A stretch of 64,000 nt of DNA from an uncultured Bacteroidales bacterium (GTDB lineage: Bacteria; Bacteroidota; Bacteroidia; Bacteroidales; Bacteroidaceae). The position numbers were made by a program, and so were the translations under genes. Below the pieces are notes generated by a model. That model was not told the DNA's origin, made no database searches, and saw nothing but the letters and a program-made list of their open reading frames with translations. Location of the stretch: positions 1 through 64,000 of the forward strand of contig CACZAN010000002.1 in NCBI GenBank assembly GCA_902779165.1. Reading direction: 5' to 3'. Shown piece by piece: positions 1-64,000 of this stretch (its first letter is position 1; each line of letters opens with the position of its first letter).

Positions 1-1298
1 CCGCGAGTGACGACATCGATGAACTCGCTGTAGAACTTATGGCTGGAGGTCATGGGTTCGTAGTACGCGGCTACGGCATAGCGCGTGGCGGGGTCCAGTT
101 TGGTGATGGTGCCGGGCTCGATGATGCCGTCGGACGTGACTTCGGAATTCAGGCGAACTTCCTGACTACCATTGTAATAGCAGTAGCCGGCGGAGAGGTA
201 GCTGCCGTAGGACGAGTCGTTGAACCGGACGGATCCCTTCAGGCTAATGCTGTTCTCATCGAAACCAGTCACTTCCACCGACACTTCCACGTCCGTGTTC
301 TTGTGGATGGTGGCGTTGAGGACGGCGGCAGACTGGTTGACCACCGTAGTCACTTGTTGCGTCTGCTGCTGACCCATGGGGTAATACTTACTGGAATAAT
401 TCGTTGGGTCGTCGTCGCTGCCGATTCTCAGGCGATTCGCGTTGTTGTAGGCCCAGAGGGCGAAGTTGAGGTAGTCTTCTTCGATGCCTGTGACCTCGCA
501 GAACAGTTTCTTTGTCCTGTCTTCAATGTACTCTTCCACGTATTTCTGCTGGGCAATCTCATCGTCGGCATAGAGATTGTAGCGCATGAGGGGCACCACG
601 GCCTCGTTGATGGCTGTGCACACGGCCTTGCCTCCCTTTCCGATTTTACCGAGGTTATCCATCTTCTCGCCCATCTTTCCGACTTGTGTGCTGATGTAGT
701 CCACCATGTCGAAGAAGGGTTTCTTGATGGCATCGTTCTCGCCACGAGTGGTCTTGGTCAGCGAGGGCTTGCCTTCGGCAGCGAGGGGCAGGGATTCCAT
801 GAATTCCACCTCGCCGGTTTTCCAGTTCATGTTGCAGTGTGAGAGGGTGGAGAAGTCGTCGAAGTCGCCCGCTAACAGTATTTCGGAGGACAGGGTGCTG
901 ACAGGGGAGGCAACGTAGTGGGCGAGAATGAAGTTATGCCTCGACACCATCACCAGCGCATCAGCGTTCTTGTCCTGTCCCACGACATTCAGTATCAGCA
1001 TCTCAGGCTGGCTGGGGTCGTTGATTTCGGCGGTCATCATACCGTCGCAGGTGATGACCAGGCGAGGAGCAGGATAGTTGAGGTCGTTGGAACCGATAAG
1101 GGCAGAGACCTTCATGACGAGGGCACCGTCGGGTATAGAGTCCTGTGGAGTGGGCTTTGTCGGATCGGAAGAGGTGGTATCAGGTTTCTCTTCCTCCTTG
1201 TCGGTAGGGGCGTTGGGCGTGGGCTCATCGTCACCTCCACAAGCGGCGAAGGTGAACGCTGCGGCGAGAATCGCCAGCAAATAGAAAAGTTTCTTCAT
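1..1298 (-). CDS. Lipoprotein with FN3-like C-terminal region (partial, runs off left edge)
   Basis: Reading from the ATG at 1298, the protein starts MKKLFYLLAILAAAFTFAAC, a signal peptide with a lipobox (TFAAC) followed by acidic GGDDE, so it should be a lipidated and probably surface-exposed protein. A Pro/Thr/Asp/Lys linker follows. The rest (about 430 residues to the window edge) has no motif I recognise. Near the left edge a stretch with SLKGSVRFNDSS, AGYCYYNGS and ATRYAVAAYYEP resembles a fibronectin type III fold. No stop is reached inside the window. It is the last gene of the left minus-strand block, and the gap to the acyltransferase holds a decayed copy of the comM 3' end. Function unknown; confidence refers to it being a real lipoprotein gene. 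Confidence 0.8.
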   Translation of the reverse strand, partial: MKKLFYLLAILAAAFTFAACGGDDEPTPNAPTDKEEEKPDTTSSDPTKPTPQDSIPDGALVMKVSALIGSNDLNYPAPRLVITCDGMMTAEINDPSQPEMLILNVVGQDKNADALVMVSRHNFILAHYVASPVSTLSSEILLAGDFDDFSTLSHCNMNWKTGEVEFMESLPLAAEGKPSLTKTTRGENDAIKKPFFDMVDYISTQVGKMGEKMDNLGKIGKGGKAVCTAINEAVVPLMRYNLYADDEIAQQKYVEEYIEDRTKKLFCEVTGIEEDYLNFALWAYNNANRLRIGSDDDPTNYSSKYYPMGQQQTQQVTTVVNQSAAVLNATIHKNTDVEVSVEVTGFDENSISLKGSVRFNDSSYGSYLSAGYCYYNGSQEVRLNSEVTSDGIIEPGTITKLDPATRYAVAAYYEPMTSSHKFYSEFIDVVTR

Positions 1299-1351
1299 AG
1301 TTTGTTTCGTGTTTGATGGTTAGTTACTTATTTTGATGGACTATTCAGCTT

Positions 1352-1421
1352 ATGGCTCGCGGTTGTCTACGGCTTCTGCGAAGTGTTGGGTCTGTAGGGT
1401 CAGTGAGTTGTTGAGGTCGGT
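1352..1421 (-). repeat. Displaced, decayed copy of the comM 3' end
   Basis: On the minus strand this stretch encodes DLNNSLTLQTQHFAEAV..NREP followed by a stop. It is clearly homologous to the comM C-terminus (DLDNSPTLQTHHLAEAVGYR..DRES) encoded at about 2713-2798. Over the 50 aligned bases 1371-1420 versus 2749-2798 I count 7 differences; a further gap of roughly 15 bases lies nearer the stop codon. The two copies flank the acyltransferase gene as direct repeats. The last codons of the acyltransferase (from about 1428 to its stop at 1400) are read from this copy in another frame. Confidence 0.85.
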
Positions 1422-2692
1422 AACTCCACTCCTGGCAGGTTCTTCTTGAATGGGCCGTTGATGGTATAGGCGATATTCTCTGCATCGAGTACCTGACGGA
1501 AACTGCGTATGTATTTGTGACCAGGTGTCACCAGAAAGAAGCTTATGCAGAAGCGGCGTCCCACATTCACCACCTCCAACATCACGTGTCCTTCTGCCAA
1601 CGTGTAGGCTGCGCGGACGTAAGGCTCCAGCCCTCCCCATTTCATCTGACCGATGTAGCTTACATTGAATGTAGCCCTGGGTTGACTGTTGTAGCGCGCA
1701 TGTGTCATATTGTATTTACGCTTGGCCTCCAGCGTCGGCAGCGCGTCTGTCACCTCGTAGTCAGCCACCACACGCCGCCACTCGGCGGCAGCATTCTCGG
1801 GTGTCCTCTGCTCGTCCATTGTCTTACGGGTGAAAGCAGACAGATCGTTTATAGACCATGAAGCCATATCCCTCACATAGGGAACATACAGCAACTTCAC
1901 CAAGTCGCGGTAGGAATTAGGGCAACCCACATCCTCGCAGAAGTTGTGGGTGAGGCCGGCAACGATGGTCGCAGCCTTCTTCGGTAGCACCTTGTCAACA
2001 GCCCTCATCATCAGCACCGCCAACACGCTGGCCGGCGTACCACCATGTTCCTTGGCATAAGCCAGGAGTATATCCTGTTCGATATCGAAGGTGTAGTACT
2101 GCGGCGTGAAGAAGGGGCAGAGGGCACCCATGATATAATCTTTATTGAAGTAATGTGCCTCGCGGTCTGCAAACGGGAGCGTTATCTTCACGTTGGGCAG
2201 CGATTCCGTATCGGGGTAGTCAGTCTCTCCTGGCAGCAGTGGAGAATCCGACAGACGTATACCGTCGCTGTCTGGCTTGACGCCGTAGGCCTCGCAGACA
2301 TATTCGTAGAGGGTGGTCTTGACCCACTCCAGCATTCCGGTTGCGCCCGTCAACGCGTGATGGATGTTGAAGAATATGTCACAGCCTTCATAATCGATGA
2401 AGCACAGGTGGCCGTTCACCTCTGCAGACCCCAGGCTGGGGTTCTTCTTCTTCTGCGTGCGGCACACCACGATGGGCAGTTCATGATGTTGGAGAACATA
2501 GCTCCCCGCATGATCCACTTCCACGCGAACGGCAAAATAGGGATAGCGCTTGATAGCTCTTTGTGCAGCACTATCGAGGATGTCGCCCCTTACCACCTCG
2601 TTCATGATTAAACGAATGCGTATTGGAAAACACGGGCGTGGACTTTTCGCCACCCCGTAGAGCAGATAGCTGTCGGGATTGTAGTGGAACAT
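1400..2692 (-). CDS. CoA-dependent acyltransferase-like protein (HHxxxG condensation/acetyltransferase fold)
   Basis: A 430-residue protein starting MFHYNPDSYLLYGVAKSPRP. An HHALTGA motif near residue 130 (FFNIHHALTGATGMLEWVK) matches the HHxxxDG active-site signature of chloramphenicol-acetyltransferase-like and alcohol acetyltransferase/condensation enzymes, with the usual Asp replaced by Thr. The size fits that superfamily, and the C-terminal half has the expected FNVSYIGQMKW segment (cf. the DFG-type strand). The substrate cannot be told. The gene follows comM by 11 bases on the same strand and lies between the intact comM 3' end and a displaced copy, so it looks like an inserted cargo gene. 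Its C-terminus (ELPTSTTH) is encoded by the displaced comM copy, so the native end may have been lost. Confidence 0.7.
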   Translation of the reverse strand: MFHYNPDSYLLYGVAKSPRPCFPIRIRLIMNEVVRGDILDSAAQRAIKRYPYFAVRVEVDHAGSYVLQHHELPIVVCRTQKKKNPSLGSAEVNGHLCFIDYEGCDIFFNIHHALTGATGMLEWVKTTLYEYVCEAYGVKPDSDGIRLSDSPLLPGETDYPDTESLPNVKITLPFADREAHYFNKDYIMGALCPFFTPQYYTFDIEQDILLAYAKEHGGTPASVLAVLMMRAVDKVLPKKAATIVAGLTHNFCEDVGCPNSYRDLVKLLYVPYVRDMASWSINDLSAFTRKTMDEQRTPENAAAEWRRVVADYEVTDALPTLEAKRKYNMTHARYNSQPRATFNVSYIGQMKWGGLEPYVRAAYTLAEGHVMLEVVNVGRRFCISFFLVTPGHKYIRSFRQVLDAENIAYTINGPFKKNLPGVELPTSTTH

Positions 2693-2703
2693 AGTTTATA
2701 GTT

Positions 2704-4263
2704 TTATTCTCCCCATGACTCGCGGTCGAGGTTGCGGTATCCGACAGCTTCTGCGAGGTGGTGTGTCTGTAGGGTTGGTGAGTTGTCGAGGTCGGCGATG
2801 GTGCGGGCCAGTCGGAGAATGCGGTCGTAGGCTCGGGCGGAGAGTTGCAGACGATTGATGACCTCGCGCAACATCGCCATATCCTGTGGGGCAGGGGTAG
2901 CGTACTGACGCATCAGTGCTGGTGTCATCTGGGCATTGCAGTGAATTCCCGGGTGCTCGCGGTAGCGCTCTTCCTGAATTTGACGGGCTCGGATGACCCG
3001 CTCGCGAATCGTTGCCGACGACTCGCCCCGTTGGGTGCGGCTGAGTTCCTCGAACGACAAGGGTGTTATCTCAATCTGAATATCAATGCGGTCGAGTAGG
3101 GGACCGCTGATTTTATTGAGGTATTTGTGGATTTGTCCGGGTGTACACTGACAAGGCTTCGTCGGGTGATTGTAGTAGCCGCAAGGACAAGGGTTCATCG
3201 AGGCCACGAACATGAAGTTGCTGGGATATTCAATGCTGTACTTGGCGCGGGTGACCGTAATCTTGCGGTCCTCCAGAGGCTGACGCAGAACCTCGAGCGA
3301 GGCACGAGGGAACTCCGGCAGCTCGTCCAGGAAGAGTACCCCGTTATGAGCCAGGCTTATCTCTCCAGGCATGGGGTTTGTGCCGCCTCCGACAAGGGCC
3401 ACCTGCGACACGGTGTGATGGGGCGCCCGGAAAGGTCGTTCGGTGATGAGGCCCGTATTGCCTTTGATTTGTCCGGCCACGCTGTGAATCTGTGTCGTCT
3501 CTAAGCTCTCGGACAGCGACAGCGGAGGCAGGATACTTGGCAGGCGGCGAGCCATCATGCTCTTTCCTGCCCCCGGCGGTCCCACCATAATCAGATTGTG
3601 CCCGCCTGCGGCAGCAATCTCGAAGGCGCGCTTTACATTGTCCTGTCCCTTCACGTCAGCAAAGTCCAAATCGAAGTCGTATTGATGAGCATAGAACTCA
3701 GCGCGGGTGTCGATGACGGTGGGAGAGAGTGCATTTTCGTCGCCACTGAAGAAGTTGACGACTTGTCTGAGGTTCTTGGCGCCATAGACTTTCAGGCGAT
3801 TGACGACAGCGGCTTCGTGAACATTCTGCTCGGGTACGATGAGTCCCTCGTAGCCCATCTCGCGTGCTTTGATGGCGATGGGCAGCGCACCGCGTATGGG
3901 TTGCAGTGAACCGTCGAGGCTCAGTTCTCCGAGCAGCATATAATGCTCAGAAGATGTTGAGGATGTCAGGCTGTTGGCCATCAGAATCCCGATTGCTATG
4001 GGGAGGTCGAAGCCAGTGCCCTCCTTGCGGATGTCACCTGGAGCGAGGTTCACGGTGATGTCTTGGGGCGGATTGCCGAAACCACTGTTGTACAGTGCCG
4101 CCTCCACGCGGCTGTAACTCTCCTTGACGCTGCTGTCGGGCAGACCCACAATCACCATTCGGGTCTCTTTCGAGTCTCCTTTTCGTGGCGTCACCTGCAC
4201 TTCGATGGTGACAGGGATGGCGTTGATACCATCAACGGTGGCACTATAACTCTTTGCTAACAT
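2704..4263 (-). CDS. comM: ComM/YifB-family Mg-chelatase-like AAA+ ATPase
   Basis: A 519-residue protein of normal family length. An N-terminal Lon/ChlI-like domain (about 1-190) is followed by an AAA+ domain with Walker A GPPGAGKS at about 228-235, Walker B GVLFLDELPEFPR, and the Cys-rich MNPCPCGYY segment typical of YifB/ComM. The C-terminal Mg-chelatase domain ends TLQTHHLAEAVGYRNLDRES. In naturally transformable bacteria ComM is a hexameric helicase that extends heteroduplex branches during recombination of incoming DNA. The gene starts 9 bases after the FecCD permease gene, so they are probably co-transcribed. Its 3' end is duplicated downstream, which suggests an insertion used this end of the gene as target. 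Confidence 0.95.
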   Translation of the reverse strand: MLAKSYSATVDGINAIPVTIEVQVTPRKGDSKETRMVIVGLPDSSVKESYSRVEAALYNSGFGNPPQDITVNLAPGDIRKEGTGFDLPIAIGILMANSLTSSTSSEHYMLLGELSLDGSLQPIRGALPIAIKAREMGYEGLIVPEQNVHEAAVVNRLKVYGAKNLRQVVNFFSGDENALSPTVIDTRAEFYAHQYDFDLDFADVKGQDNVKRAFEIAAAGGHNLIMVGPPGAGKSMMARRLPSILPPLSLSESLETTQIHSVAGQIKGNTGLITERPFRAPHHTVSQVALVGGGTNPMPGEISLAHNGVLFLDELPEFPRASLEVLRQPLEDRKITVTRAKYSIEYPSNFMFVASMNPCPCGYYNHPTKPCQCTPGQIHKYLNKISGPLLDRIDIQIEITPLSFEELSRTQRGESSATIRERVIRARQIQEERYREHPGIHCNAQMTPALMRQYATPAPQDMAMLREVINRLQLSARAYDRILRLARTIADLDNSPTLQTHHLAEAVGYRNLDRESWGE

Positions 4264-4272
4264 ACGCTGATA

Positions 4273-5280
4273 CTATTCTTTCATCCGCATGATGACCCAG
4301 ATAACGACAGGGGCACCTAACACGGGAGTGATGACATTGATGGGAATCAGACTGTCGGCAGGAAGGGTCGACAGCAGGTTGCAGAGCAGGGCCAGGCAGG
4401 CACCTGTGAGTAGGGTCGCAGGCAGCAGACGACGGTGGTCGGCGGTGCCCAGAATCAGGCGGGCTATATGTGGAACAGCCAAGCCCACGAAGGCGATGGG
4501 TCCGCAGAAAGCCGTAGAGGTGGCTGTGAGCAGTCCTGTACAAAACAGAAGCAGCGTGCGGGTGCGTCGAACGTTGATGCCCAGGTTGGTGGCATAGTTC
4601 TCGCCCAGTAATAGTGCATTCAACGGCTTGATTAGCAACAGCGAACCGATGATTCCCACGCTCATCGTCAGCACAAATGCAGGCAGACGGTCGATAGTGA
4701 CGTTGGCGAAGCTGCCCAACCCCCACATCATGAACGACCGCACGCCCTCTTCCGTGGCACCATAGTTCAATAGAGAGATGAGCGAGGAGGTCAGGTAACT
4801 GATCATCACACCCGTGATGAGCAGCATTGTGTTGGACCGCAGCAAACGCGAGAAAATAATAAGGATTGCCATAATCGCCCAGGCTCCCGCCATCGCGGCA
4901 ATGATGACGAGCAGGAAACCGTTCAGCGAGAAGACACCGGCTGTCAGCGAACCGCCTAACAGCAGCAGGGTCACGGCCACACCAAGATTTGCACCACCGT
5001 CGATGCCTAAAATGCTGGGGCCTGCAAGTGGGTTGCGGAAAGCCGTCTGAAGCAGTAGGCCTGATGCCGCCAGTCCAGCTCCGGAGAACAAGGCTGTGAT
5101 GGTCTGCGGCATACGGTTCTCCCAGATGATGAAGTTCCACGAAGCGCGTTCTGCCTCGTGCCCCAGCAGGATATCCGTCACTGCACGCGCTGGAATGTTC
5201 ACGGCACCGAAGTACACGTTGGCGGTCATCAGAACCACCAGCGTTCCCATCAGAAACAGTATACTGCCGACGCCTTTCAT
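4273..5280 (-). CDS. FecCD/BtuC-family ABC transporter permease (iron-siderophore/B12 type)
   Basis: A 335-residue, highly hydrophobic protein beginning MKGVGSILFLMGTLVVLMTANVYFG, with about ten membrane segments. Family landmarks are visible: RMPQTITALFSGAGLAASGLLLQTAFRNPLA near the N-terminus (cf. R.PR...A...G..L...G...Q...RNPLA), then GIDGGANLG and CGPIAFVGLAVPHIAR in the C-terminal half. Such proteins form the dimeric membrane channel of importers for ferric siderophores, haem or cobalamin. No binding protein or ATPase gene adjoins it, so its partners must lie elsewhere. It sits between uxaA (18 bases upstream) and comM (9 bases downstream) on the same strand. Confidence 0.9.
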   Translation of the reverse strand: MKGVGSILFLMGTLVVLMTANVYFGAVNIPARAVTDILLGHEAERASWNFIIWENRMPQTITALFSGAGLAASGLLLQTAFRNPLAGPSILGIDGGANLGVAVTLLLLGGSLTAGVFSLNGFLLVIIAAMAGAWAIMAILIIFSRLLRSNTMLLITGVMISYLTSSLISLLNYGATEEGVRSFMMWGLGSFANVTIDRLPAFVLTMSVGIIGSLLLIKPLNALLLGENYATNLGINVRRTRTLLLFCTGLLTATSTAFCGPIAFVGLAVPHIARLILGTADHRRLLPATLLTGACLALLCNLLSTLPADSLIPINVITPVLGAPVVIWVIMRMKE

Positions 5281-5298
5281 ACTTACAGATTTCTTTGA

Positions 5299-6897
5299 TT
5301 ATAGGGTAACTCCAGTCTTGAAGATTGCGAACTCGGCATTGCCGTGCAGCTCTGCGGTGGTGCGGCTGCGGCCAGAGACCACATCGAGGACATACGAGGC
5401 GAATTGCTGGAGCAGTTTGTCCATCGTTACGTCGTCGAGCAACACGCCCGCATTGAAGTCTATCCACTGTGGCTTGCGGCACGCCAAATCGCTGTTCGTC
5501 GAGACCTTCAGCGTGGGAACGAAGGTGGAGAATGGGGTGCCGCGACCCGTGGTGAAGAGGACAAGTTGGCATCCGGCAGCAGCAAGGGCGGTAGAGGCTA
5601 CGAGGTCGTTGCCGGGGGCAGAGAGCAGGTGAAGTCCAGCCCTAGTGGGGCTAAGCCTTTCACCGTACTTCAGTACTCCAACGACGGGCGAGGTGCCGCT
5701 CTTCTGCGTGCAACCGAGGGCTTTCTCTTCGAGGGTCGAGATGCCGCCCGCCTTGTTGCCGGGCGATGGATTCTCGCCTACGGGTTGGCCGTGGCTGAGA
5801 TAGTACTCCTTGAAGTCGTTGATGAGGTGGATGGTGTCTTGCAGCACTTCGTCAGAGATGGCGCGACGCATCAGCAGATGTTCTGCGCCGAACATCTCAG
5901 GCACTTCTGTCAGAATGGTGGAGCCGCCCTGGGCGCAGAGCCAGTCGGAGAAGGCGCCGAGCAACGGATTAGCCGTGATGCCCGAGAAACCGTCGGAGCC
6001 GCCGCACTTCAGGCCCACTCGTAAATAAGACAGAGGTGTGGGCACACGTTCGTAGGTCAGTGCCTGCACATAGAGTTCCTTGACTATCTCGACGCCGGCT
6101 TCCACCTCGTCGCCCTCCACTTCTTGAGAGATAAGGAATCGGATGCGCTTGCGGTCGTAGTTGCCCAGCAGCTTCTCGAACTCGCGCGGTTGGTTGTTCT
6201 CGCAACCGAGGCCCACAACCAGCACGCCGCCTGCGTTGGGGTGCAACACCATGTCGCGCAGGATAAGTCGTGTGTTCTCGTGGTCGTCGCCGAGCTGTGA
6301 GCAGCCGTAATTGTGAGGGAAGTACAAAATGGTAGACTCTCCCCCCGCCCTCCCTTTCCGGGAGGGAGCAGAATGTATTTGACAGGCAGTAATCTCCTCA
6401 GAGTCATTGGTGACAGCTCCCTCCCGGAAAGGGAGGGCGGGGGGAGAGTCTCTTCTTGCCCTTTCTACAATCTGTCGGCAGATGCCATTGACACACCCTA
6501 CCGTCGGAATTACCCAGATATCATTGCGGATGCCTACCTGGCCGTCGGGGCGGGGGTAGCCGAGGAAGGAAAAAGACGCTTCAGACTCTCCCCCCGCCCT
6601 CCCTTTCCGGGAGGGAGCAGAATGTATTTGACAGGCGGGGGGAGAGTCTGTGGGGTCGGGGGAGAGTCCACTATAATCTATTGTGCCGCTGAGGTTCGTG
6701 GCGATATTATGGTGGTCCACGAGCTCTCCTTTTCGGATGTTGCGTGTGGCGTGGCCAATGGGGTTGCCGTACTTGATGATGTCCTCGCCCTCGGCGATAT
6801 CACGCAGGGCGAACTTATGGCCCGCCGGGATTCCGGGCAGGTCTTGCAGGGCTACGGCCACCGTATCCGCGGGATTTATCTGTAGGAACTCTTTCAA
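5299..6897 (-). CDS. uxaA: Altronate dehydratase family protein (UxaA-like) with two in-frame repeat insertions
   Basis: A 532-residue protein with the SAF-like N-terminal domain (IPAGHKFALRDI...GEDIIKYGNPIG) and the catalytic family segments GYPRPDGQVGIRNDIWVIP, HNYGCSQLGDD and LKCGGSDGFSGITANP. UxaA converts D-altronate to 2-keto-3-deoxy-gluconate; in Campylobacter a UxaA-like protein takes part in L-fucose breakdown, so L-fuconate is another possible substrate. The only reasonable start is TTG at 6897, because an in-frame TAA lies 15 bases upstream of it. Two GC-rich elements are translated within it: 39 residues at about 6335-6451, and a shorter one at about 6583-6668. Both give HSAPSRKGRAGGES-type peptides at surface-like junctions. 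Without them the length would be near the usual 470-500. Whether the enzyme still works is unknown. Confidence 0.9.
   Translation of the reverse strand: MKEFLQINPADTVAVALQDLPGIPAGHKFALRDIAEGEDIIKYGNPIGHATRNIRKGELVDHHNIATNLSGTIDYSGLSPDPTDSPPACQIHSAPSRKGRAGGESEASFSFLGYPRPDGQVGIRNDIWVIPTVGCVNGICRQIVERARRDSPPALPFREGAVTNDSEEITACQIHSAPSRKGRAGGESTILYFPHNYGCSQLGDDHENTRLILRDMVLHPNAGGVLVVGLGCENNQPREFEKLLGNYDRKRIRFLISQEVEGDEVEAGVEIVKELYVQALTYERVPTPLSYLRVGLKCGGSDGFSGITANPLLGAFSDWLCAQGGSTILTEVPEMFGAEHLLMRRAISDEVLQDTIHLINDFKEYYLSHGQPVGENPSPGNKAGGISTLEEKALGCTQKSGTSPVVGVLKYGERLSPTRAGLHLLSAPGNDLVASTALAAAGCQLVLFTTGRGTPFSTFVPTLKVSTNSDLACRKPQWIDFNAGVLLDDVTMDKLLQQFASYVLDVVSGRSRTTAELHGNAEFAIFKTGVTL
6335..6450 (-). 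mobile_element. GC-hairpin element, copy A (complete, 116 bp, in frame inside uxaA)
   Basis: Plus-strand ends are GACTCTCCCCCC... and ...GGGGGGAGAGTC, an inverted repeat. Each end also holds its own hairpin (GCCCTCCCtttccGGGAGGG and its partner). Next to the hairpins lie the two asymmetric family marks, AGAATGTATTTGACAGG on one side and GGTGACA on the other. It is read through in frame as 39 extra residues of UxaA (about DSPPALPFREGAV...GRAGGES). No target duplication is evident. Confidence 0.9.
6583..6668 (-). mobile_element. GC-hairpin element, copy B (truncated, in frame inside uxaA)
   Basis: The left arm GACTCTCCCCCCGCCCTCCC with its hairpin and the AGAATGTATTTGACAGG mark is intact. The right arm has lost its hairpin and remains only as CGGGGGGAGAGTC (ending about 6649), followed by a second vestige, GTCGGGGGAGAGTC (6655-6668). 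It is translated within UxaA between the N-terminal SAF-like domain and the catalytic domain (DSPPACQIHSAPSRKGRAGG). It lies about 130 bases from copy A in the same gene and orientation. Confidence 0.85.
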
Positions 6898-6931
6898 ATC
6901 AATAACAGATTAATGGATTAACTAAAAGAAT

Positions 6932-6980
6932 CTCAACGTTTCAACGTTTCAATATTTCAACGTTTCAACCTTTCAATTTC
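6932..6980. repeat. Short tandem repeat of TTTCAACN units between uxaB and uxaA
   Basis: About six units of the pattern cGTTTCAA (CAACGTTTCAACGTTTCAAT...) fill the gap between uxaB and uxaA and run into the uxaB stop. The last residues of UxaB (EKLKG) are encoded by this repeat. A very similar array lies at 56529-56573. Confidence 0.8.
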
Positions 6981-8512
6981 TCCACCGTCTCCATCATTCC
7001 ACGCTCAAGAATGCTCTCGATGCTCTGTGTGAGGAGGTCGGTGAGGCCGGGGATGGCGTTGAGGTCACCGTGCTCGTGCCAGATGAGGTCCTGTGCAGCG
7101 AGTACACCTTCAGCCACCTTTCGGCTTTCACCCGTTGCCCACAGGTCGGCCAGCAGCTGCATGATGCGCGGATCATCATTGGGCTGGATGGGGGTGCCGT
7201 CGGTGCGCTGACCACCTCGGTAGTAGACGCAGATGGCGGCGAGTCCGAGCACGATGCCTTTGGGAAGTGTGCCCTTGCGCTCGAGGTAGGTCTTCAGACC
7301 CGGCAGATCACGCGTCTGGAACTTGGGCAGGCTGTTGAGCATGATGCTTGTGAGCTGGTGGTCAACGAAGGGGTTGCAGAAGCGCTCCATCACATCGTCG
7401 GCGAAGCGGTGCAGCTCGTCCTCGGGCAGGTTCAGCGTTGGTAGCAGTTCCTCATACATCACGCGGCGGATGAACGGGCCGATGACTTCGTGCTGACAGG
7501 CATCGCGAACGATATTCAGTCCGGCAAGGAAAGCCACGGGTGAGAGCACGGTATGCGGGCCGTTGAGCAGCGTCACCTTGCGCTCGTGGTAAGGCGACTC
7601 GTCGTGAGTGAGCACCACATGCAGTCCAGCCTTGTCGGCAGGGAACTCGCGGGCCAGCTGCTCCAGCGACAGGTTCGGCGCCGTCTCGATGACCCAGAGG
7701 TGGAAGGCTTCGGCCTGAACCACCATTTGGTCGGCATAACCCACCTTCTGCTGGATAGCATCAATATCCTTGCGCGGGAAGCCTGGCACGATGCGGTCCA
7801 CGAGCGTGGCGCAGACGAAGCACGACTGCTCGAACCACGCGCGAAATGCCTCGAAGTCGGCACCCAGATCTTCTTTCCACAACTCAATGTATTTGCGGAT
7901 GCAGTCCGCGAGGTGGTGTCCGTTTTGGAAGATGAGTTCGCAGGGGAAGATGATGAGACCCTTGGCAGCGTCGCCGTCGAAAGCACGGAAACGATGGTAG
8001 AGCAACTGTGTCAGCTTGGCAGGGTAGGAGGAGGGCGGTGCGTCGTTCAGACGACATTCGGGGTCGAAGGCGATGCCAGCCTCCGTCGTGTTCGAGATGA
8101 CGAAACGGATATCTGGCTGCTCGGCCAGTGCCAGGAAAGCCGCATGGTCGGTATAGGGGTTCACGGTACGGCTGACGCTGTCGATGAGCTCGAGGGAGTT
8201 CACGGGCTGGCCGTCGATCAGGCCCTGCAGGTTGACGTGATAGAGGCAGTCCTGCGCCTGCAGGCGGTCCGCCATACCTTGTGCGATAGGTTGCACGATG
8301 ACGACTGAGGCATTGAAGTCAGTGCGCTGATCCATCTGCCACACGATCCAATCGATGAATGCGCGAAGGAAGTTGCCTTCGCCGAACTGTATGATGCGCT
8401 CTGGGCGCTGTGCCTTGGGAGCGGTTTTGCTATTGAGGGGGCTAATACCGGACTCTCCCCCCGCCCTCCCTGTTAGGGAGGGAGCAGAATGATTTTGAGT
8501 TGATGTATTCAT
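6965..8512 (-). CDS. uxaB: Tagaturonate reductase/altronate oxidoreductase (mannitol dehydrogenase family)
   Basis: A 515-residue protein. From about residue 38 it reads as UxaB: RPERIIQFGEGNFLRAFIDW (NAD-binding entrance), ISNTTEAGI, VDRIVPGFPR, then the C-terminal mannitol-dehydrogenase helical domain with VTLLNGPHTVLSP. UxaB interconverts D-tagaturonate and D-altronate with NADH, feeding UxaA. Its first 21 residues (MNTSTQNHSAPSLTGRAG...) are not part of the family: they are encoded by the end of GC-hairpin element copy C, which supplies the start codon. The same 21 residues begin FucP. The native start was probably near the GISPLNSK segment. uxaB lies between the zinc dehydrogenase and uxaA, all on one strand. 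Confidence 0.93.
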   Translation of the reverse strand: MNTSTQNHSAPSLTGRAGGESGISPLNSKTAPKAQRPERIIQFGEGNFLRAFIDWIVWQMDQRTDFNASVVIVQPIAQGMADRLQAQDCLYHVNLQGLIDGQPVNSLELIDSVSRTVNPYTDHAAFLALAEQPDIRFVISNTTEAGIAFDPECRLNDAPPSSYPAKLTQLLYHRFRAFDGDAAKGLIIFPCELIFQNGHHLADCIRKYIELWKEDLGADFEAFRAWFEQSCFVCATLVDRIVPGFPRKDIDAIQQKVGYADQMVVQAEAFHLWVIETAPNLSLEQLAREFPADKAGLHVVLTHDESPYHERKVTLLNGPHTVLSPVAFLAGLNIVRDACQHEVIGPFIRRVMYEELLPTLNLPEDELHRFADDVMERFCNPFVDHQLTSIMLNSLPKFQTRDLPGLKTYLERKGTLPKGIVLGLAAICVYYRGGQRTDGTPIQPNDDPRIMQLLADLWATGESRKVAEGVLAAQDLIWHEHGDLNAIPGLTDLLTQSIESILERGMMETVEKLKG

Positions 8513-8595
8513 ATTACTATAATAATATGGTTTATATTGTTTCTATTTACAAGTGTGAACGCTCCCTCCAGGAAAGGGAGGGCGGGGGGAGAGTC
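8451..8595 (-). mobile_element. GC-hairpin element, copy C (non-autonomous; fills the dehydrogenase-uxaB junction)
   Basis: 145 bp with inverted ends GACTCTCCCCCC.../...GGGGGGAGAGTC. The left 62 bases (8451-8512), including an ATG on the minus strand, are identical to the left 62 bases of the nuclease-bearing copy D at 19036-19097. The middle has only about 35 AT-rich bases in place of the nuclease gene. On the minus strand its first bases overlap the TAG stop of the zinc dehydrogenase (TTT TAG ACTCTCC), and its last bases are codons 1-21 of uxaB. Confidence 0.9.
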
Positions 8596-9611
8596 TAAAA
8601 TTTTACTAAAATCCTGAACACCTTCCCCGGGGCGGCATCCCAGTCGGCCATGGCTTGTGCGGCAGCTTCGGGAACTACGACTCCGGAAATCAGCTCCTTA
8701 GTGGGACACTCGCCGCGACGCAGATAACGGATAACGGCGCGGAAGTCGTCGGGCAGGGCATTGCGCGAGCCGCGGATATCCAGCTCCTTCTGTACGAAGA
8801 ACTTGGTGGCCAGGGTCACGTCTGTCGGGGCATATCCGATACAGACAATGCGACCCGTGAAAGCAACCTCGTTGACAGCGGTAGCGTATGTTACAGCTGT
8901 TCCCACGGCCTCGATGACCACATCCGGTCCGGCGCCGTTCGTCAGCTCCTGCAGGCGGGCGTGGACATCGTCCTTGCCGCTGTTCACCGTTGCTGAGGCT
9001 CCGAGCTTTCGGGCCAGCGCCAGTTTCTCGTCATCCAGATCCATAGCGATGACCGTTGCGCCGCGCAGGCTGGCACGCACGATGGCGCCCACGCCGATCA
9101 TACCGCAACCGATGACCAGCACCGTGTCGCTGTCCGTCACCTGGCCGCGATCCACAGCGTGGAAGCCCACGCTCATAGGCTCTATCAGCGCTACATCCTG
9201 CGGTGCCAGACCCTCGGCGGAGATGACTTTCTGCCAGGGCACACAGATAAACTCGCGCATGGCTCCGTGGCGCTGCACGCCTAACGTCTCGTTGTGTTGG
9301 CAGGCGTTGAAACGGCGGCGACGACAGCTGGGACAGTTGCCGCAAGCGGTATATGGATCGACGGTCACGACCTGTCCTGCCGTGATGGTGGCGGGAACTC
9401 CTTCGCCCACCGCCTCTACGGTGGCGCTGATCTCATGACCGGGTATAACGGGCTTCAGGGCCAGTGCATTGCGGCCGCGGAATGTGTTGAGGTCCGAGCC
9501 GCAGAATCCTACATAGTTGATGCGCAGCAGCACTTCGCCGGCGGCGGGCTGCGGGGTAGAAAGCTCGATGACCTCGAGCTTCTTGGTGTCAGTAATCTGT
9601 AATGCTTTCAT
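8595..9611 (-). CDS. Zinc-dependent alcohol/sugar-acid dehydrogenase (MDR family)
   Basis: A 338-residue protein from the ATG at 9611 (MKALQITDTKKLEVIELSTP), the start that fits family alignment and lies about 20 bases after a good promoter. Catalytic zinc motif YVGFCGSD and GHE; structural zinc Cys quartet CGNCPSCRRRRFNAC; Rossmann segment VLVIGCGMIGVGAIV. Relatives oxidise L-threonine, sorbitol, L-galactonate or similar polyols and acids. With uxaB and uxaA downstream, L-galactonate-5-dehydrogenase activity (giving tagaturonate) or a 2-keto-3-deoxy-L-fuconate dehydrogenase role are both plausible; the sequence alone does not decide. Its stop TAG is formed together with the first G of element copy C. 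Confidence 0.88.
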   Translation of the reverse strand: MKALQITDTKKLEVIELSTPQPAAGEVLLRINYVGFCGSDLNTFRGRNALALKPVIPGHEISATVEAVGEGVPATITAGQVVTVDPYTACGNCPSCRRRRFNACQHNETLGVQRHGAMREFICVPWQKVISAEGLAPQDVALIEPMSVGFHAVDRGQVTDSDTVLVIGCGMIGVGAIVRASLRGATVIAMDLDDEKLALARKLGASATVNSGKDDVHARLQELTNGAGPDVVIEAVGTAVTYATAVNEVAFTGRIVCIGYAPTDVTLATKFFVQKELDIRGSRNALPDDFRAVIRYLRRGECPTKELISGVVVPEAAAQAMADWDAAPGKVFRILVKF

Positions 9612-9633
9612 GCGTTTATTGGATAATTCGCCG

Positions 9634-9641
9634 CAAAGGTA
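9634..9641 (-). promoter_or_regulatory. -7 box (TACCTTTG) for the zinc dehydrogenase-uxaB-uxaA operon
   Basis: On the minus strand TACCTTTG lies 22 bases before the dehydrogenase ATG, matching the Bacteroidetes TAnnTTTG consensus. Confidence 0.65.
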
Positions 9642-9714
9642 CACAATTATTTCCTTTCGCGCGCGCAAAACCTATATAAAAGTATGCACCTCACCACCAA
9701 TCTCCTCCATTTTT

Positions 9715-9770
9715 CAAATTTTAACAGAAAAAGAGCGCACCCGTCACGGATTTTGCTTATCTTTGCAGCG
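9715..9770 (+). promoter_or_regulatory. Repeated 56-bp promoter block, copy 1
   Basis: The block starts CAAATTTTAACAG, continues with AAAGAGCGCACCCGTCACGG (half of a terminator stem) and ends TTTTGCTTATCTTTGCAGCG, containing the -7 box TATCTTTG (9758-9765). It is identical to 13574-13629 except for one base (TAT/TAC). The ATG of the TPR gene follows only 10 bases after the -7 box, so the leader would be almost absent. Confidence 0.8.
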
Positions 9771-9775
9771 AAATT

Positions 9776-11332
9776 ATGAATCGAAAGGTACTTTTCATCA
9801 TCCTCGCCCTCGTGGCTGTCAGCCTTCTCGTCATCTTCGGCGTGCATGGCTGCCAGCGCCGTGCCGACCGGATGCGGGCGGTGCTGGACTCCGCCTTGCA
9901 GCAGAATCGCAACTACATCCCCTTCACCTCTGACTCCGCCCTGCTGGAGGTGGTCGAGTACTACGACCGCTACGGCACACCCAACGACCGACTGCGCGCC
10001 CACTATGCCCTCGGCTGCGTCTACCGCGACCTGCACGACGCCCCCATCGCCCTGCTGACCTGGGAGCGGGGCATTGCTGCCGCCGACACCACCGCCGCCG
10101 ACTGCGACTTCGCCACCCTCTTCCGCGTCTATGGTCAGATGGCAAGTATCTATTTCCGCCAATTTATGCCTGAGAAAGAGCTGACGGCAAGAAACAAGTA
10201 TTGTGATTATGCTTTGTTAGCTACTGATACCTTAAATTATATAAGGGGGTTGCTCCTGCGAAATGATGCCTTCCTCGCCCTTGGCGACACCGCAGCCGTC
10301 TTTCGGAATATTGAACACGTTCGTCAACTATATTTGGAAAGAGGCTTAAAGGCAGAGGCCGCCCAAGTCTATCCGTCAGCAATTCAGATAGCCCTGACGA
10401 GAAATCAACTTGAACAGGCAAGGGAAATGATGAACGTCTTCGAAGGAGAATCTGGTCTCTTCGATGAACAAGGTAATATTGCTCCCTATCGCGAAATATA
10501 TTACTATAACAAAGGTATGTACTACCTTGGAATCAATCGATTGGATTCTGCAGAACATTGGTTCCGTAGAGTTTTGAGTGTTAATGGACTAGAATCAAAT
10601 GCATATCATGGTTTATTGTCTCTGTATAAATATAAAGGCAACATCGACTCTACTTTCAAATATTCCAATCTATATGATAAGGCCCTGGTTGATTTTATGG
10701 GCCAAACGAAAACAACGGCCATCTCTCAAACAGAGGGTATGTATGATTATAGCCGCCAACAACAAATGGCACAGGCTCAGGAACGGAGGGCGAACAGCTT
10801 CAAACTTGCGTTGATTGCTTTCTTAACAATCGGCTTCGCGATTGCACTTCGTGTTCGATGGATTGCCCAAAAAAGAAAGGAGGAGAAGAAACATTTACTG
10901 AACACATATCATCTTGCATTAGATGAATTGGATAAGATAAAGCGAGAAACCGAGGTCCTCAGAAACGCCACTTCTACAAACAGGGAAACAGACCAGCTGT
11001 TAAAGGAAAAAGTTGAGCAAATAGAAGAACTGGAGACCCTGGTAGATCAATTGAAAAAGCAAGTTGGAGAAACCGAAAGCATCACGATAAAACAGAAGCT
11101 CGAGGACACCGAAATCGTCAAAAGCTTCCATTCCATGGCAGATTACCATAATGGCAATACTCCAAGAACTGCTACTGCCAAAGAATGGGGAACCTTGATG
11201 GAGACGATTCGGAGTTGTCATCCCACGTTCTATTTCTTCCTCCAAAGCCACAAGCTCTCAGATTTAAAGCAGAAAGTCTGCATCTTGTCTTATCTGGGCT
11301 GTGAGCTGAATGGATATCTTCGTGGAATATAA
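9776..11332 (+). CDS. TPR/transmembrane/coiled-coil regulator, C-terminal DNA-binding part missing
   Basis: A 518-residue protein: an N-terminal membrane anchor (KVLFIILALVAVSLLVIFGV) ending in a Cys, TPR-like helices at about 60-320, a second membrane segment at about 342-362 (LALIAFLTIGFAIALRV) and a coiled coil at about 370-460. Bacteroidales relatives of this layout continue with a LuxR-like helix-turn-helix after a segment like 'LSDLKQKVCILSYLG'. Here the protein stops a few residues after that point (CELNGYLRGI), so the DNA-binding part is gone. Base composition changes sharply within the gene: very GC-rich up to about 10140, AT-rich afterwards, suggesting a recombined allele. It is followed by a long gene-free stretch and then a lipoprotein. 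Confidence 0.8.
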   Translation: MNRKVLFIILALVAVSLLVIFGVHGCQRRADRMRAVLDSALQQNRNYIPFTSDSALLEVVEYYDRYGTPNDRLRAHYALGCVYRDLHDAPIALLTWERGIAAADTTAADCDFATLFRVYGQMASIYFRQFMPEKELTARNKYCDYALLATDTLNYIRGLLLRNDAFLALGDTAAVFRNIEHVRQLYLERGLKAEAAQVYPSAIQIALTRNQLEQAREMMNVFEGESGLFDEQGNIAPYREIYYYNKGMYYLGINRLDSAEHWFRRVLSVNGLESNAYHGLLSLYKYKGNIDSTFKYSNLYDKALVDFMGQTKTTAISQTEGMYDYSRQQQMAQAQERRANSFKLALIAFLTIGFAIALRVRWIAQKRKEEKKHLLNTYHLALDELDKIKRETEVLRNATSTNRETDQLLKEKVEQIEELETLVDQLKKQVGETESITIKQKLEDTEIVKSFHSMADYHNGNTPRTATAKEWGTLMETIRSCHPTFYFFLQSHKLSDLKQKVCILSYLGCELNGYLRGI

Positions 11333-11382
11333 GCATTTACGCCGCTCCTATATACGATTTCTCCTATTCTCTGATGACTTTC

Positions 11383-11474
11383 TGATGAATTCATCTTGAG
11401 TGTCGTCATAATAGGCCGTTTCCATTTGATTATCATCTATTTATCCTATTTTTTGATGAATTCTTGATGAATTC
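11383..11474. repeat. Three direct copies of TGATGAATTC after the TPR gene
   Basis: The decamer occurs at 11383, 11454 and 11465 in the 342-base gap 11333-11674, which otherwise holds no gene. The last two are nearly adjacent. No function is assigned. Confidence 0.6.
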
Positions 11475-11514
11475 TTTTCTCATAAAAAATTTGCCAATAT
11501 TAGATAAAAATGCG

Positions 11515-11638
11515 TATCTTTGCGCCGCGCAGAACAGAAAATAGCATTAAAAAATGGCGATAAAATCAAAAAAGTGGCCTCCTGCTGTACTATTTCTGCT
11601 GAAAAGTGTGTATATGTGAATAGGAAGCAATATCTTTG
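11515..11638 (+). promoter_or_regulatory. Two -7 boxes (TATCTTTG) upstream of the lipoprotein gene
   Basis: TATCTTTG occurs at 11515-11522 (followed by CGCCGCGCAG) and at 11631-11638 (followed by CACTAAAC). The second is 37 bases before the ATG at 11675 and is the likelier promoter; the first could serve a longer leader. Confidence 0.6.
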
Positions 11639-11674
11639 CACTAAACATTAGATAGATTCAAAAAAACTCTGATT

Positions 11675-12610
11675 ATGAAAAAGATTCAATTCAAAACGAT
11701 ATTCTTACTCTTAGCCATCATCTCGGCACCAATGGTATCATGTGGTGACAAGGAGGAAGATGCGACCGAGCCAACGACTCCTGAAGTGGTGGACTCTCTT
11801 AGTGAACCAAAGGACACGCTGGTTATCCCTCCTGACACCCTGTTCGCCGAGTCTGATGCCATTCAGATTGAGTTTCATCTGTTTAACGGAAGATGTGATA
11901 CGTCCTCGACCTTTGTTGAAGGAGAGACCATCTTGTTCCTTCTGAACATCACGAATAAGACGGATAGTACCTTGCGCCTGTTCAGGGATTTCTGGTTCAA
12001 TGGACAAGATATGTTCCGAATCACGTCCTTGGATGGCAAGGATTATGGGACATTTTGGGAATATCGTCAACCATTTCCGTCGAGAACACCTTTTTTCTCA
12101 TCTCAAGAGAAGCAATATATTTTTGCCTCTTGGTATAACTCCATAAGAGGTTCTGTGCCTCCGGCTTGTAATCGTAAAGACAGCGCCGTCATACCTCCTG
12201 GCAACTACCGCGCTGTCGCCTCCCTGCTCATGCCTGATAGTACGACAGCGTTGACTTGTGCGGTTTATTTTGAAGTGGTGCCTTTTGATTCGATAGAACG
12301 CACGGATTGTTATCAAGTCGCTGTAGGAAGAATCGGCGATTATGGACAGGTGTGGGCGATGATTCTGGATGCACCTGAAATTTCGCAGCCGACGACCACT
12401 TCAAATGACGTTTACGAACTCCGTAAGTATGAAGCACCTTCAGTAGGCCAGGCCATCCGTTTCCCTAGCAGCGACCTCCCGAATCAAGAGGTATCTGTTG
12501 ATGACACACTCTGCGTGTACATTTCGGGCTATACTTTATCATACGAATCCGATCATGGAATGATTATGTCTACACCTCATTACGACTGTAATGTAATTCT
12601 TTATCAATGA
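11675..12610 (+). CDS. Secreted lipoprotein, BsuPI-like beta-sandwich candidate
   Basis: A 311-residue protein with signal peptide MKKIQFKTIFLLLAIISAPM and lipobox VSCGDKEED. After an acidic/Thr-Pro linker, residues about 75-195 carry an Ig-like pattern (FVEGETILFLLNITNKTDSTLRL...PPGNYRAVASL) reminiscent of the intracellular proteinase inhibitor BsuPI fold that occurs in Bacteroidales lipoproteins. No catalytic motif is seen. It starts a run of three plus-strand genes for exported proteins, with its own promoter upstream. Role unknown. Confidence 0.8.
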   Translation: MKKIQFKTIFLLLAIISAPMVSCGDKEEDATEPTTPEVVDSLSEPKDTLVIPPDTLFAESDAIQIEFHLFNGRCDTSSTFVEGETILFLLNITNKTDSTLRLFRDFWFNGQDMFRITSLDGKDYGTFWEYRQPFPSRTPFFSSQEKQYIFASWYNSIRGSVPPACNRKDSAVIPPGNYRAVASLLMPDSTTALTCAVYFEVVPFDSIERTDCYQVAVGRIGDYGQVWAMILDAPEISQPTTTSNDVYELRKYEAPSVGQAIRFPSSDLPNQEVSVDDTLCVYISGYTLSYESDHGMIMSTPHYDCNVILYQ

Positions 12611-12664
12611 TGAAATTTTAGGAGTAAATCTCGATATTTCAGCAGATACTAATCAATTACCGAT

Positions 12665-13564
12665 ATGAAACACCTATTATCCTTAATATCTCTTTTCCTT
12701 GCTTGTGAATCTATACAAGCACAGGACGCAGGTTACCGCCCCTTCATTGAGGAGGGGAAGGTGTGGATGTCACAGTCAGATGACGATATGACGTATGAGG
12801 GTTTGGAACCTCAAAGGCTTGATGGCGCACCATGTGCCTATTATATCGAATATAATTACTTCGATGGCGACACCATTGTCGGCGGAACTCTGTGCAAGCG
12901 ATGGATACAGAATTATGTTCGCCCCACGGATGGTAAATCTGTTTCTTACGTTGTTCCTGTCTATGAGGAGGACAAGAAAGTGTGGTTTTTTTTTGAAGAA
13001 GGAGTGGGGCCTTTTCTGATGTACGACTTCGGTGCACAGGTTGGCGACACCATAGTCATAGAGCATCCAGGTATGATGTTGTATCAACGTACCAAGAAAG
13101 TCGATAGCATAGACTGGCTTATAAACAGTTGGCGCGACTCCTTGGTCGTACATTCTGTAGGAGAGGAAGAACATGGTTGCCGGAACCAGCTTAGTACCCA
13201 TTTCTACACAACGTTGAATGATCAGAGCAGTAATACGTATTTCCTTAAAGATAATTATTTTATGCAAGGCATTGGCTCACATTGGGCTCCACGATACAAC
13301 AATTGTTTTGTTGGACAGACGATAGCTCCATGGCTTTTGTATTGTTCCTTGGGCAGTGAAATTCTATATGTTAATGAGAAACGAGCACAATATTTAGGAA
13401 TCCCCCTCCCAACCTCCATCACCGCCCCTCACTTCGACGCCTCCTCTGAAAACCGATCATTGTCATCTGCCAACTGGGCCGACCTCTCCGGCCGCCACCT
13501 CTCCGCGCCTCCCACCCGAAAGGGAGTGTATATCAGAGATGGGAGAAAGGTGGTGGTGAAATAA
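12665..13564 (+). CDS. Secreted protein with short C-terminal GRxL...KGVYIRDGRKVVVK tail
   Basis: A 299-residue protein with signal peptide MKHLLSLISLFLACESIQA. The body carries the pattern FIEEGKVWM...YFDGDTIVGGTLCKRW...LMYDFGAQVGDTI, which recurs in the next gene, so the two are paralogues. The tail WADLSGRHLSAPPTRKGVYI...GRKVVVK matches a short tail common at the end of exported Prevotella/Bacteroides proteins, possibly a sorting or anchoring signal. The last 46 coding bases before the stop are the same as in the next gene, although the bodies differ. Function unknown. Confidence 0.8.
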   Translation: MKHLLSLISLFLACESIQAQDAGYRPFIEEGKVWMSQSDDDMTYEGLEPQRLDGAPCAYYIEYNYFDGDTIVGGTLCKRWIQNYVRPTDGKSVSYVVPVYEEDKKVWFFFEEGVGPFLMYDFGAQVGDTIVIEHPGMMLYQRTKKVDSIDWLINSWRDSLVVHSVGEEEHGCRNQLSTHFYTTLNDQSSNTYFLKDNYFMQGIGSHWAPRYNNCFVGQTIAPWLLYCSLGSEILYVNEKRAQYLGIPLPTSITAPHFDASSENRSLSSANWADLSGRHLSAPPTRKGVYIRDGRKVVVK

Positions 13565-13573
13565 AATAAAAAA

Positions 13574-13629
13574 CAAATTTTAACAGAAAAAGAGCGCACC
13601 CGTCACGGATTTTGCTTACCTTTGCAGCG
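13574..13629 (+). promoter_or_regulatory. Repeated 56-bp promoter block, copy 2
   Basis: One-mismatch copy of 9715-9770, here with -7 box TACCTTTG (13617-13624), placed 10 bases after the stop of the preceding gene and about 30 bases before the next ATG at 13659. Confidence 0.8.
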
Positions 13630-13658
13630 TCATTATCAAACTTAATCTATATTATATA

Positions 13659-15044
13659 ATGAAAAGGATACTTTTTCTCATAATAATCTGTTTATGTTTA
13701 CCAGAATTGCCATGTATTGCACAGTCTTTGGTGGATGAGAACAATGTGTGGACATACTGCAATGTGGGATATAATGAGTGGTTGAGAAATGATCCGGTCT
13801 GTGAGTTGTCGTTTGACAAATACTACTTCGAAGGTGACACCGTGATAGGAGGTCAAGCGTACAAAAAGCTCTGGATGCAGAAGATAGCCCACAAGAAGAA
13901 CTGGACTCCCGATGATGTGCAAACATGGGTTCTTTCAGACGAGGTGGAAGTTTTAACCCCAAGCTACTGCCTTGGCGTCCGTGAAGAGGACGGGCGTGTG
14001 CTTGTGAATGCTGAGGAATATAGGAAATGGGCGAATCTGAGCGAAAAAGAGGGCGCTATTCAGAAACTGCTCGATGAACAGATTATAATTCCACAAGAAC
14101 AGGAATACGTTCTCTATGATTTCAGCGGGGACGTTCCAGAGGGAGTCCTACCATCCATTGGGAATGTCAGATACCTGATTTATTCACTGCAAGATGACCC
14201 GCCAGTCGGTGTACGTCGAGAGTCTTATCTCAACCTGTTTCTCAGGGCAAATCAGTTAGTATACCAGAATCCGAAATTCATTTCCGATCCTTTCTTCCCT
14301 GAAGTTGAAAGCCCCTTCTCTAACCGTCCCTTTGTGGAAGATGGAAAGGTGTGGGTCGTGTGCCGGCGTATCTTAGTTCCTGCGATATGGGATCTCGTCG
14401 CATACAGGGAAACCTTTACAATTGCGGGCGATACCGTAATAGGTGACAAGGCATGCAAGAAAATGATGCATGAGACGGACGACCGGATAAAGGGTACCGT
14501 ACAGACGGAATATTTGATGGCTTTGCGCGAAGAGGGGAAACAGGTATATTTCTATCCGCGAGGCACATCGGAACCCCTGCTTCTATATGACTTTGGCGCA
14601 TCGGAAAGCGACACATTATTCATTTATGATGGCAACCCGGAAAATGTCAACAAGTCTCAACTCTGGAGATGTAAGGTGTCTGTGCTGCGGGTTGAAGGAA
14701 GCAATCTCATTATAGACAACATTTCTGCAAGAGAGGATTATAAGATAGAATTCTTTGATTTGGAGTATACCTGGGTCGAAAGCATAGGTTCATATTACGG
14801 CCCTACATATAATGTCATATATGGGCCGTGGTATGATGAAGAACAGTGGCTGGCCGAGTGTCGTGTGGGAAATGAGATTCTTTATCAGGACGAGAGGACT
14901 GATAATATCTCAACCCCCTCATCCCTCGACTCCGGCTCCTCACCCCTCACCCCTTGGTACTCCCTCTCCGGCCACCGCCTCTCTACACCTCCAACCCGAA
15001 AGGGAGTGTATATCAGAGATGGGAGAAAGGTGGTGGTGAAGTGA
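13659..15044 (+). CDS. Secreted protein with two copies of the paralogous domain and the same C-terminal tail
   Basis: A 461-residue protein with signal peptide MKRILFLIIICLCLPELPCIAQ. The domain of the previous gene is present twice: VDENNVWTYCN...YYFEGDTVIGGQAYKKLW in the first half and FVEDGKVWVVCR...FTIAGDTVIGDKACKKMM with LLLYDFGASESDTL in the second. It ends in the GHRLSTPPTRKGVYI...GRKVVVK tail. The 3' coding end is nearly identical in DNA to that of the previous gene, pointing to recent conversion or duplication. It is expressed from copy 2 of the repeated promoter block. Function unknown. Confidence 0.82.
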   Translation: MKRILFLIIICLCLPELPCIAQSLVDENNVWTYCNVGYNEWLRNDPVCELSFDKYYFEGDTVIGGQAYKKLWMQKIAHKKNWTPDDVQTWVLSDEVEVLTPSYCLGVREEDGRVLVNAEEYRKWANLSEKEGAIQKLLDEQIIIPQEQEYVLYDFSGDVPEGVLPSIGNVRYLIYSLQDDPPVGVRRESYLNLFLRANQLVYQNPKFISDPFFPEVESPFSNRPFVEDGKVWVVCRRILVPAIWDLVAYRETFTIAGDTVIGDKACKKMMHETDDRIKGTVQTEYLMALREEGKQVYFYPRGTSEPLLLYDFGASESDTLFIYDGNPENVNKSQLWRCKVSVLRVEGSNLIIDNISAREDYKIEFFDLEYTWVESIGSYYGPTYNVIYGPWYDEEQWLAECRVGNEILYQDERTDNISTPSSLDSGSSPLTPWYSLSGHRLSTPPTRKGVYIRDGRKVVVK

Positions 15045-15128
15045 ACGGCATGCAAGTGCTTTTGCAGATGTCTTCAAACAGATTTTCATCGACCAGTTTG
15101 AGTTTGCGGTAAGAGAATATTTCTAAAA

Positions 15129-15290
15129 CAAATTTTAACAGAAAAAGAATTCCCTCACACACTATACGGCGAGTATTGAGATTAGGATAAACCATCTCGT
15201 ACTCGCCGAGCGCTGAGAAGTCTACGGCGGAAACGATACTCAATCGTTGTCCTTGTAGCCACCCGTCACGGATTGGGTGCGCTCTTTTCG
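15129..15290. repeat. Split copy of the CAAATTTTAACAG...CACCCGTCACGGATT repeat
   Basis: 15129-15147 matches the first 19 bases of the 56-bp block and 15259-15274 matches its CACCCGTCACGGATT part; about 112 unrelated bases lie between. The inserted bases hold a complementary pair, GGCGAGTA (about 15168) and TACTCGCC (about 15201). The right part continues GGGTGCGCTCTTTT, completing the stem that is only half present in the promoter copies. Confidence 0.7.
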
Positions 15291-15301
15291 ATGTTCAGCA
15301 T

Positions 15302-15976
15302 TTAACTTTCCTTCCTCAGTACATAGACACGATGACTGCCGCGACCCTCAAAGGTGATGCCGGAATACTGGTATTGAACGAGTTCGCGCAATTCCCGCTG
15401 GGCGCTGGAGTAGGAGAGGCCCGTCAGCTCGGCATAATCGCCCACGTGCATGAAGTGATGTTCTTGGAGGTATTGGTGGGCGGCTTCGATACGTTGGTTC
15501 TGCGTGGTGTCGTCAATGGTGATGCGATGTCCCTGCTTGCCACCGGCACGTTTCAGCTCCTGCTGGTTGAAGCGGATGCAGACCTTGCGAAACAGATCTT
15601 TGTCCTTGCGGAAGTTCAGGTGGTGCAGCTCGATGTTGCGGGCGTTGGGTTCTGTCGCTTTCTTCGTCGTTCCTTCTGCAGCCTCCAGCTCATCGTCCAG
15701 CTGTTGCTTGCGTTCTTCCTTCAGCCGGATTCCTAAGCTGAAAGTCCCAATTCCAGGAATCGTCACCGTGCGTCCTTCGCCCAGCAGCAGCACCAGCTCG
15801 TTTGCCGCATCCGTCAACACTCCGGCGATGACGCTCTCGCTGAAGCCGCGGCGGTGGGCTACCATATTGATGAATTTCTCGCCCGAGACATGTTCTATGG
15901 GATGAAGGCGATAGACAGTGCGCGTCTTGTGCATATCGAAGGAGTCGCGCTGCTCCAGTTTGTAATATCGGATCAT
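15302..15976 (-). CDS. HU-like DNA-binding protein with C-terminal winged-helix-like region
   Basis: A 224-residue protein. Residues about 20-95 (SGEKFINMVAHRRGFSESVIAGVLTDAANELVLLLGEGRTVTIPGIGTFSLGIR) follow the HU/IHF fold with its GRTVTIPGIGTF strand, as in the HU-like proteins abundant in Bacteroidales. A charged linker (EERKQQLDDELEAAEG) leads to a C-terminal domain (YLQEHHFMHVGDYAELTGLSYSSAQRELRELV) that looks like a winged helix. It probably binds DNA, either as a nucleoid protein or a regulator. It is single and minus-strand in an accessory region, upstream of a GT-rich tandem repeat. Confidence 0.8.
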   Translation of the reverse strand: MIRYYKLEQRDSFDMHKTRTVYRLHPIEHVSGEKFINMVAHRRGFSESVIAGVLTDAANELVLLLGEGRTVTIPGIGTFSLGIRLKEERKQQLDDELEAAEGTTKKATEPNARNIELHHLNFRKDKDLFRKVCIRFNQQELKRAGGKQGHRITIDDTTQNQRIEAAHQYLQEHHFMHVGDYAELTGLSYSSAQRELRELVQYQYSGITFEGRGSHRVYVLRKES

Positions 15977-15980
15977 GAGA

Positions 15981-16053
15981 TTTTAAGGGGTTAAGGGTTC
16001 AAGGGGTTTAAGGAGTTTAAGAGTTTAAGGGTTCAAGGGGGTAAGGGGTTGAA
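15981..16053. repeat. GT-rich tandem repeat of TTTAAGGG/TTCAAGGG units
   Basis: About nine imperfect units such as TTTAAGGAG, TTCAAGGGG and TTAAGGGG lie just upstream of the HU-like gene. A second array with the same unit lies at 55132-55190. The rest of the gap to 16470 holds an imperfect inverted repeat (TTCACCACTCGG...CCGAGTGAA, about 16169-16203) and the promoter of the VapE gene, with no further gene seen. Confidence 0.75.
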
Positions 16054-16388
16054 TAGTTTCTTTTCGCCGGCAAATTTACGAGTTCTTCTGGAGACATACA
16101 AAAATTCGTCCTTAAATTAAGTTAAAACGGCTCTGTGGTCTTCAAAAACCATTTTACGGTTTTCTTTATTCACCACTCGGATTTCATAACTCACCGAGTG
16201 AATAGTAGATAAGATGTGGGCGTGTGGAAGAATAAGTATAGAGGTGGGGAGGTATACAACAGGTGGTTGAAGTGTTTGGCGAAGGTCGTCAGGAGGCAAA
16301 CTTATAGGCGAAATAGGCCGCACTTCTTGCTGTTATCCAGCAAGTTAGACAAACATGGGTGCCTCTTGACAACGGCGAAAAAATGTTG

Positions 16389-16396
16389 TATCTTTG
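16389..16396 (+). promoter_or_regulatory. -7 box (TATCTTTG) with upstream TTGACA for the VapE gene
   Basis: TTGACAACGG at 16366 and TATCTTTG at 16389 have the spacing expected for a Bacteroidetes promoter; the ATG at 16471 follows after about 75 bases. Confidence 0.6.
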
Positions 16397-16470
16397 CACC
16401 TGGTTTCTGACCATGCATGCTCTAAACCGAACAAAAAACAACTATTACAAACTTTAATTTTAGAAACAAA

Positions 16471-17631
16471 ATGACTATGAATGAAAGTAACATTTCGCTG
16501 AAGCTGTTCCTCCAGGAGGAATACGCTTTCCGCCGCAACCTTCTTAGCGGCAAGATTGAATTCTGCGAACGCAAGGACGCAGAGAGTATTAACTATCGAA
16601 CGCTCGTACGCGAGGACATGAACAGCATCGTCCTCGCCGCCGAGGAAGCAATGCCCGAGGTGAAGGGGCTGCGCCAGCGCGTGGAGATGTTCATCTTCTC
16701 TCGCATGACGCCAGACTACGACCCTATTCGCGAGTGGCTGCAGGCGCTGCCCGAGTGGAACCAGAAGAACCACGTTGATGCTCTGCTCGACCGTCTGCCG
16801 GGCCTGCGTGCCGAACAGCGCTACTGGCTCCACGTCTGGCTGCGCTCTATGGTGGCCCACTGGCTGGGCGCCGACGAGCTACACGCCAACGAGCTGGTGC
16901 CTACCATCATCGGTCCCCAGGGCTGTGGCAAGAGTACGTTCTGCCGACTGCTGCTGCCGGAGCACCTGCGCGAGTACTTCCTCGATCATGTGAATCTCGC
17001 CAACAAGTTCGACAAGGAGATGGCGCTGACCAACAACCTCCTCGTGAATGTCGACGAGCTGGATCAGGTGCGCCGCAGCCAGCAGGCCGAGCTGAAGCAG
17101 CTGCTCTCCAAGAGCCGGGTGAACGGGCGCCCCATCTATGGTCGCGCACAGGATGACCGCCGTCGTTATGCCAGCTTCGTGGCTACGACGAACAACCTGC
17201 ATCCGCTGCACGACCCCACGGGCAGCCGCCGCTTTCTCTGCATCGAGATCCCCTACGGCAAGCTCATCGACAATCAGTCGCCCATCGACTACGAACAGCT
17301 CTACGCCCAGCTGCTCTGTGAGTTCCGTGGTGGCGAGCGCTACTGGCTGACAGAGGATGAGACGCGCAGTCTGCAGCGTGCCAACGCCCCCTACCAGTCT
17401 ACGCTGGATATGGAACGTATGGTGGACACCTGCTTCCGTCATCCTGCCGATGATGAGCCTTGTCGTCCGCTTGAGATGTCTGATATCGTGGACATTGTGG
17501 CACGTCAGTATCCGTTTGTTCGTCCCACTCAGAGTACGAAGGTGCAGCTGGGCATCGCCCTCTCTGCCCGTGGCTATGAACACACGCGCGACAATCAGGC
17601 TCGCCACTATTATGTAGTTCCGATCGTTTGA
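16471..17631 (+). CDS. VapE/VirE-family P-loop ATPase (mobile-element type primase-helicase partner)
   Basis: A 386-residue protein. Walker A GPQGCGKST at about 150; NLLVNVDELDQV as Walker B; and SFVATTNNLHPLHDPTGSRRFLCIEI, the sensor segment typical of virulence-associated protein E/VirE ATPases, which are related to superfamily 3 helicases. In Bacteroidetes such proteins occur in phage-like or integrative elements, usually beside a primase. Here it stands alone: no primase, integrase or phage gene adjoins. The family C-terminal domain (about 310-386) is present. An ATG two codons downstream (16477) is an alternative start. It is separated from fucP by a bidirectional terminator. Confidence 0.85.
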   Translation: MTMNESNISLKLFLQEEYAFRRNLLSGKIEFCERKDAESINYRTLVREDMNSIVLAAEEAMPEVKGLRQRVEMFIFSRMTPDYDPIREWLQALPEWNQKNHVDALLDRLPGLRAEQRYWLHVWLRSMVAHWLGADELHANELVPTIIGPQGCGKSTFCRLLLPEHLREYFLDHVNLANKFDKEMALTNNLLVNVDELDQVRRSQQAELKQLLSKSRVNGRPIYGRAQDDRRRYASFVATTNNLHPLHDPTGSRRFLCIEIPYGKLIDNQSPIDYEQLYAQLLCEFRGGERYWLTEDETRSLQRANAPYQSTLDMERMVDTCFRHPADDEPCRPLEMSDIVDIVARQYPFVRPTQSTKVQLGIALSARGYEHTRDNQARHYYVVPIV

Positions 17632-17676
17632 AAAATTGAAAAAATGAAAGATTGAGAATTGAAAAATGAAAGATTG

Positions 17677-17718
17677 AAAAAGAGCGCACCCGATTTGTGA
17701 CGGGTGCGCTCTTTTTTT
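17677..17718. terminator. Bidirectional terminator between the VapE gene and fucP
   Basis: Stem AAAAGAGCGCACCC (17678-17691) pairs with GGGTGCGCTCTTTT (17702-17715), with a run of T after it and a run of A before it. The right part, read on the minus strand, is also a copy of the CAAATTTTAACA...GAGCGCACCCGTCAC repeat found in the promoter blocks at 9715 and 13574. A tandem of GAAAAATTGAAA units precedes it (17630-17680). Confidence 0.85.
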
Positions 17719-17741
17719 GTTAAAATTTGAAAAAATCTGGA

Positions 17742-19097
17742 CTATGCTATTCCTGTCTTCACCTGCCGGAAGGTGCGGTAGCCGTAGATGGTGATGAAGA
17801 TGAAGCAGATGAAGGGGAGAACGAAGGAGACGTTGACGGCGGGCCAGCCGAAGATGACCTGCTGATCGATGAGGTGACCCTGCAAGGGGGGCATCAGGGC
17901 TCCGCCGACAATGGCCATGACGAGGAAGGCGGCACCGAGGGAGGTGTCCTCCGTGCGTACGTTCTCGAGGGCAATGCCGTAGATGCTGGGGAACATGATG
18001 GACATGAAGAGGCTGATGCAGACGAGGCTGTAGAGGCCCATCATGCCTTCGATGCAGATGGCGCCGAGGGTGCAGATCGACGCCCCGATGCCGAAAAGCA
18101 TGAGCAGACGACGCTGGTTGACCCACTTCATGATGTAGGTGCCCACGAAGCGGCCGGTCAACGACAGCGACATGGCCAGGATGTTCCAGCGCTGGGCGGT
18201 AGCCTTGTCGATGCCGAGGTGGTCGGCATACTGGATGATGAAGGTCCACACCATGATTTGGGCGGCGACATAGAGCACCTGAGCCAGCACGCCATTGCGG
18301 TAAGTGCCGTTGTGCCAGAGGCGGGAGAGGGTAGTGCGGGCGGTGGTCTGTGCGTCGTTCTCGCCCTTCAGGGAGGGCATCTTGGTGAGGGCGATGATGA
18401 TGAACATCACGAGGACAACGAGTCCGATGGCGACATACGGGTCGCGGATGACGGCGAGGTCGTGCAGGCGGATGTCGGCCTTCTCGGCCTCGGAGAGGGT
18501 GCCGAAGATGATCTGTCCGGCGGCGTCGCGCTTGTCGGAAAGGAGGTTCGGCAGCACGATGAACGAGGCAACGGCCATGCCGCTGAGCGAGCCCACGGGG
18601 TTGAAGGCCTGTGCCAGGTTCAGGCGGCGTGTGGAGTTGGACTTGTCGCCTAACGAGAGAATGAACGGGTTGGCGCTGGTCTCGAGAAAGGCGAGGCCGA
18701 AGGTGAGGATGTAGAGCGACACGCAGAAGAAGGTGAACTCCTGGAGCTGTGCGGCGGGGATGAACAAGAAGGCTCCTACGGCGTAAAGTCCGAGGCCGAT
18801 GAGCACGCCGACCTTGTAGGAGTATTTGCGGATGAACAGGGCGGCGGGAATGGCCATCGTTGCATAGCCGCCGTAGAAGGCGAACTGCACCATCGAGGCC
18901 TTGGCGGCTGAGATCTCCATCAGCGTCTGGAACGCTGCCACCATGGGGTTGGTGATGTCGTTGGCGAATCCCCAGAGGGCGAACAACGAGGTGATGAGGA
19001 TGAAGGTGAAGAGGTACTTGCGGGGCACAAGAACGGACTCTCCCCCCGCCCTCCCTGTTAGGGAGGGAGCAGAATGATTTTGAGTTGATGTATTCAT
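17742..19097 (-). CDS. fucP: L-fucose:H+ symporter-type MFS permease (FucP)
   Basis: A 451-residue protein with twelve membrane segments. From about residue 25, KYLFTFILITSLFALWGFANDITNPMVAAFQ is the characteristic first helix of FucP-family sugar/proton symporters, and FLETSANPFILSLG lies in the middle. It imports L-fucose or a related sugar across the inner membrane. The first 21 residues (MNTSTQNHSAPSLTGRAG...) come from GC-hairpin element copy D, which supplies the start codon and is identical to the start of UxaB. The ATG overlaps the stop of the DUF559 gene (ATGA), so translation is probably coupled. Last gene of the fucose operon. Confidence 0.93.
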   Translation of the reverse strand: MNTSTQNHSAPSLTGRAGGESVLVPRKYLFTFILITSLFALWGFANDITNPMVAAFQTLMEISAAKASMVQFAFYGGYATMAIPAALFIRKYSYKVGVLIGLGLYAVGAFLFIPAAQLQEFTFFCVSLYILTFGLAFLETSANPFILSLGDKSNSTRRLNLAQAFNPVGSLSGMAVASFIVLPNLLSDKRDAAGQIIFGTLSEAEKADIRLHDLAVIRDPYVAIGLVVLVMFIIIALTKMPSLKGENDAQTTARTTLSRLWHNGTYRNGVLAQVLYVAAQIMVWTFIIQYADHLGIDKATAQRWNILAMSLSLTGRFVGTYIMKWVNQRRLLMLFGIGASICTLGAICIEGMMGLYSLVCISLFMSIMFPSIYGIALENVRTEDTSLGAAFLVMAIVGGALMPPLQGHLIDQQVIFGWPAVNVSFVLPFICFIFITIYGYRTFRQVKTGIA

Positions 19098-19518
19098 TTA
19101 AAGTATGATTCTATTTGAGATAAGACGTTTTGGGTGTCGTAAAGGACTTCTTCATTAGAGAAACGCATGATGTGAAAGCCCATCCGTTCTAAAGCTTGTT
19201 CTCGAACAGCGTCATCTTCTTGTTGTTGACGCTCTGCATGATAACCTCCATCCACTTCGATGACAAGGCCTTCACGCTGTGAGACGAAATCGACGATGTA
19301 ATCACCAATAATATATTGCCTGTTGAATCGGGTTCCAACGTCCAAGGTGCGCAGTTCTTCCCATAGAACGGATTCTGCAAGTGTCATATTACGGCGATTC
19401 TCTCTTGCAAAGTCTTTCAAGAGCGCATATCTGTCAGGTGAAGCTGATCGATAATCCATTATTCTCTATTTAAGAAGGTGACCGCTCCCTCCCTAACAGG
19501 GAGGGCGGGGGGAGAGTC
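19036..19518 (-). mobile_element. GC-hairpin element, copy D: nuclease-bearing (putative autonomous) form
   Basis: 483 bp between inverted hairpin ends (GACTCTCCCCCCGCCCTCCC at 19036 and its complement ending at 19518). On the minus strand the order is hairpin, GGTCACC mark, DUF559 gene (19459 to 19094), an ATG overlapping the DUF559 stop, 20 further codons, hairpin. The upstream end lies 1 base after the fucI stop codon; the downstream end runs directly into the FucP reading frame. No target duplication is visible (flanks GAACG and GTCAA). It is 62-base identical with copy C at its downstream end. Confidence 0.9.
19094..19459 (-). CDS. DUF559 (Vsr-like, PD-(D/E)XK) nuclease domain protein inside GC-hairpin element
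   Basis: A 121-residue single-domain protein starting MDYRSASPDRYALLKDFARE. Family features: RRNMTLAESVLWEELR near residue 20, then the core RQYIIGDYIVDFVSQREGLVIEVDGGYH with the Asp of YIVDF and the E-x-D of VIEVDG as probable metal ligands, and the MGFHIMRFSNEEVL strand-helix. DUF559 is related to the very-short-patch-repair endonuclease fold; no substrate is established for the family. Here the gene is flanked exactly by the element's hairpin ends, and its TGA stop overlaps the fucP ATG by four bases. The simplest reading is that it is the mobility protein of the element rather than part of fucose metabolism. Confidence 0.9.
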   Translation of the reverse strand: MDYRSASPDRYALLKDFARENRRNMTLAESVLWEELRTLDVGTRFNRQYIIGDYIVDFVSQREGLVIEVDGGYHAERQQQEDDAVREQALERMGFHIMRFSNEEVLYDTQNVLSQIESYFK

Positions 19519-19519
19519 G

Positions 19520-21337
19520 TCAATACAATGGCCCGAAGTTTTGGCAGGCACGGTAGTCGGCACCCTCTTTGTCCATTCCGAAGGCATTCCATGCGGCGGG
19601 ACGGAAGATGTCGGCATCGGCGACGTTGTGCATGCATACGGGAATGCGGAGGATGCTGCAGAGGGTGATGACGTCGGCACCAATATGGCCGTAGGCGATG
19701 GCACCGTGGTTAGCACCCCAGCAGTTCATGACTGAATATACATCCTTGAAGCAGTCCTTCGACGGGTCGAGGCGCGGCACGAACCAAGTTGTGGGCCAGG
19801 TGGGGTCGGTGCGGCGGTCGAGGATGTCGTGGGTCTTCGGGTCGAGTTCCACGGTCCAGCCTTCGGCGAGCTGCAGCACGGGGCCAAGGCCTTGCACCAT
19901 GTTCAGGCGCATCATGGTCATGGGCATGCCTCCCTTGGTGACGAAGTGTGAACTGTAGCCGCCGCCACGGAAGTAATCGCGGTCGGCAGGCATCCAGTTG
20001 GTAGCCTTGAGGCAGGCCTCGACGTCGGCGTCGGTCAGTTCCCAGTGGGGCTTCATGGTCGGCTTGCCATCGGCATCTGTGGCGGCGCCGGTGGCATCGA
20101 GGGTGGTGGCACCGCTGTTGATGAGGTGGATGAAGCCCTGAGCGGCCAGACCGCTCAGCACGGTGCCTGTGACGCGCTTGACGGCCTCTGGGCTCCAGTA
20201 GGTGCGGATGTCGGAGAACATCACGCCGCGGTTTGTCAGCAGGTGACCGAAGAGCATGGTCATCCCGTTGAGGAAGTCGTTTTCGGTGGCGAGGATCTTT
20301 GCCTCGCGCTTGCCGTTCCAGTCGAACGACGTGCACATCAGCGACTCGGGGAAGTCGAAGTTCGGCTTGTAGTCGGTCCACTGGCGCTGGCCTTGCACTC
20401 CGCCGGCGATGGCATTATGTCCTAATGCTTCTTCCTTGTAGCCCATTTCGAGCAGACGCGGGTTGCCCTCCATGAGGTCGCGGATGATCATCATGGTCTT
20501 TACGGTGAACTCCCAGTCGGCATCCTTCTCGGCGCGGTTCTTGCCCTTGCCCTTGCCGTTGAAAGTGGTCATGGGCGTGCCGGGGAAGAGCGGACGGTCC
20601 TCGTTGTAGTCGTGGCCTTCCTGCGGCTTGCAGTATTTCTCTACCCACGCCATCGCTCTCTGGAACTCTTCGGGGTCAAAGATGTTGAAATCGACGCGGC
20701 GAAGGATTTCGACGAGCGAGACGTACTCCGTGCGCATACCTAAGTAGTTCTGCAGGAAGTCGGCATTGACGATGGAGCCGGCGATGCCCATGCAGGTGTT
20801 GCCTAAGGAGAGGTAGCTCTTGCCTCTCATCGTGGCTACTGCCTGTGCGGCCCGGGCGAAGCGCAGAATCTTCTCGGCTACATCGGCGGGGATAGAGTTG
20901 TCGGCAATATCCTGAACGTCATGGCCGTAGATGCCAAAAGCGGGCAGGCCCTTTTGGGCGTGAGCGGCCAAGACGGCAGCCAGATAGACGGCACCTGGGC
21001 GCTCTGTACCATTGAAGCCCCACACGGCTTTCGGGTAGTGCGGGTTCATGTCCATGGTCTCAGAACCATAGCACCAGCAAGAGGTGACGGTGATGGTGGA
21101 GCCTACGCCCTCGCGCTCGAACTTCTCGGCGCAAGCGGCGCTCTCGGCCACACGGCCTATGGTGCCGTCGGCAATGACGCACTCCACAGGTGAACCGTCG
21201 CCATTGCGGAGGTTGGTGGTTATCAACTCGGCAACGGCCTTGGCCAGTGCCATCGTTTTCTCTTCAAGGCTTTCGCGGACACCGCCCTGGCGACCGTCGA
21301 TGGTGGGACGAATCCCGATTTTGGGGTAAGTATTCAT
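19520..21337 (-). CDS. fucI: L-fucose isomerase
   Basis: A 605-residue protein, normal FucI length. Family segments: [20 protein letters not shown] at the N-terminus, [31 protein letters not shown], and the active-site region ATENDFLNG (Mn-binding Glu/Asp region) with FSDIRTYW. It interconverts L-fucose and L-fuculose; FucI also handles D-arabinose. Its ATG overlaps the stop of the amidohydrolase gene by four bases. No fuculokinase or fuculose-phosphate aldolase gene is in the window. The stop TGA is one base from the end of the nuclease-bearing element. Confidence 0.97.
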
Positions 21338-22314
21338 TCGCTCATATTTTTTATGTAAGGTAATTCAGGTAGGTTCTTGAAGCCATAGAACTGCTTGGCG
21401 TTCTGGCCGAGGAAGGAGGCCTTCTGGTCGGCGGTGAGCTCTGCGGACTTGGAGATGAAGTCGTAGGACATGCGGTAGGTGATGGCGGTGATGGTGCGAG
21501 GGTAGTCGCTGCCCCACATCAGTTTATCCCATCCCACGAGGTCGGCAGCTTCGCGAATGGCTCGGACGGCGGAAGGGTAGGGGTAGAACTCGGGGTTGTA
21601 GAGCCAGGTGATGCCTCCGCTCTCCACCATTACGTTTTCATTGCGTGCCAGGAGGATCTGCTGTCGCCAGCTCTCGTTCTCCCACGGGGGACTTTGGGGC
21701 TGGTCGGCCATGCCGAGGTGTCCGATGGCAATCTTCAGGTGCGGACATTCGGCAATGATTTCGCGCAACTCGGCAACCTGTTTGTCGCCGTCGGCCAGGC
21801 ACATGGAGACAATCATACCGCGCTGTTCCATCATCTTGAAGACGGGCAGGAGTGTCAGTAGCGAGTTGTGGAAGCGGTGACCTGGGAAGGCAATGCCCTT
21901 CAAACCAGCTTCGGCAACGGCTTGTGCCTCTTCGAGATTCCAGGCCATTCCCATACAAAAGAAACGGTCGGGGTACTGTTTCTGCACCTGTTCCAGGTAG
22001 GTGTTCTGGTTGCCGTCAATGACTTCTTGTACGACGACGGCTGCGCCTACCTGCGCGTAGTCCATATTACTAAGGAACACCTCGGCGGTGTTCTCTCCGT
22101 CGATCATGAAGGGAGGCAGCATCTGCCGTTCCTCGCCGAAGAAGAGCGAGCGGCTGCCGTTGGTGGCCTGTGTGTGGATGGCATAACCATCCACCACTGT
22201 ATCTTGGTGCAGCCAAAGATGAGAGTGGGCGTCAATAATAGACCCACCCCCCAGCCCCTCCCTGGACACTTCGTTAGGGAGGGGAGTAGAATGTATTTGA
22301 CTGGAGGTTTCCAT
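21334..22314 (-). CDS. Amidohydrolase, probable L-fuconolactone-type lactonase
   Basis: A 326-residue TIM-barrel amidohydrolase: metal-binding [10 protein letters not shown] (HxH) at about 25-34, [11 protein letters not shown] in the middle, and MWGSDYPRT with the catalytic Asp at about 285. Fuconolactonases and related sugar lactonases have this layout, and between an L-galactose-dehydrogenase-like AKR and fucI that role fits best. The first 24-25 residues ([20 protein letters not shown]...) are encoded by GC-hairpin element copy E; the family starts at the IIDAHSHLW segment. The start is at 22314, inside the element. The stop overlaps fucI. Confidence 0.88.
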
Positions 22315-22389
22315 ATTGTATCAAGGTGTAATGCTTTCTATTCCTAAAGGTAACCGCTCCCTCCCTCACAGGGAGGGCGGGGGTGGGTC
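22241..22389 (-). mobile_element. GC-hairpin element, copy E (variant ends, fills the AKR-amidohydrolase junction)
   Basis: 149 bp with diverged ends GACCCACCCCCCAGCCCCTCCC and ...GGGCGGGGGTGGGTC. The left mark AGAATGTATTTGACTGG and right mark GGTAACCGCTCCCTCCC are kept. On the minus strand it begins two bases after the AKR TAA stop and ends inside codon 25 of the amidohydrolase gene, to which it supplies the ATG (22314). There is no nuclease gene inside. Confidence 0.88.
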
Positions 22390-22391
22390 TG

Positions 22392-23339
22392 TTATGAGTT
22401 GCACCAAGTTACTCTCTTCTGTTCCCCAATAATGTCCTGTACCTCCTTTACCAGCTGCCAGTCGATGGGCTCCTCGATGTACTGGAGGTTGCGGCGGACG
22501 TTGTCGGGGTTGGCGGAGGAGAAGAGGGTGGAGGGCACACGCGGATTGCTGACGGAAAACTGCATGGCCAGCTTCTCGATGGGATAGCCTTTGGACTTAC
22601 AGTGCTGGGCGGCACGCTGACAGGCCTGGACCAGCGGCTTCGGTGCCGGATGCCAATCAGGTACGCCACGTTCGGAGAGCAGTCCCATCGACAGTGGCGA
22701 GGCGTTGATGAGCCCGATTCCATGGCTCTCGAAATAGTCGAGGTTGTCGGCCAGGGCGTCGTCGCAGAGGCAGTAGTGGCAGAAGTTCAGCACCGTTTCC
22801 ACCGTACCTTCCTTGCTGTGGTCGATGACCCACCGGAGATTGGCAAGCTGCAGGTCGGTGATACCGACATGGCTGACAAGCCCTTTATCCTTTAACTCAA
22901 TGAGTGCGGGCAACGTCTCGTCGACTACCAGTTGAAGTCCTCCAGGCAGGGAGGCCTGGAATTCAATGTCGTGGACGTGAATCAGATCGATGTGCTCCAC
23001 GCCGAGGCGGTCCATGCTCTCGTAGACACTCTCCTGTGCCCGCTTACCGCTGTAGTCCCAGGTGTTCACTCCGTCCTTGCCGTAGCGTCCCACTTTCGTG
23101 GAGAGGATGTAGCGATCGCGCGGAATCTGTCGCAGGGCCCGACCTAGTACGGTTTCTGCTTTGTAGTGACCGTAGTAGGGCGACACGTCGATGAGGTTCA
23201 TGCCCCCGTCGAGGGCCACAAAGACGGTTTCCACAGCCCGGCCTTCGTCGATGGTGTGGAATACGCCGCCCAATGATGAGGCTCCGAAGCTTAGAGCCGA
23301 GACTTTCAAACCAGTCTTTCCAAGTACTCTGTATTCCAT
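22392..23339 (-). CDS. Aldo/keto reductase, L-galactose/L-fucose 1-dehydrogenase-like
   Basis: A 315-residue protein from the ATG at 23339 (MEYRVLGKTGLKVSALSFGA); longer readings have no family similarity. Catalytic tetrad segments: LIDVSPYYG (Asp and Tyr), STKVGRYG (Lys), IHVHDIEF (His). The order of motifs, including NASPLSMGLLSERG and PDWHPAPKPL and HCKSKG, follows plant L-galactose dehydrogenase closely. L-fucose is 6-deoxy-L-galactose, so oxidation of L-fucose to its lactone is the likely reaction, feeding the adjacent lactonase. First gene of the operon, with a TACCTTTG promoter box 32 bases before the ATG. Confidence 0.9.
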   Translation of the reverse strand: MEYRVLGKTGLKVSALSFGASSLGGVFHTIDEGRAVETVFVALDGGMNLIDVSPYYGHYKAETVLGRALRQIPRDRYILSTKVGRYGKDGVNTWDYSGKRAQESVYESMDRLGVEHIDLIHVHDIEFQASLPGGLQLVVDETLPALIELKDKGLVSHVGITDLQLANLRWVIDHSKEGTVETVLNFCHYCLCDDALADNLDYFESHGIGLINASPLSMGLLSERGVPDWHPAPKPLVQACQRAAQHCKSKGYPIEKLAMQFSVSNPRVPSTLFSSANPDNVRRNLQYIEEPIDWQLVKEVQDIIGEQKRVTWCNS

Positions 23340-23370
23340 AATAAGATATGTTTTTGTCGTTTTCTGAGGA

Positions 23371-23378
23371 CAAAGGTA
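23371..23378 (-). promoter_or_regulatory. -7 box (TACCTTTG) of the fucose operon
   Basis: TACCTTTG on the minus strand, 32 bases upstream of the AKR start. Confidence 0.65.
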
Positions 23379-23546
23379 TGTAAAAAAACGGGAAAAACCA
23401 TCAAGGCAAGTCAAAAAATGTTTTTTAAACACCAAAAGCAGACGATTTTCGGTGGATATAAGTGAAAAAGGTCATAAAAAGAGGACGAATTGCTAAATTA
23501 AGTAATAAAAAGCGTTAAGATATTCGTCCTTCTCAATTATTTTATC

Positions 23547-23554
23547 TACTTTTG
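23547..23554 (+). promoter_or_regulatory. -7 box (TACTTTTG) of ndk, with a nearby inverted repeat
   Basis: TACTTTTG is followed by CAGCG, as at several promoters here. Upstream, AGGACGAAT (about 23482) and ATTCGTCCT (about 23522) form an inverted repeat spanning the -33 region, a possible operator. Confidence 0.6.
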
Positions 23555-23613
23555 CAGCGAAAATGTGTAATAGTTCCAGAACTAAATTAAATACACCTTA
23601 TATATAATATATA

Positions 23614-24075
23614 ATGGAAACAACCCTCGTACTGCTCAAACCCAGCTGTGTTCAACGCCAGTTGATAGGTGAAATCGTACACCGCTTTGAGCGCCGCGGC
23701 TTGCGCATTGCCGGAATGAAAATGATGCAACTTGACGAAGCCATTCTTCGTGAGCATTATGCTCATCTGGTAGATCGCCCCTTCTTTCCGACCTTGGCTG
23801 CTTCTATGATGACCTCACCGGTCGTGGCTCTGGCGCTGTCCGGACTGGAAGCCGTAGGTGTCGTTCGTGCAATGACGGGCTTTACCAATGGTCGTCGTGC
23901 AGACCCCGGTACGATTCGTGGCGATTACGCCATGAGCAACCAGCAGAATATCGTTCACGCCTCTGATTCCGTAGAGAATGCCGCTATCGAACTCAAGCGC
24001 TTCTTCCGCCCAGAGGAAATCTTTGATTACAAGAGTGGCGTCCTCGACTTCCTTTATGGAGTGGATGAGGCTTAA
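23614..24075 (+). CDS. ndk: Nucleoside diphosphate kinase
   Basis: A 153-residue protein of standard family length. It starts METTLVLLKPSCVQR (LVLxKP), with the active-site His in NIVHASDSVENAAIELKRFF. It transfers the gamma-phosphate of ATP to NDPs in the cytoplasm through a phosphohistidine intermediate. The family's usual RGDY motif is present (TIRGDYAMSNQQN). It heads a plus-strand row of housekeeping genes and has its own promoter. Confidence 0.97.
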   Translation: METTLVLLKPSCVQRQLIGEIVHRFERRGLRIAGMKMMQLDEAILREHYAHLVDRPFFPTLAASMMTSPVVALALSGLEAVGVVRAMTGFTNGRRADPGTIRGDYAMSNQQNIVHASDSVENAAIELKRFFRPEEIFDYKSGVLDFLYGVDEA

Positions 24076-24107
24076 TACTTTGTTTCTAAACCTTATACTT
24101 TGAACCA

Positions 24108-25088
24108 ATGATAATAAACATCATCAAGAAAACCAGTGCAGCGCTGTTCCTGTCCGCCTTGGCCCTGCCTGTAGCAGGTCAGGATTTGATAGCCCGTCAG
24201 GCTCCAGTGGACAAGAAAATGCGTGCCGTGGACAGTGTGGCTATTCAGCGACTTTTTGAACAGGAAAATATCGAGAACCCTGCTGCTGAGCTGTATCCTG
24301 ACTGGGAAGACCGGTTCATCAATGCCTATGGAAATGTGGAGTTGCCGCAAGAGCTGAAGATCGACTTGCGCCATTTCTGCATGCCGACGACCAATCGCGT
24401 CGTCACCTCCAACTATGGCTACCGCCGTCGCTTCCGCCGTCAGCATAAGGGTATTGATATCAATGCAAATTATGGTGATACCATTCGTGCCGCATTTGAT
24501 GGCAAGGTGCGTATTGTTGAATTCCAGCGTGGCGGCTACGGCAATGTCGTTGTCATCCGTCATGCCAACGGATTGGAAACCGTTTATGGTCATCACAGCC
24601 GTAACTTGGTGAAGGCAGGGGATGTGGTGAAGGCTGGGGATGCTATCGGTCTGGCCGGTCGTACCGGTCGTTCCACGGGCGTGCATCTTCATTTCGAGAC
24701 GCGCTTGCTGGGTGAATATATAGATCCTTCGAAGCTCTTTGACTTTGCCAATCAGGACGTGACAGGTGACTTCTATGTCTTCCGTGGTCGTGGTCGCGGC
24801 ACTCTTATAGGAAAACACGATCCTGCTGTGCAGGCTGTTGAGGGCACGGATGTGGCCGAGGCAACGGCTGCCGAAGAGGAGGATGTGACCTATGCTTCCA
24901 CCGAGACGGCTCAGGCCCAGCGCGCTCAGCGTGCTGCCCGCAACACCCGCATTCATAAGGTGCGCAAGGGTGAGACGCTGTCGAGCATAGCCAAGAAACG
25001 TCATACTACCGTGGCTAAGCTCTGCCGCGCCAATGGTATCTCCACCCGCACCAAGTTGCGCGTAGGCCAGATCCTCAAATACTCTTAA
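24108..25088 (+). CDS. M23 peptidase with C-terminal LysM domain
   Basis: A 326-residue exported protein: signal peptide up to about residue 24 (ALFLSALALPVAGQ), an M23/LytM domain at about 100-225 with zinc motifs HKGIDIN (HxxxD) and HLHFET (HxH), then a low-complexity Ala/Arg linker and a LysM repeat at about 282-326 (HKVRKGETLSSIAKKRHTT). It should cleave peptidoglycan cross-links in the periplasm while LysM binds glycan; all visible metal ligands are present, so it is probably active. It follows ndk by 32 bases. Confidence 0.93.
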   Translation: MIINIIKKTSAALFLSALALPVAGQDLIARQAPVDKKMRAVDSVAIQRLFEQENIENPAAELYPDWEDRFINAYGNVELPQELKIDLRHFCMPTTNRVVTSNYGYRRRFRRQHKGIDINANYGDTIRAAFDGKVRIVEFQRGGYGNVVVIRHANGLETVYGHHSRNLVKAGDVVKAGDAIGLAGRTGRSTGVHLHFETRLLGEYIDPSKLFDFANQDVTGDFYVFRGRGRGTLIGKHDPAVQAVEGTDVAEATAAEEEDVTYASTETAQAQRAQRAARNTRIHKVRKGETLSSIAKKRHTTVAKLCRANGISTRTKLRVGQILKYS

Positions 25089-25166
25089 TTGTTCATTGAT
25101 TAACGGACATCGCTAAGCGAAGTCCTTCCAAGTAAACTCTTACTGTTAATTGTCAACTGAAATCAG

Positions 25167-25703
25167 ATGACCACCGAAGAGCAATTCAGGTCGGTACTGG
25201 CAGAGTGCCGCGAGGTCTTTGCCAAGAAACTCCATGATTATGGAGCCGCCTGGCGAATCCTTCGTATTCCCTCATTGACTGACCAGCTGTATATCAAAGC
25301 CAACCGCATCCGTTCCCTTGAGCTGAAGGGCGAGTCGCGAGTGGGCGAGGGTATCAGACCCGAGTTCATAGGCATTGTCAATTACGCTATCATCGGATTG
25401 ATTCAGTTGGAACATGGTTTCGCCGAGAAGCCCGATGACATGAGTGTGGAACAGGCCATGGCCGAGTACGAACGTCAAGCCGAGAAGTCCCTGCAACTCA
25501 TGCTTCGAAAGAACCATGATTACGACGAGGCGTGGCGGGGAATGCGTGTCAGCAGCTATACCGACTTGATCCTTCAGAAAATCTTCCGCACGAAACAGAT
25601 TGAGGAACTCGATGGCGCGGTTTGGGTCAGCGAGGGTATTGACGCTAACTACATGGACATGATGAACTACGCCGTATTCGGACTCATCAAGCTCACCTTT
25701 TAG
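25167..25703 (+). CDS. DUF1599 protein (tandem repeat of a nucleotide-modification-like domain)
   Basis: A 178-residue protein made of two similar halves: CREVFAKKLHDYGAAWRILR...GEGIRPEFIGIVNYAIIGLIQLE and SLQLMLRKNHDYDEAWRGMR...SEGIDANYMDMMNYAVFGLIKLTF. This is the DUF1599 family of Bacteroidetes, whose biochemical role is not established. The HDYxxAWR and NYAxxGLIxL motifs occur in both halves. In other Bacteroidales the family precedes the DoxX/BT_3928-type gene, tpiA and folE, as here. Confidence 0.9.
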   Translation: MTTEEQFRSVLAECREVFAKKLHDYGAAWRILRIPSLTDQLYIKANRIRSLELKGESRVGEGIRPEFIGIVNYAIIGLIQLEHGFAEKPDDMSVEQAMAEYERQAEKSLQLMLRKNHDYDEAWRGMRVSSYTDLILQKIFRTKQIEELDGAVWVSEGIDANYMDMMNYAVFGLIKLTF

Positions 25704-25724
25704 GAACCAGTAGTACTCGCTAGT

Positions 25725-26903
25725 ATGTCTGGTAAGACGAAACACAACCTACTTTGGACAGTGGTGAACACGTGCCGTCTGCTCGTGTCCATCACTTTTG
25801 TTTTCTCCGGAGGCGTGAAACTGGTGGATCCCGTGGGGATGCAGTATAAGATTGAGGACTATCTCGCGGCCTTCGGTATCGCCTGTTCGCCCGATGCCGT
25901 TTGGCCCTTACTGCTGGCGGTGGCTCTGCCTCTGCTGGAATTCCTATTAGGCATTTACCTGTTCTTCGGTATTCGCCGACGTCTGGCATCGTGGACGGCC
26001 TTTGGTTTCATGCTACTCTATACCCCGCTGACTCTGTGGCTGGCATTGACCAACGGCGTGGCGGACTGCGGCTGCTTCGGCGACGCCATTCATCTGACTA
26101 ATTGGCAGACGTTCTGGAAGAACGTGGCCCTGTTCATGATGACGTTCATCATCTGGTGGAAGGGTCGCCATATGACACGTTTCATCAGTGAGAATGCACA
26201 ATGGCTTATCTCGCTCTACAGCCTTTTCTACGGACTCTTTGTCGCGGGGATGTGCCTCTACAATGAGCCTATTATCGATTTCCGTCCCTACCATATCGGG
26301 CAGCATATTCCTTCGGCGATGGAGTGGCCCGACGACCCCAATGCCACCCCGGAGATTCTGGACTTCAACTTCTTCGTGGAGGAGGAACCGGAGGTCGATG
26401 CCCAGACCGTTCTTGCGGATACATCCTACACATTCCTTCTTATCTCTCCCCATCTGGAATTCGCGGATGATGGCGATATGGACCTCATCAACGATGCTAA
26501 TGAATATGCCCGACGCCAGGGCTATCGCTTCCTTGCCCTCACCGCCTCGGACGACGAGGCCATCCATCGCTGGCAGGACCTCACGGGTGCAGACTATCCC
26601 TTTGCCTTTATGGATGAGCTGGAGCTGAAAACCATGGCCCGCTCTAATCCTGCGCTCCTCCTGCTGCACGACGGAACCATCGTTGCCAAGTGGCCCTCCC
26701 ATGCCATTCCCACAGAGGAATTGCAGGAGGATCCCCTCTATACCCTGTCGTTGGCTCATCCCGAACTCGATAGCTACAGGAGTAGTCTCTTGCGTCTGCT
26801 GCTGTGGTATTTGCTGCCACTTTTCGCACTTACTTTTATTGATCGCTTCGTTTTCAGCCTTAAATGGTGGCGAAGAAAGCGCCAGACAGCTAAAAACGAT
26901 TAA
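25725..26903 (+). CDS. DoxX/MauE-like membrane protein (BT_3928 type)
   Basis: A 392-residue protein with four or five membrane segments in the first 180 residues (LLVSITFVFSGGVKLVDPVG..., LLLAVALPLLEFLLGIYLFFG, FGFMLLYTPLTLWLALTNG) including the Cys pair NGVADCGCFGD typical of the MauE/DoxX group. A soluble region at about 190-355 may be thioredoxin-like but has no CxxC. One further membrane segment lies near the end (LLLWYLLPLFALTFI). The group is linked to quinone/thiol redox or membrane protein maturation; the exact role here is unknown. Gene order is conserved in Bacteroidales. Confidence 0.85.
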   Translation: MSGKTKHNLLWTVVNTCRLLVSITFVFSGGVKLVDPVGMQYKIEDYLAAFGIACSPDAVWPLLLAVALPLLEFLLGIYLFFGIRRRLASWTAFGFMLLYTPLTLWLALTNGVADCGCFGDAIHLTNWQTFWKNVALFMMTFIIWWKGRHMTRFISENAQWLISLYSLFYGLFVAGMCLYNEPIIDFRPYHIGQHIPSAMEWPDDPNATPEILDFNFFVEEEPEVDAQTVLADTSYTFLLISPHLEFADDGDMDLINDANEYARRQGYRFLALTASDDEAIHRWQDLTGADYPFAFMDELELKTMARSNPALLLLHDGTIVAKWPSHAIPTEELQEDPLYTLSLAHPELDSYRSSLLRLLLWYLLPLFALTFIDRFVFSLKWWRRKRQTAKND

Positions 26904-26942
26904 AAAAATGCTGAAAAGTTTGGCTCTGCGCTCACTTTATCG

Positions 26943-26950
26943 TAACTTTG
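26943..26950 (+). promoter_or_regulatory. -7 box (TAACTTTG) of tpiA
   Basis: TAACTTTG followed by CACCCGC, about 70 bases before the tpiA ATG. Confidence 0.6.
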
Positions 26951-27021
26951 CACCCGCAAAGAGGCCAAGGCCTCAAGAGCACTCACAAGTTCTATCAAAC
27001 AAACCCATAAAATAGATAACA

Positions 27022-27780
27022 ATGAGAAAGAAAATCGTAGCAGGCAACTGGAAGATGAACCTGAACCTGCAGGAAGGCCTCCAGCTGGCCAATGAACTCA
27101 AGGAAGCACTCGCAGCCGACAAGCCCAACTGCGACGTCGTCATCTGCACTCCCTTTATCCACCTCGCCAAAGTGGCCGACGCCATCGAGGGAACTGTTAT
27201 CGGTCTCGGCGCAGAGAACTGTGCCGACAAGGAAAAAGGTGCATATACCGGCGAAGTAAGCGCAGCTCAGGTCAAGAGCACCGGCGCTCAGTACGTAATT
27301 CTCGGCCACAGCGAGCGTCGCGCCTACTATGGCGAGACCGCAGAAATCTTGAAGGAGAAGGTGAACCTCGCTCTGGCCAACGGCCTGAAGGTCATCTTCT
27401 GCATTGGCGAAGTCCTCGAGGAGCGCGAAGCCGGCAAGCAAAACGAAGTCGTTGGTGGTCAGCTCGCCGACAGCCTCTTTGACCTCACCGAAGAGCAGCT
27501 CGCAAACATCATCCTCGCTTACGAACCCGTGTGGGCTATCGGCACCGGAAAGACCGCAACAGCTGAGCAGGCTGAGGATATGCACGCCTTTATCCGTGGC
27601 GTCATCGCTGGTCGTTTCGGCGAGGCTGCTGCAGAGAACATCAGCATTCTCTATGGCGGCAGCTGCAAGCCCAGCAACGCTAAGGAAATTTTCTCCAAGC
27701 CCGACGTTGACGGTGGCCTCATCGGTGGTGCAGCTCTCAAGTGCGCCGACTTCAAGGGTATCATAGATGCTTGGAAGTAA
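27022..27780 (+). CDS. tpiA: Triosephosphate isomerase
   Basis: A 252-residue protein of standard length. It begins [15 protein letters not shown] (catalytic Asn/Lys), has ILGHSERR with the catalytic His, and [15 protein letters not shown] with the catalytic Glu and flexible loop, then [14 protein letters not shown] and [10 protein letters not shown]. It interconverts dihydroxyacetone phosphate and glyceraldehyde 3-phosphate in glycolysis. The SPOR gene follows after 6 bases, so they share a transcript. Confidence 0.98.
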
Positions 27781-27786
27781 TACATA

Positions 27787-28350
27787 ATGCTTAGGAATTT
27801 GAGAGTTTTCCTCTTTTTATTCTTCATTACTGCCCTGCCGGTGGCAGCGCAGCAGAACTTCACCCAATACCTCACCCGCAGCAAAGCGGGTGAGGGAGTG
27901 GTGATTCTGCATCAGGATGCCGAGATCGAGGCTCTCGTCAACGGAACATCGTCTCATTCGGCGCCCGCAGTCCCAGCATCACGTCAGCATGAAGGCACAC
28001 CCTCCCTCAGCCACGTTACCGACTCGCTGTCTCCCGCCACGAATCCTTCTTCTCTGGAGGGGACGTCGGTGCTTGGTCGCCGTATGCGTGCCACGGGCTA
28101 TCGCATTCAAGTTTATGCTGGAGGTAATAACCGCCAGTCGAAAGCCGAGGCATATCGCATGGCCGACCTTGTGCGTTCCACCTTCATCGATGCCAATGTC
28201 TATACCAGCTTTATCTCTCCCCGCTGGACCTGTCGCGTCGGTGACTTCAAGACACGTGAGGAGGCGACGGAAATGTTGCAGCGTATGCGCGAAACCCAGA
28301 AGTTCCGTGAGGCTGCTATCGTCAAAAGCCAGATTATTGTCGTTTACTGA
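27787..28350 (+). CDS. SPOR-domain protein
   Basis: A 187-residue exported protein: signal peptide [16 protein letters not shown], a stretch [23 protein letters not shown] typical of this Bacteroidales group, a low-complexity Ser/Pro linker and a C-terminal SPOR domain (about 105-187: [26 protein letters not shown]...[18 protein letters not shown]). SPOR domains bind denuded peptidoglycan strands at the division site. It lies between tpiA and folE, a conserved order. The palindrome CTCACCCGC...GCGGGTGAG at 27872 falls in a conserved coding segment and is not counted as an inserted repeat. Confidence 0.88.
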
Positions 28351-28375
28351 TCAGGCTTTTTATAATAATCAGATC

Positions 28376-28969
28376 ATGAAAGAAATACAGTCAGCAGACG
28401 TGCGTGAGCAGCGACAGCAACAACTCGAAGGTCATTATGCCGAGATATTGTCGCTATTAGGTGAAGACCCCAGCCGCGAGGGACTGCTGAAGACTCCGCG
28501 GCGCGTGGCTCGGGCGTGGATGGAACTCACTCGAGGATATAACGAGGATCCCATAGCCATTCTACGTTCGGCTCTCTTCAAGGAGAGTTACCATAATATG
28601 GTCGTCGTGCGCGACATTGAATTCTATTCCCTCTGTGAGCACCACCTCCTTCCGTTTTTTGGCAAGGTACACATTGCCTATATCCCCAATGGCGAAATAA
28701 CAGGACTCTCTAAACTCGCACGCATCGTGGATACCTTCAGCCACCGTCTGCAAGTGCAGGAACGTATGACCGAGCAGATTGCCCATAGCATTCAGGAAGC
28801 TCTGAATCCCCTCGGTGTCATGGTCGTCGTCGAAGCACGTCACCTCTGTATGCAGATGCGCGGCGTTGCCAAACAAGAGGCCAATACCACGACCATGCAC
28901 CACATCGGAGCGTTCAACGACCCCGTCACCCGCTCTGAGTTCCTTACCCAACTTTTCCCCTCTTCGTAA
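28376..28969 (+). CDS. folE: GTP cyclohydrolase I
   Basis: A 197-residue protein from the ATG at 28376 ([20 protein letters not shown]). Family motifs: [20 protein letters not shown], zinc ligand segment [21 protein letters not shown], and HLCMQMRGV with the second Cys. It converts GTP to dihydroneopterin triphosphate, the first step towards tetrahydrofolate. Reading frames extending further upstream overlap the SPOR gene and have no family similarity. It ends the row; a bidirectional terminator separates it from tyrA. Confidence 0.97.
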
Positions 28970-29020
28970 TCGTTTTCGATCGCACGTCTGGTCGTCTCTT
29001 CTACTTTGTCCAGTCAAAAA

Positions 29021-29068
29021 GCCCACCTCGTCTGGTCGATGTGAGTTACATGACTTGTCGAGGTGGGC
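29021..29068. terminator. Bidirectional terminator between folE and tyrA
   Basis: Stem GCCCACCTCG (29021-29030) pairs perfectly with CGAGGTGGGC (29059-29068), preceded by AAAAA and followed downstream by a run of T. Confidence 0.85.
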
Positions 29069-29089
29069 GTTCTGTATATACTTTTTTTG

Positions 29090-29866
29090 TTAATCGCGAA
29101 TGTTACGTCGAATGCGTGTTAGGTATTCGGTCATGGCCTCTTCGTCGCGGTCGTCGATGATCTGTATGAGCTGTTTGAGCTCTGTGCGGATGCTTTCGAC
29201 TTTGGGCTTGGTGTGGGGGTTGAAGAGGATTTCGCGCAGGAGGGTGTCGTCCTCAGAGAGCACTCCTCGTGCAATCTTCATGTGGCGTTTGAAGGTGGTG
29301 CCGGGGGTGTCTTGATGCTTCATGACGGCAGAGAAGACGAACGTGCTGACGAAGGGAATGGAGAGGGAGTAGGACATCGTCTCGTCGTGCTCTGCGAAGG
29401 ATATCTCTTTGAGATTCAGGCCGAGACGTGAGTAGAGATCGCGGAAGAAGATGCGTCCGAGGTAGTCGCCCTCGCTGATGAGGATGGCGTTCTCGCGAGA
29501 GAGGTCGCCGAGGTTGGCGAAGGTGGGGCCAAACATAGGGTGTGAACTGACGTAGCGGTGGCCGGTCTGTTCGTAGTACTCGCGGAATCCGGTCTTCACG
29601 CTGCTGATGTCGCTGAGGATGCAGTCGGGACCTATATGGGGCATGAGCTCGTCGAAGACCTTAAGGGTGTACTTTAGCGACACGGCGTTGATGACTAACT
29701 CGGGATTGAAAGCATCCACCTCGTCCATAGAGGTGAAACGCTGGGTGTTGTAGAGGAAACGCAGGCGCTTGGGGTCGATGTCATACACCGCTACTTCGTG
29801 GTCGAAGCTGAGGAGGTCGGTGAAGAAGGAGCCCATCTTACCGGCGCCGAGGATAAGGATACGCAT
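29090..29866 (-). CDS. tyrA: Prephenate dehydrogenase
   Basis: A 258-residue protein with an N-terminal Rossmann motif MRILILGAGKMGSFFTDLL, then LSDISSVKTGF and SSHPMFGPTFANL with the conserved His of TyrA enzymes. It converts prephenate to 4-hydroxyphenylpyruvate for tyrosine. It follows the DAHP synthase/chorismate mutase gene by 3 bases and closes the aromatic operon. It is a dehydrogenase domain only, with mutase activity provided by the neighbour. Confidence 0.95.
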   Translation of the reverse strand: MRILILGAGKMGSFFTDLLSFDHEVAVYDIDPKRLRFLYNTQRFTSMDEVDAFNPELVINAVSLKYTLKVFDELMPHIGPDCILSDISSVKTGFREYYEQTGHRYVSSHPMFGPTFANLGDLSRENAILISEGDYLGRIFFRDLYSRLGLNLKEISFAEHDETMSYSLSIPFVSTFVFSAVMKHQDTPGTTFKRHMKIARGVLSEDDTLLREILFNPHTKPKVESIRTELKQLIQIIDDRDEEAMTEYLTRIRRNIRD

Positions 29867-29869
29867 GGC

Positions 29870-30943
29870 TTATTTATTCATGATTTCTATTTGTTGACGC
29901 ACACTCTCGCTGTGAATGGCCTCATAGACTTTGCGGACGAAGTCGGGATTCATGCCGCAGAGGGCACCTTGTGCACCGCGCTTGTCGAGGATTTCGCTGT
30001 ATCGGGTCGTCTGTACGACGGTCATGTTGTGGAGCTTCTTGTACTCTGCTATCTCGCGGCTGATGCGCATGCGCTTAGTGAGCACGTCCATGAGGTGATT
30101 GTCGAGTTCGTCGATTTGCTTACGCAGCTGGCTGATGCTCTCTGTGGCTTCCACACTCTCGCGGATAACGAGCCGGTCGAGGATGAAGTCGAGGACCTCG
30201 GGCAGGACTTGCTGCTTGGCATCGGACCAGGCACAGTCGGGATTGCAATGAGCCTCAATCATCAGCCCTTCGAAGCCAAGGTCCATGGCCTGTTGCGAGA
30301 CGGGTGCAATGAGATCGCGACGGCCTCCCATGTGGCTGGGGTCGCAGAGGACGGGGAGGGCGGGGAAGCGGCGCTTCAGTTCGATGGGAATGTGCCACAT
30401 TGGCGGATTGCGGTAGAGTTTCTGATCCACGCTGGAGAATCCGCGATGGATGGCACCCAAACGGGTGATGCCTGCTGAATTAATGCGCAGCAGGGCACCC
30501 GTCCACAGTTCAATGTCTGGGTTTACGGGGTTCTTGACGAATACGGGAACATCCACACCTTTCAGGGAATCGGCAATCGCTTGCACGCTGAAGGGATTAG
30601 CGCTGGTGCGGGCACCAATCCAGAGAATGTCGATGCCAGCCTTGAGGGCGGCTTCGACGTGTTCCGGAGTGGCGACTTCGGTGGCGGTGAGCATACCTGT
30701 CTCAGCCTTCACCCGCTGCATCCAGGGCAGTGCCTCCAGGCCTTTACCTTCGAAACCACCAGGCTTGGTGCGCGGTTTCCAGACTCCAGCACGGAAAATC
30801 CGTATTCCATTATTTGCCAGCTGAGTGGCGGTGTCCATCACTTGTTCTTCGGTCTCTGCGGAACATGGACCGGCAATGACCAAAGGTCGCTTCTGTTCGA
30901 CGCCCGGGAGGGCAAGGGGTGATAAAGTTAAATCGAGTTCCAT
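29870..30943 (-). CDS. Bifunctional DAHP synthase / chorismate mutase
   Basis: A 357-residue fusion. Residues about 1-250 are a type I-beta DAHP synthase (VIAGPCSAETEEQ, RAGVWKPRTKPGGFEGKG, IWIGARTSANPFSVQ, LPVLCDPSHMGGRRDL). Residues about 265-357 form an AroQ-type chorismate mutase helix bundle (SISQLRKQIDELDNHLMDVLTKRMRISREIAEYKK). It condenses PEP with erythrose 4-phosphate and also converts chorismate to prephenate, so it provides the first step of the pathway and the branch point step to Phe and Tyr. It lies between the aminotransferase and tyrA. Confidence 0.96.
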   Translation of the reverse strand: MELDLTLSPLALPGVEQKRPLVIAGPCSAETEEQVMDTATQLANNGIRIFRAGVWKPRTKPGGFEGKGLEALPWMQRVKAETGMLTATEVATPEHVEAALKAGIDILWIGARTSANPFSVQAIADSLKGVDVPVFVKNPVNPDIELWTGALLRINSAGITRLGAIHRGFSSVDQKLYRNPPMWHIPIELKRRFPALPVLCDPSHMGGRRDLIAPVSQQAMDLGFEGLMIEAHCNPDCAWSDAKQQVLPEVLDFILDRLVIRESVEATESISQLRKQIDELDNHLMDVLTKRMRISREIAEYKKLHNMTVVQTTRYSEILDKRGAQGALCGMNPDFVRKVYEAIHSESVRQQIEIMNK

Positions 30944-30962
30944 TATTTATTGAATTTGATAA

Positions 30963-32144
30963 TTATATCATTACGGCTTTGATTCGTGCCAGCGCCTCTT
31001 GCATCTGTTCCTCCTTGGCACAAAGGGATATACGTATATAGCGTTCACCATTGGATCCGAAGATGAAGCCGGGAGTGATGAAGACGCGGGCCTTGTGGAG
31101 CACAAGCTCTGTCAGGTCTTCGACATGGGCGTAGCTGTCGGGGATACGGCCCCACAGGAACATGCCGGTCTGGTCGGGGTCGAAGGTGCAGTTGAGGACT
31201 GCCATAATCTGTTCTGCGACAGAGCGACGGGAGGCGTAGGTGTGGACATTAGCCTCGCGGTGCCACTCGTCGCTCGTATTCGTGAGCGCATCGGCAGCGG
31301 CAAGCTGGATGGCGCGGAAAGTGCCATTCTCGACATTTGTCTTCACCTTCAGTATCCATTGCACAAACTGGGCATTTGTGACCAGCATAGCTACACGCCA
31401 GCCAGGCATATTATGGCTCTTGGACAGCGAATTGAACTCGATGCAGCAGTCCTTGGCGCCTGGAATCTGGAGGATGGAGAGGTGTTGACCCTCATTTAAT
31501 ATAAAGCTATATGGATTGTCGTTGACGATGATGATGCCGTGTTTCTGAGCAAAGGCCACCAGACGTTCGTAGGTCTCACGACGTGCACGGGCTCCTGTCG
31601 GCATGTGGGGATAGTTCGTCCACATGAGTTTCACTCTACTGAGATCCATGTTTTCCAACTGGTCGAAATCTGGTTGCCAGCCGTTAGCCTCGGTGAGGTC
31701 GTAGTTCACGACGTTAGCCCCCAGTAGTTTGGAAAGTGAGGTGTAGGTGGGATAACCAGGATTAGGCACGAGCACGGTGTCGCCCGGGTTGACGAAGGCC
31801 AGTGTCGCATGCAGGATACCTTCCTTGCTTCCGATGAGGGGCTGAACCTCCGAGGCGGGATCGAGCTCTACGCCGTACCACCGTTTGTAGAAGGCCGCCA
31901 TGGCCTGACGCAGTTCGGGGATGCCGATAGTGGGCTGATAGCCGTGGCTGTTAGCTTTGCGAGCCTCCTGACAGAGCACGTCAATGGTGTGTTCTGAGGG
32001 TGGCATATCGGGACTACCAATGGCCAGGGAGATGATGTCCTTGCCTTCAGCGTTCAACTTTGCAACTTCTTTCAGTTTACGGCTGAAGTAGTATTCCTGT
32101 ACGTTTGCCAGACGATCGGCGGGCTTAAATACTTTCTTTTCCAT
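30963..32144 (-). CDS. PLP-dependent aminotransferase (class I/II) of the aromatic operon
   Basis: A 393-residue fold-type I aminotransferase: IGSPDMPPSEHTIDVL, the substrate loop GSKEGILHATLAFVNPGDTVLVPNPGYPTY, VNDNPYS and the PLP lysine in EFNSLSKSHNMPGWR. Position between pheA and DAHP synthase indicates it makes phenylalanine/tyrosine or acts on prephenate; the family also includes aspartate aminotransferases and LL-diaminopimelate aminotransferase. Its start overlaps the end of pheA by 20 bases. Confidence 0.93.
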   Translation of the reverse strand: MEKKVFKPADRLANVQEYYFSRKLKEVAKLNAEGKDIISLAIGSPDMPPSEHTIDVLCQEARKANSHGYQPTIGIPELRQAMAAFYKRWYGVELDPASEVQPLIGSKEGILHATLAFVNPGDTVLVPNPGYPTYTSLSKLLGANVVNYDLTEANGWQPDFDQLENMDLSRVKLMWTNYPHMPTGARARRETYERLVAFAQKHGIIIVNDNPYSFILNEGQHLSILQIPGAKDCCIEFNSLSKSHNMPGWRVAMLVTNAQFVQWILKVKTNVENGTFRAIQLAAADALTNTSDEWHREANVHTYASRRSVAEQIMAVLNCTFDPDQTGMFLWGRIPDSYAHVEDLTELVLHKARVFITPGFIFGSNGERYIRISLCAKEEQMQEALARIKAVMI

Positions 32145-32967
32145 GTTTGTATTCTCCGAGAATTTTAAGATCTGATGTTAATGGACGGATTGCGTCGATT
32201 CCTTGTGAGTAGCGGGTGTAGTCGCTGAACTGGATATCCACGTAGAAGAGGTATTCCCATTCGCGCCCGATAATGGGCAGTGATTGTATCTTTGTCAGGT
32301 TCAGTTTGTAGAACGAGAGTATGGAGAGTACGTGGGAGAGTGAACCTTCTTCGTGGGGCAGGGCAAAGACAATGCTGGCCTTGTCCGTGTGGAGAATGTT
32401 CCTTAAGAGGTTCGCGCGCGAGGGTGACGAGAATACCAGGAAGCGGGTGAAATTATGTTTGTTGGTCTCGATGCCTTCTTCAAGTACCTTCAGTCCGTAC
32501 ATCGGGGCCACAGCGGCTGAACCGATAGCAGCGTGACCGTGCATCTGTCCTTGTGCAATAGCGCGGGCAGCACCGGCGGTGTCGCTGGCTTCCACCACCT
32601 TCAGATTCTCATGCTGGCTGAGGAAGTCGCGGCACTGCATCAGAGCCACAGGGTGGGAGTGTACTTCAGTGATGTCGGCCCAATCGTCTTCTGGCAGGCA
32701 GAGGAATGAGTGCTTGATGCGCAACTTGTGTTCACCCACGATGGTGGCACCACTGTCGCGAAGCAATTCATAGTTGTGCAGCAAAGAGCCTGCGATGGTG
32801 TTCTCAATGGCCACCATTCCGATAATGGTGGAATCATGCTTCAGTTCGTCGAACACCTGCTCAAACGTCGAACAACAGTCGAGCTGTATTTCTTCGCTAT
32901 CGAAGAACTGGTGGGCAGCGATATCGTGGAAGCTGCCCTCTATACCTTGGATTGCAATGCGTTTCAT
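32125..32967 (-). CDS. pheA: Prephenate dehydratase with ACT domain
   Basis: A 280-residue protein: catalytic domain (MKRIAIQGIEGSFHDIAA, MVAIENTIAGSLLHNYELL, HSHPVALMQCRDFL, NFTRFLVFS with the Thr-Arg-Phe motif) and a C-terminal ACT domain (ALPHEEGSLSHVLSILSFYKLNLTKIQSLPI) for phenylalanine feedback. It makes phenylpyruvate from prephenate in the cytoplasm. First structural gene of the operon, preceded by a leader peptide and attenuator, so its expression should fall when Tyr/Phe-tRNA is plentiful. Confidence 0.97.
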   Translation of the reverse strand: MKRIAIQGIEGSFHDIAAHQFFDSEEIQLDCCSTFEQVFDELKHDSTIIGMVAIENTIAGSLLHNYELLRDSGATIVGEHKLRIKHSFLCLPEDDWADITEVHSHPVALMQCRDFLSQHENLKVVEASDTAGAARAIAQGQMHGHAAIGSAAVAPMYGLKVLEEGIETNKHNFTRFLVFSSPSRANLLRNILHTDKASIVFALPHEEGSLSHVLSILSFYKLNLTKIQSLPIIGREWEYLFYVDIQFSDYTRYSQGIDAIRPLTSDLKILGEYKHGKESI

Positions 32968-33006
32968 ATTTTATGATTCATTCTTTCACCTTTCAATAAA
33001 TAAAAA

Positions 33007-33032
33007 TCCCACTCCTGTTAGGGAAGCGGGAC
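33007..33032 (-). terminator. Attenuator (rho-independent terminator) in the pheA leader
   Basis: In the RNA sense, GUCCCGCUUCC-CUAACA-GGAGUGGGA forms a stem followed at once by UUUUUAUUU, about 40 bases before the pheA ATG. The CCGCUUC arm can instead pair with GAAGCGG that begins at the stop of the upstream leader peptide. Confidence 0.85.
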
Positions 33033-33082
33033 CTTTTATCATTTTGTGTTTCAATTATCCATTTTTCAATTTCCTATTGACA

Positions 33083-33105
33083 CGCGGCCTACCGCTTCAC
33101 CCTTT
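33083..33105 (-). promoter_or_regulatory. Antiterminator strand and protector hairpin of the pheA attenuator
   Basis: RNA segment GGGUGAAGCGGUAGGCCGC. GAAGCGG is fully complementary to CCGCUUC of the terminator stem, while GCGG-UAGG-CCGC forms a small competing hairpin. GAAGCGG begins at the last two bases of the leader peptide stop codon UGA. Confidence 0.75.
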
Positions 33106-33153
33106 CTGGGTAAAGTAAAAGTAGAACCAATAATAGGAATTCAGATATTGCAT
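33097..33153 (-). CDS. Aromatic-rich leader peptide of the pheA operon
   Basis: An 18-codon reading frame on the minus strand encodes MQYLNSYYWFYFYFTQKG: five Tyr, three Phe and one Trp, with eight aromatic codons in a row at positions 7-14. It starts about 27 bases after a perfect -7 box (TAATTTTG) and its stop lies at the antiterminator strand of a terminator hairpin before pheA. This is the arrangement of ribosome-mediated attenuation: a ribosome waiting for charged tRNA-Tyr or tRNA-Phe would free GAAGCGG to pair with the terminator arm and let transcription proceed. Too short for standard gene finding. Confidence 0.88.
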   Translation of the reverse strand: MQYLNSYYWFYFYFTQKG

Positions 33154-33179
33154 AGGATTCTTTCTTTTGTTTCGCGCTG

Positions 33180-33187
33180 CAAAATTA
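33180..33187 (-). promoter_or_regulatory. -7 box (TAATTTTG) of the aromatic amino acid operon
   Basis: TAATTTTG on the minus strand, with TTGGCAATTT about 20 bases upstream as -33 element. Transcription would start about 20 bases before the leader peptide ATG. Confidence 0.75.
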
Positions 33188-33241
33188 CACACTTTTCTTG
33201 AAATTGCCAACTTTTTCTCACACTTTTTACATTTTTCCGTG

Positions 33242-34897
33242 TCATTTTCTCACCTTTTCGGCTGAAATGGTAGAAAAAGTATGGGATGCAGGACAGGAAA
33301 TCAAGTCCACGACACGGCCGCTGCTGTCAAGTGGAAGCCTGAATGGGAGGATGGATGCGGAAGGTTCCGAGAAGAGTTGAGTGGCAGCACTCTCGTTGCC
33401 ATAGCGGTCTATAGTAGTAACAGCAAGGTAAAGGTTGGAGAGGGCTGTGTAGACAGGATCAAAGGAGAAACGGGCCTCTGGCAACAAGGTAGCAACGAGG
33501 TTCTCGGCGAGTGATATGTCAACGGGCCACTCGGAGGAGGCGTAGACGTTGTAGCGGAGTTTTTCTGATTCCCCCTTATTCCCGGCGACATCCCAGACTA
33601 GTTCAGCATGTCCGGCTGCAGTTTCCTTCAGCCGGAGGTTTTGTGGAGCTGTGGGGGAGGAGTTGCCTGACCACGTGCATGCTGGTGGCAGGGCTGGGAA
33701 GGCATAAAAGTCGTCGCGCAGATAGTCGTAGATACCTTTCGTATTGTCTGTTAAGAACTTGCTCCGGAAGTAGGCTTGACCGGAGAGTCCCTCGTTGCGG
33801 AGGTAATATAGTTGGCGCTTGATGGTGCTTAGCGGCCAATTCTTCTCGTTGGGATGGAGGAAATAGATGCCGAGTCCGGGGGCTATGGTTCGACCGGCAC
33901 TTTGTTCCTGCCAGTCGGCAGCGAAGGGATAGAAGTGGTTCCCGTCAAAATACATCATGGGGAACAGCATGTCGTGAATTTCATCACGGAGCCACCCCTC
34001 GGCATCCTGGTAAACGGCATCGCGAGCGTTCCAGCCGCGAGACGAAAAGCGGGATACGTCGGCGTACTTTCCTACAGGAGAACTGCTTACGCGCACCCAA
34101 GGCTTCAACTTCTTGGTGTCTTCATAGATGCATCGGACGATGCGTGTGATATTGTCTCGCCGCCAGGCAGATTTGTTGGCACCTTTTGGAGCATATTTTC
34201 TGAAAGTGGCTGCATCATTGAAACTGGCCGCACCTTCGGGATAGCGGATATAGTCAAAATGTATTCCGTCAACGTCGTAACGGCTGACGATTTCGTGACA
34301 GATGCGCTGAAGGTAATCCGCAGTGCCAGGGATTCCGGGATCGAGGTAGTAGGTGTCTGAGTGCTTGCGGCAAAGTTCGGGATGAGTCTTAAGGACACTC
34401 TTCGCTCCCATCTGTTTGGCCACAGCGACCTTGAAACATGGAATGGTGACAATCCATGCATGCAATTCCATACCTCGGCGATGTGCCTCTTCAATAGCGA
34501 AAGCCAGGGGGTCATAGCCGGGGTCGCGTCCGTAAGTACCCGTAAGAGCCCAATCCCACGGTTCTATAGCGGAAGGATAGATAACACTTCCACGCACGCG
34601 GGTCTGGAGTAGTACGGTATTGATATTCACTGCCTTTAGCTGGTCCAGAATCTGGCAGAACTCATGCTGTTGCTGCTGACGGGTGGTTTCGTTGGTGGCA
34701 CGGGTGCGGGGCCAATCCAGTCCGTTGAGAACAGTCAGCCATACCGCTCGCATTTCCCGCTTTGGCGATGTCTGTGCTTGGGTATATAGCTCGAAATTCT
34801 GAGCCTCTATATGAAGTGCAGACGTGATCAAAAGCATGGAGGCTAACAGGAACATCCTCCTCGCGCGCGCATATTTATAATAAGGTGTATGTATCAT
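33242..34897 (-). CDS. GH10-like glycosidase (DUF187 family), secreted
   Basis: 551 residues from the ATG at 34897; an internal ATG at 34855 (MFLLASMLLITSALHIEAQ) gives a more typical signal peptide and may be the true start. The catalytic domain begins KREMRAVWLTVLNGLDWPRT and contains TVLLQTRVRGSVIYPSAIEPW, ELHAWI, GIHFDYIRYPEG and DEIHDMLFPMMYFDG, the pattern of the glycosyl-hydrolase-like 10 (DUF187/YngK) family. A C-terminal FN3-like domain follows (PTAPQNLRLKETAAG...VTTIDRYGNES). It probably cleaves a polysaccharide or peptidoglycan-related glycan; substrate unknown. Divergent from gdhA. Confidence 0.88.
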   Translation of the reverse strand: MIHTPYYKYARARRMFLLASMLLITSALHIEAQNFELYTQAQTSPKREMRAVWLTVLNGLDWPRTRATNETTRQQQQHEFCQILDQLKAVNINTVLLQTRVRGSVIYPSAIEPWDWALTGTYGRDPGYDPLAFAIEEAHRRGMELHAWIVTIPCFKVAVAKQMGAKSVLKTHPELCRKHSDTYYLDPGIPGTADYLQRICHEIVSRYDVDGIHFDYIRYPEGAASFNDAATFRKYAPKGANKSAWRRDNITRIVRCIYEDTKKLKPWVRVSSSPVGKYADVSRFSSRGWNARDAVYQDAEGWLRDEIHDMLFPMMYFDGNHFYPFAADWQEQSAGRTIAPGLGIYFLHPNEKNWPLSTIKRQLYYLRNEGLSGQAYFRSKFLTDNTKGIYDYLRDDFYAFPALPPACTWSGNSSPTAPQNLRLKETAAGHAELVWDVAGNKGESEKLRYNVYASSEWPVDISLAENLVATLLPEARFSFDPVYTALSNLYLAVTTIDRYGNESAATQLFSEPSASILPFRLPLDSSGRVVDLISCPASHTFSTISAEKVRK

Positions 34898-34936
34898 GTC
34901 GTTTCTATCAAAAGCTATCGGGGGCTCTTTGGGCTG

Positions 34937-34944
34937 CAAAGTTA
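34937..34944 (-). promoter_or_regulatory. -7 box (TAACTTTG) of the DUF187 glycosidase gene
   Basis: TAACTTTG followed by CAGCCC on the minus strand, 39 bases upstream of the ATG at 34897. Confidence 0.6.
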
Positions 34945-35068
34945 CGGATAATACGCCATGTGGCAAAGAAAAGGAGAAAAAAACTCTCATTAATTGACAA
35001 AAAGCAAGTTTATTCCTATTTTCATAAACTTTTTGCTTAAAGAATCAAATAATTTCGATTATTTTGCT

Positions 35069-35076
35069 TACCTTTG
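35069..35076 (+). promoter_or_regulatory. -7 box (TACCTTTG) of gdhA
   Basis: TACCTTTG preceded by TTTTGCT; about 85 bases of leader before the gdhA ATG at 35162. Confidence 0.65.
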
Positions 35077-35161
35077 TCCCCTGAAAGCAGGACTCACTGC
35101 TTATTTGCACTCGAAATTGAATAATTATTCTCTATTTTTATAACCAACAAACAACAATCTC

Positions 35162-36502
35162 ATGGACGCAAAAAAAGTATTGGAAGACCTAAAGCGTCGC
35201 TTCCCCGGAGAGCCTGAGTATCATCAGGCCGTAGAAGAAGTGCTCGGCACAATTGAAGAAGAGTACAACAAACACCCCGAGTTCGAGGCTGCAAACCTCA
35301 TTGAGCGCCTTTGTATCCCTGACAGAATTTATCAGTTCCGCGTTACGTGGACAGACGATCAGGGTAAGGTGCAAACAAACATGGGTTACCGTGTTCAGCA
35401 CAACAACGCCATTGGTCCGTACAAAGGCGGTATCCGTTTCCACAAGAGTGTGAACCTCGGTATTCTGAAGTTCCTTGCTTTCGAGCAGACTTTCAAGAAC
35501 TCTCTGACCACACTGCCTATGGGTGGCGGTAAGGGTGGATCTGACTTCAGCCCTCGTGGAAAGTCGAACGCTGAAGTGATGCGTTTCTGTCAGGCCTTCA
35601 TGCTTGAGCTGACTCGTCATATCGGTCCTGATGTGGATGTCCCTGCTGGTGATATCGGTGTCGGTGGCCGCGAAGTCGGTTACATGTTTGGAATGTATAA
35701 GAAACTGACCCGCGAGTTCAGCGGTGTGCTGACTGGCAAGGGTCTGGAGTTCGGTGGCTCTCTGATACGTCCCGAGGCTACTGGCTATGGTAATGTTTAC
35801 TTCCTCCGTGCCATGCTCCGCACCAAGGGTGAGAGTATCGAAGGTAAGAAGGTGCTGATTTCTGGTGCTGGTAATGTCGCTCAGTACTGCGCAGAGAAGA
35901 TTCTTCAGCTGGGCGGTAAGGTCATGACGATGTCTGACTCCGATGGTTATATCTACGATCCCGATGGCATCGACCGCGCAAAGCTCGACTATATCATGGA
36001 GCTGAAGAATGTCTATCGCGGACGTATTCGTGAATATGTGGAAGAATATCCCACAGCTAAGTATGTGGGTGACGGTGCTAAGCCTTGGTTCGAAAAGGCT
36101 GACATCGCTTGCCCCTGCGCTACTCAGAACGAACTGAATGAGGAAGCTGCTAAGGCTCTCGTTGCTAATGGTGTCATCGCTGTTGCCGAAGGTGCAAATA
36201 TGCCTTCCACTCCCGAGGCTATCCGCGTGTTCCAGGAGGCTAAGATTCTCTACTCACCGGGTAAGGCAAGTAATGCCGGTGGTGTTAGCGTAAGCGGTCT
36301 CGAAATGTCTCAGAACTCTGAGCGTCTGAGCTGGTCCTCTGAGGAGGTCGATGCCAAGCTGCTTTGGATCATGGAGAATATCCACGAGAATTGCGTGAAG
36401 TATGGTAAAGAGCCTGACGGCTATGTGAACTACGTGAAAGGTGCTAACGTAGCAGGCTTCATGAAGGTGGCCAAGGCTATGATGGCTCAAGGTCTGGTAT
36501 AA
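35162..36502 (+). CDS. gdhA: NADP-type glutamate dehydrogenase
   Basis: A 446-residue protein, standard for hexameric bacterial GDH. Motifs: IPDRIYQFRVTWTDDQGKVQ, GPYKGGIRFHKSVN, MGGGKGGSDFSPRGKS with the catalytic Lys, PAGDIGVGGREVGYMFG, and the nucleotide-binding VLISGAGNVAQYCAEK. It links ammonium and 2-oxoglutarate to glutamate, the main ammonia assimilation route in gut Bacteroidales. A strong terminator hairpin follows directly. Confidence 0.97.
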   Translation: MDAKKVLEDLKRRFPGEPEYHQAVEEVLGTIEEEYNKHPEFEAANLIERLCIPDRIYQFRVTWTDDQGKVQTNMGYRVQHNNAIGPYKGGIRFHKSVNLGILKFLAFEQTFKNSLTTLPMGGGKGGSDFSPRGKSNAEVMRFCQAFMLELTRHIGPDVDVPAGDIGVGGREVGYMFGMYKKLTREFSGVLTGKGLEFGGSLIRPEATGYGNVYFLRAMLRTKGESIEGKKVLISGAGNVAQYCAEKILQLGGKVMTMSDSDGYIYDPDGIDRAKLDYIMELKNVYRGRIREYVEEYPTAKYVGDGAKPWFEKADIACPCATQNELNEEAAKALVANGVIAVAEGANMPSTPEAIRVFQEAKILYSPGKASNAGGVSVSGLEMSQNSERLSWSSEEVDAKLLWIMENIHENCVKYGKEPDGYVNYVKGANVAGFMKVAKAMMAQGLV

Positions 36503-36526
36503 GACATCAGATAATAGATAAGCAGG

Positions 36527-36554
36527 GAAGAGGCGGCCTTCGGGTCGCCTCTTC
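36527..36554 (+). terminator. gdhA terminator
   Basis: GAAGAGGCG (36527-36535) pairs with CGCCTCTTC (36546-36554) with a short loop, followed by TTGGTTTGT. Confidence 0.75.
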
Positions 36555-36976
36555 TTGGTTTGTGATTGTAGGGTGAAATGAGAATAGTACAGAAAGCCAG
36601 GATTATCGGAGAACATTACGATGACAGGGAAGTACTTGGTTGATCGAACCTGAATCGGCAGTTAGGATTAGAAGTACTTGGGACTACATCGAGATGGGAA
36701 TGTGAACAAGATGACGAAAGAAATGCAAAGATGACATCAATAGACCCTAAAAAGAATCAAATTATACATATTTGTCGGCCTTATTACCGATTTCCTCTAT
36801 AAACAGTAAAGCGTTTTTATTCTACTGGTGTAAAGGAAATGCTTTATATGGGTTTGGGCTTAAGGATAAGAAGTACCTGTGAAAGTAGGATAACGGGGGA
36901 AGGCTAAGAGTGTTGGATGGCTTAGGCGTGCTTTGAGTGTAAGGGATAGGGAAGGACCAGAAGGGTGAATAAAAGA
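36555..36976. other. Gene-free stretch between gdhA and the OmpA gene
   Basis: About 420 bases with no credible reading frame, RNA gene or repeat that I can recognise on either strand. Confidence 0.6.
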
Positions 36977-37005
36977 AGCGCCCCTTCCGATGTGGAAGAG
37001 GCGCT
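36977..37005 (-). terminator. Terminator of the OmpA-family gene
   Basis: AGCGCC-CCTTCC...GGAAG-GGCGCT stem; on the minus strand it is followed by TCTTTTATTC. Confidence 0.75.
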
Positions 37006-37029
37006 AAGTTTGTAATTCGTTTGTCGAAA

Positions 37030-38133
37030 TTACTTAGCAATAGCGATGGTCACGCGGTTCTTGTCGTTCTCGCTGTAGGGCTGAACTGTGTCACCCTTTG
37101 CGTCAACGGTGATGCGTGCAGCGTCGATACCAGCCTCGGTGAGAGCCTTGGCGACGTTCTCAGCACGCTGCTGTGAGTACTTCATGTTAACACGGGGGTT
37201 ACCGGTGCCAGCGTCAGCATAACCAGTGACAGTTACCTTTGTCTCGGGGTTAGCCTTCAGGAAGTTGATGAGGTTGTCAACCTTGCCCTTCTCGCTGTCA
37301 GTGATAGTGGTCTGACGGATAGCGTAGAAGATTTCGGTCTGCATCTCAGGAGCCTTCTTGACAACGGGCTGGGGCTTCGGCTGCTCACGAACAACAGGCT
37401 TGGGAGCGGGTGCGGGAGCAGGAGCCGGCTCTTCAACAACAACGGGAACAGCAACGGGAATCACGTTCTGAACCTTGCCGAGGTTGATCTTAACACCTGC
37501 GAGAGCGGTGAAATACCAGTCGGGGTTGTGGTCCTTTGAGTTATGGCTAGCTGCCTTGCTGTTGTACTTCTCTAATGTGCCATTAGCCATAGCTTCGAGG
37601 TTGAGGCTAACGCGCTTGCTGAGGCGGAAGTCAAGGTCGAGACCAGCGCGGCCGACGGGAAGAACGGAAGTACCAGTCCAGTACTTTGTCATCTCATGAC
37701 CAGCGAGTGTGGGGCCGTTGTTGTCGTTGCCCCATGCAATGTTAGCGCCAACACCAGCAATGATGTTCAGACCAAATACGCGTGTGGGACTCCAACCTGC
37801 AATAGCATTGATGAGGTTGAACTTCACATCGAGAGCGGGAGCAACATAATTCCACTTGTAAGTGGTGGTGTTGTCAGCAAAGCCACCCTTGCTTTGCCAT
37901 CCGTTGACGGCCAGACGGAGTGCCCAAACGGGAGTGAACTGATAGCCAACAGCAACCTGAGCAGCCGGAGAAATCAGCTTGTCGAACTTTGCCTCGCCCA
38001 GGGTGTAGTTTGCACCGCCCTGCAACTGGAGGAACCAGTGGTGATTGAACTCAACGCGCTCAGTCTCCTGTGCGCTTGCAGTCAGGCCTGAAACCATCAG
38101 GGCTGCTGCGAGAAGAAACTTACCAAATTTCAT
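37030..38133 (-). CDS. OmpA-family outer membrane protein
   Basis: 367 residues from the ATG at 38133, with signal peptide MKFGKFLLAAALMVSGLTAS AQ (cleaved after AQ-type site). An N-terminal eight-strand beta-barrel (about 25-225: HHWFLQLQGGANYTLGEAKF..., ending LAGVKINLG) is followed by a Pro/Ala-rich hinge (EEPAPAPAPAPKPVV) and a C-terminal OmpA peptidoglycan-binding domain (IRQTTITDSEKGKVDNLINFLKANPETKVTVTGYADAGTGN...RAENVAKAL). It anchors the outer membrane to the cell wall; related proteins are major surface antigens of Prevotella and Bacteroides. The promoter box lies 58 bases upstream. Confidence 0.95.
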   Translation of the reverse strand: MKFGKFLLAAALMVSGLTASAQETERVEFNHHWFLQLQGGANYTLGEAKFDKLISPAAQVAVGYQFTPVWALRLAVNGWQSKGGFADNTTTYKWNYVAPALDVKFNLINAIAGWSPTRVFGLNIIAGVGANIAWGNDNNGPTLAGHEMTKYWTGTSVLPVGRAGLDLDFRLSKRVSLNLEAMANGTLEKYNSKAASHNSKDHNPDWYFTALAGVKINLGKVQNVIPVAVPVVVEEPAPAPAPAPKPVVREQPKPQPVVKKAPEMQTEIFYAIRQTTITDSEKGKVDNLINFLKANPETKVTVTGYADAGTGNPRVNMKYSQQRAENVAKALTEAGIDAARITVDAKGDTVQPYSENDKNRVTIAIAK

Positions 38134-38190
38134 TGTTTCACAAAAAAGTTTATTGATAAATAAAGTTATTGTTTTCTTCATTATGCGGTG

Positions 38191-38198
38191 CAAAGGTA
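38191..38198 (-). promoter_or_regulatory. -7 box (TACCTTTG) of the OmpA gene
   Basis: TACCTTTGCACCGC on the minus strand, 58 bases before the ATG at 38133. Confidence 0.65.
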
Positions 38199-38250
38199 GT
38201 GATATTTTCGCATTCCGCAAAGAAATCTTAAATAAAATTATCGAAAAAGA

Positions 38251-41202
38251 CTAAATTTCTTGCGTTTTTGGTGCTAAAATCACTCCTTTTTTCTTCATAC
38301 CATCTACTTTTATCAAAAATGGCGTGTCAAAATGCACTACTCTGACATATTTTGTTTCTATCGTTGCAGGCAGCGAATTGAGCAATTCCTTACGGTAGAT
38401 ACCATCGCCCAGATAATCGTTAATTGTGAAGTATCCGACTCCGAAACTTGTCAGATTTTGGAAAAAATGGGTACCTTGGCTGGGGTCGACGCGGTAGCTT
38501 TCCAATCCGGCTTCGACGATGACGCGTGCAGCAGAGATATGTGGCCACTTGACGGGGATCCCCAACCAGGGGTCGCTGCTGCCCCATCTCCCGGGGCCGA
38601 TAAGGATATAATTGCTGTTGCTTTCGAGGAACTGTCGGTTGATTTCTTCTATCTCTTCTGCTATTTCGGGGTTGTTGCCTGCTGACCAGCCTTCGGTCTT
38701 CACGTACACGATATCTTGCACATCGTTGCTGATGCCATGTCCGATGGCATTATCGGAACGAAGCAGACAATCCTCGTCGGGAATTGTAGCTAGATCCTCA
38801 TCGAGCATGAGTTTGTTGTCGACCATAGGACGAATCTGCAGGAGGTAAAACTCACCGCTGCGGTCGGCGTTGAGGTTGGCGGCGAATTCTATTTCCACCG
38901 CTCGCCGCATCTCGCTTTGCCCGTATTCCATAACTTTGCTAAGGATCTCGGGCAACGGGAATACGTTGTGCTGCAAGACGCCACAGAAGGTGATGACCTT
39001 GCGTCCGCCTTCGTAGATGCCGTCGCGAATGACCTGATCGTAGGGATCGTAGGTCGAGGCTATGTATTGTAGAGAGCCGTCCTTTTCGGCCGCGTTCACG
39101 CGCAGCTTCAGGAGGTTGAAACCGTCGTCCTTCATGAACTCTGTGGGCGGATGTGCCAGGTCAAGGGCGTAGAATCGGGTCTGGGTCTCCTTCAGGGCAA
39201 TCTCCATCTCGCTGGTCTGCAGCACCTGATGTGGATGTGCCGGACAGACTCGCAGACACTGCCCGCCATCAACGATATACTTGCCCAGTCCCAGGGCGAG
39301 GTTTACGGTTCCTTCCTCCGCCCGTTCGTCGCCGATAGGGTAGTAGTTGACGGATCGTGCGACGCCGGAGAAGGTAGGATAGAAGCGGTCGTCGTGCTGC
39401 TGCCCGACAACCTCCTGGAGGATGACGCCCATCTTCTCCTGGTCGATGACGTTGGAGGTGGCGGTCATATAGGCTTTGCTGTCGGCGTAAAAAACGCTGG
39501 CGTATACGGCCTTGATGGCATCGGAGAGCATGTGTAGCCGCTCGTACTTGTCGGCGGCATGTGGGATCATATAGGTAGCATAGATGCCGGCGAAAGGTTG
39601 ATAGTGAGAGTCCTCGAGCAGCGAACTGGAACGGATGGCGATGGGCGTTTCCACCACATCGAGGAATGCCATGAGGTCGCCGATGAGTCGCGACGGCAGA
39701 CGGGCACGAAGGAAATAGCGCAGAATCTCCTCATCAGGAATGTCGGACAGGGCCACCTGGTAGAGTTCGTTGCTGTCCATGAACTCATCAAAGATATCTG
39801 TGCAGAGAACCACGGTCTTGGGAATCATCACCGAAGCGTTATCGTATTCATTGAGGTCGGTATGGCGCTTGATGATGTGGTCAATGAAGGCTAAACCGCG
39901 ACCCTTTCCGCCCAAGCTTCCGTCGCCGATTCGTGCGAAATTCGAGTAGCGGTCAAAGCGTTCGCGCTGGAAGACGGCCACCACGCCCTGGTTCTTCATC
40001 CTTCGGTAGGAAACGATGGCATCGAAGATAATCTGGCGGTGTTGGTCAATATCCTGAACGGAGTTCCAGGTGATGTGCTTCAGGAATTCAGCAATGGGGA
40101 AGAGGGCTCGCGAGCAGAGCCATCGCGAGACGTTGTTGTGTTGCACGTGGTAAAGCAGCGATTCCTTGGGTAGAGAGAAGATGTTATCCTGCAGGTCCTT
40201 GAGGTTGCGCAATCGTGCCACCTCTTCCAAGTTCTCGGGATTCCGGAAGATGAAGTCTCCAAAGCCGAAGTAGTGGAGGATGAGCTTCCGCAGGTCCACA
40301 GCCATCTTCTTCGAATTCTTGTCGATGAAGCGGATCTTATAAGGTTTACACAGTTCGGCTTTGGCCGTCTCTGACGACTCCATGATGAGCGGGATGAACT
40401 CATCGCGCTCGCGTATATGTTTTAATAAGGTGAGACCTGCCATCTCGTCCAACTTTCCTCTGTGTGGGAATCGGCAGTCGGAGATGACACCCAAGGTGTT
40501 GTCCGAGAAGCGGTCATAGAGTTCCCACGCTTCCTCATAATTGCGTGCGAGCACAATCTTCGGTCGTCCTCTCATGCGCAAGGTCTCCAACTGCGAGTTC
40601 AGTGCCTCGGTAGCGAATTCCAGACTCTGTTGCAGCACGAACTTATAGAGGTTTGGCAGTATCGAAGAGTAGAAGCGCACGTTGTCTTCCACCAGCAGAA
40701 TCATCTGCACGCCTGCTGCCAGGTCGTGCTCCAAATTCATCTTGTCCTCAATCAGTTTGATGATGGAGAGCAGCAGTTCCGTGTTGCCCAACCAGCAGAA
40801 CACATATTCGAATGCCGACAGATCCTCGTCAGCCATGCGCTTCGAGATACCATGGGAGAAGGGTGTCAGCACCACGCATGGAATCTGCGGGTGCAGGTCC
40901 TTGATACCTCGTGCGATGTCGAAGATATCGTTGTTGTCCGTACCGGGCATCACAATCACCAGGTCGAACGACAGGCGTTCCATCTGTGCCAGTGCCTCCT
41001 CCTCTGATGCCACCTGGACGAAGCGTGGCGGGTAGCGCAAACCCAGCTTGGCGTACTCGCCGAAAATCTTTTCGTCCACACGTCCGTCGTCCTCCAGCAT
41101 GAAGGCGTCGTAGGGGTTGGCTATAAGCAGCACGTTGAAGATGCGACGTGCCATCAGGTCGACAAACGAAGTGTCGCGAAGAATCAAGTTCTCCTTTTTC
41201 AT
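38251..41202 (-). CDS. PEP/pyruvate-binding (PPDK N-domain) protein with receiver-like N-terminal domains
   Basis: 983 residues from the ATG at 41202 (MKKENLILRDTSFVDLMARR). Residues about 20-140 and 160-320 resemble response-regulator folds (FDLVIVMPGTDNND, VQMILLVEDNVRFYSS, GVISDCRFPHRG). From about 420 it is the ATP-binding domain of PEP synthase/pyruvate phosphate dikinase (FARIGDGSLGGKGRGLAFID, AIRSSSLLEDSHYQPFAGIYATY). The phosphohistidine (TSCH-like) domain and the PEP-binding barrel of true PPDK/PpsA are missing, so it is not a complete dikinase. It may be a signal- or nucleotide-responsive phosphotransfer protein; this layout recurs in Bacteroidetes but its function is not established. 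Confidence 0.85.
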   Translation of the reverse strand: MKKENLILRDTSFVDLMARRIFNVLLIANPYDAFMLEDDGRVDEKIFGEYAKLGLRYPPRFVQVASEEEALAQMERLSFDLVIVMPGTDNNDIFDIARGIKDLHPQIPCVVLTPFSHGISKRMADEDLSAFEYVFCWLGNTELLLSIIKLIEDKMNLEHDLAAGVQMILLVEDNVRFYSSILPNLYKFVLQQSLEFATEALNSQLETLRMRGRPKIVLARNYEEAWELYDRFSDNTLGVISDCRFPHRGKLDEMAGLTLLKHIRERDEFIPLIMESSETAKAELCKPYKIRFIDKNSKKMAVDLRKLILHYFGFGDFIFRNPENLEEVARLRNLKDLQDNIFSLPKESLLYHVQHNNVSRWLCSRALFPIAEFLKHITWNSVQDIDQHRQIIFDAIVSYRRMKNQGVVAVFQRERFDRYSNFARIGDGSLGGKGRGLAFIDHIIKRHTDLNEYDNASVMIPKTVVLCTDIFDEFMDSNELYQVALSDIPDEEILRYFLRARLPSRLIGDLMAFLDVVETPIAIRSSSLLEDSHYQPFAGIYATYMIPHAADKYERLHMLSDAIKAVYASVFYADSKAYMTATSNVIDQEKMGVILQEVVGQQHDDRFYPTFSGVARSVNYYPIGDERAEEGTVNLALGLGKYIVDGGQCLRVCPAHPHQVLQTSEMEIALKETQTRFYALDLAHPPTEFMKDDGFNLLKLRVNAAEKDGSLQYIASTYDPYDQVIRDGIYEGGRKVITFCGVLQHNVFPLPEILSKVMEYGQSEMRRAVEIEFAANLNADRSGEFYLLQIRPMVDNKLMLDEDLATIPDEDCLLRSDNAIGHGISNDVQDIVYVKTEGWSAGNNPEIAEEIEEINRQFLESNSNYILIGPGRWGSSDPWLGIPVKWPHISAARVIVEAGLESYRVDPSQGTHFFQNLTSFGVGYFTINDYLGDGIYRKELLNSLPATIETKYVRVVHFDTPFLIKVDGMKKKGVILAPKTQEI

Positions 41203-41225
41203 TGTTCTTTTCTGCAATTTGGCTG

Positions 41226-41233
41226 CAAAGGTA
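41226..41233 (-). promoter_or_regulatory. -7 box (TACCTTTG) of the PPDK-like gene
   Basis: TACCTTTGCAGCC on the minus strand, 24 bases before the ATG at 41202; this also argues against the upstream TTG as start. Confidence 0.65.
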
Positions 41234-41393
41234 GTAATTATTGGCGAAATGACCTAAAAGAAGCCCCTATTTCTTCATATATAATATAATATAGGTGTAA
41301 ATTTGCCCCTCGCAAGCGATGCAACAGTGGTCAGAAAACCTTCCTTTTTTCATCTTTTAACAGGAAAAGAACGGCTCTTTACAAGAAAAAGTG

Positions 41394-41401
41394 TACTTTT
41401 G
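41394..41401 (+). promoter_or_regulatory. -7 box (TACTTTTG) of the sigma factor operon
   Basis: TACTTTTG followed by TGCG; the first operon ATG is about 115 bases downstream. Confidence 0.6.
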
Positions 41402-41516
41402 TGCGATTATTGGTGAACGATTCCGCATTTCGCGTGTATGCTGTAGTAGAAAAGCAAAACGACGTCGCACGGCTTTCACGAAACAGTAACATCAAAAAAA
41501 GCAAAGAAACGAAACA

Positions 41517-42929
41517 ATGAAACGAGCATTATTCACAATGATATTTGCCGCTGCCGCACTTGTAGGTGCAAGCGCACAAACCGCCGTAGAATGCATGTCA
41601 GATCCCTCGCTGCGACTGATTAAGTCCGATGTCTGGAGTCTGGACACCCTCCAACTCGACTCCCTTTATGACCGCTGGAATGATTACGTGCTGGCGCATC
41701 CCAAGAACGAGCAAGCTTGGCGCAACTTGTTTGAAATCTATAACGAACGGTCTGTAAGAATTGCAGGGGAAGCGCAATTGAAGTACAAGGAACAAAAGAA
41801 TGTCGTCGGACGTATGGAAGAGGCCATACCCGATAGCTACACCTTTAACTATTGTGCGTACGAAAGCTACTACCCGAAGAAGGTAGGTGAGCCATACGAC
41901 TGGGCAGCTTATGCCCGTGTCCACAACCAGTATGCTGAGCGCGCCATTGAGCTGTTACCAGACGATGCACAAGCCCATGACTATGAGACTTGGGCGTCGT
42001 ACTTGATAACACAGAAGACAGGGCAGGACACCACACAGCTCACAGACCTACTTACCCGTTATTTCGAAAGCGGATACTATCCAGCAGAGGCCCTGCAGTA
42101 CCACTTCAACGAATTGCAGGGGATGGACGAAGGTGCTATCTATATTGGACACGTAGAGGGCGACATCTATGGAAAACTCATCCTTCAGTTGGTGCAGGGG
42201 GTGCATCGCGATAAGATTCTTTATTGCGAGAACGTGGCCCATTTCCGCCCCTACATCGAGGCTGTCTTCAAACAGGCAGGTCTCTCAATGGATTTCTTTG
42301 AGCCTGACAGCGCATGGGCAAGAGCTGAAGAACAGGAAGAGGAGTATCGTCTCATTATCCGTTATATCTGCGAGCACTCCACACGTCCTGTTTACACCTC
42401 TGCCAATTGCATCAACAACCTGATCTTCGACAAAGGCTTGCCAAATGATTTGAAAGCCTGCTTCTACAACGAAGGCCTGACAATGCACTACTCCGCCAAG
42501 CCCTACGACAATCAGGCCGTGAAGCGCCGCAACGTGGAAGAGCGTTACCGTTTAGAGTACCTGCGCCTGTCGTTCCTACCCGCCGTGAAAAAGAATACCC
42601 AGCGTTTTTCGCAAGTACCAGACTTGATGGCTTTCAACTATCTCCTCTTGCTCTACGACCTCTTGCCTTATTACAAGACCTATTCACCCGAGCGTTACGC
42701 TTGGCTCAAAAGCCTCTTTACAGATATCATCGTAGGATTAACTCGTCAGGGACATCTCGGTGTCGGCATACACAACAGTGTATTTGTTATTAGAGAAGTC
42801 ACTGAGGGAGGTTTACACTACGAGTTGGTTGAAGATCCTACGCTTTTCGATGAATTTAGCCGAAAGGCTCACAATATTCCAGACGATGCTGCCCCCAGAG
42901 TACTATTTAAGACAGATCCGGTGAAATGA
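41517..42929 (+). CDS. Exported protein of unknown function, first gene of an ECF sigma operon
   Basis: A 470-residue protein with a clear signal peptide (MKRALFTMIFAAAALVGASA). It is alpha-helical in character; the first part (SLYDRWNDYVLAHPKNEQAWRNLFEIYN...AIPDSYTFNYCAYES...AIELLPDDAQAHDYETWASYLI) looks like TPR-type repeats. No enzyme motif is seen. It overlaps the sigma factor gene by four bases (ATGA), so the two are translationally coupled. A sensory or stress role in the envelope is inferred only from that link. Confidence 0.8.
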   Translation: MKRALFTMIFAAAALVGASAQTAVECMSDPSLRLIKSDVWSLDTLQLDSLYDRWNDYVLAHPKNEQAWRNLFEIYNERSVRIAGEAQLKYKEQKNVVGRMEEAIPDSYTFNYCAYESYYPKKVGEPYDWAAYARVHNQYAERAIELLPDDAQAHDYETWASYLITQKTGQDTTQLTDLLTRYFESGYYPAEALQYHFNELQGMDEGAIYIGHVEGDIYGKLILQLVQGVHRDKILYCENVAHFRPYIEAVFKQAGLSMDFFEPDSAWARAEEQEEEYRLIIRYICEHSTRPVYTSANCINNLIFDKGLPNDLKACFYNEGLTMHYSAKPYDNQAVKRRNVEERYRLEYLRLSFLPAVKKNTQRFSQVPDLMAFNYLLLLYDLLPYYKTYSPERYAWLKSLFTDIIVGLTRQGHLGVGIHNSVFVIREVTEGGLHYELVEDPTLFDEFSRKAHNIPDDAAPRVLFKTDPVK

Positions 42930-43498
42930 ATATCTTCTCCCTACATCCCATACGCCAGCAGACCGACGAGCAACTGATGTTGCGCGTCGGTGCTGGCAGC
43001 GATGCAGCCTTCGAGGAACTTTACCGCCGTTATGCCCGTCGGCTGCAAGGCTTCTTCTTCCGACAGTTAGGCGGCGACGAAGATGCGGCAGCGGATGCTA
43101 CGCACGACACCTTCCTGCGGCTCTTCGAAGCACGCGACCGCTACGTCGAGGGTCAACGCGTCGATACCTGGCTCTTTACCATCGCCTACAACCTCTGCCG
43201 CAACCATTATCGCACGGATGCCTACGCCGCAGACTATCTGGCTACGCTCGATGCAGAGCCCGTAAGCACGGAGGACATCGAAATAGAGATGGACCGCGAG
43301 ACGCTGAAACGTGCCCTTGCCAACGTTCTCGACAACCTGCCGCCACCCCTGCGCCTCCTCTTCTCTCTCCGCTACGAGGAAGAACTCAGCGTGCCGCAGA
43401 TTGCCTCCGTGCTCGACATTCCCCAAGGCACCGTCAAGAGCCGACTGCATAAGACGATGCAGATTATCCGTCGGCAGTTAGCCCAGTTTAAAGTTTAA
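42926..43498 (+). CDS. ECF-type RNA polymerase sigma factor
   Basis: A 190-residue sigma-70 family protein. Region 2 spans about 22-85 (AAFEELYRRYARRLQGFFFRQLGGDEDAAADATHDTFLRLFE) and region 4 about 125-185 (LPPPLRLLFSLRYEEELSVPQIASVLDIPQGTVKSRLHKTMQIIRRQL) with the helix-turn-helix. It directs RNA polymerase to an envelope-response regulon. The next gene encodes a small membrane protein that could be its anti-sigma factor. A direct repeat (CAGTTTAAAGTTTAA(G/A)GTAGAT) lies around the stop, 43485-43535. Confidence 0.95.
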   Translation: MNIFSLHPIRQQTDEQLMLRVGAGSDAAFEELYRRYARRLQGFFFRQLGGDEDAAADATHDTFLRLFEARDRYVEGQRVDTWLFTIAYNLCRNHYRTDAYAADYLATLDAEPVSTEDIEIEMDRETLKRALANVLDNLPPPLRLLFSLRYEEELSVPQIASVLDIPQGTVKSRLHKTMQIIRRQLAQFKV

Positions 43499-43539
43499 GG
43501 TAGATCGTTACCTCAGTTTAAAGTTTAAAGTAGATAGAT

Positions 43540-44019
43540 ATGAAACTCACAGATTCCGATATCATCACAGCCGCCCGCGACCTTCGCGACGAGCAGAACG
43601 AACGACTTCAAGTGGCATCGAACCCATTGAAGCGCCGCAGCAACAAACCAACTCCGCTCTGGTGGGCTGCAACGGCGGCCGCACTTATTATTGGATATGT
43701 TGCAGGAGGCGGCCTCACCCCCAACCCCTCTCAGATAGGAGAGGGGAGTGGTCACCTTCAAGAACTGGCTGAGGCTCAATCCTCAGAGATAGGCATTCCT
43801 TCCCTCACCGGAAGAGAGGGTGAGGCTGAACCTGGCATCATCCGCGAAGTAATCCACGAAGTGGTACACGACACCATCTACCAGACGCGCATCGTCCGGG
43901 TTCCTGTTCAGCAAGTGATGACTGCGAAGGCTGAATCAGCCCCTGATCCTTTGCCCGAGTCACCCGGTTGCTCCATGCTCTGCGACGACATTCGCTACGA
44001 TCTGTTGGCTGGCAATTGA
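43540..44019 (+). CDS. Small single-span membrane protein, candidate anti-sigma factor, with in-frame repeat insertion
   Basis: A 159-residue protein: charged cytoplasmic N-terminus (MKLTDSDIITAARDLRDEQN), one membrane segment at about 44-60 (WWAATAAALIIGYVAGG), then an outside part with IIREVIHEVVHDTIYQTRIVRV and a C-terminus SPGCSMLCDDIRYDLLAGN. Position right after the sigma gene suggests an anti-sigma factor, but it lacks an obvious zinc motif. About 38 residues after the membrane segment (LTPNPSQIGEGSG...SLTGREGEAEP) are encoded by a GC-hairpin element. A truncated paralogue of the C-terminus is found at 50740-50863. Confidence 0.8.
   Translation: MKLTDSDIITAARDLRDEQNERLQVASNPLKRRSNKPTPLWWAATAAALIIGYVAGGGLTPNPSQIGEGSGHLQELAEAQSSEIGIPSLTGREGEAEPGIIREVIHEVVHDTIYQTRIVRVPVQQVMTAKAESAPDPLPESPGCSMLCDDIRYDLLAGN
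43713..43826 (+). mobile_element. GC-hairpin element, copy F (in frame inside the candidate anti-sigma gene)
   Basis: About 114 bp, ends GCCTCACCCCC and ...GGGTGAGGC, hairpin AACCCCTCTCagataGGAGAGGGG and the GGTCACCTT mark on the 5' side. The 3' end is diverged (CCCTCACCggaagaGAGGGTGAGG). Orientation is the same as the gene, as in all other copies; here that is the plus strand. Confidence 0.8.
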
Positions 44020-44023
44020 TCAG

Positions 44024-44401
44024 CTATCCCTTCTCTGCCACGCATTCGATTTCCACGAGGGCACCCTTCGGCAGGGTCTTCACAGCGACTGCCGAACGGG
44101 CAGGGAAAGGTTCTGCGAAGGCTTCGGCATAGACGCTGTTCATGGTTGCGAAGTCATCCATGGAGGCGAGGAAGACGGTGGTCTTCACCACATGGTGCAG
44201 GTCTGTGCCGGCTGCTTCCAGGATGGCGGCGGCATTCTTCAGGCTCTGCCGCGTCTGTGCTTCGATGCCTCCTTCGGGGAAGGCACCCGTGGCAGGGTCT
44301 ATGGGCAGTTGGCCGGAGCAGAATACGAAGTTGCCGATTTCGATGGCCTGAGAGTAAGGGCCGATGGCTGCCGGAGCAGCCGATGTGCTGATGGCTTTCA
44401 T
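44024..44401 (-). CDS. ridA: RidA/YjgF family enamine/imine deaminase
   Basis: A 125-residue protein, standard RidA size: AAPAAIGPYSQAIEIGNFVFCSGQLPIDPATG at the N-terminus, ARSAVAVKTLPKGALVEIECVA with the conserved catalytic Arg and Glu at the end. It hydrolyses reactive 2-aminoacrylate and related imines from PLP enzymes. It is convergent with the sigma operon, four bases from its last stop, and precedes a lipoprotein gene on the same strand by 64 bases. Confidence 0.95.
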   Translation of the reverse strand: MKAISTSAAPAAIGPYSQAIEIGNFVFCSGQLPIDPATGAFPEGGIEAQTRQSLKNAAAILEAAGTDLHHVVKTTVFLASMDDFATMNSVYAEAFAEPFPARSAVAVKTLPKGALVEIECVAEKG

Positions 44402-44465
44402 ATAATATAAGGTGTTTTTAGGGGTGATATTTTAGTAGAATTGGCTTGTTGTTGAATGCTGCCCG

Positions 44466-45020
44466 TCAGAAACTCGGCTCTGCTGCGCCCCGCTGGTAGC
44501 TTGTCCAACCTTCGCTGTCCATCCACCAGCCGGCAAAACGCAAGGTGGTGGCATCGGCGTGGTCAAAGAGGGCATGGGTGCTGTATGGTAGGTAAGCGGC
44601 AATCTCACCCTCTTCGTTGTATTGGGCATAGAGGCACAGGCGATTTTCGCCCACTCCCTTGTCGTTGCGCTCCCATAACAACGACCACTTGCCGGAGAAT
44701 GTGCCGTCTGTAGGTGTGTAATTTTCCCAGTCTGTATACCGCTCCTCGCCGTCGATGGTGACGAGCTGCCGCCTTTGCCATTTGCGCTGTCCATAGAGCT
44801 TCCCGTCTGCATTAAATGTAAGTTGCTCGAACACCCTTTGCTTCTCCTGGATGCTCTCATAATGCCAAGTGCCTACGATGAATGGCACATATTGCTTCTG
44901 CAACAGCTCCATCTTTTCGTGTGCTTCAGGATCTGCCCATTCGGGTTCGCTGCTGCCGCAAGAGGCGAGTGTGAATGCTATAAGTGCGAGCAGCGTTGTG
45001 AGTATTGTTTTCCGATTCAT
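44466..45020 (-). CDS. Lipoprotein, lipocalin-like candidate
   Basis: 184 residues from the ATG at 45020: signal peptide MNRKTILTTLLALIAFTLAS with lipobox LASCGSS. After a short acidic region, IVGTWHYESIQEKQRVFEQLTFNADGKLYGQRKWQRR suggests a lipocalin-type beta-barrel entrance (GTW...), common among Bacteroidales lipoproteins. No function assigned. A TACCTTTG box lies 25 bases before the ATG. Confidence 0.8.
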   Translation of the reverse strand: MNRKTILTTLLALIAFTLASCGSSEPEWADPEAHEKMELLQKQYVPFIVGTWHYESIQEKQRVFEQLTFNADGKLYGQRKWQRRQLVTIDGEERYTDWENYTPTDGTFSGKWSLLWERNDKGVGENRLCLYAQYNEEGEIAAYLPYSTHALFDHADATTLRFAGWWMDSEGWTSYQRGAAEPSF

Positions 45021-45044
45021 GATTTTGCTTTCTGTTTTCGAGTG

Positions 45045-45154
45045 CAAAGGTACTTCTTTTTGAGGTAATGACCATAAAAGAAATCAATTTGTTGTCATCA
45101 GGGAACAAAAATCAGAGGAATTTGCTGCGCAGTCTCGACATTTCTGTATCTTTG
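45045..45154. promoter_or_regulatory. Divergent -7 boxes for the lipoprotein (minus) and yraN (plus)
   Basis: TACCTTTG on the minus strand at 45045-45052 and TATCTTTG on the plus strand at 45147-45154, the latter 30 bases before the yraN ATG. Confidence 0.6.
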
Positions 45155-45183
45155 CACCACGAAAAGCAATAAGAGATTCAATC

Positions 45184-45543
45184 ATGGCACGTCACAACGA
45201 ATTTGGTAAATGGGGCGAAGACCTGGCGGCCGACTATCTGGCGAAGCAGGGCCTCGAGATTCTGGCGCGCAACTGGCGACACGAACATAAGGAGGTGGAC
45301 ATCATTGCCCAGAAAGACGGCACGCTCTATTTCGTTGAGGTGAAGACACGCCACGGCGAGGAGTGGAATGCCGAAGCTGCCATCGACACTAAGAAATGCA
45401 CCCTCCTCAGGCGTGCCATGATGGCCTGGAAACTACAACATCCCTCGCCCATGCCCGTCCGCTATCCCGTCATCGCCATCGTCATCCACGAACCTGGTAC
45501 GCCACCTGAAATCCGATGGCACGATGACATTTGGGATTTGTGA
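45184..45543 (+). CDS. yraN: YraN/UPF0102 family nuclease-fold protein
   Basis: A 119-residue protein of normal family length. GKWGEDLAADYLAKQGLEILARNWR gives the conserved Glu, and HKEVDIIAQKDGTLYFVEVKTR gives the D...ExK metal site of a PD-(D/E)XK nuclease fold. The family's natural substrate is not established; links to recombination or replication are proposed. A remnant of a chloramphenicol acetyltransferase follows directly. Confidence 0.93.
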   Translation: MARHNEFGKWGEDLAADYLAKQGLEILARNWRHEHKEVDIIAQKDGTLYFVEVKTRHGEEWNAEAAIDTKKCTLLRRAMMAWKLQHPSPMPVRYPVIAIVIHEPGTPPEIRWHDDIWDL

Positions 45544-45614
45544 GCAGATGTGCAGCACATGCTATTTTATTAGCCTGTACTCTCGTGGCACCGCACCCAG
45601 CCGCTGCTGCATCG

Positions 45615-45755
45615 GTGATGTGGGGCAGGTATCGCAAGCATTGGTTCAAAGTGACTTTGCCCATCTCCTTCCAGTTCCATCACGTACAGATGGACGGAAG
45701 TCATGCTGCGTATTTCCTGGAGGAACTGCAAAAGACTATCAAGGCAGTAAAATGA
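45615..45755 (+). pseudogene. Remnant of a chloramphenicol acetyltransferase (C-terminal end only)
   Basis: The frame encodes WGRYRKHWFKVTLPISFQFH then HVQMDGSHAAYFLEELQKTIKA, ending in a stop at 45755. LPISFQFHHVQMDG contains the CAT active-site signature HHxxxDG, and the length to the stop fits the CAT C-terminus. The roughly 165 residues that should precede it are absent; upstream sequence is the end of yraN. An open frame from 45531 joins it to an unrelated N-terminus, which could be translated but cannot make an active trimeric CAT. Confidence 0.8.
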
Positions 45756-45906
45756 ATGAATGTTTCTTCAAGAATCCGTTGCTTTTCACGATACAGCGGG
45801 GCCTAAGAAGTGTGTTTCCACGTTAATGAACCATAAAAAGGGCGCTTTCGACTGCAAAGAAACACTTTTCTGATTCTTTTTTAGGGGCGGTTCCAAAAAA
45901 AAATTG

Positions 45907-45914
45907 TACTTTTG
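45907..45914 (+). promoter_or_regulatory. -7 box (TACTTTTG) of the toxin-antitoxin operon
   Basis: TACTTTTGCAGC, 31 bases before the antitoxin ATG. Confidence 0.6.
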
Positions 45915-45945
45915 CAGCTGAAAGTAATTAAATGTATGACAAACT

Positions 45946-46203
45946 ATGGCAACAGCAATCGTTCGTAAGCCCGCTTCCTTTCGTCTGCGGGCAGATCTTC
46001 TTGAACGCATGAAGCGTAATGCAGCCCGTGAGAACCGGACGTTAAACAACTATGTCGAGTGTGTGCTCCTGGATGCCGTCTATGATGAACCCAATGAGGT
46101 CACGAAGGCTGCCATTGAGGAGGCCATGTCTCGGAAAGAATATCCTGAAGGTGAACTCTACAGCAGCGCAGCAGAACTCTTCAAAGCCCTTGATGTAGAA
46201 TGA
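45946..46203 (+). CDS. Ribbon-helix-helix antitoxin of a YafQ-type system
   Basis: An 85-residue protein. The N-terminal ASFRLRADLLERMKRNAARENRTLNNYVECVLLDAV is a typical ribbon-helix-helix DNA-binding unit; the acidic C-terminus (EEAMSRKEYPEGELYSSAAELFKAL) should wrap and block the toxin. It overlaps the toxin gene by four bases (ATGA). RHH antitoxins usually repress their own promoter, here the TACTTTTG box just upstream. Confidence 0.9.
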   Translation: MATAIVRKPASFRLRADLLERMKRNAARENRTLNNYVECVLLDAVYDEPNEVTKAAIEEAMSRKEYPEGELYSSAAELFKALDVE

Positions 46204-46472
46204 AAAGGATTTTCCCCTCCACTCAATATAAGAAGGACTATAAACGTTATCGCAACAATCCTTTTAAGATGAAAGCATTGGCCGAAATCATAGACCTATT
46301 GGCCAATGAGCAACCCATTCCCGCGCAATACAAGCCTCACATGCTTCACGGTGACTATAAAGGTTGTATGGAGTGCCATGTGCAAGGGGACTTCCTGCTG
46401 GTGTGGTTTGATGAGGCACGGGATGTCATAGAACTGGTGCGCCTTGGCAGCCACAGCGAGCTGTTCGGATAG
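46200..46472 (+). CDS. YafQ-family mRNA interferase toxin
   Basis: A 90-residue RelE/ParE-fold protein: KRIFPSTQYKKDYKRYRNNPFKM at the start, YKPHMLHGDYKGCMECHVQGDFLLVWF in the middle and VIELVRLGSHSELFG at the end. The H...L.G...G..E.HV..D.LL.W pattern and the C-terminal R.GSHSELF are hallmarks of YafQ, which cleaves mRNA on the ribosome. The final His of SHSELF is the expected catalytic residue. Partner of the antitoxin encoded immediately upstream. Confidence 0.94.
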   Translation: MKRIFPSTQYKKDYKRYRNNPFKMKALAEIIDLLANEQPIPAQYKPHMLHGDYKGCMECHVQGDFLLVWFDEARDVIELVRLGSHSELFG

Positions 46473-46527
46473 AGGAAAGCCACATCGCATCAATTCCCTG
46501 GCGAGTCCGTCGGCTCTACTCTTCAAA

Positions 46528-46560
46528 AGCCCCGCTGCATCATCACGATGCGGCGGGGCT
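46528..46560. terminator. Bidirectional terminator between the toxin gene and the S41 peptidase
   Basis: AGCCCCGCTGCATC...GATGCGGCGGGGCT, a long stem between two convergent genes. Confidence 0.85.
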
Positions 46561-46584
46561 TGGTGCCTATAGGACTTTCAGCAT

Positions 46585-48588
46585 TTATTTATTCTGTTGC
46601 TGTTTGTTCGTGTGAATAATCTTCAGTGCTCGCTGGAGAATGATGTCTTCGGTGGATGAGAAGAGTTCTTCCCGGGTGAGGGGCACTTCGTAGTCGGGCA
46701 GGAGACCACGGCCGTAGGGGAAGCGGGCAGAGACGTTGGTGGCGGTGACGGCTTTGACGAGCGGCAGCTGGTACTCGATGTGGCTGTGGGGCAGGAAGAG
46801 ACGGGCGAACTTCAGGGCTGTCATGTAGTGGTAGGCAGTTGCCGTCTCGCGACCGATGGTCTTGGCTCTTCCGGCACGCACGAGGTGAGCGGGGAAGTCG
46901 GTGGCTGCGCTGGCAGAGTTTTCGTTGGTTAGGATAAAAAGAATAGGGAACACTCCCGTTGCAGACCCACCCTCAGGGGTGGGGCTATCGGTGGCGATGC
47001 TCTCTTTGTTGTAGTAACCCTCTTTCCCCTCCACCTTCACAAACCCCTCAAAGGGACGCATGTCGGCGCTCCAGTTGAAGCTGTGGGCGAAACAGGGGTA
47101 GGTGGTGTTGCTCATCACCTTCTGATAGCCGAAGTTTGAGGGCTCCTCCTTGATGAAGAGTTTCACGAGGCGTTCCTCACAATCGGCATCGCCGCCGGGA
47201 TTGTCGCGAACGTCGATGATAAGATAAGGAACGTGCGCGTGCGAGCGCAGGCTGTCTTCGATGGTTTCCATCTGCACCTCGTTGAGGTGGAAGTGTGCGA
47301 GTGTCAGCAGGGCGATGCTGTCTTCAATCAGGCGGAAACTCCAGTCCTCCATACGGTTCTGCCGTTGGTGGTTGTAGTAGGCCGTGGGGGCAGAAGGCTG
47401 CGGTACGTAGCGCTTCATCTGATTCGCCTTCAGGAACGGAGCCTCCACACTGGTGCCGTCGGTGAAGGTGAGGCTCACGGGCTTGTCCCAGAACGTACCG
47501 CGGTACTGCATCCACCAGTTCGTCAGCGTCTGCACGTCTCGCGTGGACTCCACCTGTGCGTCGAAGAGGCTGGTCTTCGAGCGGACGTAGGCTGCCTGTT
47601 CCTTGGCCGAGACGCCGTTGATGGTGGCCACTTCCTTGCCGATATGTGCTTCATAGCCAGGCTGCACCAAGCGCACGAACATACGGTTGCCCAGCGTGCA
47701 GAGCATCACCGTAGGGTATTGCACGTCCGTGCGGTTGTTGAAGAACGGGTTGGAGGACTGTCGCCAGGCATGGCTGTCGTGCAGGAACTCGGCGGTGAAG
47801 GCATCACCGATGAGGTCATAGAGCGTGGAGAAATGGACTTGTGCGGAGTCCAGACGAGTCTTAGCTTTGAGGATGAATGCCTCTTCCTGCTCGGGCGAGA
47901 TGATATCGCGCAGCGAGGGGTAGCACTCGCGGATACTTTGGATGAAACTGTCGAAGTCCTCGTTGGCCTGCTCGCGGGTGAGCTTGGCAGGCGGCGTGAA
48001 AGGCTTGGGCTGCTTGAACGTCGTTTCCAGTCCGAAGGGCGACATGGGGTCGGTGGCCTTGCCGCCTTTGGAGAAGGAGAGCGCGATGTGTGGCTGCCCG
48101 ATCTTCTCGAAGACGTAGCTGACGGTACCGAGCACGGTGCCCGCCTTCACGCGCTGTCCCGACCGCCACGGGATGTCGCCACGTAAGCCTTCGAAGCTGA
48201 TGGTGCTCCCGTCGTCCAGCTTCAGGCTCAGCGAGCCGTTGATGTACTTCTTCGGGTTGCGCACGTCAGATTCGGCCTCCAGCTTCTTGCGCATGGCATC
48301 GAAGGTCTTGGCGTCATCGTAGCCATAGGTGGTGCTGGTCACGAGATTGGGCATATAGACGAGATAGATGCCACTAACCTCGCCGTCGGCAGGAGCTATC
48401 ACCTCCGTGCCTTCAGCCGCCCCGATAATCAGCGTGCAGAAGTTCGACTCATGGTCTAGCAGGTCTTGCGGACGAAGTAGGATGTTGGTGCCCGTAGTTT
48501 GGCCTTTGATGGGCCAGAGGAGAGAAGAGGCTCTGCTTGGGCTAAGCAACCCGATGGCAAGCGCCATCATGATGATTGTCTGTTTCAT
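46585..48588 (-). CDS. S41 (C-terminal processing) peptidase with N-terminal M23-like domain
   Basis: A 667-residue exported protein (signal peptide MKQTIIMMALAIGLLSPSRA). Residues about 40-185 resemble an M23 fold (VIAPADGEVSGIYLVYMP...GQRVKAGTVLGTVSYVF...GQPHIALSFS) but lack the zinc ligands of active M23 enzymes. Residues about 400-640 are an S41 domain with LIIDVRDNPGGDADCEE and the catalytic Ser region FILTNENSASAATDF. It probably acts in the periplasm or on the surface on peptide substrates. At about 46964-46986 (DSPTPEGGSATG in the protein) there is a short CCACCC...GGGTGG hairpin that could be a decayed GC-hairpin element. Confidence 0.88.
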   Translation of the reverse strand: MKQTIIMMALAIGLLSPSRASSLLWPIKGQTTGTNILLRPQDLLDHESNFCTLIIGAAEGTEVIAPADGEVSGIYLVYMPNLVTSTTYGYDDAKTFDAMRKKLEAESDVRNPKKYINGSLSLKLDDGSTISFEGLRGDIPWRSGQRVKAGTVLGTVSYVFEKIGQPHIALSFSKGGKATDPMSPFGLETTFKQPKPFTPPAKLTREQANEDFDSFIQSIRECYPSLRDIISPEQEEAFILKAKTRLDSAQVHFSTLYDLIGDAFTAEFLHDSHAWRQSSNPFFNNRTDVQYPTVMLCTLGNRMFVRLVQPGYEAHIGKEVATINGVSAKEQAAYVRSKTSLFDAQVESTRDVQTLTNWWMQYRGTFWDKPVSLTFTDGTSVEAPFLKANQMKRYVPQPSAPTAYYNHQRQNRMEDWSFRLIEDSIALLTLAHFHLNEVQMETIEDSLRSHAHVPYLIIDVRDNPGGDADCEERLVKLFIKEEPSNFGYQKVMSNTTYPCFAHSFNWSADMRPFEGFVKVEGKEGYYNKESIATDSPTPEGGSATGVFPILFILTNENSASAATDFPAHLVRAGRAKTIGRETATAYHYMTALKFARLFLPHSHIEYQLPLVKAVTATNVSARFPYGRGLLPDYEVPLTREELFSSTEDIILQRALKIIHTNKQQQNK

Positions 48589-48839
48589 AAGTGATAATTG
48601 TTTTGAAGTGTGTTCATCCCTATAACGCTTGAGCGTGCGATTCTTTACCCATAAAAGATGTTAAATACGCAAGCTTAGGTCACCAATGAGGAGATAGCAC
48701 AGGATGCACACTTAGCTCATATTATGCAGCGATGAAGCTGAATATCCCCGCCACGTCATCCCGACGCAGCGGGGTGAGAAGAAAATTTACTTTAGGTGAA
48801 TAGAAACGCCTTCTTTGCCTATAGGCTTCTTAACAGCGT

Positions 48840-50204
48840 TTACTTTTTGGGTAGCTTCCCGGCTCTGAGAATATGCAGGATGAGTCGTTGGCGAACAGGC
48901 TTGCCTTGGCGCATAGCGGGCACCCAGTTGCCTGGCAGAGGAGGCAATGAGCGCAGGATTTGGTCAGACAAGTGGCTATTGGAAGAGCGCAGGATAGTGA
49001 AGGGGCCTACCGAACCGTCTTTTTCGATGATGAGCGCGAGGAAGGCTCCCTCTTGACTCTCGCTGTTTGCCGCCTCTTCGGGCGTAATCGTATGCGTGGC
49101 AACCCATTCTATCCACCACGCTTCGTCACCGACCTTGTTGGGATGTGCCGGTATGTCCACGTAGTCGTAGATGGAATCTTCTTTCAGGGTGGCATTGATG
49201 TCGATGTCTAAAGGAGGAATTGTTAGCGTTTTCTCCTTCTGCGAGATGATTGTTTTTTCGTTAGGCTTGGCAAAGGCCACCAGAGTCAAAGCCATTACGG
49301 GTAGCAGGTACAGCACCTTGGCTGCACGCCACTTGTTGGATTTCGGTTTGAACATCATTGTGATACGTTTTTTGATTCTACTTTGGTTGAATGCGTTCAC
49401 CACGGGCTGCAGTCCTGGGCGGACGGCTTTGAGAATCAGCAGCTGATTATATTCTCGGATGTCTATTCCTGTTTGCAGTACGGCGCGGTCTGCCTCGTAT
49501 TCATGCACATCGTTCATGTCCTCGCGCAGCATCCATGCGAAGGGCAGCCACCACAGCGTGCGGCACGTCAGTTCGCAGAGCAACTTGTCCCACGAATGAC
49601 CGAGGCGCACGTGGGCGAGCTCGTGGGTGAGGATGGCAGAGGAATAGTCCGCTTCTGCCACCAGCACCCACCTCATCCACGAGCAGGAGTTCTTCAGTTC
49701 AGGACAGCTCAGGATGCGCACACCAACCCGTTCCTCAATCAGCGAAGAGCGGCGAATGAGACGGACGACACCAATGAGTGAACGCAAATAGACCAGCCAG
49801 AAGGTGGAGGTAGCAAGGATGTATGCGCCGATGAATGTGGTTGTCCAAGGAAATGAACTCGGGTTCGCCGATTGCACAATCGTGATTGTGCGATTGCACG
49901 ATGATGATTGTGCAATTGCTGCATCATCATCGTGCAATCGCCTTATCTGGGTTGATTGACCCGAAAGAAAGGTTTCGTCGGGGGCGGAATCTGCAGCCAA
50001 AGCATTCTCCAACCGTTCGAAGCCCTGATTTATCCACGTCTCGTGACCCAAGGGGATATGGAATAACGGCAGCACGGCTGAGGCAACGAGGATGATGAGT
50101 AGCACGGCACGGTTCAGCGTGTGGAACGTCTCGCGGCGGAGGGTAAGTCCGTAGAGCGAGTAGAGGAGGGTGAGGGCAAGCGCCCATTTGATAAGGTAAA
50201 TCAT
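48840..50204 (-). CDS. M56/BlaR1-family membrane metallopeptidase with TonB-like C-terminus
   Basis: A 454-residue protein. Membrane segments at the N-terminus (MIYLIKWALALTLLYSLYG, AVLLIILVASAVLPLF) and near 125 and 305; the zinc peptidase motif AILTHELAHVRLGH (HExxH-like HELAH) at about 190; HEYEADRAVLQ as third ligand region. A periplasmic C-terminal region (about 375-454, AFLALIIEKDGSVGPFTILRSS...PPLPGNWVPAMRQGKPVRQRL) is a TonB-C-type domain. Such sensors sense envelope damage and trigger cleavage of a BlaI repressor; the BlaI-like gene overlaps its start by four bases. About 24 residues (RRLHDDDAAIAQSSSCNRTI...) in the first outside loop come from a nested palindrome. Confidence 0.9.
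   Translation of the reverse strand: MIYLIKWALALTLLYSLYGLTLRRETFHTLNRAVLLIILVASAVLPLFHIPLGHETWINQGFERLENALAADSAPDETFLSGQSTQIRRLHDDDAAIAQSSSCNRTITIVQSANPSSFPWTTTFIGAYILATSTFWLVYLRSLIGVVRLIRRSSLIEERVGVRILSCPELKNSCSWMRWVLVAEADYSSAILTHELAHVRLGHSWDKLLCELTCRTLWWLPFAWMLREDMNDVHEYEADRAVLQTGIDIREYNQLLILKAVRPGLQPVVNAFNQSRIKKRITMMFKPKSNKWRAAKVLYLLPVMALTLVAFAKPNEKTIISQKEKTLTIPPLDIDINATLKEDSIYDYVDIPAHPNKVGDEAWWIEWVATHTITPEEAANSESQEGAFLALIIEKDGSVGPFTILRSSNSHLSDQILRSLPPLPGNWVPAMRQGKPVRQRLILHILRAGKLPKK
49869..49940. repeat. Nested palindrome of GATTGCAC(G/A)AT units inside the M56 peptidase gene
   Basis: CGATTGCACGATGATGA (49891-49907) and its exact complement (49924-49940) form a 17-bp inverted repeat; the loop contains TTGTGCAA, and CGATTGCACAATCG lies just before (49869-49882). 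All of it is translated in frame within the periplasmic loop. Confidence 0.85.
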
Positions 50205-50569
50205 AAGGCACTGTCTTTCATTTTGTCTGCCAGAAACTGCATCAGCTCAGCCTCGCTGACCTTCTCTTCCGAGACGAAGGCCGAGACGACGCTCATGTAG
50301 GAATCATCGAAGTACCGTTTGACGAAGGAACTGAGCTTGGAACGCCCGTAATCTTGCTTGCACACGCAAGGTTCATAGATGTATCCGCGTCCCTGCGTAC
50401 GATGTGTGAGGTAGCCTTTCTTCTCCAGGGACTGGAAGGCATTGGCGATGGAGTTGATGTGCGGACGTTCGTCCTCGGGGTAAAGGGCTACGACATCCTT
50501 GGGTGCACAGGCGCCGAGCGTCCAGATGTGCTCCATCACTTCTTCTTCTTTTGCTGTCAGTTTGTACAT
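50201..50569 (-). CDS. BlaI/MecI/CopY-family transcriptional repressor
   Basis: 122 residues from the ATG at 50569 (MYKLTAKEEEVMEHIWTLG); longer readings have no similarity. A winged helix (EEEVMEHIWTLGACAPKDVVALYPEDERPHINSIANAFQSLEKKGYLTHRT) is followed by the C-terminal dimerisation and cleavage region (SSFVKRYFDDSYMSVVSAFV). It represses its own operon until cleaved after signalling by the adjacent M56 protein. The regulated genes besides the pair itself are not evident here. Confidence 0.93.
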   Translation of the reverse strand: MYKLTAKEEEVMEHIWTLGACAPKDVVALYPEDERPHINSIANAFQSLEKKGYLTHRTQGRGYIYEPCVCKQDYGRSKLSSFVKRYFDDSYMSVVSAFVSEEKVSEAELMQFLADKMKDSAL

Positions 50570-50739
50570 AGTTTCGACCTGTTTTGGTGTTAAATCTGCT
50601 GCAAAGTAAGGCGAAAAATTCCATTTGTGCAAGAATTTGCGGCGATATTTAACGTCATTATATGTTGAATCAACGCTTTTAACCTTTCTTTGTGTTGAAT
50701 CATCACATAATGGTAAGAAAACGGCTCATTATCACGACA

Positions 50740-50863
50740 GCACGGCGATAAAGCCCCCGCCGCCTCTCAACAGCGGCAGACCGCTCAAGCCGAACCTGCT
50801 CCCTCCCCAGGCTGTTCTATGCTTTGCGATGACATTCGCTACGACCTTCTGTCAGGAAAGAAA
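50740..50863 (+). pseudogene. Remnant paralogue of the candidate anti-sigma protein C-terminus
   Basis: The plus strand encodes QTAQAEPAPSPGCSMLCDDI then RYDLLSGKK without a start codon (an in-frame TAA lies at 50714). It matches the C-terminus of the 43540-44019 product (SPGCSMLCDDIRYDLLAGN) almost residue for residue. It runs into the 3' end of apbE on the opposite strand, overlapping its last codons (50852-50863). Confidence 0.85.
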
Positions 50864-51694
50864 GATGAAGCGGGTGGTGGCGAGAATCTCGCCATCTATG
50901 GCGTCGGGAGTGGTGACGGAGACTGTGTGCTGGCCCGTAACGTATTCGCCCGTGAGGGGATTACGGATATGACGGCGGTCAGCAGTAGCGTTGCCTGAGG
51001 TGGTGAGGCACTGGCCAGAGGGGATGTCTGAGGGGTTCTGGCCAAGACTGAGGATGCTGCTATTGCCGAGGTTGATGAGGGCATCGGTGATGCCGTATTC
51101 GGGTAGGAGAGGGCGCAGGCGTTCGAGGGCGTAGCCTTTGAGGATGCCGGAGAGATCGAGGATGATGGAAGGATTGTGGAGGCGGAGGTAGCCGCTTCTA
51201 CTTCCGCTGTCGGGAATGAGTTCCACGGAGTTGATGAGGCCGGGGACGAAGTCGGGGCTGTTGACGGTGATGTCGAAGAGGCCGCCGGTTTCGCGGTGGG
51301 CTTGAAGGCAACGGGCGAGGAGGTTGAAGAGGGCAGGGGATAGTAGAGGAGAGGGGGCTTGGGCGGACGGACCGCCGAAGACAGGGCTCAGCGAGGGAGT
51401 GAGGACGGAGGCGTGGACAGCTCGGGAGAGCTCGCTGTCGGGGTCGAAGCGGTTGCCCATCTTTTCCACGGCGAGGAGTTCTGAGCGGACGGCAGCTTCC
51501 GCAGCCTCGAACTCCGATTCGGAAAGGGAGCCGAGGAGCAGAAGATCCACACGGGTATGCAGGGCCTCGAACCAGGCGTAGTAGCGGTTCTGCGAGGGAG
51601 AATGATCTCCTTGGTCGGGTCGTTGCGGACTGCCAGAGCGAAAGAGATGGGGCATGGGGAGAAAAGAAACCTCGCGGGGGTTATCGCGAGGCAT
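50852..51694 (-). CDS. apbE: ApbE-family FAD:protein FMN transferase, C-terminally truncated
   Basis: A 280-residue protein: AWFEALHTRVDLLLLG, MGNRFDPDSELSRAV, ETGGLFDITV, PSIILDLSGILKGYALERL and INLGNSSILSLG follow the ApbE family that attaches FMN to Thr residues of NQR/RNF-type subunits. The family's C-terminal helix-strand after SVTTPDAIDGEILAT is replaced by RFIFLS and a stop, exactly where the anti-sigma remnant begins, so the gene appears cut by a deletion or rearrangement. There is also no signal peptide. Activity is doubtful. It starts 9 bases after the DUF1080 gene. Confidence 0.82.
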   Translation of the reverse strand: MPRDNPREVSFLPMPHLFRSGSPQRPDQGDHSPSQNRYYAWFEALHTRVDLLLLGSLSESEFEAAEAAVRSELLAVEKMGNRFDPDSELSRAVHASVLTPSLSPVFGGPSAQAPSPLLSPALFNLLARCLQAHRETGGLFDITVNSPDFVPGLINSVELIPDSGSRSGYLRLHNPSIILDLSGILKGYALERLRPLLPEYGITDALINLGNSSILSLGQNPSDIPSGQCLTTSGNATADRRHIRNPLTGEYVTGQHTVSVTTPDAIDGEILATTRFIFLS

Positions 51695-51703
51695 GATGAA
51701 GAA

Positions 51704-53089
51704 TTACAGTTCCTTGATCTTGATGTTCTTGAAGTGAACCTCATCGCCGTGATCCTGTAGGAGGATGTGACCTTCGGCGGCATTACCGAAATTAGGCCAG
51801 TCTTTGTATTTGCTGTAGGCCACGAGGGCGTTCCACTCTTGGTCGTCGCGGTTGTACTCGAGGAGTTTTACGCCGTTGAGCCAGTGCTCCACGTGCTTGT
51901 CCTGTACGATGATGAGTGCGGTGTTCCATACGCCGATATGGAAGGGTTTCTGTTCGGGTGCAGGGATGAGGTCGTAGAGTGAGCCGAGACGGCGGTTGCC
52001 CTTCACACCCAGCTTGGCATCGGGGTGACGTTCGTCATCGAGGATCTGGAATTCGCAGCCGATGGCCGATCCGGCACCTTTATTCATCTCCGGATCCACG
52101 AAGTATTTGATGCCGCTGTTGGCGCCGTTGGTGATCTTGAAGTCTACGGACAGCATGAAGTTGCGGTAGGTGCGCGTGGTGACGATGTCGCCTCCGTTGG
52201 TGCTCTCGCCGCCTCCGGCTTTGTGGACGATGAGCTCGCCGTTCCTGATACTCCACCCTTTCTCGGGGAAGTGGTCGAGGCGGGCTCCGCGCCATCCTTC
52301 GGTGGTCTTGCCGTCCCAGAGCAGCTTCCAGCCCTCACGTTGTTCGGTGCCAGTGAGGGCGTTGTCAGTACCTGACAGCTGAGGGGCAGACACATCAGGT
52401 GGATTCTGAGAAGACGGAACATCGGGGGTGGAATAGAGGTAGGCGTCCTGAGTGCAGATGCGGATGTTGCGCCAGCTGATGGTCTTGCCTTCCTTGGAGG
52501 TGTCACCCCCGATGGAGTGTACTTGCAGGGCGATGAAGCCACTGGCATCCACTTCGTCGATGAGGTCGGCGCAGTTGATGTCGTTCACCCAGGTGCGGAT
52601 GCGACGGCCTACAGCCTCGATGCGGACTCGGTTCCACTCATTATTCTTGAAGGCGCGTTGAGCGGGTACGTTCTTGATGAGCGGATAGAGCCATCCACGC
52701 CGTGCTTCGTCGTAGATGCCACCCGTCCAGGCACGAGTGCTGGGGTCGATCTCGAACTGATAGCCATGAACGCGCCCGTTCTGGTAGTCTTTGGTGCTGT
52801 GGCTACGCAGCTGTACGCCGGAGTTCAGTGCATCATCCACCAGGAACTCAAACTCCAGGATGAAGTCGCCGTAGTCCTGCTTGGTGCAGAGGAAGGAGTT
52901 TTCTGTATTGGTCTTGGAGTAGCCTACGATGGCTCCGTTCTCCACTTTGTAGGTGGCTTTGCCGCCACGTTGTGTCCAACCCTTGAGGTTCTTGCCGTTG
53001 AAAAGTGTGGTCCATTCCTCTGCGTTGAGAGGAAAGGTGAGGGTCTGCAACATTGTTGCAGCGCAGAGTGCAAGGAGAAACTTTTTCAT
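51704..53089 (-). CDS. Exported protein with two DUF1080 (3-keto-disaccharide hydrolase-type) domains
   Basis: 461 residues from the ATG at 53089 ([20 protein letters not shown], signal peptide). First domain about 23-205 ([33 protein letters not shown]...[23 protein letters not shown]), linker with [15 protein letters not shown], second domain about 240-460 ([20 protein letters not shown]...[13 protein letters not shown]). The DUF1080 beta-sandwich cleaves 3-keto-glycosides in Bacteroides. Two Gfo/Idh/MocA oxidoreductases lie upstream on the same strand, the same gene combination as in known keto-glycoside loci. Between it and the nearer oxidoreductase lies a degenerate inverted-repeat element. 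Confidence 0.9.
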
Positions 53090-53105
53090 ATAGAAGTCAT
53101 TCATT

Positions 53106-53290
53106 TAAGTAGGTAATCAAATTTATTTTACATTATTTCCAGTAGGTGTGTTTATGTATTTTATCACTCTTCTGCGCATCTTTTTCTCTTCCTCTCAGTC
53201 ACTTAGACCGCTAAGTTCCTTCGAAGAAGAGAAAAATCTGCATCCAAATAGAAAATAAAATACATTAAACTATTTTTAATCACCTACTTA
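53106..53290. mobile_element. Degenerate inverted-repeat (MITE-like) element between DUF1080 and oxidoreductase genes
   Basis: Ends TAAGTAGGTAATCAAA and, on the other strand, TAAGTAGGTGATTAAA. Both arms continue with ATGTATTTTAT and (G)CATCTTTTTCTCTTCC/GCAGATTTTTCTCTTCTTC in the same order, so the ~185 bp is an imperfect palindrome with arms near 90 bases. It contains no gene and fills the gap between two minus-strand genes. Confidence 0.7.
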
Positions 53291-53300
53291 GATAATTAAA

Positions 53301-54743
53301 CTACAATTTATAGAACTCTTCCCAACCCTTACGCGGGGGCAGACCACCGGCCAGGAGGGCGTTGGCGAAGGCGTTGTTGGTGAACTGCTTGGTGCGCGGG
53401 TCGAAGAATAACTGGGTGTTCAGGCGCTGTGCGATGACACCGAGGCAGAAGACCTGGGAGAGTACACCGTTGATTTCGAAGGGTGAGCGCGTCTTCTCGC
53501 GTCCCATGCAGGCGAGGAGGAAGTTCTGCTGGTGGTTGCTGGGGCTCTTGGGTACTTCGGGCAGTCGGCTCTGCATCTCGCGGGCTTTCTCTTCGGGAAT
53601 GATGCTGAGCGTGCTGCCGTGGCTGCCGCCCTTGAAGATCAGGTCGCGGGAGTAGATGATCTTACCGGGGTTGAGTTGTGCTCGTGGCGTGTCGCCCTGG
53701 TTGGTGCTGGGGATGTTGGCGTTGTATTCCGATCCGCCATAACCTTCGGGCAGGGGCGGCAGGTTGTCCAGGCCGTCGTACCACGTGATATCCACGGGTG
53801 GCATGTTGCCCCGGGCACCGAAGCGGAAGAGAATGGTGGAGCTGTAAGGGTAGAAGAAATCGTTGTGTGCCTTCTGGTTGAGCAGCGTCACCTCGTAGGG
53901 CAGCCCCAGATTCAAGAACTCATGCACGGTGTCGAGGATGTGTGCTCCCCAGTCGCCGAGGGCTCCCATTCCGAAGTCATACCACGAGCGCCATTCGCCC
54001 TGATGGTACTTTCCGGAGTAGTCATGCCACTGGGCAGCACCGAGCCAGGTGTCCCAATCCATGCCCTGCGGCAAGGTCTCTGCTTCGGGCAGGTGTTTGA
54101 TATTCGGGTCGAAACGATGCCAGCGACGGCTGTTGTTCATGTGAGCAGTGACGGCGGTGACATCCTTGATGATGCCTGCCTCCTGCCACGCCTTGAACTG
54201 GAAGTAGTTGCCTTCGGAGTGGCCTTGGTTACCTACTTGGGTGGCCAGTTCGGGATGACGGCGTGCCATCTGCATGAGGAGTTCAGCTTCGAGGAAGGTA
54301 CGCGTCATGGGCTTCTCCAGATAGATGTGCTTGCCGTGGGCGAGCGCCATCATGGCAATGGGGAAGTGGATGTGGTCGGGCACGGCAGCCACCACGGCTT
54401 CGAAGTCGCCGGCAGCTTTCTCGAACAGCTCGCGGAAGTCGCGGAAGCGCTTGACGTTGGGGTATTTCTGCAGCACTTTCTGGCACTGCTTTCCGTCGAG
54501 GTCTACGTCGCAGAGGGCGGTGACTTCGACCATCCCCGTACGGAGGAAGTCGTCGAAGTCCTGTTCGCCGCGATTGCCGATGCCGATAAAGGCAACCTTC
54601 ACCTTTTCTTTCTTTGCATCTGCGGCCTCGCGGGAAGTCATGAGGTTGGGAGTGGCTGCGGAGGCCAGCGAGGGCACACCGCCGAGGGCGATACCAGCAA
54701 CGCCGGCGCCCATGGTCTTGAGGAAGTTTCTGCGGGTAGTCAT
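53301..54743 (-). CDS. Gfo/Idh/MocA-family oxidoreductase with Tat signal (copy 1)
   Basis: A 480-residue protein. The N-terminus MTTRRNFLKTMGAGVAGIAL is a twin-arginine signal. The NAD-binding motif VKVAFIGIGNRGEQDF and the catalytic segment HGKHIYLEKPMTRTFLEAE (EKP) follow; the C-terminal half is the substrate domain. Exported members in Bacteroidetes carry their own tightly bound NAD and act on glycosides, for example oxidising C3 or in GH109-like N-acetylgalactosaminidase chemistry. With DUF1080 downstream, a role in 3-keto-sugar metabolism in the periplasm is inferred. Confidence 0.92.
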   Translation of the reverse strand: MTTRRNFLKTMGAGVAGIALGGVPSLASAATPNLMTSREAADAKKEKVKVAFIGIGNRGEQDFDDFLRTGMVEVTALCDVDLDGKQCQKVLQKYPNVKRFRDFRELFEKAAGDFEAVVAAVPDHIHFPIAMMALAHGKHIYLEKPMTRTFLEAELLMQMARRHPELATQVGNQGHSEGNYFQFKAWQEAGIIKDVTAVTAHMNNSRRWHRFDPNIKHLPEAETLPQGMDWDTWLGAAQWHDYSGKYHQGEWRSWYDFGMGALGDWGAHILDTVHEFLNLGLPYEVTLLNQKAHNDFFYPYSSTILFRFGARGNMPPVDITWYDGLDNLPPLPEGYGGSEYNANIPSTNQGDTPRAQLNPGKIIYSRDLIFKGGSHGSTLSIIPEEKAREMQSRLPEVPKSPSNHQQNFLLACMGREKTRSPFEINGVLSQVFCLGVIAQRLNTQLFFDPRTKQFTNNAFANALLAGGLPPRKGWEEFYKL

Positions 54744-54798
54744 AGATATATTTGACGATTATACGATTTTACGATTTGACAATTTGCGATTTTCGAAT

Positions 54799-55116
54799 TT
54801 ATGCCTGATGGTGATGGCGGTGGGAACGATAGCCGCGTTCGTGGCGATGGAGAATGAAGGGGAGCTGGTGCTCATCTTTGGGTTTGCGGCCGATGAGACA
54901 GAGAAAACCGTAAACGAGCAGGCGTAGTACAATCCATACCGCATAGAGCACAAAGGTTGCCTCAAGCACATAGAGGATGGATGTCCACAATTCGGAGAGC
55001 GGTGCATCATAGTGAATGATGGCGTAGACGTTCAATCCAACGGCTATGAGGAAACAAACGAGGAGCGACAGGCTCTCTTTGCGGATGCGGTGGGAGGGAA
55101 GGTAGAAGTAGGGCAT
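54799..55116 (-). CDS. Small membrane protein with His-rich C-terminus
   Basis: A 105-residue protein with two membrane segments (SLSLLVCFLIAVGLNVYAIIHY and SILYVLEATFVLYAVWIVLRLLVYGFLCLIG) and a cytoplasmic tail EHQLPFILHRHERGYRSHRHHHQA that could bind metal. I do not recognise the family. It lies between two Tat-exported oxidoreductase genes on the same strand, 55 bases from one, and may be co-transcribed. An intergenic array of GATTTTACGATTT-type units separates it from the downstream gene (54758-54795). Confidence 0.7.
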   Translation of the reverse strand: MPYFYLPSHRIRKESLSLLVCFLIAVGLNVYAIIHYDAPLSELWTSILYVLEATFVLYAVWIVLRLLVYGFLCLIGRKPKDEHQLPFILHRHERGYRSHRHHHQA

Positions 55117-55131
55117 TTGTTCAATGAAAGA

Positions 55132-55190
55132 AGTTTAAGGGCTTAAGAGTTTAAGGAGTTTAAGGGTTTAAGAGTTTAAGGAGTTTAAGG
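55132..55190. repeat. GT-rich tandem repeat of TTTAAG(G) units
   Basis: About seven units (GTTTAAGGGCTTAAGAG, TTTAAGGAG...). Same unit family as 15981-16053. It lies just upstream of the small membrane protein gene. Confidence 0.75.
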
Positions 55191-55234
55191 GGGGTAGTTA
55201 AGAGCTTAATTTCCAATATCTCAATATCCAATTT

Positions 55235-56500
55235 TCAAGTCCCATAGGGCTCGTAGTCGATCTTCATCTCCTCGGGGAAGGGCAGGGGTTGTCCCTGTAC
55301 GATGGCCTCGTGACCGATGAGGCAGAGTTGTGTGGCATAGTACCCTTCTTCGGCAATGCGAGGCGGCTGCTTCTGGGTGCACACAGCTTCCACGAACGCT
55401 TCGGTGAGTAGCGAGGTGCCGTCGGTCTCGGGGGCTTTGCCGAGGATGAACTCGCCCGGGTTGTTGCGGGCCACCTCGGGATCCCAGCTGCTGCCGGCGA
55501 AGGTGTTGGAACCCCAGATTTTGTCTTCCCATTCCATCAGCATCTGCACAAAGGCGGGAGCCGGAGCCGGCCCGTAGTCTTCGAAGTAGAATTTACCGCG
55601 CTCGGGTTCCACCGTGCCTTTGTTGCCTAGGATTTGCTCCTCGAGGCCGTAGAACTTGTTGCTGATGACCGAGGCGTAGGTCATCTGGCGCCCGTCGTCG
55701 AACTCATAGATGCAGTGAACGTTGTCATAAACCTCGCGACCGTCCTTCCAATGGGTGATGGCGCCACTGCCCATGACGCGTGTCGGCAGTTTGCCCAGTG
55801 CCCACGTGCCGACCTGCAACTGGTGGCATGCCAGCTCCGTCATCAAGCCTTTGGACGACTCCTTGTAGAGGCGCCAGTTGATGAGGCGCTCCAGTTCGGG
55901 CGAGGGTACGTCGCGCCGCCAGTCGCCATTGCGGTTCCAGAAGGCGTGCACGGCGTTGATGTCGCCGAAGAGGTTCTGATGCACGAGGTCCATCACCTTG
56001 ATGTAGCGCGGGTCGAAAAGGCGCTGCTGGCCGGTGAAGAAGATGAGCCCCGTCTCCAGGTGACGGCGGTAGAGGGCCCGTGTCTCTTCCATTGTGTAGG
56101 CAATAGCTTTCTCGCAGTACACATGTTTTCCTGCGTCGAAGGCATCCATTGCTATCTGGTAGTGGGTGTTTAGCGGGGTGGCGATGACCACTCCGTCTAT
56201 CGTTTTATCTTCCAGTAGTTTCCGATAGTCGGTGTAAGTCTTGGCGGAGGGCACGGTCTTCAGTGCCTCGTCCAGTGAGGGCTGGTAGATGTCGGCGAAG
56301 GCCACCACCTCGCACTTCGGGTTCTCTGCCAGGAAACTGAGGAGGAACCGGCCGCGAGAGCCTGGCCCTATCATCCCCAACCGGCAGCGTTCCTTGGCAC
56401 TTTCCTCAACGGTGGCGAAGGTCCTCAACCAGGGACTGGTGGCGGCGAGGGTTGTGGCTCCCATCAGCCCCAGATTCTTCAGAAAATCTCTTCTGTCCAT
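55235..56500 (-). CDS. Gfo/Idh/MocA-family oxidoreductase with Tat signal (copy 2)
   Basis: A 421-residue protein with Tat signal MDRRDFLKNLGLMGATTLA, Rossmann segment RCRLGMIGPGSRGRFLLSFL, and the EKP-like catalytic stretch AGKHVYCEKAIAYTMEETR, where the usual Pro is Ala. It then has FTGQQRLFDPRYIKVMDLV and the C-terminal barrel. It is paralogous to the 53301-54743 product. The pair probably forms oxidising and reducing partners in periplasmic keto-sugar chemistry, by analogy with characterised Bacteroides loci; substrate unknown. Confidence 0.92.
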   Translation of the reverse strand: MDRRDFLKNLGLMGATTLAATSPWLRTFATVEESAKERCRLGMIGPGSRGRFLLSFLAENPKCEVVAFADIYQPSLDEALKTVPSAKTYTDYRKLLEDKTIDGVVIATPLNTHYQIAMDAFDAGKHVYCEKAIAYTMEETRALYRRHLETGLIFFTGQQRLFDPRYIKVMDLVHQNLFGDINAVHAFWNRNGDWRRDVPSPELERLINWRLYKESSKGLMTELACHQLQVGTWALGKLPTRVMGSGAITHWKDGREVYDNVHCIYEFDDGRQMTYASVISNKFYGLEEQILGNKGTVEPERGKFYFEDYGPAPAPAFVQMLMEWEDKIWGSNTFAGSSWDPEVARNNPGEFILGKAPETDGTSLLTEAFVEAVCTQKQPPRIAEEGYYATQLCLIGHEAIVQGQPLPFPEEMKIDYEPYGT

Positions 56501-56528
56501 TATCTATAGATTACGATATTACGATTTC

Positions 56529-56573
56529 ATATTTCAACCTTTCAATGTTTCAACCTTTCAACCTTTCAACCTT
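56529..56573. repeat. Tandem repeat of TTTCAACC units after recG
   Basis: About five TTTCAACC/TTTCAATG units fill the space between the second oxidoreductase gene and the recG stop; same type as 6932-6980. Confidence 0.8.
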
Positions 56574-58698
56574 ATGATATACCGCTCCAGTCAACATCAT
56601 TCTTGTTCAGTTCTCGCAGATGTGCCCACATCCGGGCATTCTCCGGACGATTCTGGTCGGGGTCTTCGTCCAGTATCTCGTTCGCTGTGTCGCGTGCCAA
56701 CTGCACGAGCTGTCCGTCTCGCGCCAGGTTGGCGATATGCAGGTCGAAAGCCACGCCGCTCTGCTGCGTTCCTTCCAGGTCGCCGGGACCGCGGAACTTC
56801 AGGTCAGCCTCGGCAATCTCGAAGCCGTCGTTCGTCTCACACATGATATCGATGCGGCGTTTGGTGTCCTGCGAGAGTTCGTACTTCGTCACGAGAATGC
56901 AGTAGCTCTGGTCTGCACCGCGACCTACCCGGCCCCGCAGCTGGTGCAGCTGTGCCAGTCCGAATCGTTCGGCATTCTGAATCACCATCACCGAGGCATT
57001 CGGCACATTCACGCCCACCTCAATGACAGTCGTGGCCACGAGGATATTTATCTCTCCACCCACGAAACGCTCCATCACGGCATCTTTCTCCGCAGGTTTC
57101 ATCTGGCCGTGCACCTTGGCAATCTGCAGGTCTGGGAAGACTTCGCAGAGCTGCGTGTAGCCGTTCTCGAGGTCTTGCATATCTATCTTCTCGCTCTCTT
57201 TGATGAGTGGATAGACCACATACACCTGCCTTCCCTTCTGGATTTCAGAACGGATACCTCGGTACAGCGTCTCCGGCTTCTCGGTCCAGAAGTGCCGTGT
57301 CTCTATGGGCTTGCGGCCGGGCGGCAACTCGTCGATAATGCTGACGTCGAGGTCGCCGTAGAGCGTCATCGCTAACGTTCGGGGAATGGGCGTCGCCGTC
57401 ATCACGAGTACGTGTGGCGGCACCTCGCTCTTCTTCCACAGACGGGCTCGCTGTGCTACACCGAAGCGGTGTTGCTCGTCGATGATGACCAGCCCCAGGC
57501 GCGAGAACTCCACCGTATCTTCCAGCACGGCGTGGGTGCCAATGAGGAGTTGCACATCGCCCGCACGCGTACCTTCTATAATAGGTTCGCGTTTCTTCTT
57601 GCCCTTGACGTTGCCCGTCAGCAGTTCCACGCGAACAGGCATATCCTTCAGCAACTCCCGGAATGTCGTCAGATGCTGCTCCGCCAGAATCTCCGTTGGT
57701 GCCATCAGACAAGCCTGGTAGCCGTTGCCTACGGCGATGAGCATCAGCAGCAGCGCCACCAGCGTCTTGCCGCTTCCCACGTCGCCCTGCAGCAGACGGT
57801 TCATCTGTTTGCCGGACTTCATGTCGTTCCACATCTCGCGGATGACCCTCTTCTGCGCACCCGTCAGCTCAAACGGGAGGTAGTTTTCATAGAATGAGTT
57901 GAAATGTGCGCCGACGGTGTAGAAGATGTGACCGCGAACCTGCTGCTGGCGCAGACGTGTGTAGCGCAACAGGTTCAGCTGGATGAAGAACAGCTCCTCG
58001 AACTTCTGACGGTAGGTGGCGCGGCGCAGCGCCTCGGCGCTCTCCGGAAAGTGCAGGTCGCGGATGGACTGCGCCCGCGATACCAGACAGAGGCGCTGGA
58101 TGAGGCTGTCGGGCAGCGTCTCATACAGGCGGTCGGTGGGCCGCTTGTCGAACAGCGTCTTCATCAGACGTTCGATGCATCGGCTGTTCATGCCTGCCTT
58201 CTTCATCTTGTCCGTCGTGTTGTAGTAAGGCTGCAGACCCATAGCATCCAGCTGCAGCGTGTCGGCAGGATCCAGGTCGGGGTGAGGAATGTTGATGCGC
58301 CCGTTGAAGACTCCGGGACGGCCGAAGGCAACATATTTCTTGCCTATCAGATAGTTCTTCTTAATCCACTTGAAAGCCCCCGACTGGAACCACACAAGAT
58401 CCACGATCCCGTGGCCGTCGGTGAAATGGGCTATCAGATGACGCTTGCGGCCATGCCCCTCCTCTTCGAAGCTTAGGATCTCGCCCAGCACCTGCACAAA
58501 CGGCATATCAGCCGTCAGCTCGTGGACGTAGAAAAGCCGTGTGCGGTCGATGTGCTTGTAGGGGAAATAGTACAGCATATCACGGAACGTCGTGATGCCG
58601 AGTTCCGATTCCAGTACTTTTGCCCGTTGTGGACCGACGCCTGGTAAGTAGGTTATAGAAGTCGTTAGGTCGATAGGCGAGGGTGTTTCCGCCTGCAA
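56572..58698 (-). CDS. recG: ATP-dependent DNA helicase RecG
   Basis: A 708-residue protein of standard length: wedge domain (SITYLPGVGPQRAKVLESELGI), helicase core with Walker A LLQGDVGSGKTLVALL, DExH-type IIDEQHRFG, VMTATPIPRTLAMTLYGD and QLRGRVGRG motif VI. It reverses stalled replication forks and processes recombination intermediates. No ATG exists near the N-terminus; the only candidate is TTG at 58698, which overlaps a TATATTTG promoter-like box, so the true start and promoter remain unclear. Confidence 0.96.
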   Translation of the reverse strand: MQAETPSPIDLTTSITYLPGVGPQRAKVLESELGITTFRDMLYYFPYKHIDRTRLFYVHELTADMPFVQVLGEILSFEEEGHGRKRHLIAHFTDGHGIVDLVWFQSGAFKWIKKNYLIGKKYVAFGRPGVFNGRINIPHPDLDPADTLQLDAMGLQPYYNTTDKMKKAGMNSRCIERLMKTLFDKRPTDRLYETLPDSLIQRLCLVSRAQSIRDLHFPESAEALRRATYRQKFEELFFIQLNLLRYTRLRQQQVRGHIFYTVGAHFNSFYENYLPFELTGAQKRVIREMWNDMKSGKQMNRLLQGDVGSGKTLVALLLMLIAVGNGYQACLMAPTEILAEQHLTTFRELLKDMPVRVELLTGNVKGKKKREPIIEGTRAGDVQLLIGTHAVLEDTVEFSRLGLVIIDEQHRFGVAQRARLWKKSEVPPHVLVMTATPIPRTLAMTLYGDLDVSIIDELPPGRKPIETRHFWTEKPETLYRGIRSEIQKGRQVYVVYPLIKESEKIDMQDLENGYTQLCEVFPDLQIAKVHGQMKPAEKDAVMERFVGGEINILVATTVIEVGVNVPNASVMVIQNAERFGLAQLHQLRGRVGRGADQSYCILVTKYELSQDTKRRIDIMCETNDGFEIAEADLKFRGPGDLEGTQQSGVAFDLHIANLARDGQLVQLARDTANEILDEDPDQNRPENARMWAHLRELNKNDVDWSGIS

Positions 58699-58790
58699 AT
58701 ATACGATAAAAAAATAAAGGTTCGGCGTTCGGGCGGGCGTAATTAACGATGATTAACAGAAAGGGAGCCCGAAAGTACGGAAATAATGCT

Positions 58791-58798
58791 TACCTTTG
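58791..58798 (+). promoter_or_regulatory. -7 box (TACCTTTG) of the alpha-L-fucosidase gene
   Basis: TACCTTTGCCCTG, 24 bases before the fucosidase ATG. Confidence 0.65.
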
Positions 58799-58821
58799 CC
58801 CTGTAAACCTCCCGTTCTCGT

Positions 58822-60303
58822 ATGAAACTACGTCATTTTACCCTTCTGATGACTCTGGCCGTCAGTCTCTTCACCCGCGGTCAGGGCAACGTCCACGAAC
58901 GTTCATCCGAATACGAATGGCCCGCCGACTCCGCCGTGATGAATAAACTCCGTCTGTGGCAGGACCAGAAGTTCGGAGTCCTCCTCCACTGGGGATTGTA
59001 TGCCGTACCCGGAATCGTCGAGTCGTGGTCCATCTGTGATGAAGATTGGATCACGCGCGACACCACGATGACCTACCAGCAGTACAAGGACTGGTACTGG
59101 GGCCTGGCCGACGTCTTCCGTCCCGTGGACTTCGATCCTGAGCAGTGGGCGAGGGTAGCGCAGGAGGCCGGCATGAAATACATGATATTCACCACTAAGC
59201 ACCACGACGGCTTCTGCCTCTGGGACAGCCGACAGACCGACTTCACCATCGCCCGCCACGCCTTCGCCTCCGACCCGCGCCGCGATGTGCTGCGCCACGT
59301 CCTCGATGCCTTCCGCAGCCGCGGTTTCATGACTGGCACCTATTTCTCCAAACCCGACTGGCACTCCCAGTACTACTGGTGGGACGTCTATCCCACCAAG
59401 GGCCGTAACGTCAACTACGACGTCAGCCGCAATCCCTGGCGCTGGCAGCAGTTCCGTGACTACACCTTCCGTCAGCTCGAGGAAATCCTCTCTGGCTACG
59501 GCGCCGTAGACCTCCTCTGGTTAGACGGCGGCTGGGTGTGGCCCGGCAATCGGGGACAGGATATCGACATGCCGCACATCGCCCGGATGGCCCGGCAGCA
59601 TCAGCCCGGACTCCTCATCGTCGACCGCACCATCCACGGACCCTATGAGAACTACCAGACACCCGAGCGCACCGTGCCCGACGTCCAGCTGGCATACCCC
59701 TGGGAGAGCTGCATACCACTCAGCGACGACTGGGGCTGGGTGCCCCGACCCCGGTGGAAGACTCCGCAGCACGTCATCAACACCCTCATCGAAGTCGTCG
59801 CCAAGGGCGGAAACCTCGTGCTGGGCGTAGGGCCCACGGCAGAAGGTGTGCTGCAACCCGAAGTCGTAGAACGGCTGCAGACCATAGGTCGCTGGCTCCG
59901 CACCTATGGTGCTGCCATCTACAACACCGTCCCCGTCCCCGACTACCACACCCCCCTCCTCCCTCCCTCTTCTCCCTCTTCTCCCTCTTCCCCCTCTTCA
60001 AACTTCCCTCTTCCATCTTCCATCTTACATGGTCCATCTTCCATCCCTCAGCCCTCTTCCCTCTGGTTCACCGGCTCCAAGGACGGCCGCACCCGCTACG
60101 CCCTCCTCGCCCTTCCGGACGGTGAATCCCTTCCCACCGAACTCCGTTGGCAGGGCAACACCCCCCGTCGCGGCTCTGCCATCCGTCTTCTCGGCAGCGG
60201 TCGCAAGCTGAAGTGGAAACAACAAACCGACGGCATCGTTGTCGTCCGTCTCCCGAAAGACCTGCCCCAGGAGCCTCTGGCCTTGGAATTCACGCCACAA
60301 TAA
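58822..60303 (+). CDS. Secreted alpha-L-fucosidase (GH29)
   Basis: A 493-residue protein with a signal peptide (MKLRHFTLLMTLAVSLFTRG). GH29 landmarks: KFGVLLHWGLYAVPGIVESW, YMIFTTKHHDGFCLWDS, and GAVDLLWLDGGW carrying the nucleophile Asp; then VGPTAEGVLQPEVVERLQ. It removes L-fucose from glycans such as mucin or plant hemicellulose outside the inner membrane, supplying the fucose operon at 17.7-23.4 kb. After residue about 375 a stretch of about 35 residues (SSPSSPSSPSSNFPLPSS...) is encoded by a CT-rich tandem repeat inserted before the C-terminal beta-sandwich. Confidence 0.94.
   Translation: MKLRHFTLLMTLAVSLFTRGQGNVHERSSEYEWPADSAVMNKLRLWQDQKFGVLLHWGLYAVPGIVESWSICDEDWITRDTTMTYQQYKDWYWGLADVFRPVDFDPEQWARVAQEAGMKYMIFTTKHHDGFCLWDSRQTDFTIARHAFASDPRRDVLRHVLDAFRSRGFMTGTYFSKPDWHSQYYWWDVYPTKGRNVNYDVSRNPWRWQQFRDYTFRQLEEILSGYGAVDLLWLDGGWVWPGNRGQDIDMPHIARMARQHQPGLLIVDRTIHGPYENYQTPERTVPDVQLAYPWESCIPLSDDWGWVPRPRWKTPQHVINTLIEVVAKGGNLVLGVGPTAEGVLQPEVVERLQTIGRWLRTYGAAIYNTVPVPDYHTPLLPPSSPSSPSSPSSNFPLPSSILHGPSSIPQPSSLWFTGSKDGRTRYALLALPDGESLPTELRWQGNTPRRGSAIRLLGSGRKLKWKQQTDGIVVVRLPKDLPQEPLALEFTPQ
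59951..60058. repeat. CT-rich low-complexity tandem repeat inside the fucosidase gene
   Basis: Units such as CTTCTCCCT and CTTCCATC repeat in frame, encoding Ser/Pro-rich residues. It is placed between the catalytic and C-terminal domains. Confidence 0.8.
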
Positions 60304-60314
60304 AAGGCCTGTAT

Positions 60315-60850
60315 CACACGCGCGCGTAATAAAAATTTGAAAAAATGAACTGAATCTACTGCAAAGCGCCATATCTTATTGTGTAGTAATAGGTTGCTTT
60401 GCAGTAGATTTTTTGAAAAAGGGGAATTTTGCAGTAGATTTTTCCATGATTGGGAATAATTGCTGTTCATCTTCCATCCATTTTGTGCTTGGGCTCGAGC
60501 CGTACTACTCCTCAGCAAGAGCCGTCAACAAAGAACCATCGATTAGGAGTTCCAGGAAATTCCAAGGCTGGAACTCGCGAGTTCCAGCAGTGGAATTCAT
60601 GAGTTCCAGCAGTGGAACTCGACAGTTCCAGCGGTGGAACTCGACAGCACGCCCTATCTGCAGTCGGAGAATAATATGCGCTGAAGTGGTAGTCTTCCTA
60701 CATCTTTTGCCACGATTCAGCAGAAAATCTACTGCAAAAGGCCTCTTTTTTAAAAAATCTACTGCAATATATCTCATTATAGCTCAATATATTGCAGAGC
60801 TGTGCAGTAGATTCAGTTCATTTTTTTTATGTTTTTATCACGCGCGCGTG
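60315..60850. mobile_element. Palindromic element with 45-bp inverted ends and internal CAGTAGATTT and GAACTCGxxAGTTCC repeats
   Basis: Left end CACGCGCGCGTAATAAAAA...GAACTGAATCTACTGCA and, inverted, the right end TGCAGTAGATTCAGTTC...TTTTTATCACGCGCGCG. Inside, GCAGTAGATTTTT/AAAAATCTACTGC occurs several times in both directions, and three or four GTTCCAGC(A/G)GTGGAA(C/T)TC units (GGAACTCGCGAGTTCC palindromes) occupy about 60571-60650. Open frames in it are repeat-encoded, with no family I recognise. It fills the gap after the fucosidase gene. Confidence 0.8.
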
Positions 60851-60885
60851 TTCGTGTAGATTATTAAACCATCGATTTGTGTTAA

Positions 60886-61035
60886 AGCATCCCCTTCTTC
60901 ACCACCAAGCACGAGGGCACTGGCATCGGCCTCGCCCTCTCCCGCCAGATTATGATGCGCCAAGGCGGCGACCTCGAACTCATGGAGCAACCAGAGACTG
61001 GCTACACGGTGACCTTCAAGCTGACACTTTCATGA
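60886..61035 (+). pseudogene. Remnant of a sensor histidine kinase (ATPase C-terminus)
   Basis: The frame reads SIPFFTTKHEGTGIGLALSR then QIMMRQGGDLEL...GYTVTFKLTLS and stops at 61035. FFTTKHEGTGIGLALSRQIM is the G2/ATP-lid end of a HATPase_c domain. Only the last 50 residues survive; the sequence before is the palindromic element. Histidine kinase genes often adjoin MacB-type exporters, and the exporter here is the next locus. Confidence 0.88.
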
Positions 61036-61088
61036 TTGTTTTACAACCCACTCCCGCCACATTCAGATACTCCTTCGACTATATAACT

Positions 61089-61120
61089 CTGGGCGGCTAT
61101 CCTCACGGACTGCCGCCCAG
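61089..61120. terminator. Strong hairpin in the gap before the ABC exporter genes
   Basis: CTGGGCGGC (61089-61097) pairs perfectly with GCCGCCCAG (61112-61120). No T-run follows, so termination is only one possibility. Confidence 0.5.
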
Positions 61121-61165
61121 TACTTCATCAAGGAATGATGAAGCAGGTAATATGTTTTATAAAGG

Positions 61166-61840
61166 TTACAGCTGTGTCTTCTCCACCACCATACCATCGA
61201 GCAGGTTGATGGTTCGTGTGGCGTAGGCGGCATCGCGCTGAGAGTGGGTGACCATGACGACGGTGGTGCCCTCGGCGTTGAGCTGGCTGAGCAGTTCCAT
61301 CACCTCGCGACCGTTCTTGGTGTCGAGGTTTCCCGTGGGTTCATCGGCGAGGACGAGCTTCGGCTTGACGACCACGGCGCGGGCGATGGCCACGCGTTGC
61401 TGCTGACCGCCCGAGAGCTGTTGGGGATAGTGCTGGGCGCGATGGCTGATGGCCATGCGGCGCATGATCTCCTCCACACGTTCCTTGCGTTCGGCAGCAG
61501 GCACACCGAGGTACTTCAGCGGCAGCTCGATGTTCTGCTCCACGGTGAGTTCGTCGATGAGGTTGAACGACTGGAAGACGAAACCGATCTGTCCGCGGCG
61601 CGTCAGCGTGCGCTGGCGTTCCTTCAACTTACCGACCTCGACATTATCCAGCCAGTACTCGCCCTCCGTGGGGTTGTCCAGCAGACCTAAGATGTTCAGC
61701 AGCGTCGATTTGCCGCAGCCCGAAGGACCCATGATGGCGACGAACTCGCCGTCCTTCACTTCCATGTTGATGCCCCCGAGGGCAGTGGTCTCCACCATAT
61801 CCGTGCGGAAGACCTTCTTGATGTTCTTGAGTTTAATCAT
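61166..61840 (-). CDS. MacB/LolD-type ABC transporter ATP-binding protein
   Basis: A 224-residue ATPase: Walker A MGPSGCGKSTLLN, Q-loop GFVFQSFNLIDELTVEQN, signature LSGGQQQRVAIARAV and Walker B KLVLADEPTGNLD. Length and the VETTALGGINMEVKDGEFVA start match the MacB/LolD/FtsE group. It energises the FtsX-like permease encoded upstream on the same strand, in export of peptides or lipoproteins or in mechanotransmission. The 190 bases between the two genes are a GC-hairpin element. Confidence 0.95.
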   Translation of the reverse strand: MIKLKNIKKVFRTDMVETTALGGINMEVKDGEFVAIMGPSGCGKSTLLNILGLLDNPTEGEYWLDNVEVGKLKERQRTLTRRGQIGFVFQSFNLIDELTVEQNIELPLKYLGVPAAERKERVEEIMRRMAISHRAQHYPQQLSGGQQQRVAIARAVVVKPKLVLADEPTGNLDTKNGREVMELLSQLNAEGTTVVMVTHSQRDAAYATRTINLLDGMVVEKTQL

Positions 61841-61847
61841 AATAACG

Positions 61848-62031
61848 GACCCCCTCCCCGCTCCCCCTGTAGGGGGAGAGTAGAATGTATTCGAGCGGCA
61901 GAGGCAATAGGGTCATTGTTTATGGGGTTAAAGTGATAATAATTTATTGGATTGCAATTCTTGAAAGGTGACCACTCTCCCCCTAAAGGGGGAGCGGGGA
62001 GGGGGGGCTTTGAGGGGTCAGGGGGTGGGTC
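61848..62031 (-). mobile_element. GC-hairpin element, copy G (diverged ends, between ABC permease and ATPase genes)
   Basis: Left part GGACCCCCTCCCCGCTCCCCCTgtAGGGGGAG with the AGAATGTATT mark; right part GGTGACCACTCTCCCCCTaaAGGGGGAGCGGGG and an extension ending GGGGGTGGGTC. On the minus strand it starts at the permease TAG stop (GAA TAG ACCC) and ends 8 bases before the ATPase ATG. Unlike copies C, D and E it does not provide the start codon. Confidence 0.85.
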
Positions 62032-64000
62032 TATTCCTTCTTCAAATACTCCACCGGATTATCATTGGCCACGCGCCTTGTCTGGATGAAGACGACGGCG
62101 GCAATGATGAGGATGACAGCGAGGGCGTCGGCGGCGAAGACGTACCACAGAAGCGGCACCTTGTAGGCGAACTGCTGCATCAGCAGCGTGCTGAGGTACC
62201 ATCCCAAGGCTACGCCAATGACGATGGACGGCAGGGCGATGACGGCGATGCTGCGGGCAAACAGCAACTGCACCTCACCTTCAGTAGCGCCTACCACCTT
62301 GCGGATAGCCAGCTCGCGGGAGCGGCGCTGCACCTCGTCGCGGACATAGCCGATGAGTCCGATGAGGGTGATGAGCAGAGAGGCCAGGCAACCTATCAAG
62401 ACGAGGTCGCGCGTGCGTTGTGTCTCCTGATACTGATCGGCCATCTCGTTGGAATAGAGTTTCACGTTCAACTCGGCATCGGGGTAGAGGTGGTCGCAGA
62501 GTTGCTGCACGGTCGTGAGGTTTTCGGGCGTGATGCGTTGAAGCTTCAGCATGATGTAGTGCGTGAAGACATTGCCGTTGACAACCATGATGGGACGCTC
62601 TTCACGAGACACCAACGACCCGAGCGTGAAGTCTTTCACCACGCCCACGACGGTCAAGGGGTACTTGTTGCCCAACGAGGAATTGATGAATTGCTGGCCT
62701 ACGACATCGTCTATGCCAGCCACTTCTTTCATCTTCCGGGCGAATTTTTCGTCCACCAGCATCTCCTGTTGCCAACCTTGATGGTTCACTCGTTCGAAGT
62801 CGCGGCCTCGTACAATCTGAAGCCCCATCGTTTCCACCAACCCGCCCTCGGCAAAGAACATATTGGCACAGTTGAACAGCTCCTGCGGGTTGCCCGGCAC
62901 GAGTACGTTGTCGCCGCTCTGTCGTTCGCAGAAGAGCGAGTAGGCAGCAGCGGTCTTCGCTACGCAGGGCAGGTTCTCTATCTCGCGGGCCAGCGAATAG
63001 ATGGAGTCGCCGTGGAGGGCTGACACATTGACGTAGGCCACCTTATCATATTGATAGCCCATATCTGTATTGAGCATGAAGTGGTACTGCCGATAGATGG
63101 TAGTGAGCACGCAGCACAGCATCGTGGTGAGCACGAACTGAAAGGCCAGCAGCGACAGCTTCCACATGCGCTTGCTCTCGCTGTAGAGGCGGTAGGCGTA
63201 GGCCAGCGGGATACGCGAAAGGATGAAACCCGGCAAGATGCCGCAGCTGAGCAACACGATGAGGCAGACCGCGAGCAGCACCGCAAAGGTCTGCCGTGAA
63301 AAGAGCGTCGTGACACTGACGCCCAACAGGTCGCGCGTCAGGTCCTGACCGACATAGAGCAGCAGTGCCATCAAGACGAGGGCTGCCAGCAGATGAAGGG
63401 CAGCTTCGCTGATAGAACCGAGGAAGAACTCCCGATTGGGGGCACCGAGCACCTTGCGTACGGCCACCTGTCGGGCACGCCCCACCAGCGAACTGATGAC
63501 GACGAGGATATAGTTCATCACCGCCGTGAAGAGCATCACCAGCGCCACCACGGCAAGGATGATGCAGGTGGTGCGCACCGTAGCGTCCTTCATGCGGCTG
63601 CCTTCAACACTTACCAGTACGCAGCCGGCATCCGTATAGCCGCTTTGCTTGAGGTCTTCCCACGGAAGAATGCGCTGCAGCAGCTGCTTCACCTCGCCGC
63701 GCACCTTCTCCATGTCGGCATCGGGACGCAGGCGTACATACGAATGGTAGCGGTCGTTGCCAATCAGATTCTCTGTGCCGTCCCACGCGTAAGTGCCGAC
63801 AGAGGGCATCGACATCAGAATGTCGAAACGCGCAAAGGTGGAGTTCTCAGGATAGTTCTCATAGATGCCGCAGATGGTCATCGGTTTCTGCGGGGCCGAG
63901 GCGAAGCAGAACGTATGGCCAACCACCTCGCCGCCCATCTTCTCGCTCAGCCGACGGCTGATCATGCATTGTCCGGCTGTCGAGAGTATCTGCTTGGCAT
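62031..64000 (-). CDS. MacB/FtsX-like ABC transporter permease (partial, runs off right edge)
   Basis: At least 656 residues are visible; the frame is open to the window edge, so the N-terminus is missing. A MacB-type periplasmic region (FARFDILMSMPSV..., YHSYVRLRPDADMEKVRGEVKQLL) is followed by FtsX membrane segments (TTCIILAVVALVMLFTAVMNYILVVISSLVGRARQVAVRKVLGA...), a second periplasmic domain and a second FtsX block ending RELAIRKVVGATEGEVQLLFARSIAVI. This duplicated layout with RxxxIRKxxGA motifs is typical of Bacteroidales exporters linked to two-component systems. Partner of the ATPase gene downstream. Confidence 0.92.
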   Translation of the reverse strand, partial: AKQILSTAGQCMISRRLSEKMGGEVVGHTFCFASAPQKPMTICGIYENYPENSTFARFDILMSMPSVGTYAWDGTENLIGNDRYHSYVRLRPDADMEKVRGEVKQLLQRILPWEDLKQSGYTDAGCVLVSVEGSRMKDATVRTTCIILAVVALVMLFTAVMNYILVVISSLVGRARQVAVRKVLGAPNREFFLGSISEAALHLLAALVLMALLLYVGQDLTRDLLGVSVTTLFSRQTFAVLLAVCLIVLLSCGILPGFILSRIPLAYAYRLYSESKRMWKLSLLAFQFVLTTMLCCVLTTIYRQYHFMLNTDMGYQYDKVAYVNVSALHGDSIYSLAREIENLPCVAKTAAAYSLFCERQSGDNVLVPGNPQELFNCANMFFAEGGLVETMGLQIVRGRDFERVNHQGWQQEMLVDEKFARKMKEVAGIDDVVGQQFINSSLGNKYPLTVVGVVKDFTLGSLVSREERPIMVVNGNVFTHYIMLKLQRITPENLTTVQQLCDHLYPDAELNVKLYSNEMADQYQETQRTRDLVLIGCLASLLITLIGLIGYVRDEVQRRSRELAIRKVVGATEGEVQLLFARSIAVIALPSIVIGVALGWYLSTLLMQQFAYKVPLLWYVFAADALAVILIIAAVVFIQTRRVANDNPVEYLKKE

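Follow-up and report, generated by a model that had tools for sequence, protein, structure and literature searches.

Among the described systems close to the locus reported here are the REP sequences and REPINs with their RAYT (TnpA-REP) enzymes, also called 'REPtrons'. In the available text on these systems (PMC3733652; PMC3116915; PMC8266576), short ends that form hairpins and carry an outer tail, inverted doublets scattered through one genome, a single enzyme gene between the ends and the lack of visible target duplications are all described, and all recur here. In contrast to the RAYT/REPIN (IS200/IS605-type) arrangement, however, the enzyme gene enclosed at our locus encodes a PD-(D/E)XK nuclease of family DUF559 rather than an HUH-Y1 transposase; the tail resembles G(A/C)C(T/C)CNCCCC rather than the GTAG of the RAYT type, and the DUF559 unit differs further in its recurrent sites, its site-wise clades and a downstream end that gives host genes their N-termini.

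A second likeness is to the homing endonuclease I-Bth0305I (EDxHD), which is alike in sequence homology and fold, in same-site presence or absence and, in two clear cases, in spread limited to the element. It differs in being described as phage-derived and as having added DNA-binding regions, and the available text of its description mentions neither hairpin inverted ends nor dispersed gene-less copies (PMC3943268). A cyanobacterial DUF559 gene was earlier placed in the EDxHD homing family, according to the part of that account available (PMC9403480). Rickettsia palindromic elements and CGTC REPs are similar in being palindromic repeats without an apparent dedicated transposase, as far as the available text goes (PMC3733652), although the latter differ in their tag sequence, the tails of the DUF559 elements not being CGTC. 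The Vsr nuclease (1vsr) shares the fold, and Caulobacter VsrA is itself a DUF559 protein with a proposed role in mismatch repair, for which the available text describes no hairpin-ended unit (PMC12907096). We found no description of a hairpin-ended DUF559 element in the literature searched, which included the available text of PMC12907096, PMC9403480, PMC3733652, PMC3943268 and PMC12306157 and from which subscription papers mostly fell outside.

The DUF559 unit between fucI and fucP

The window, by which we mean the whole 64,000-nt stretch of DNA analysed, contains between fucI and fucP a 483-bp unit bounded by an inverted repeat of two 35-nt arms (19036-19070 and 19484-19518), which are 100% complementary, lie 413 nt apart and both contain the stem-loop CCCTCCC-TGTTA-GGGAGGG. 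The single gene between them, an ORF of 121 amino acids on the minus strand (19094-19459), belongs to DUF559 (PF04480, E 4e-33) and is a Vsr/EDxHD-like PD-(D/E)XK nuclease with PDB matches 3hrl and 3r3p, and its D57, E68, D70, H74, R99 and N102 occupy invariant alignment columns. Its nearest characterised PDB relative is I-Bth0305I (3r3p; profile E 1.1e-6, Foldseek E 5e-5), with which it shares the homologous EDxHD core, and 1vsr ranks 11 in the fold search. Links of the protein to phage and defence appeared as weak library matches only.

Read on the gene strand (minus), the element begins with the upstream hairpin end (19484-19518), made of the outer tail GACTCTCCCCCC and the stem-loop, an end type that recurs at other sites and in other species. 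Directly inside it stands GGTCACC (19477-19483, minus; GGTGACC on the forward strand), and by eye many relatives have similar GGTTACC or GATAC motifs after the hairpin. The downstream hairpin end (19036-19070, minus) is translated within the FucP leader (APSLTGRAGGES): the stop of the DUF559 gene overlaps, as ATGA, the ATG that starts fucP (17742-19097, minus; MFS_1). Upstream lies fucI (19520-21337, minus), the end of whose ORF at 19520 is one base away from the arm. Both the build of the unit (hairpin ends, GGTCACC, a complete DUF559 gene, an ATG over its stop) and its position had been proposed in a sequence-only reading and were borne out, as was its statement that transposase and target duplication are lacking: neither the sequence nor the ORF list of the 483-bp unit holds a transposase, and by eye no target duplication is present at the window element or at seven gene-less doublets. 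The unit thus has neither the DDE transposase nor the target site duplication of a DDE insertion sequence or MITE.

The same reading had listed six further copies without the gene. Six further ends are indeed present, but they form two doublets (6335-6450 and 8451-8595) and two singles (at 6584 and about 22360) rather than six copies, while the claimed identity over 62 bases was confirmed, between the 8451 doublet and the downstream end of the DUF559 unit. The first doublet (116 bp) and the single end at 6584-6618 both lie in frame within the same altronate dehydratase (uxaA) ORF; the second doublet provides a mannitol-dehydrogenase-family (uxaB-like) ORF with the same leader as FucP; and the other single end (22356-22389) lies upstream of an amidohydrolase gene whose N-terminus (11 residues, then ...GGGS) is similar to that leader. 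The hairpin pattern has 16 matches in the window against 0.22 expected (both strands, so that palindromes count about twice) and 145 in the genome against one for the reversed pattern, and inverted doublets are many per genome, as in RAYT/REPIN systems. Rickettsia palindromic elements insert inside coding sequence, in frame, and the same is seen for DUF559-type doublets, of which four of the seven tested in this genome (L004, the uxaA doublet of the window, with L014, L018 and L026) have an ORF running through them in frame.

Enclosure of DUF559 genes in other genomes

In related genomes, DUF559 genes lie between inverted repeats far more often than chance allows, contrary to the outcome that would have refuted the sequence-only reading: 66 of 89 distinct loci are enclosed by repeats scoring at least 15, and 81 of 89 at a score of at least 12, compared with 4 of 1554 shifted control intervals (at least 15; the intervals overlap and include four duplicate loci) and none of the 36 ORFs at these loci that are 90-200 codons long. 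This set, drawn from the best-scoring places among the matches listed, comprised 30 loci, three loci of the organism's own genome and 60 regions that account for 62 of the 65 places listed next, with three contig-edge places and about 50 lower-scoring ones left out; four of its loci (L003, L061, L063 and L114) have no full-length DUF559 match, and the 94 full-length matches were reduced to 93 with enough flank and to 89 on removal of four duplicates. Among named loci, mostly from Proteobacteria (the best 80 of 380 relatives, 79 with enough flank), 66 of 79 are enclosed against 3 of 1083 controls, although the first ten, all Sphingomonas, possibly represent one site and are not independent. A further, mostly Alphaproteobacterial set gave 21 of 39 against 0 of 312 (39 of 44 loci usable; L268, L270, L271, L273 and L277 were already counted among the named loci). 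Of 12 plasmid loci and one phage locus, hand-chosen from 45 matches, seven plasmid loci reach at least 15 and the phage locus stays below; plasmid locus L176 scores 20, yet one of its control intervals reaches 17. No inverted pair at this threshold was found in 23 of the 89 related-genome loci, 18 of the 39 further loci and 5 of the 12 plasmid loci.

The ends fall into many sequence types across loci and each arm is specific to its own partner, flanks of different loci reaching at least 15 in only 4.9% of pairings. The controls were shifted intervals and neighbouring genes, and given these controls a passenger gene or chance enclosure is unlikely. From sequence comparison, then, DUF559 with two inverted hairpin ends is almost certainly a real unit, and the comparisons show this unit to be present across phyla.

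Insertion sites and the movement of the unit

The fucP, gmk and korB sites were each found with the full unit, in a gene-less or broken form, and empty, which fits the proposed autonomous unit with gene-less derivatives, and among the matches listed (30 loci for each comparison) the same fucP, fmt, gmk or korB site is occupied in some relatives and empty in others, as is typical of homing endonucleases. The fucI-fucP junction occurs both with and without the element, and the two forms differ at the end of FucI and the start of FucP. Relative to empty sites, FucI beside the window unit has no final codon (K), and FucP is without its usual first codons and has about 21 element-derived codons at its start, which suggests that a small part of the target was replaced on insertion. 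The comparisons show that insertion typically falls where two tandem genes meet, immediately after the stop of the first and at the 5' end of the second. The korB site takes different DUF559 types a few codons apart, so the target is not one exact bond. A gmk target resembling the element tail (GGGGAGGCT) fits gmk by eye, not fucP or fmt, and is not claimed.

The reading frame is open through the right arm into the next gene in 68 of 78 cases and outward from the left arm in 30 of 78; the downstream end of the element is thus shown usually to keep the frame of the gene that follows open, often giving that gene its start codon, and insertion would therefore be tolerable. Among the gmk-site loci we also found DUF559-Gmk (DUF559-guanylate kinase) fusions.

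That the unit moves is shown by comparison at korB, where two species (L044 and L065) share an identical 516-bp block over the element, few bases of flank included, while the flanking genes are about 82-86% identical. Contamination is an unlikely source, both flanks being diverged on each contig. Five genomes whose korB start is of the native type are also nearer to G002 at korB than G043 is. The DUF559 clades follow insertion site, not host (21 changes; shuffled mean, 49.9), and where sites and genomes differ, end type still goes with the protein (rho 0.23, 1 of 2000 permutations). The element is better conserved than its flanks clearly in L044/L065 and L068/L071 and moderately in three other pairs, but not in the remaining 71 of 76 same-site pairs; because the gene stands out from its flanks in only these five of 76, the site-wise clades could partly reflect vertical descent with loss. 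Taken as a whole, the comparisons make it very probable that the DUF559 unit is mobile.

We therefore propose, with a probability of about 0.62, a hairpin-ended, homing-like minimal mobile element that consists of a DUF559 gene and two inverted hairpin ends and has non-autonomous, gene-less derivatives. The DUF559 nuclease, probably the mobility enzyme, would cut an empty target, or a gene-less doublet that occupies the site; repair or short-homology recombination would then copy the element into the cut site; the hairpins may be recognised or processed as element ends; and the gene-less doublets would be deletion derivatives, moved in trans. Whether movement is of this homing type or by single-strand insertion we regard as evenly balanced. 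REPIN-like transposition, in which DUF559 as a RAYT analogue would nick extruded lagging-strand hairpins and insert the excised strand without target duplication, would explain the hairpin ends, the gene-less doublets of 113-120 bp with an outer tail on both ends, the lack of visible duplications and the fact that the window unit's clade is found at four sites, with similar ends, in different species. It is nevertheless unlikely, because PD-(D/E)XK nucleases hydrolyse DNA with no covalent intermediate, and same-site recurrence and site-wise clades fit homing better. The conversion-like blocks extend no more than tens of bases beyond the element; homing tracts are expected to be longer.

Hairpin load and transposases of the genus

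The hairpins are far more numerous than DUF559 genes, the genus contains Y1 transposases, and 7 of 34 genomes without a clear DUF559 gene are hairpin-rich (for example G018, with 120 tails), all of which would suit REP repeats of the ordinary kind, with a RAYT or other transposase as their mover and DUF559 a passenger between two copies. In contrast, the number of tails per genome follows DUF559 (median 43 with and 5 without, p 2.5e-7, 91 genomes; 7 of 57 DUF559 genomes have fewer than five) and bears no relation to the presence of full-length Y1_Tnp (p 0.44, 91 genomes), which is missing from 39 of 48 hairpin-rich genomes. No linked transposase or RAYT emerged: none of the genus's 14 best Y1_Tnp loci has a DUF559-type tail within 600 bp, as against 32 of 89 DUF559 loci, the strict pattern used being matched by only that many of the latter. 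The Y1_Tnp loci have different hairpins of their own, with TAGCC in 8 of 14, whereas the tails around DUF559 genes are GACTCTCCCC, GCCTCACCCC and similar, not GTAG-tagged (flanks of 60 of 94 matches viewed). A RAYT is therefore unlikely as the mover, and with the recurrence in so many phyla, hardly expected of a passenger, and the neighbouring ORFs lying outside such repeats, we consider the passenger explanation quite improbable. CGTC REPs were dropped as a DUF559 partner, since in a three-motif text scan of the loci (minus L001-L033 and L124-L173) the 13 matches were scattered and none formed a CGTC repeat pair flanking a DUF559 gene; at L248 and at L263 (= L271) a CGTC-type motif is about 150 bp or less from the gene, on one side only.

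A role of DUF559 in host repair (Vsr-like) or defence, with terminators gathering round it as a recently acquired small intergenic gene, is very improbable, because, although VsrA is proposed to act in mismatch repair (PMC12907096, available text) and the hairpins could terminate transcription, the arms match each other specifically, transfer is limited to the element, the downstream end forms part of a coding sequence and gene-less pairs lie inside ORFs.

Implications

It is somewhat more probable than not that DUF559 proteins across bacteria are the dedicated mobility nucleases of a phylum-spanning class of hairpin elements of the CCCTC type. These elements would be a counterpart to RAYT/REPIN that does without a transposase, homing to conserved genes at their 5' ends, capturing the start codons of these genes and seeding the gene-less palindromic repeats dispersed in the same genomes. 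Many bacterial palindromic repeats are without a known mobiliser; for the CGTC REPs the available text states the mobiliser as an open question (PMC3733652), and we do not claim that the DUF559 link solves that class. DUF559, a small and common family with a label only, gains a concrete, testable role. If the proposal is true, a mobile element with a single gene of about 120 codons can live by cutting and repair, and it writes itself into host proteins, creating start codons as well as fusions like DUF559-guanylate kinase; the annotated N-termini of some conserved genes may derive from such an element.

The DUF559 unit and its gene-less relatives

The 483-bp unit proposed in the sequence-only reading (19036–19518) was confirmed: it ends in perfect 35-nt inverted arms (19036–19070, downstream, and 19484–19518, upstream), each a stem–loop, with a single DUF559 ORF of 121 codons (19094–19459, minus strand) between them. 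The upstream arm lies 1 base past the fucI stop and, as also claimed, an ATG overlaps the DUF559 stop (ATGA); the frame from this ATG crosses the downstream arm into fucP, yielding MNTSTQNHSAPSLTGRAGGES ahead of conserved FucP sequence. The window's 'six further copies' do share these ends, but are six ends rather than six copies, namely two gene-less inverted pairs (doublets) and two single ends. The hairpin pattern had 145 matches in the 3.59-Mb genome, compared with one for the reversed pattern, and 30 hairpin loci of this genome included seven gene-less doublets (113–120 bp) with ends of the same kind, at which no target duplication was seen. A second DUF559 gene, on contig C30 of this genome, likewise lies between hairpins, unlike those of the window's unit and forming a 33-nt perfect repeat; a third match, weak and with no hairpins around it, falls within a very long open frame of 1305 codons (locus L003; genome G000, contig C36).

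Occupied, gene-less and empty sites

A fucP match was found in 45 of 91 genomes, and comparison of fucI–fucP junctions with and without the element, as earlier suggested, revealed full, gene-less and empty forms among the 30 fucP loci read. DUF559 is present only in the window's genome, whereas a hairpin-derived FucP leader is clear in seven loci (the window's genome included) and likely in one more. Gene-less pairs of ends, some degraded, occur in genomes G016, G077, G026 and G046, a lone downstream end occurs in G029, and at least eight loci have a plain junction, with the FucI stop followed by the FucP ATG. Set against empty sites, the window's element stands in place of FucI's final codon and the opening codons of FucP.

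Three other genes, each examined at 30 loci, gave comparable series. At gmk, six loci carry DUF559 (one partial), with an in-frame Gmk fusion through the hairpin, one more has an apparent remnant of the fused C-terminus, 20 have a plain yicC–gmk border and three are ambiguous. In-frame DUF559–guanylate kinase fusions via the translated hairpin were recorded at L098, L079, L054, L051, L111, L109, L353 and L355, the last apparently joining just the DUF559 C-terminus to the kinase. DUF559 was found at fmt in six loci, plain fmt starts also existing (for example, in the window's own genome), and upstream of korB in five (one partial). In G060 (L406) the DUF559 remnant upstream of korB is broken in two pieces, a stage of decay, and its translated leader closely matches that of the intact G002 and G043 elements; G019 is ambiguous, and the remaining loci have, by reading, native-type starts. 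KorA, KorB and YicC are the names that we take these proteins to bear, by recognition; Pfam identified KorB only as a thiamine-pyrophosphate enzyme.

Enclosure by inverted repeats

Full-length DUF559 genes were located in loci of the same genus and order, and their 250-bp flanks were scored for the best inverted repeat. After removal of duplicates, the score was at least 12 in 81, at least 15 in 66 and at least 20 in 47 of 89 loci, compared with at least 12 in 15 and at least 15 in four of 1554 shifted intervals (93 loci, duplicates still included); the enclosure beyond chance that the sequence-only reading had asked of related genomes was therefore found. Flanks paired across two different loci reached 15 in 4.9% of 2996 cases, and other ORFs of the same loci did so in 0/36 (90–200 codons) and 2/31 (larger). 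A score of at least 15 was reached by 66 of 79 named loci, against 3/1083 controls. These 79 hold the top-scoring relatives of a DUF559 protein from Sphingomonas and belong mainly to Sphingomonadales and other Proteobacteria, some to Chloroflexota and candidate WOR-3. A further sample of 39, drawn largely from one alphaproteobacterium's class and with five duplicating places among the 79, gave 21, against 0/312. Seven of 12 chosen plasmid loci also reached 15 (Pseudanabaena, Picosynechococcus, two Deinococcus, two Sphingomonas and one Sphingobium); the other five and one phage locus fell below it. Contig C1 of G167 (a genome of about 3.4 Mb, of the class of G155) holds ten DUF559 matches, two of them weak.

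The ends of the window's relatives comprise, from the outside inwards, a pyrimidine tail, G(A/C)C(T/C)CNCCCC, and a C-rich/G-rich stem (60 of 94 hits printed). End sequences match within a locus and differ greatly between loci; of the 89 DUF559 loci, just 32 match the strict 17-base tail pattern within 600 bp. Both sides are, by eye, complete doublets in their own right at some loci of Sphingomonas and cyanobacteria. For different sites in different genomes, end similarity correlates with protein similarity (Spearman 0.23; 66 loci, 2053 pairs), a value equalled in one of 2000 permutations. Similar or identical arms are carried by the closest relatives of the window's protein, which lie upstream of fmt (formyltransferase), ribF (riboflavin kinase/FAD synthetase) and an acyl-ACP thioesterase gene.

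The downstream end as coding sequence

A right (downstream) arm scoring at least 12 was present in 81 loci, and in 70 of them an ORF of 80 codons or more follows it in the same direction; the frame is open across the entire arm in 69 of these, with an ATG inside the element in 54 and fusion to DUF559 itself in 11. Where enough flank was available (78 loci), 68 right arms were open outwards, compared with 30 left arms, and the longest downstream ORF was co-directional in 71. A long upstream ORF ends −60 to +40 nt from the left arm in 47 of the 66 loci scoring at least 15, the median lying 5 nt outside. Examples of proteins reached in this way are FucP, Fmt, RibF, KorB, CysS and Gmk, with Pfam support for their identities.

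Four of seven gene-less doublets tested lie in frame inside ORFs (the window's altronate dehydratase, L014, L018 and L026); the altronate dehydratase ORF (5299–6897, minus strand) has two in-frame hairpin-derived insertions, with peptides ...ACQIHSAPSRKGRAGGES..., and its enzyme domains are still matched. The threonine synthase ORF of L068, downstream of a DUF559 element, has an internal in-frame hairpin-like peptide, SLPSLTGGAGGGSS.

Hairpin load and Y1 transposases

Across 91 genomes of the genus, uncorrected for kinship, tail load was associated with DUF559 counted at E < 1e-15 (Mann–Whitney p 2.5e-7; Spearman 0.58), the median being 43 copies in the 57 genomes with DUF559 and five in the 34 without, whereas full-length Y1 transposases (14 genomes) showed no relation to it (p 0.44). 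The reversed control pattern also correlated weakly with DUF559 (0.37) and, against the link, seven of the 34 DUF559-less genomes have at least 20 tails (one has 120) and seven of the 57 DUF559 genomes have fewer than five. The 14 best Y1 loci have other inverted hairpins (TAGCC in 8/14), and a DUF559-type tail lies within 600 bp in none of them, compared with 32/89 DUF559 loci. These counts indicate that the hairpin repeats are linked to DUF559 rather than to a RAYT. The Y1_Tnp loci L154–L167, L155 among them, represent a separate RAYT-like system within this genus, one that has hairpins of its own.

Insertion sites and movement

Both neighbouring genes are shared within 21 groups comprising 61 of the 89 loci, one group being a pair of neighbouring copies within one genome. 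In a maximum-likelihood DUF559 tree (115 columns, many weak forks), site labels required 21 changes, where the minimum possible is 20; shuffled labels required a mean of 49.9, with 0/200 as low as 21, and two of 15 listed groups were split. Hosts are mixed within the tree, and several genomes have DUF559 genes of several clades. This is the picture that homing to specific sites gives, or else old insertions that were passed down and then lost. Two Deinococcus plasmids carry DUF559 at two different borders of one hpa gene cluster, and a Sphingomonas plasmid carries it between sufB and sufC. At the alphaproteobacterial loci L295, L296 and L299, DUF559 apparently recurs at the carB start across genomes (flanks, by eye).

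At least some horizontal spread follows from korB, because the G002 and G043 elements share 516 bp without a difference (from 92 bp ahead of the domain to 79 bp beyond it), the identity ending about 21 and 5 bp beyond the element ends, and their flanks are only 82–86% identical; at korB, G043 is more distant from G002 than are five genomes with native-type starts (G000, G018, G041, G067 and G088). L068 and L071, at the threonine synthase gene, behave likewise (core 99.4%, flanks about 85%). Among 76 same-site pairs, the core exceeded the flanks in similarity by eight points or more in five; in most it was equally or less similar. Our comparisons show one mobile unit with gene-less relatives, placed at 5′ gene borders and preserving the frame.

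The enzyme and a probable mechanism

Residues invariant among 29 relatives include D57, E68, D70, H74, R99 and N102. A profile search found two solved structures at E < 0.001, 3hrl (a Neisseria DUF559-like protein; 1e-30) and 3r3p (the homing endonuclease I-Bth0305I; 1e-6), which were also the best fold matches of an AlphaFold2 model (mean pLDDT 89.7), Vsr ranking 11th. A cyanobacterial DUF559 gene was earlier placed in the EDxHD homing family (PMC9403480). Family members can be active in vivo, because a Caulobacter DUF559 protein is reported to provoke a DNA-damage response in methyltransferase-less cells (PMC12907096).

DDE features are absent from the element. In its manner of working it resembles a REPIN and the enzyme that serves it, but it has neither the HUH-Y1 enzyme nor the GTAG tag of RAYT systems. 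The transferred blocks end so close to the element that there is room for a single-strand mechanism, REPIN-like with a different enzyme. With EDxHD homing endonucleases it shares homology and same-site behaviour, whereas inverted ends formed by hairpins, and scattered copies that lack the gene, distinguish it from that type as described in the part of PMC3943268 available. The element probably moves when the nuclease opens its target site, or a doublet without the gene that occupies this site, and repair copies the unit in; the hairpin ends would define its limits. Full-text literature searches, mostly outside subscription papers, returned no description of such an element; an earlier one may exist elsewhere. 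The element stands in for the original start of a gene that the host needs, so its loss could do harm, and this possible harm would favour its persistence.
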